DNA of 9,609 bases from Thermoproteota archaeon (lineage in GTDB: Archaea > Korarchaeota > Korarchaeia > B14-G2): the NCBI GenBank assembly GCA_003661385.1, contig QMWA01000054.1, forward strand, positions 1-9,609, in the 5' to 3' direction. The notes below the pieces were generated by a model. It was not told the origin of the DNA. It saw only the letters and a program-made list of their open reading frames with translations, and made no database searches. A program made the translations under genes and the position numbers. Below are positions 1 to 9,609 of this stretch, piece after piece (position 1 is the stretch's first letter; every line of letters begins with the position of its first letter).

Positions 1-1
1 A

Positions 2-568
2 GTGAGGGCAGTATTCCACGCCAGTGGCCGCGAGGATGTAGATGCGCTAATGCTAGGAGAAGGCCGCCCATTCATAGTAGAAATCATACACCCCAAGAGG
101 AGGAGATTAGATCTAAGGAAGCTTGAGGTGGAAATAAATAGGAGGGCTGGAGGGTTAATAGAGGTTAAAGACCTCTCTCTTGTCCCACCTAACTCAGTAA
201 GGCGTATGAAGCAGGCTGAAGCCAAAGCTCCCAAGGTCTATAGGGTTGTAGTACGCTCTGAAGACAAGCCGCTTACAGAAGAGGATGTCAAGAAAGCTGA
301 AGTAGAGCTATCTAATAAGATCATACACCAATGGACCCCTAAGAGAGTCCTACATAGAAGAGCGAATAAGCTCAGGCGTAGAAGAGTATACAGCTGTAAA
401 GGCACTCTCTTAAGCAGCAGAAGGATGCTACTGTGGATTAAATGCGAGGGAGGCCTCTACATAAGAGAGCTCATCTCTGGAGATGATGGTAGGACGCTTC
501 CATCACTGTCCTCGCTGCTATCTAAAAAAGTTATATGTGAGCTCTTAGATGTAGCTGGTGTAGAGTGA
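2..568 (+). CDS. pus10: tRNA pseudouridine synthase Pus10, C-terminal part (5' end outside window)
   Basis: Archaeal Pus10 makes pseudouridine 54 and 55 in the T-arm of tRNAs. Only the catalytic C-terminal half is here; the family is about 400 residues or more, so the N-terminal THUMP-type part lies upstream. The frame is open to the window edge, and the GTG at base 2 is not a credible true start. Near the left end is ASGREDVD, holding the GRED motif with the presumed catalytic Asp, followed by MLGEGRPF. The C-terminus has RRANKLRRRRV, then CEGGLYIRELISGDDGRT and PSLSSLL, all typical of Pus10. One oddity: the usual Val-Arg after GREDVD is Ala-Leu. It is the first visible gene of an operon with rpl21e, rpo4 and a DUF655 gene, and its TGA stop overlaps the next gene's ribosome binding site. 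Identification is firm. Confidence 0.93.
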   Translation: MRAVFHASGREDVDALMLGEGRPFIVEIIHPKRRRLDLRKLEVEINRRAGGLIEVKDLSLVPPNSVRRMKQAEAKAPKVYRVVVRSEDKPLTEEDVKKAEVELSNKIIHQWTPKRVLHRRANKLRRRRVYSCKGTLLSSRRMLLWIKCEGGLYIRELISGDDGRTLPSLSSLLSKKVICELLDVAGVE

Positions 569-572
569 GGTG
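567..572 (+). promoter_or_regulatory. Ribosome binding site of rpl21e
   Basis: GAGGTG, complementary to the archaeal 16S 3' end, lies 6 nt before the TTG at 579 and overlaps the pus10 stop. It fixes TTG as the start; the nearby ATG at 575 is in another frame. Confidence 0.75.
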
Positions 573-578
573 TGATGC

Positions 579-872
579 TTGGTCAAACCATCTAAGGGAT
601 ATAGGAGAAGGACTAGAAGCCTCCTCCGAAAGCACCCTAGAGAGAGGGGTATGCCTCCTCCATCTGTCATGTTAAGGAAGCCTGGTATAGGGGAAAAAGT
701 TGTGATTAAGATAAATCCTGCAGTCCATGGAGGGATGCCCCACTACAGGTATCATGGGAAGGTAGCTGTTGTAGCCGGGTACAGAGGCAAGGCTCTCATC
801 CTGAAAACCAAATTGGGGGACAAGGAGAAGATTCTCTTCGTTAGGCCAGAGCATATCTCTCTCATGAAGTAG
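579..872 (+). CDS. rpl21e: 50S ribosomal protein L21e (eL21)
   Basis: A 97-residue basic protein of the large ribosomal subunit, of normal length for archaeal eL21. The N-terminus has SKGYRRRTRSLLRKHPRERG. The middle has GEKVVIKINPAVHGGMPHYR followed by YHGKV, which is the core SH3-like barrel motif. The C-terminus ends in FVRPEHISLMK. The TTG start is supported by a GAGGTG site 6 nt upstream and by alignment with the usual MVK... beginning. It sits 10 nt after pus10 and 10 nt before rpo4. Linkage of eL21 with rpo4, a DUF655 gene and pus10 is common in archaea and couples translation and transcription components in one mRNA. There is little doubt about the call. Confidence 0.97.
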   Translation: MVKPSKGYRRRTRSLLRKHPRERGMPPPSVMLRKPGIGEKVVIKINPAVHGGMPHYRYHGKVAVVAGYRGKALILKTKLGDKEKILFVRPEHISLMK

Positions 873-875
873 GTG
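871..875 (+). promoter_or_regulatory. Ribosome binding site of rpo4
   Basis: AGGTG overlaps the TAG stop of rpl21e and sits 7 nt before the TTG at 883, supporting that TTG as the start of rpo4. Confidence 0.7.
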
Positions 876-882
876 TAGCCCA

Positions 883-1233
883 TTGGAGGAGGTTAAAGGT
901 AGCAGAAGGCCTATTTCTCTTCCAGAAGCGAAGGAGATACTTGATAGGGTATGGAGTACGAGAGAAGAGGAGGATCTTGAAATAACCCAAAGGAGCATAA
1001 GAGACTACGTCCGGAGGTTCTCTAAAATAAATGCAGATAAAGCTAGAAAGCTGGTGAAGTTCCTAGTTGAGGAAGTGGGGATATCAGAGAAGCATGCAAT
1101 ACAGCTTGTGAACATAGTACCCCTCACTAGAGACGAGATAAGGGTATTTCTCTTCAAAGACTACCCTCTTCTCACAGGAGAAAAGTACGATGAGATCCTA
1201 AGGGCGCTGAAGGCTGCTATAGAAGCCAGCTGA
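883..1233 (+). CDS. rpo4: DNA-directed RNA polymerase subunit Rpo4 (RpoF, Rpb4 homologue)
   Basis: This 116-residue protein is the archaeal Rpb4 homologue. With Rpo7 it forms the stalk of RNA polymerase, which helps open the promoter, binds emerging RNA and aids termination. Features seen: an N-terminal SLPEAKEIL helix, then RSIRDYVRRFSKINADKARKL (split here into RSIRDYVRRFSKI and NADKARKL), the helical HRDC-like part with VGISEKHAIQLVNIVPLTRDEIR given as SEKHAIQLVNIVP and RDEIR, and a C-terminal helix with YDEILRALKAA. Length is normal. The TTG start has an AGGTG site 7 nt upstream. The gene is third in the operon, 10 nt after rpl21e and 17 nt before the DUF655 gene. The family is assigned from the NIVP...DEIR signature and the conserved gene order. 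Confidence 0.93.
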   Translation: MEEVKGSRRPISLPEAKEILDRVWSTREEEDLEITQRSIRDYVRRFSKINADKARKLVKFLVEEVGISEKHAIQLVNIVPLTRDEIRVFLFKDYPLLTGEKYDEILRALKAAIEAS

Positions 1234-1235
1234 CC

Positions 1236-1240
1236 AGGTG
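1236..1240 (+). promoter_or_regulatory. Ribosome binding site of the DUF655 gene
   Basis: AGGTG ending 10 nt before TTG 1251, just after the rpo4 stop. The GTG at 1241 runs into a stop within a few codons, so TTG 1251 is the best start. Confidence 0.6.
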
Positions 1241-1250
1241 GTGCCCCCTT

Positions 1251-1841
1251 TTGAGGAGATCCCCTGACAGGAAGAGAGCATACTTCGAGGACTACTCCAT
1301 AATACTGGATATACTTGGGAGTAGGCTGAGGCGTAGAGCCCAAGCTATCGGGGAAAAGTACTTTACGCTCCTAGAACTCGCCCTGGTACCTGGGATAAAA
1401 GTCGAAGTCGGCAGAAGGGTCTACATAGGTATAAACAAGGACATGAGGCTTGAAGTAGAGCGTGTAATACGGACCATTAGATATGAGGACTTAACCTTCT
1501 CTGCAAAATCAGAGCTTCCATCCGTAGTCAGAAGGATAGTTGAGTCAAATGAGAGGAGGTTTGTTGAGTTTTTCAATGGAAGTGGCCCCATTACAATAAA
1601 ACTGCACCAGCTCGAGCTTCTCCCCAACATAGGGAAGAAGACGATGTGGAAAATACTGGAAGAGCGTAGAGTCAAGCCGTTTACAAGCTTTAAAGACATA
1701 GAAGAGAGGGTTGGCATAAGAGATCCGTGCGGTAAGGTTGTAGAGAGGATTCTAGAAGAGCTTAGGGGCGGGTCAGACCCGTATAAGCTGTTTGTCTCCT
1801 CTAGAGCAATAATTCTAAGAATTACTCAAGAAGGTACTTAG
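1251..1841 (+). CDS. DUF655 family protein with C-terminal helix-hairpin-helix
   Basis: A 196-residue member of an archaeal family of unknown exact role that is usually found next to eL21 and rpo4, suggesting a nucleic-acid function tied to ribosome or RNA work. Residues 9-60 have the family pattern (FEDYSIILDIL, then QAIGEKYFTLLEL and VYIG). YEDLTFSAKSELP follows around 78-90 and FVEFFN near 104-109. At 118-150 is LHQLELLPNIGKK with MWKILEERRVKPF, a helix-hairpin-helix nucleic-acid-binding unit; the usual GIGKK is NIGKK here. In many archaea the next gene is ksgA, the 16S rRNA dimethylase; here the operon ends and the next gene is on the other strand. The last 20 nt overlap the convergent zinc-ribbon gene. 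The TTG start is chosen on the AGGTG upstream and the frame. Confidence 0.88.
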   Translation: MRRSPDRKRAYFEDYSIILDILGSRLRRRAQAIGEKYFTLLELALVPGIKVEVGRRVYIGINKDMRLEVERVIRTIRYEDLTFSAKSELPSVVRRIVESNERRFVEFFNGSGPITIKLHQLELLPNIGKKTMWKILEERRVKPFTSFKDIEERVGIRDPCGKVVERILEELRGGSDPYKLFVSSRAIILRITQEGT

Positions 1842-2082
1842 ACTTCTTTTTAACAGGCCTCCTTCTCGGCCGTGTTTCTTCCACAGCTTGGGAAGGCTCT
1901 TCAGCTCCCTTGCTCTTGCTGGCAAGCTTCTCTCTGAACCCTCTTATACTAATCACATTTAATATGGTAGACCCGCAGTGTGGGCAGGCTTTATGCCCAT
2001 TCTCGGTCTCAACAAGCTCGTCTCCAGAGACGATAGATCCACATCTCCTACACTTCCTATAGTCACCCAATTCCAGCCCCAA
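1822..2082 (-). CDS. Small zinc-ribbon protein with basic C-terminal tail
   Basis: An 86-residue protein that I cannot place in a named family. It has one zinc ribbon: CRRCG at residues 11-15 and CPHCG at 33-37, with 18 residues between the pairs, enough for one bound zinc. After residue 50 the chain is low in complexity, with an acidic and Glu/Gln-rich stretch followed by RPRRRPVKKKSK, probably a disordered nucleic-acid-binding tail. It resembles small archaeal transcription or ribosome-associated zinc ribbons (for example Rpo12-like or Spt4-like) but is not clearly either. Start is uncertain: TTG at 2082, or TTG at 2070 giving 82 residues beginning MGDYRKC; a TATA-like CTTAAAGG at 2100-2107 fits the shorter form slightly better. 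It is divergent from PINA across 71 bp and its 3' end overlaps DUF655 by 20 nt. Confidence 0.75.
   Translation of the reverse strand: MGLELGDYRKCRRCGSIVSGDELVETENGHKACPHCGSTILNVISIRGFREKLASKSKGAEEPSQAVEETRPRRRPVKKKSKYLLE
1844..1851 (+). terminator. T-rich terminator of the pus10-DUF655 operon
   Basis: TTCTTTTT starts 2 nt after the DUF655 stop. Archaeal polymerase commonly stops at such U-rich tracts without a hairpin. The tract lies inside the opposite-strand zinc-ribbon gene, where the same bases encode lysines of its basic tail. Confidence 0.5.
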
Positions 2083-2097
2083 AAAGCAGCTTCAGGT

Positions 2098-2122
2098 AAC
2101 CTTTAAGAGTTAATCCTTTAGA
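2098..2122. promoter_or_regulatory. Probable promoter region between zinc-ribbon gene and PINA
   Basis: Two similar boxes occur in the 71-bp gap: AACCTTTAAGA at 2098-2108 and ATCCTTTAGA at 2113-2122. Read on the plus strand, TTTAGA would place transcription start about 8 nt before the PINA ATG. Read on the minus strand, CTTAAAGG would place a start near 2078, close to the zinc-ribbon start codons. Assignment of box to gene is inference from spacing only. Confidence 0.4.
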
Positions 2123-2153
2123 CAACTCAAGAGCTTATAGCCGTGGGGAGTAT

Positions 2154-3698
2154 ATGGCAAAGTACCTAGTGGACCGGTCGGTTCTAGAGAGAGCTAAGCT
2201 TCGAACAGCGTTTGAACGTGGGGTGCTAGAAAGCCCAGCTGAGCTCGTTATATCAAGCTTCATGGTAGAAGAGCTGGAGCATCAGGCTAAGGAGGGAGAT
2301 TTCTTTGCTAAAGCAGCTTTATCAGAGCTTGAAAGCATCCCCCTTCTCATCGAGAAGAAGGCTGTGACAAGGCTGTCTGTAATCCCAGTGAAGCTTGACG
2401 CTGCTTCTCTCAGAAAGCTAGCTGACACAACTCCTGACCTTATAGTGCTCACAGCAGACAAGATAAGATCCCAAGTTCTCAAGTCACTTGGAGTTCCTCA
2501 CAAGTACCTGCCTCCAGAAGCAGACTTAGATGAGTTTTTTACCCTATTCAAGGGAGGTACGCTGAGCATCCATCTAAAAGAAGGGGTCCCCCCGACAGCT
2601 AAGGTTGGAAGACCTGGTAGGATAAAGCTCATAGCTCTATCAGAGGCTCCAGTGCCCAGAGAGTGGCTCTTGTCGATAGCTCATGCTCTCCTAGAGAAAG
2701 CTGGAGAGGATCCAGACTGCATGCTAGAGGTATCAAAGAGGAATGCATACGTCATACAGTACGGGAGCTACCGCATAGCCATAGCCTTTCCTCCATTCTC
2801 CGATGGAATAGAGATAACTGCTGTGAAGCCCATAGCTAAAGTCACATTAGAGGACTACAAGCTCTCTTCCAAGCTGAAGAAGAGGCTAGCTGAGAAATCT
2901 GAGGGGGTGCTTGTTGCAGGCCCGCCTGGAGCAGGCAAAACGACATTCACTAGTGCGCTAGCGGACTTCTATAGAGATTCTGGGAAAGTAGTCAAGACCC
3001 TAGAGTCTCCAAGAGATCTACAGGTAGGACCGGAAATAACCCAGTACGGTAAGATAAATGGCTCTTTCAAGGAATCCTGCGAGGTGCTTCTTCTAGTGAG
3101 GCCCGATGTAGTCTGTTTCGATGAGATGCGGTCAGACGACGACTTCGATGTATACAGGGACATGAGGCTAGCTGGAATAGGCATGATAGGAGTAGTCCAC
3201 TGTGGGTCCCCGATAGAAGCTATAGAGAGGTTCATTGGAAGAGTAGAGCTTGGCATGATACCCCATGTAGTAGATACAGTGATCTTCATCAGAGATGGGG
3301 CTATAGAAAAGGTATATGATCTCTCCCTGGTAGTTAAGCTTCCAACAGGCCTAAGGGACAAGGCGCTCGCTAGGCCGGTTGTACTAGTCCGAGACTTTGA
3401 GACTGGAAACGTGGAGTATGAAATCTACAGCTTCGCTGAGGAAGTCATTGTAATGCCGGTAGCAAAGCCAGCTACAGGCGTGCACTACAGGGTAACCCTC
3501 AGGAGGAACTCTGTCGTGATAAACCTTGGAGGAGAGCATGCTAATGCAGAAGTTTCATTCTATGCCCGCGGGAGGCTCATAGGATCAGCTATAGCCGATG
3601 AAAACGGTAGAATAGTGCTAGCCAGGAAAAGCGGCCTAGGAAAGAGGGTCATCCAGGCGTACAAACAGGGAGTTTTAGAGGTCTTACCTGAGTCGTAG
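2154..3698 (+). CDS. pina: PINA: PIN-domain, PilT-type ATPase and KH-domain protein
   Basis: A 514-residue archaeal PINA-type protein. Studied members from Sulfolobus form hexamers and drive Holliday-junction branch migration with partners such as Hjc and Hjm. Domains seen: an N-terminal PIN domain at about 1-120 with acidic residues D7, E39/E40, D82 and D102 (in LTADK); a link region; a RecA/PilT-like ATPase at about 230-400 with Walker A GPPGAGKTT at 256-264, Walker B VVCFDEMR with D323-E324, then DMRLAGIGMIGVVHCGSP and FIGRVELGMIPHVVDTVIF; and a KH-like domain at about 440-505. The usual DTS of the PIN start is DRS here. The ATG has a modest GGGGAG site 3 nt upstream. The gene stands alone, divergent from the zinc-ribbon gene, and overlaps the 3' end of the NMN adenylyltransferase gene by 15 nt. 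Confidence 0.92.
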   Translation: MAKYLVDRSVLERAKLRTAFERGVLESPAELVISSFMVEELEHQAKEGDFFAKAALSELESIPLLIEKKAVTRLSVIPVKLDAASLRKLADTTPDLIVLTADKIRSQVLKSLGVPHKYLPPEADLDEFFTLFKGGTLSIHLKEGVPPTAKVGRPGRIKLIALSEAPVPREWLLSIAHALLEKAGEDPDCMLEVSKRNAYVIQYGSYRIAIAFPPFSDGIEITAVKPIAKVTLEDYKLSSKLKKRLAEKSEGVLVAGPPGAGKTTFTSALADFYRDSGKVVKTLESPRDLQVGPEITQYGKINGSFKESCEVLLLVRPDVVCFDEMRSDDDFDVYRDMRLAGIGMIGVVHCGSPIEAIERFIGRVELGMIPHVVDTVIFIRDGAIEKVYDLSLVVKLPTGLRDKALARPVVLVRDFETGNVEYEIYSFAEEVIVMPVAKPATGVHYRVTLRRNSVVINLGGEHANAEVSFYARGRLIGSAIADENGRIVLARKSGLGKRVIQAYKQGVLEVLPES

Positions 3699-4235
3699 TT
3701 TCCCCTTAGCATCCCTCTGCTCTCTCAACCATATTTCCCTCACCCTGCTAGCCCCATTTATCTCCATCATGAATTCCATGACAGCCTTAGGGACAAGCTT
3801 CACCCAGCTGTTGTCTCCAGAAGCCATTAAAGCTCTGATCCTCGTAGCTGAGTAGACCTCTCTGCGATAGAATGGTATGGGCTTAACTACGATCCCCACT
3901 GCCTCAAGCTCTCTACGGGTCCAGTCATCATTAGAGTACACAACATCAAACTTAGGGCACCGCTCAAGAACTATCCTAGCCCAGTCAGGCTGATCGGGTG
4001 TGCTATCAGGGATAGGCACCAGAGCGACTCTGCCTAGCTCTACTCCCTCAGCTCTGAGAGCCCTAACCAACATCTCCATCCTCTCCGAAGCCGAAAAAGG
4101 ATTTCTCCAAGTCCAAGAGTACTGCGAGCTTCCTATGCCAATTATCATATAGCTACACTGTCTCATCACATACTTAAGGGCATGAATATGCCCCAGGTGA
4201 AGTGGCTGGAACCTTCCAATGACCAGTGCATGCAC
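3684..4235 (-). CDS. nadM: Nicotinamide-nucleotide adenylyltransferase (archaeal NMNAT)
   Basis: This 183-residue cytoplasmic enzyme joins NMN and ATP to make NAD and pyrophosphate. It has the nucleotidyltransferase Rossmann signature GRFQPLHLGH at 7-16 (HxGH is HLGH, 13-16), IIGIGSSQYSWTWRNPFSAS near 31-50 ending in ER, VPIPD at 73-77, FDVVYSND at 96-103, and YSATRIR at 128-134, which matches the ATP-binding SxTxxR motif; archaeal relatives usually have YSGTEIR. LVPKAV and EINGASRVRE near the end also fit the archaeal NadM type. The GTG start gives the expected short lead into GRFQP and has a strong GGAGGGG site 6 nt upstream. It is divergent from rtcA with only 40 bp between starts and convergent with PINA. 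Confidence 0.94.
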   Translation of the reverse strand: MHALVIGRFQPLHLGHIHALKYVMRQCSYMIIGIGSSQYSWTWRNPFSASERMEMLVRALRAEGVELGRVALVPIPDSTPDQPDWARIVLERCPKFDVVYSNDDWTRRELEAVGIVVKPIPFYRREVYSATRIRALMASGDNSWVKLVPKAVMEFMMEINGASRVREIWLREQRDAKGKLRLR

Positions 4236-4241
4236 TCTTAT

Positions 4242-4248
4242 CCCCTCC
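4242..4248 (-). promoter_or_regulatory. Strong ribosome binding site of nadM
   Basis: On the minus strand GGAGGGG lies 6 nt before the GTG at 4235. It shows that nadM has a leader of at least 13 nt, so its promoter must lie in the gap or inside the first codons of rtcA. Confidence 0.75.
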
Positions 4249-4275
4249 TGCCTCCAGCTCTAACAGGGATCAGAG

Positions 4276-5337
4276 ATGCTCGTGGAAATAGATGGGAGCA
4301 TATATGAAGGTGGTGGAGCAATCTTCAGGAACTCACTAGCCCTATCTGCTGCAACCCAGAGGCCAGTCAAGGTATTTAGAATTAGGGCAAAGAGGTCTAA
4401 ACCAGGGCTGAGGCCACAGCACCTCATGGTAGCTAAGGCCCTGACCAGGATGACTTTAGGGAAGGCTACAGGCTTAGCGATAGGCTCTCAGGAGGTGATC
4501 TTCTACCCGCAGAGAGTACTTGGAGGGTCCTATGTGCTAGACATCGGTACTGCAGGGTCAATAACTCTACTCCTCCAAGCTATCCTCCCTGCAGCAGTCT
4601 TTGCCTCGTCAAAAGTCAAGCTAAAGGTCATAGGGGGCACCGATGTCCCAATGGCTCCGCCAGTAGACTACTTCCATCATGTGTTTCTTCCAGCTCTCAG
4701 AGACATGGGTGTTATCGTCCACCTTAAGCTGCTACGTAGAGGACACTACCCCAAAGGAGGAGGGATCTGTGAAGTGGAGGTTGATCCTGTAAATGTGCTT
4801 GCCCCGATTCTGAGGCTAGAGAGAGGAGAAATAACCAGAGTGTCTGGGGTGGCTCATGCAGTCAGGCTGCCTAAGCATGTGGTGGAGAGAATCGCCTCCT
4901 CAGCAGAAGACGCCCTCAGAAGGCATGGTATAGAGGGTGTGGAGATCAAAAGAGATTACAGACCTAACAGAGGGCATCTAGGCCCTGGAGCTGGAATAGT
5001 ACTCTGGGCGATAGATGACTTAGGTAACGTGCTTGGCGCAGATGCTCTAGGTAAGAGGGGGAAGCCCAGCGAGCAGGTAGGCAGGGAAGCTGCTGAGAAG
5101 CTCATCAAGGAAATCCAGTCAGGCTGCCCAGTCGACCGCCATCTCGGAGACATGCTGATCCCTTACATGGCGATGGCATCTGGCCGCTCAGAGATAAGAG
5201 TATCCTGCCTAACCCTACATACTCTATCAAACATCGCTGTCGCAGAGAAGATACTCGGAGTGAGCTTTTCTATAAGCGGAAGAGAGGGAGCGCCTGCTAC
5301 AATAGCTGTAGAGGGGGCTGCCATCAGAAGAAGCTAG
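4276..5337 (+). CDS. rtcA: RNA 3'-terminal phosphate cyclase
   Basis: RtcA converts an RNA 3'-phosphate to a 2',3'-cyclic phosphate through an enzyme-AMP intermediate, and can also adenylate DNA or RNA ends. The 353-residue length is normal. Motifs: YEGGGAIFRNSLALS from 10, IRAKRSKPGLRPQHL at 36-50, DIGTAGSITLLLQAILP at 89-105, GGTDVPMAPPVDYFHHVFLP at 120-139, RRGHYPKGGG at 154-163, HLGDMLIPYMA at 289-299, and LHTLSNIAVAEKILGVSFS from 314. H315 matches the histidine that takes AMP in the E. coli enzyme (His309). The common GGGQ is GGGA here, a change close to the active site. A 2-ligase RtcB is not in the window. The ATG start has only a weak GGGAT site upstream. The gene is divergent from nadM and overlaps the 3' end of the hydrolase gene by 14 nt. 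Confidence 0.94.
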   Translation: MLVEIDGSIYEGGGAIFRNSLALSAATQRPVKVFRIRAKRSKPGLRPQHLMVAKALTRMTLGKATGLAIGSQEVIFYPQRVLGGSYVLDIGTAGSITLLLQAILPAAVFASSKVKLKVIGGTDVPMAPPVDYFHHVFLPALRDMGVIVHLKLLRRGHYPKGGGICEVEVDPVNVLAPILRLERGEITRVSGVAHAVRLPKHVVERIASSAEDALRRHGIEGVEIKRDYRPNRGHLGPGAGIVLWAIDDLGNVLGADALGKRGKPSEQVGREAAEKLIKEIQSGCPVDRHLGDMLIPYMAMASGRSEIRVSCLTLHTLSNIAVAEKILGVSFSISGREGAPATIAVEGAAIRRS

Positions 5338-6004
5338 CTCCAATTCTCTCCACCATCATTAGAGCTAGCTTGATCTCGCTGCCTCCATCCCTAGTTTCTA
5401 TGCTTCCATGTCCAGGGAGAAGCACTCTGACATCTAGTGATGCAAGACGCCTTACTGAGGCTAAAAGCCTGCTAAAGCTTCCGCCTGGAAAGTCTACCCT
5501 CCCAACTCCTCCTCCAGTAAATACGGTATCTCCGCTTATCAAGATCCTATGTTCCCTGTCATACAAGCATATGGATCCCGGTGTATGTCCTGGCGTCTCC
5601 AGGACTGTAAACCTGTAGCTCCCCGCCTCTATGACACTGCCCTCCTTGACGAATCTATCAATGTTGATCCTGTACTCTCTTATGCCAAAGAACCTATGGA
5701 GTATCCTGCTTTCATCACCTTTTACAAGAGCCTCCCCATCTTCCCTGCTAGCAACCGTATAGCACTCTATTCTCTTAGAGAGGAGCTTAAAGCCTCCAGT
5801 ATGGTCAAAGTGAGCATGTGTAAACACGACAACAGCCTCCTTGCCTGCGAGAAGCTCTGTAATCCTATTTGTAACCTCACTGAGTCCTGTATCAACGATG
5901 ACAGGAGGCTCTGACATTATAACATAGCTGTTGGAGCTCAAGCCATAGCTAACTACAGCATAGAGCTTAGGAAGCACTTCAGCTACTCTTATCAACCTAA
6001 CCAC
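5324..6004 (-). CDS. Metallo-beta-lactamase-fold hydrolase
   Basis: A 226-residue MBL-fold protein of the glyoxalase II-like group. The metal site is complete: THAHFDHTGG gives H63, H65, D67 and H68; LETPGHTPGS gives H140; ISGDTVFTGGGVGRVDFPGG gives D159; and LLPGHG gives H199, consistent with a two-metal centre. No extra RNA-processing domain is present, so it is more likely a small-molecule thioester, persulfide or related hydrolase than a beta-CASP nuclease; the substrate cannot be read from the sequence. The GTG start is supported by the TTTAAA element 26.5 bp upstream, which predicts a leaderless mRNA. It is divergent from crenactin through a shared symmetric promoter and its tail overlaps rtcA by 14 nt. 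Confidence 0.9.
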   Translation of the reverse strand: MVRLIRVAEVLPKLYAVVSYGLSSNSYVIMSEPPVIVDTGLSEVTNRITELLAGKEAVVVFTHAHFDHTGGFKLLSKRIECYTVASREDGEALVKGDESRILHRFFGIREYRINIDRFVKEGSVIEAGSYRFTVLETPGHTPGSICLYDREHRILISGDTVFTGGGVGRVDFPGGSFSRLLASVRRLASLDVRVLLPGHGSIETRDGGSEIKLALMMVERIGASFF

Positions 6005-6022
6005 TAATACGCTAGCATAGTA

Positions 6023-6040
6023 GAACCTTTAAATTGGTTC
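6023..6040. promoter_or_regulatory. Symmetric two-way promoter between the MBL hydrolase and crenactin
   Basis: The 18 bp GAACC-TTTAAATT-GGTTC has perfect 5-bp inverted arms around an A/T core containing the self-complementary box TTTAAA at 6028-6033. The axis of that box is 26.5 bp from the GTG of crenactin (6057) and 26.5 bp from the GTG of the hydrolase (6004). Archaeal transcription normally begins about 25-27 bp from the TATA centre, so both mRNAs should start at or beside their GTG codons and be leaderless. Neither gene has a ribosome binding site, in agreement. The arms could also be a dimeric operator overlapping the TATA box. Confidence 0.72.
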
Positions 6041-6056
6041 AACCTAGCTTCCACTA

Positions 6057-7364
6057 GTGACCCCAGCCATGGAGTGGATTGAGAGAAGGAAGCTCCTAGC
6101 ATTTGGAGAGGACTATGGGACATCATACTTCAAGTTCGGCCCAGCTACTCTGGGCAACAAGCCAGATATGTTTGAGAACAGAGGCTACTTCTATACGCCA
6201 ACTAGAGTAGAGCAAGCCCTAGGAGCTCCAGCCACCAGAGTAATAGTGGGGCCAGATCTAGCTCAGTACCTTCAATCGACAAGTGACCTCTCAAAGCTAT
6301 ACTACCCGATGAGACATGGGACAATTAGCAAGGACGATGAGAAGGGGTGGACCATAGTAAAGGAGATAACGAGGTATGCGCTAAACAAGTACGCTCCAAA
6401 GCCAGGCGACCCCCAGTACCCCGGCTTCAAGGGCTTCTGGGTGGCAGCAGCGATAGCCGCCAACTCCCCTAACTCGATGTATGAGAGGCTCATAGAAATA
6501 CATCGAGAGCTAAACGAGGAATCTGACCGCCCCCTGGTACAGGCGCTCACAATAATACCCCAGCCTCTCGCTGTAGCCATCTCCCAGAAGCAAATACACT
6601 GCATAGTCATAGAATCAGGCCACGGAAACACCCAGATAACACCGATAAGCCGGGGGATAATATACGGCGCGATGATACCCCTAAACAGAGGAGGACAAGA
6701 TGCAGATAACATGGCGAGGCAGCTACTCCGGGACTTGGGGTACCAGGACATAGCTAGAGAGGAAAAGATAGTCACAGAGTTCAAGGAGGCTGTAGGTTTA
6801 ATCCCCTTGGACCTAAATAGAGCTGTATCAGAGGCAAAGAGAGATCCAAGAAGGTTTAAAGCCGTATTTCAGATCCCGGAAGCTGGAATACGCATAGAAC
6901 TGGAGAAGGAGAGCTGGCAGAGGTTCCTCATAGGAGAGTACGTGTTTAACCCCTCTCACCCAGAGTTTGAGTCATACTACAGCAGAGGTTTCCACAGGCC
7001 TTTAGACACCCCCTTGCCATGGGGGACGATACCTGGAGATGCCAGCTTAGCTCAGGTCATAAGAGAGTCACTGAACAAGTGTGCGATAGAAGTCAGACGC
7101 TATGTGACAAGCATGTTGATCCTCTCAGGAGGGAACTTCTCCTGGAGAGCCCCCCCAGAGCTCAGTGGCTATGCTGTAGATGCGCCAACAAAGATCAAGT
7201 ATGAGCTGAAGAAGGAGAACATTGATGTTCCAAGGGTCATGATGGCTAGTGACCCACAGTACTCTGTCTGGAGAGGATGCATATTCTATGCTACATTCCT
7301 AAAGCCTGAGATAGAGTGGGACTCTAAGTCTAGGGAAGGCTGGGTCCTCTTTATAAGGGAGTAA
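6057..7364 (+). CDS. Crenactin, archaeal actin homologue
   Basis: A 435-residue actin-fold ATPase. Crenactin from Pyrobaculum forms actin-like filaments in the cytoplasm and is thought to help rod cell shape. This protein matches it throughout: phosphate loop 1 is GEDYGTSYFKFGPATL from 17; IIPQPLAVA at 166-174 carries the Gln comparable to actin Gln137; phosphate loop 2 is ESGHGNTQITPIS at 186-198; LNRGG, then LRDLGYQDIAREE, at 209-236; the adenosine loop is ILSGGNFSWRAPP at 355-367; and the C-terminus has SDPQYSVWRG and REGW. Length is close to the Pyrobaculum protein of about 430. The GTG at 6057 fits a leaderless mRNA; the ATG at 6069 is the alternative. It shares a promoter with the divergent hydrolase. 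Downstream lie a small helical protein and a MinD-like ATPase; I recognise no arcadin. Confidence 0.95.
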   Translation: MTPAMEWIERRKLLAFGEDYGTSYFKFGPATLGNKPDMFENRGYFYTPTRVEQALGAPATRVIVGPDLAQYLQSTSDLSKLYYPMRHGTISKDDEKGWTIVKEITRYALNKYAPKPGDPQYPGFKGFWVAAAIAANSPNSMYERLIEIHRELNEESDRPLVQALTIIPQPLAVAISQKQIHCIVIESGHGNTQITPISRGIIYGAMIPLNRGGQDADNMARQLLRDLGYQDIAREEKIVTEFKEAVGLIPLDLNRAVSEAKRDPRRFKAVFQIPEAGIRIELEKESWQRFLIGEYVFNPSHPEFESYYSRGFHRPLDTPLPWGTIPGDASLAQVIRESLNKCAIEVRRYVTSMLILSGGNFSWRAPPELSGYAVDAPTKIKYELKKENIDVPRVMMASDPQYSVWRGCIFYATFLKPEIEWDSKSREGWVLFIRE

Positions 7365-7368
7365 GTAG

Positions 7369-7374
7369 CTTAAG
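7369..7374 (+). promoter_or_regulatory. Possible internal promoter before the small protein-minD pair
   Basis: CTTAAG lies just after the crenactin stop. A start about 26 bp from its centre would be near 7398, leaving a leader of roughly 18 nt that contains the AGGAGAGG site. A second A/T run, TTAATAT at 7378-7384, is an alternative. Read-through from crenactin is equally possible. Confidence 0.35.
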
Positions 7375-7400
7375 ACATTAATATCTAGATAGAGGTGGGC

Positions 7401-7408
7401 AGGAGAGG
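7401..7408 (+). promoter_or_regulatory. Ribosome binding site deciding the start of the small protein
   Basis: AGGAGAGG lies 7 nt before the ATG at 7416, a near-ideal spacing. It favours this ATG over the in-frame GTG at 7395. Confidence 0.7.
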
Positions 7409-7415
7409 GATACCT

Positions 7416-7625
7416 ATGAGCTTAGACCCAATATCCCTCTCAGGCTGGGTGCTAGCTGGCATACTGGCAGCTGATAGGATACGAATCTACTTGAGTGGGA
7501 AAAGTGAGCTCACTGAAGAAGATCTTGAGATTATGCTTAGAGAAATACAAGCTATCAAGAGGATGATAGAAGAGGCTGAGAGATCATCCCACCCAGAGGA
7601 GTTCGATGTATTTAGGAGGTTTTAG
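7416..7625 (+). CDS. Unknown 69-residue helical protein between crenactin and MinD-like ATPase
   Basis: I do not recognise this family. From the ATG at 7416 it has 69 residues; an in-frame GTG at 7395 would add seven. Residues 6-26 are mostly hydrophobic (SLSGWVLAGILAA, then DRIRIYL), too short and too interrupted for a sure membrane helix but fit for an amphipathic or membrane-touching one. Residues 32-56 form a charged helix with a 3-4 spacing of L37, M40, I44, I47, I51 and A54, the mark of a coiled coil, so it probably makes a dimer or binds a helical partner. The tail ends in EEFDVFRRF, an aromatic-rich short motif. It lies 51 nt after crenactin and 8 nt before the MinD gene, whose ribosome binding site overlaps its stop, so the two are co-translated neighbours. 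A role as adaptor of MinD or crenactin is inference. Confidence 0.75.
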   Translation: MSLDPISLSGWVLAGILAADRIRIYLSGKSELTEEDLEIMLREIQAIKRMIEEAERSSHPEEFDVFRRF

Positions 7626-7629
7626 GTGA
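7624..7629 (+). promoter_or_regulatory. Ribosome binding site of the MinD-like gene
   Basis: AGGTGA overlaps the TAG stop of the upstream small gene and lies 4 nt before the TTG at 7634, fixing that TTG as the start and tying the two genes together. Confidence 0.65.
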
Positions 7630-7633
7630 GTGC

Positions 7634-8362
7634 TTGCTTACCATAGCTGTCATCTCAGGTAAGGGTGGAACTGGGAAGACTACGATAACAGCTAGCTTAG
7701 GCTACATCCTTGCATCAGAGTACAAGAAGAAAGTCTGCTTAATAGACGCTGATGTAGGCTTATCATGCTTAACAAGACTCTTCAAGGTGAGCTACACGCT
7801 AACATTAAGAGATGCTCTCAAGGATCCTGCTATCAAACTAGCTCACATAATGAGACCAGCACTCTCACTCCAAAACCTGCTTATAGTTCCCTCTGGAACA
7901 GCCTTACATGACTTAGTTGCCAGTAATCCGAAGATTCTCGTGAGCAAGTTATTAGAAGTTTCTCAAAGTGGCGTTGATGTAACTCTAATAGATGCACCTG
8001 CTGGAATAAGCAGCGTAGTCATAGCCTCAATGGTAGCTTCCGACAAGTACATGCTGGTAGAGGAGCTAAACCCTTGGGGTATTGACGCAGCACTTAAGCT
8101 GAAATCGCTTGCTGAGAGGCTCCAAAAGCCATCTATAGGATTAGTGCTAAATGATGTAGTAGGGTGGAAGGGCACAGTCCGTAGAGCTATCCGAAGTATA
8201 GAAGAGATTGTGGGAATACGCGTGCTAGGTGTAGTCCCTAATGACAAGGTAGTCAGGAAGGCTACGATGAGGCTTGAAGTTCTGGCTGAAAAATACCCAA
8301 AGTCCAAGGCTACTAAGGCAATAAGGGAAGTAGCTAAGAAGGTAGCTGAGCTCGTCAGCTAG
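7634..8362 (+). CDS. MinD/ParA-type P-loop ATPase
   Basis: A 242-residue deviant-Walker ATPase. The P-loop is ISGKGGTGKTT at 7-17, with the signature lysine K10 that works across the dimer and K15 in the normal place. Switch I is LIDADVG at 36-42 and switch II LIDAPAG at 118-124. VLNDV at 171-175 is in the place of the family's nucleotide-base loop. The C-terminal region has SKATKAIREVAKKVAELV, which could form an amphipathic helix like the membrane anchor of MinD, though less clearly. Such proteins form ATP dimers on membranes or DNA and place other cell structures; archaeal MinD relatives position archaella and pili. Unlike bacterial Min systems there is no MinC or MinE here. It follows the 69-residue protein and its TAG shares CTAG with the stop of the opposite-strand 67-residue gene. 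Confidence 0.9.
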   Translation: MLTIAVISGKGGTGKTTITASLGYILASEYKKKVCLIDADVGLSCLTRLFKVSYTLTLRDALKDPAIKLAHIMRPALSLQNLLIVPSGTALHDLVASNPKILVSKLLEVSQSGVDVTLIDAPAGISSVVIASMVASDKYMLVEELNPWGIDAALKLKSLAERLQKPSIGLVLNDVVGWKGTVRRAIRSIEEIVGIRVLGVVPNDKVVRKATMRLEVLAEKYPKSKATKAIREVAKKVAELVS

Positions 8363-8562
8363 CCTATAAGCTCCTTCACCTCAGCTAAAAACCTCTCTAC
8401 CTTCTCCTCATGCCTCTTAATTACACTCTTTACCTTCAGGTAGATTTCTCTCGGTATTTTTTGCTGCATATACAAGTCCTCTATCTTCCTGTCTAACTCC
8501 ATAAGCTCAGCTCCTATCTTCCCATAGAACTCGACGACACGTGTCTTTCCTCTCCTACCCAT
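8359..8562 (-). CDS. Unknown 67-residue helical-hairpin protein after the pilus-type ATPase
   Basis: No family recognised. The chain opens with a basic MGRRGKTR, then seems to form two helices: about 9-34 (EFYGKIGAELMELDRKIEDL) and 37-66 (REIYLKVKSVIKRHEEKVER, then FLAEVKELI), split by KIP. The pattern suggests a small helical hairpin or coiled coil that binds another protein, perhaps the ATPase. The ATG start is supported by GGTGA on the minus strand at 8569-8573, 6 nt upstream. It begins 25 nt after the ATPase stop on the same strand, so both are probably in one mRNA. Its stop shares the CTAG at 8359-8362 with the MinD-like gene. Confidence 0.72.
   Translation of the reverse strand: MGRRGKTRVVEFYGKIGAELMELDRKIEDLYMQQKIPREIYLKVKSVIKRHEEKVERFLAEVKELIG
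8457..8462 (+). terminator. Possible terminator for the minD transcript
   Basis: A run of six T about 95 nt after the MinD-like stop is the first T-tract on that strand. It lies antisense to the 67-residue gene. If used, the minD mRNA would cover half of that gene. Support is by base composition alone. Confidence 0.25.
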
Positions 8563-8568
8563 ACTAAT

Positions 8569-8573
8569 TCACC
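8569..8573 (-). promoter_or_regulatory. Ribosome binding site of the 67-residue gene
   Basis: GGTGA on the minus strand lies 6 nt before the ATG at 8562, in the 25-nt gap after the ATPase stop. Confidence 0.55.
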
Positions 8574-8587
8574 ACTACTTACTTATC

Positions 8588-9609
8588 TTAAGATGAGCTA
8601 CTTGGTTCTTCATAGATTTTTTCCTTGATTTTTGCTAGTATACTATTCTTATCAACATAATACTTCCTAATGACCTTAGTAACACTCTCATAATCTCTTA
8701 TATCATTTTTCACAAGCCACTCTAGTACAAGCCGCCTATTCTCTATCTCCTCTAAGCTTTTCTCAAGAGGTATCCCCTTTTCTTCCTCTATTTTCTCCAG
8801 GTAGTAGCTTCTCCCGGTAAAGACAAGCCTGTCTGCGATGGGATCCCTGTAAAACACTTTATTGACAAGTAGCTCCTTAGTAATGGGATCCACGTCAACT
8901 ATCTCCTGTATAACCTTCACCCTCCTACCAATCTTCCCATTTGGTAGCCTTAAGTTGCTTTGGAATATGATTAGGTTTAGCAGCTTAAGCATAATTCTAG
9001 GGATGTTTATAGGCTCTCCCTCAAGCCTATGTATGACGTCCTCTACGGAGTCCGCGTGGAGAGTCGACATCCCCATGTGCCCACTTGCCATCGCTTGGAA
9101 TAGGGTATAGGCTTCCCTTCCTCTTATCTCTCCTATAACAAGGAAGTCAGGCCTCTGCCTCAATGCCGCTTTAAGTAGATCAAACATGTCTATCTCTCCA
9201 ATCCTCTTATCTCCCATATATGCCCCGTAGCCTGATCTAGTGACGGACGAGATCCAGTTCTTGTGTGGTATCCTTATTTCTGGTGTCTCTTCTATTGTGA
9301 CGATTTTAGCATCTGGGTGAGCGAACATGAGTAGGCAGTTCAGCGTTGTAGTCTTCCCTGCAGCTGTACTCCCGCACACAAGGACGCTCACCTTGTTCTC
9401 CATCGCATACCAGAGGAAAGCCATGGATTTCGTGTCAAAGGTCCCATACTTGATTAGGTCTATTGGAGTGAGGGGTCTAGCTGTGAATTTTCTTATCGTA
9501 AACGTACCCCCATGTCTTGTTACCTCTCTACCATAAGTAGCCTGCACACGGCTTCCATCAGGAAGCCTTCCATCCAGAATAGGCTCTGCTACCGATATAT
9601 GCTTCCCAC
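8588..9609 (-). CDS. Archaeal type IV pilus / type II-IV secretion ATPase, C-terminal part (5' end outside window)
   Basis: The frame stays open to the right edge, where it reads ISVAEPILDGRLPDGSRVQ, the entry to the catalytic domain of GspE/FlaI-type ATPases; the GTG at 9547 is therefore internal. Walker A is GSTAAGKTTT (about 9347-9373). Then follow IVTIEETPEIRIPHKNWI, the Asp box with GEIDMFDLLKAALRQRPDFL, Walker B VIGEIRG, and the His box STLHADSVEDVIHRLEG. The C-terminus has LEKIEEEKGIP, NRRLVLEWLVKNDIRDY and an IRKYYVDK stretch, as in archaeal pilus and archaellum motor ATPases, and ends in EEPSSSS. It would power assembly of a pilus, archaellum or secretion fibre at the membrane; sequence alone does not separate ArlI from a pilus ATPase. 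The 67-residue gene follows 25 nt downstream. A membrane platform protein would be expected nearby but is not in the window. Confidence 0.92.
   Translation of the reverse strand, partial: GKHISVAEPILDGRLPDGSRVQATYGREVTRHGGTFTIRKFTARPLTPIDLIKYGTFDTKSMAFLWYAMENKVSVLVCGSTAAGKTTTLNCLLMFAHPDAKIVTIEETPEIRIPHKNWISSVTRSGYGAYMGDKRIGEIDMFDLLKAALRQRPDFLVIGEIRGREAYTLFQAMASGHMGMSTLHADSVEDVIHRLEGEPINIPRIMLKLLNLIIFQSNLRLPNGKIGRRVKVIQEIVDVDPITKELLVNKVFYRDPIADRLVFTGRSYYLEKIEEEKGIPLEKSLEEIENRRLVLEWLVKNDIRDYESVTKVIRKYYVDKNSILAKIKEKIYEEPSSSS

Follow-up and report, generated by a model that had tools for sequence, protein, structure and literature searches.

A candidate bidirectional TATA-box promoter between divergent crenactin-like and metallo-hydrolase genes in a korarchaeal genome

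Introduction

In a contig from an uncultured korarchaeon, the gene for a crenactin homologue and the gene for an MBL-fold metallo-hydrolase are read in opposite directions from closely spaced GTG codons. Does the short sequence between them hold one promoter that could serve both genes, a promoter for a single gene, or something other than a promoter? We addressed this question by computational analysis of the window, the whole stretch of 9,609 nucleotides, which is one entire contig of a 1.74-Mb assembly of 206 contigs.

Results

The genes and the element between their starts

The rightward gene (6057..7364, plus strand, GTG start) encodes a product that aligns to the solved crenactin 4cj7 over residues 14-430 (E 5.6e-97) and matches NCBIfam NF053560 (E 3.3e-152) at 507 bits, under the equivalog cut-off of 630 bits. 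We use 'crenactin' here to mean crenactin homologue, a name based on sequence homology with the NCBIfam threshold not reached. The leftward gene (5324..6004, minus strand, GTG start) is assigned to the MBL-fold metallo-hydrolases by its match to Pfam Lactamase_B (E 5.2e-31). A gene for an archaeal MinD-like ATPase (7634-8362) follows crenactin in the same direction, 269 bp past its end.

An initial annotation of this DNA had reported an 18-bp inverted repeat, GAACC-TTTAAATT-GGTTC, with TTTAAA at 6028-6033, and a direct read of the sequence bears out both, with the repeat at 6023-6040 and TTTAAA lying within TTTAAATT. The central TTTAAATT is not in itself a palindrome, so the element consists of 5-bp arms flanking 8 bp. 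The annotation had also placed the axis of the repeat 26.5 bp from each GTG, a single-axis claim that is off because it merges two axes 1 bp apart. The distance holds for TTTAAA, whose axis at 6030.5 is exactly 26.5 bp from the first bases of both GTG codons (6004 on the minus strand for the hydrolase, 6057 on the plus strand for crenactin), but not for the repeat. The axis of the repeat falls at 6031.5, shifted rightward by 1 bp, with 27.5 bp to the start of the hydrolase and 25.5 bp to that of crenactin. From the first base of one GTG to that of the other is 53 bp, a figure that would give the spacing of the transcription start points only where neither mRNA has a leader.

A promoter match on both strands

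For a promoter model we sampled 100 contigs of the same genome (1.14 Mb, two thirds of the assembly), in which 1077 genes were called by codon usage, and derived an upstream motif by expectation maximisation against a second-order background. A held-out model was trained on tandem and wide head-to-head genes, with close head-to-head pairs excluded. Motif search without a seed in upstream regions of this genome returned AGCT-rich composition only. The genome's own motif,.AA.gtTTTTAAa, has a BRE-like AA ahead of the TATA box, and its position is bimodal, with the box centre either about 34.5 bp (short leader) or about 26.5 bp (leaderless) upstream of the start.

The top promoter-model site on both strands is the common TATA element TTTAAATT (6028..6035, read on the minus strand as AATTTAAA). 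Plus-strand and minus-strand scores of the site at 6023-6040 are 8.4 and 7.5 nats with the full model, and 8.0 and 6.4 nats with the held-out model; the held-out scores are matched or beaten at only 0.018% (plus) and 0.058% (minus) of positions in the sampled genome. Both gene starts lie at the genome's leaderless distance from the box (25.5 and 27.5 bp from the axis of the arms), and a match this strong on both strands at that distance exceeds chance. There is no second site above 4 nats at a usable distance from either start, on either strand of the gap. Consistent with the initial annotation, which had proposed one TATA box for both genes and leaderless spacing on both sides, the box is the sole good promoter in the gap, it fits the BRE-TATA model on both strands, and both distances belong to the genome's leaderless class. 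A caveat is the inherent symmetry of any TATA box, by which promoters of tandem genes often match on the opposite strand too; the fraction of them that does so above 4 nats is 0.75. Two-way sites also occur within genes (136 of 407), and one promoter-like site of this kind lies within the crenactin gene itself, at 6849-6868. Sequence 5' of genes is AT-richer near the promoter region, and short AT runs are frequent there.

A bidirectional core promoter as the preferred reading

On either side of the box lies a BRE-like GAACC, at 6023..6027 on the plus strand for rightward transcription of crenactin and at 6036..6040 on the minus strand (GGTTC on the plus strand) for leftward transcription of the hydrolase. 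Each places its AA on the AA at the BRE position of the genome's promoters, and each arm is best read, from its sequence, as the BRE of the transcript beyond the box on the far side. This reading of the arms by the genome motif agrees with the earlier proposal that matching flanks let TBP/TFB load either way.

We propose, at a probability of roughly three in four, that 6023-6040 is a BRE-TATA-BRE bidirectional core promoter that yields leaderless mRNAs both ways. TBP would bend the near-symmetric TTTAAATT box and TFB would dock on the GAACC arm of either side; the arm chosen by TFB would set the direction, with RNA polymerase placed about 26 bp off. Transcription would then begin at about 6057 for crenactin (rightward) and at about 6004 for the hydrolase (leftward), both mRNAs would be leaderless, and the two complexes would presumably exclude each other. 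Firing in both directions is what we infer from the sequence of the element. Both TBP and TFB are encoded in this genome. TFB and TBP genes lie at most about 2 kb apart (G000:C28, about 4000-6450; C33:9347-9499), and a third, weak TBP-like match is found on another contig.

Alternative readings of the element

A variant compatible with a two-way promoter is that one or both mRNAs carry short leaders, with crenactin translated from the ATG at 6069..6071 (plus strand; 12 nt downstream of the GTG, giving a 12-nt leader), the hydrolase from the TTG at 5993..5995 (minus strand; 9 nt downstream, leader 8-9 nt), or both. The codon-usage start caller favours ATG 6069 for crenactin, and the box-to-start distances would be 36.5-37.5 bp, near the short-leader class of the genome. 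Against this, a Shine-Dalgarno-like sequence is found in 66% of short-leader genes of the same genome; none precedes ATG 6069 (CTAGTGACCCC), and that before TTG 5995, a weak G-rich stretch, is displaced. This TTG is the weaker of the rival starts. GTG is also a common start among leaderless genes here (21 of 66). We consider short leaders unlikely, and leaderless mRNAs on both sides would be the better, if provisional, reading of these codons. It is less likely still that the promoter works one way only, driving a single gene, most probably crenactin. The opposite match would then reflect passive symmetry of the TATA box, and transcription of the hydrolase would be weak or a side effect. The plus side is indeed the stronger (8.0 versus 6.4), opposite-strand matches are frequent in tandem promoters, and opposite transcripts in P. 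furiosus are often antisense noise (PMC6640164). However, the box is properly spaced from the hydrolase start, for which we could find no other promoter, the left-facing BRE is intact, and a second BRE is commoner in close head-to-head pairs than in other promoters.

Readings that dispense with a shared box fare worse. The gap might hold two separate overlapping promoters, or AT-rich sequence that resembles a promoter by chance and has no such function. The AT-richness and frequent short AT runs around promoter regions would favour this, but the gap contains a single box, and the sites scoring at the 0.018% and 0.058% levels fall together, each at leaderless distance from its gene, which makes either version highly improbable. 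We give just as little credence to a dimeric regulator that binds GAACC-N8-GGTTC as an operator and blocks TBP on both sides, a role for the arms that the initial annotation had offered as an alternative and that we have dropped. Perfect 5-bp arms do flank the box, and an operator shared between divergent genes is a common regulatory layout. GAACC-N8-GGTTC is present once in the window (0 matches in 200 shuffles), but this is also its one copy in the entire 1.74-Mb assembly. Arms complementary at all five positions occur at 7 of 997 two-way TATA sites (0.70%) versus 0.66% when positions are drawn at random and the best of 4 registers is taken; the symmetry is at chance level and the perfection of the palindrome therefore needs no extra explanation. 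Moreover, both arms are already accounted for as BREs and no regulator gene lies beside the element. The nearby palindrome GGTTCAACC (6036-6044) was rejected as an operator as well, since its half-site pattern GGTTNAACC is rarer in the genome than expected (5 versus 17) and falls mostly within genes.

Relation to known bidirectional promoters

The preferred BRE-TATA-BRE reading has a described counterpart, and 6023-6040 has the sequence features of that kind: one near-symmetric box with BRE-like flanks on both sides. Bidirectional BRE-TATA-BRE promoters of P. furiosus have starts about 50 bp apart, and one of them, with 49 bp spacing, was confirmed in vitro (PMC6640164). The likeness extends to the TTTAAA-type near-symmetric box and the BRE on each side, and may extend to the spacing (53 bp from GTG to GTG here versus 49-50 bp between starts). 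Unlike in P. furiosus, where the opposite transcripts studied are mostly antisense in head-to-tail genes and were judged non-functional (PMC6640164), both directions here enter protein genes directly; transcription was measured in that species, whereas for the present element it is inferred.

Widespread occurrence of symmetric bidirectional promoters, in archaea as in bacteria, has been described (Warman et al. 2021, doi 10.1038/s41564-021-00898-9, as reported in PMC10268837 and PMC12825309). Their symmetry, according to these accounts, lets the machinery load either way, and in this they resemble the element described here. The bacterial promoters, as reported there, differ in using a shared -10 element, and their starts are usually separated by 18 bp. 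Of the symmetric bidirectional promoters in E. coli, 24% lie between divergent genes and yield two mRNAs, and the two sides compete only under strong activation of one of them (PMC12825309), so competition at the crenactin element is not to be assumed. The element also resembles the promoters of ordinary leaderless archaeal genes, with TATA about 26 bp before the start codon and box-to-start distances here of 25.5-27.5 bp, but ordinary leaderless genes have one box each and here one box fits two genes.

Recurrence of the layout in the genome

Head-to-head pairs in this genome are often closely spaced, with gaps of 45-80 bp in 46 of 175 pairs (26%), as compared with about 10% of tandem and 5% of convergent gaps. 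Where promoters were found on both sides of a pair, a single box accounted for both in 18 of 20 close pairs (45-80 bp) and in none of 25 wider gaps, a contrast that is partly geometric, since two boxes hardly fit into 45-80 bp. In a less biased test, the box was chosen from one gene only and the match on the opposite strand was then scored. With the full model, and with both sides of each pair counted, the opposite-strand match was higher in close pairs at p 0.0014 versus tandem genes and 6e-5 versus wide pairs; with the held-out model the comparison of close pairs with all others was just significant, at p ~0.04 for each strand taken alone. A T is found at the second-BRE position in 62% of boxes in close pairs, compared with 18% in tandem genes and 28% in wide pairs. 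By inspection, in at least five pairs, the crenactin pair included, a single box lies 25-29 bp from each of the two starts (L033, L049, L066, L089 and L086). A 45-80 bp head-to-head cluster and the same bimodal box distance were also present in 400 kb sampled from a related complete genome (G002); the cluster was not seen in a more distant genome (G026).

Overall the crenactin-hydrolase layout seems to be no one-off and to be common for head-to-head genes in this genome. A broader view is that a two-way TATA box could be a standard layout in this korarchaeal lineage, used by about a quarter of head-to-head pairs, with the second BRE under selection, gene order shaped by it and the expression of unrelated genes coupled or opposed; we put this forward tentatively, at somewhat less than even odds. 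The kind of promoter is already described in archaea, and what is less ordinary is its commonness among head-to-head genes here. Should the element fire both ways, the cytoskeletal gene and its enzyme neighbour would depend on a single site of TBP/TFB assembly, the gap offering no further promoter, and a change in the box would alter both crenactin and hydrolase. Two thirds of the assembly contain roughly 18 candidate promoters for two mRNAs, which could show if direction is set by the second BRE and if there is competition between the sides. The P. furiosus study took the opposite transcript mainly as antisense noise (PMC6640164).

The gene pair in relatives and other gaps in the window

The nearest relatives compared were Thermoproteota and Methanodesulfokora MAGs from other families of the same class, with about 50-53% crenactin identity. 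Among 28 genomes from this class and phylum, none had a hydrolase homologue at E 1e-30. By tblastn, the crenactin loci of these genomes showed no hydrolase upstream of crenactin, and neither did 80 loci from a second collection that overlaps in part with the first. The pair is kept in no relative among about 110 crenactin loci, and as far as compared it appears special to this lineage. In the relatives' loci the gene preceding crenactin mostly runs in the same direction. In loci L197, L227, L236 and L251 a small divergent ORF lies 71-82 bp upstream of crenactin; these loci were considered as counterparts of the gap and rejected, their gap sequences being unrelated. An RNA 3'-phosphate cyclase gene, unlike the hydrolase gene, is found near crenactin in most relatives (L003-L029), in other arrangements.

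In the window, genes for a nicotinamide-nucleotide adenylyltransferase-like protein (minus strand) and an RNA 3'-phosphate cyclase (plus strand) form a head-to-head pair at 4235-4276 with 40 bp between them; unlike the crenactin pair, this one lacks any TATA match above 2 nats within or around its gap. A plus-strand TATA site is present at 2096-2111, in the head-to-head gap (2082-2154) that separates the gene for a small zinc-ribbon-like protein from that for a T2SSE-type ATPase.
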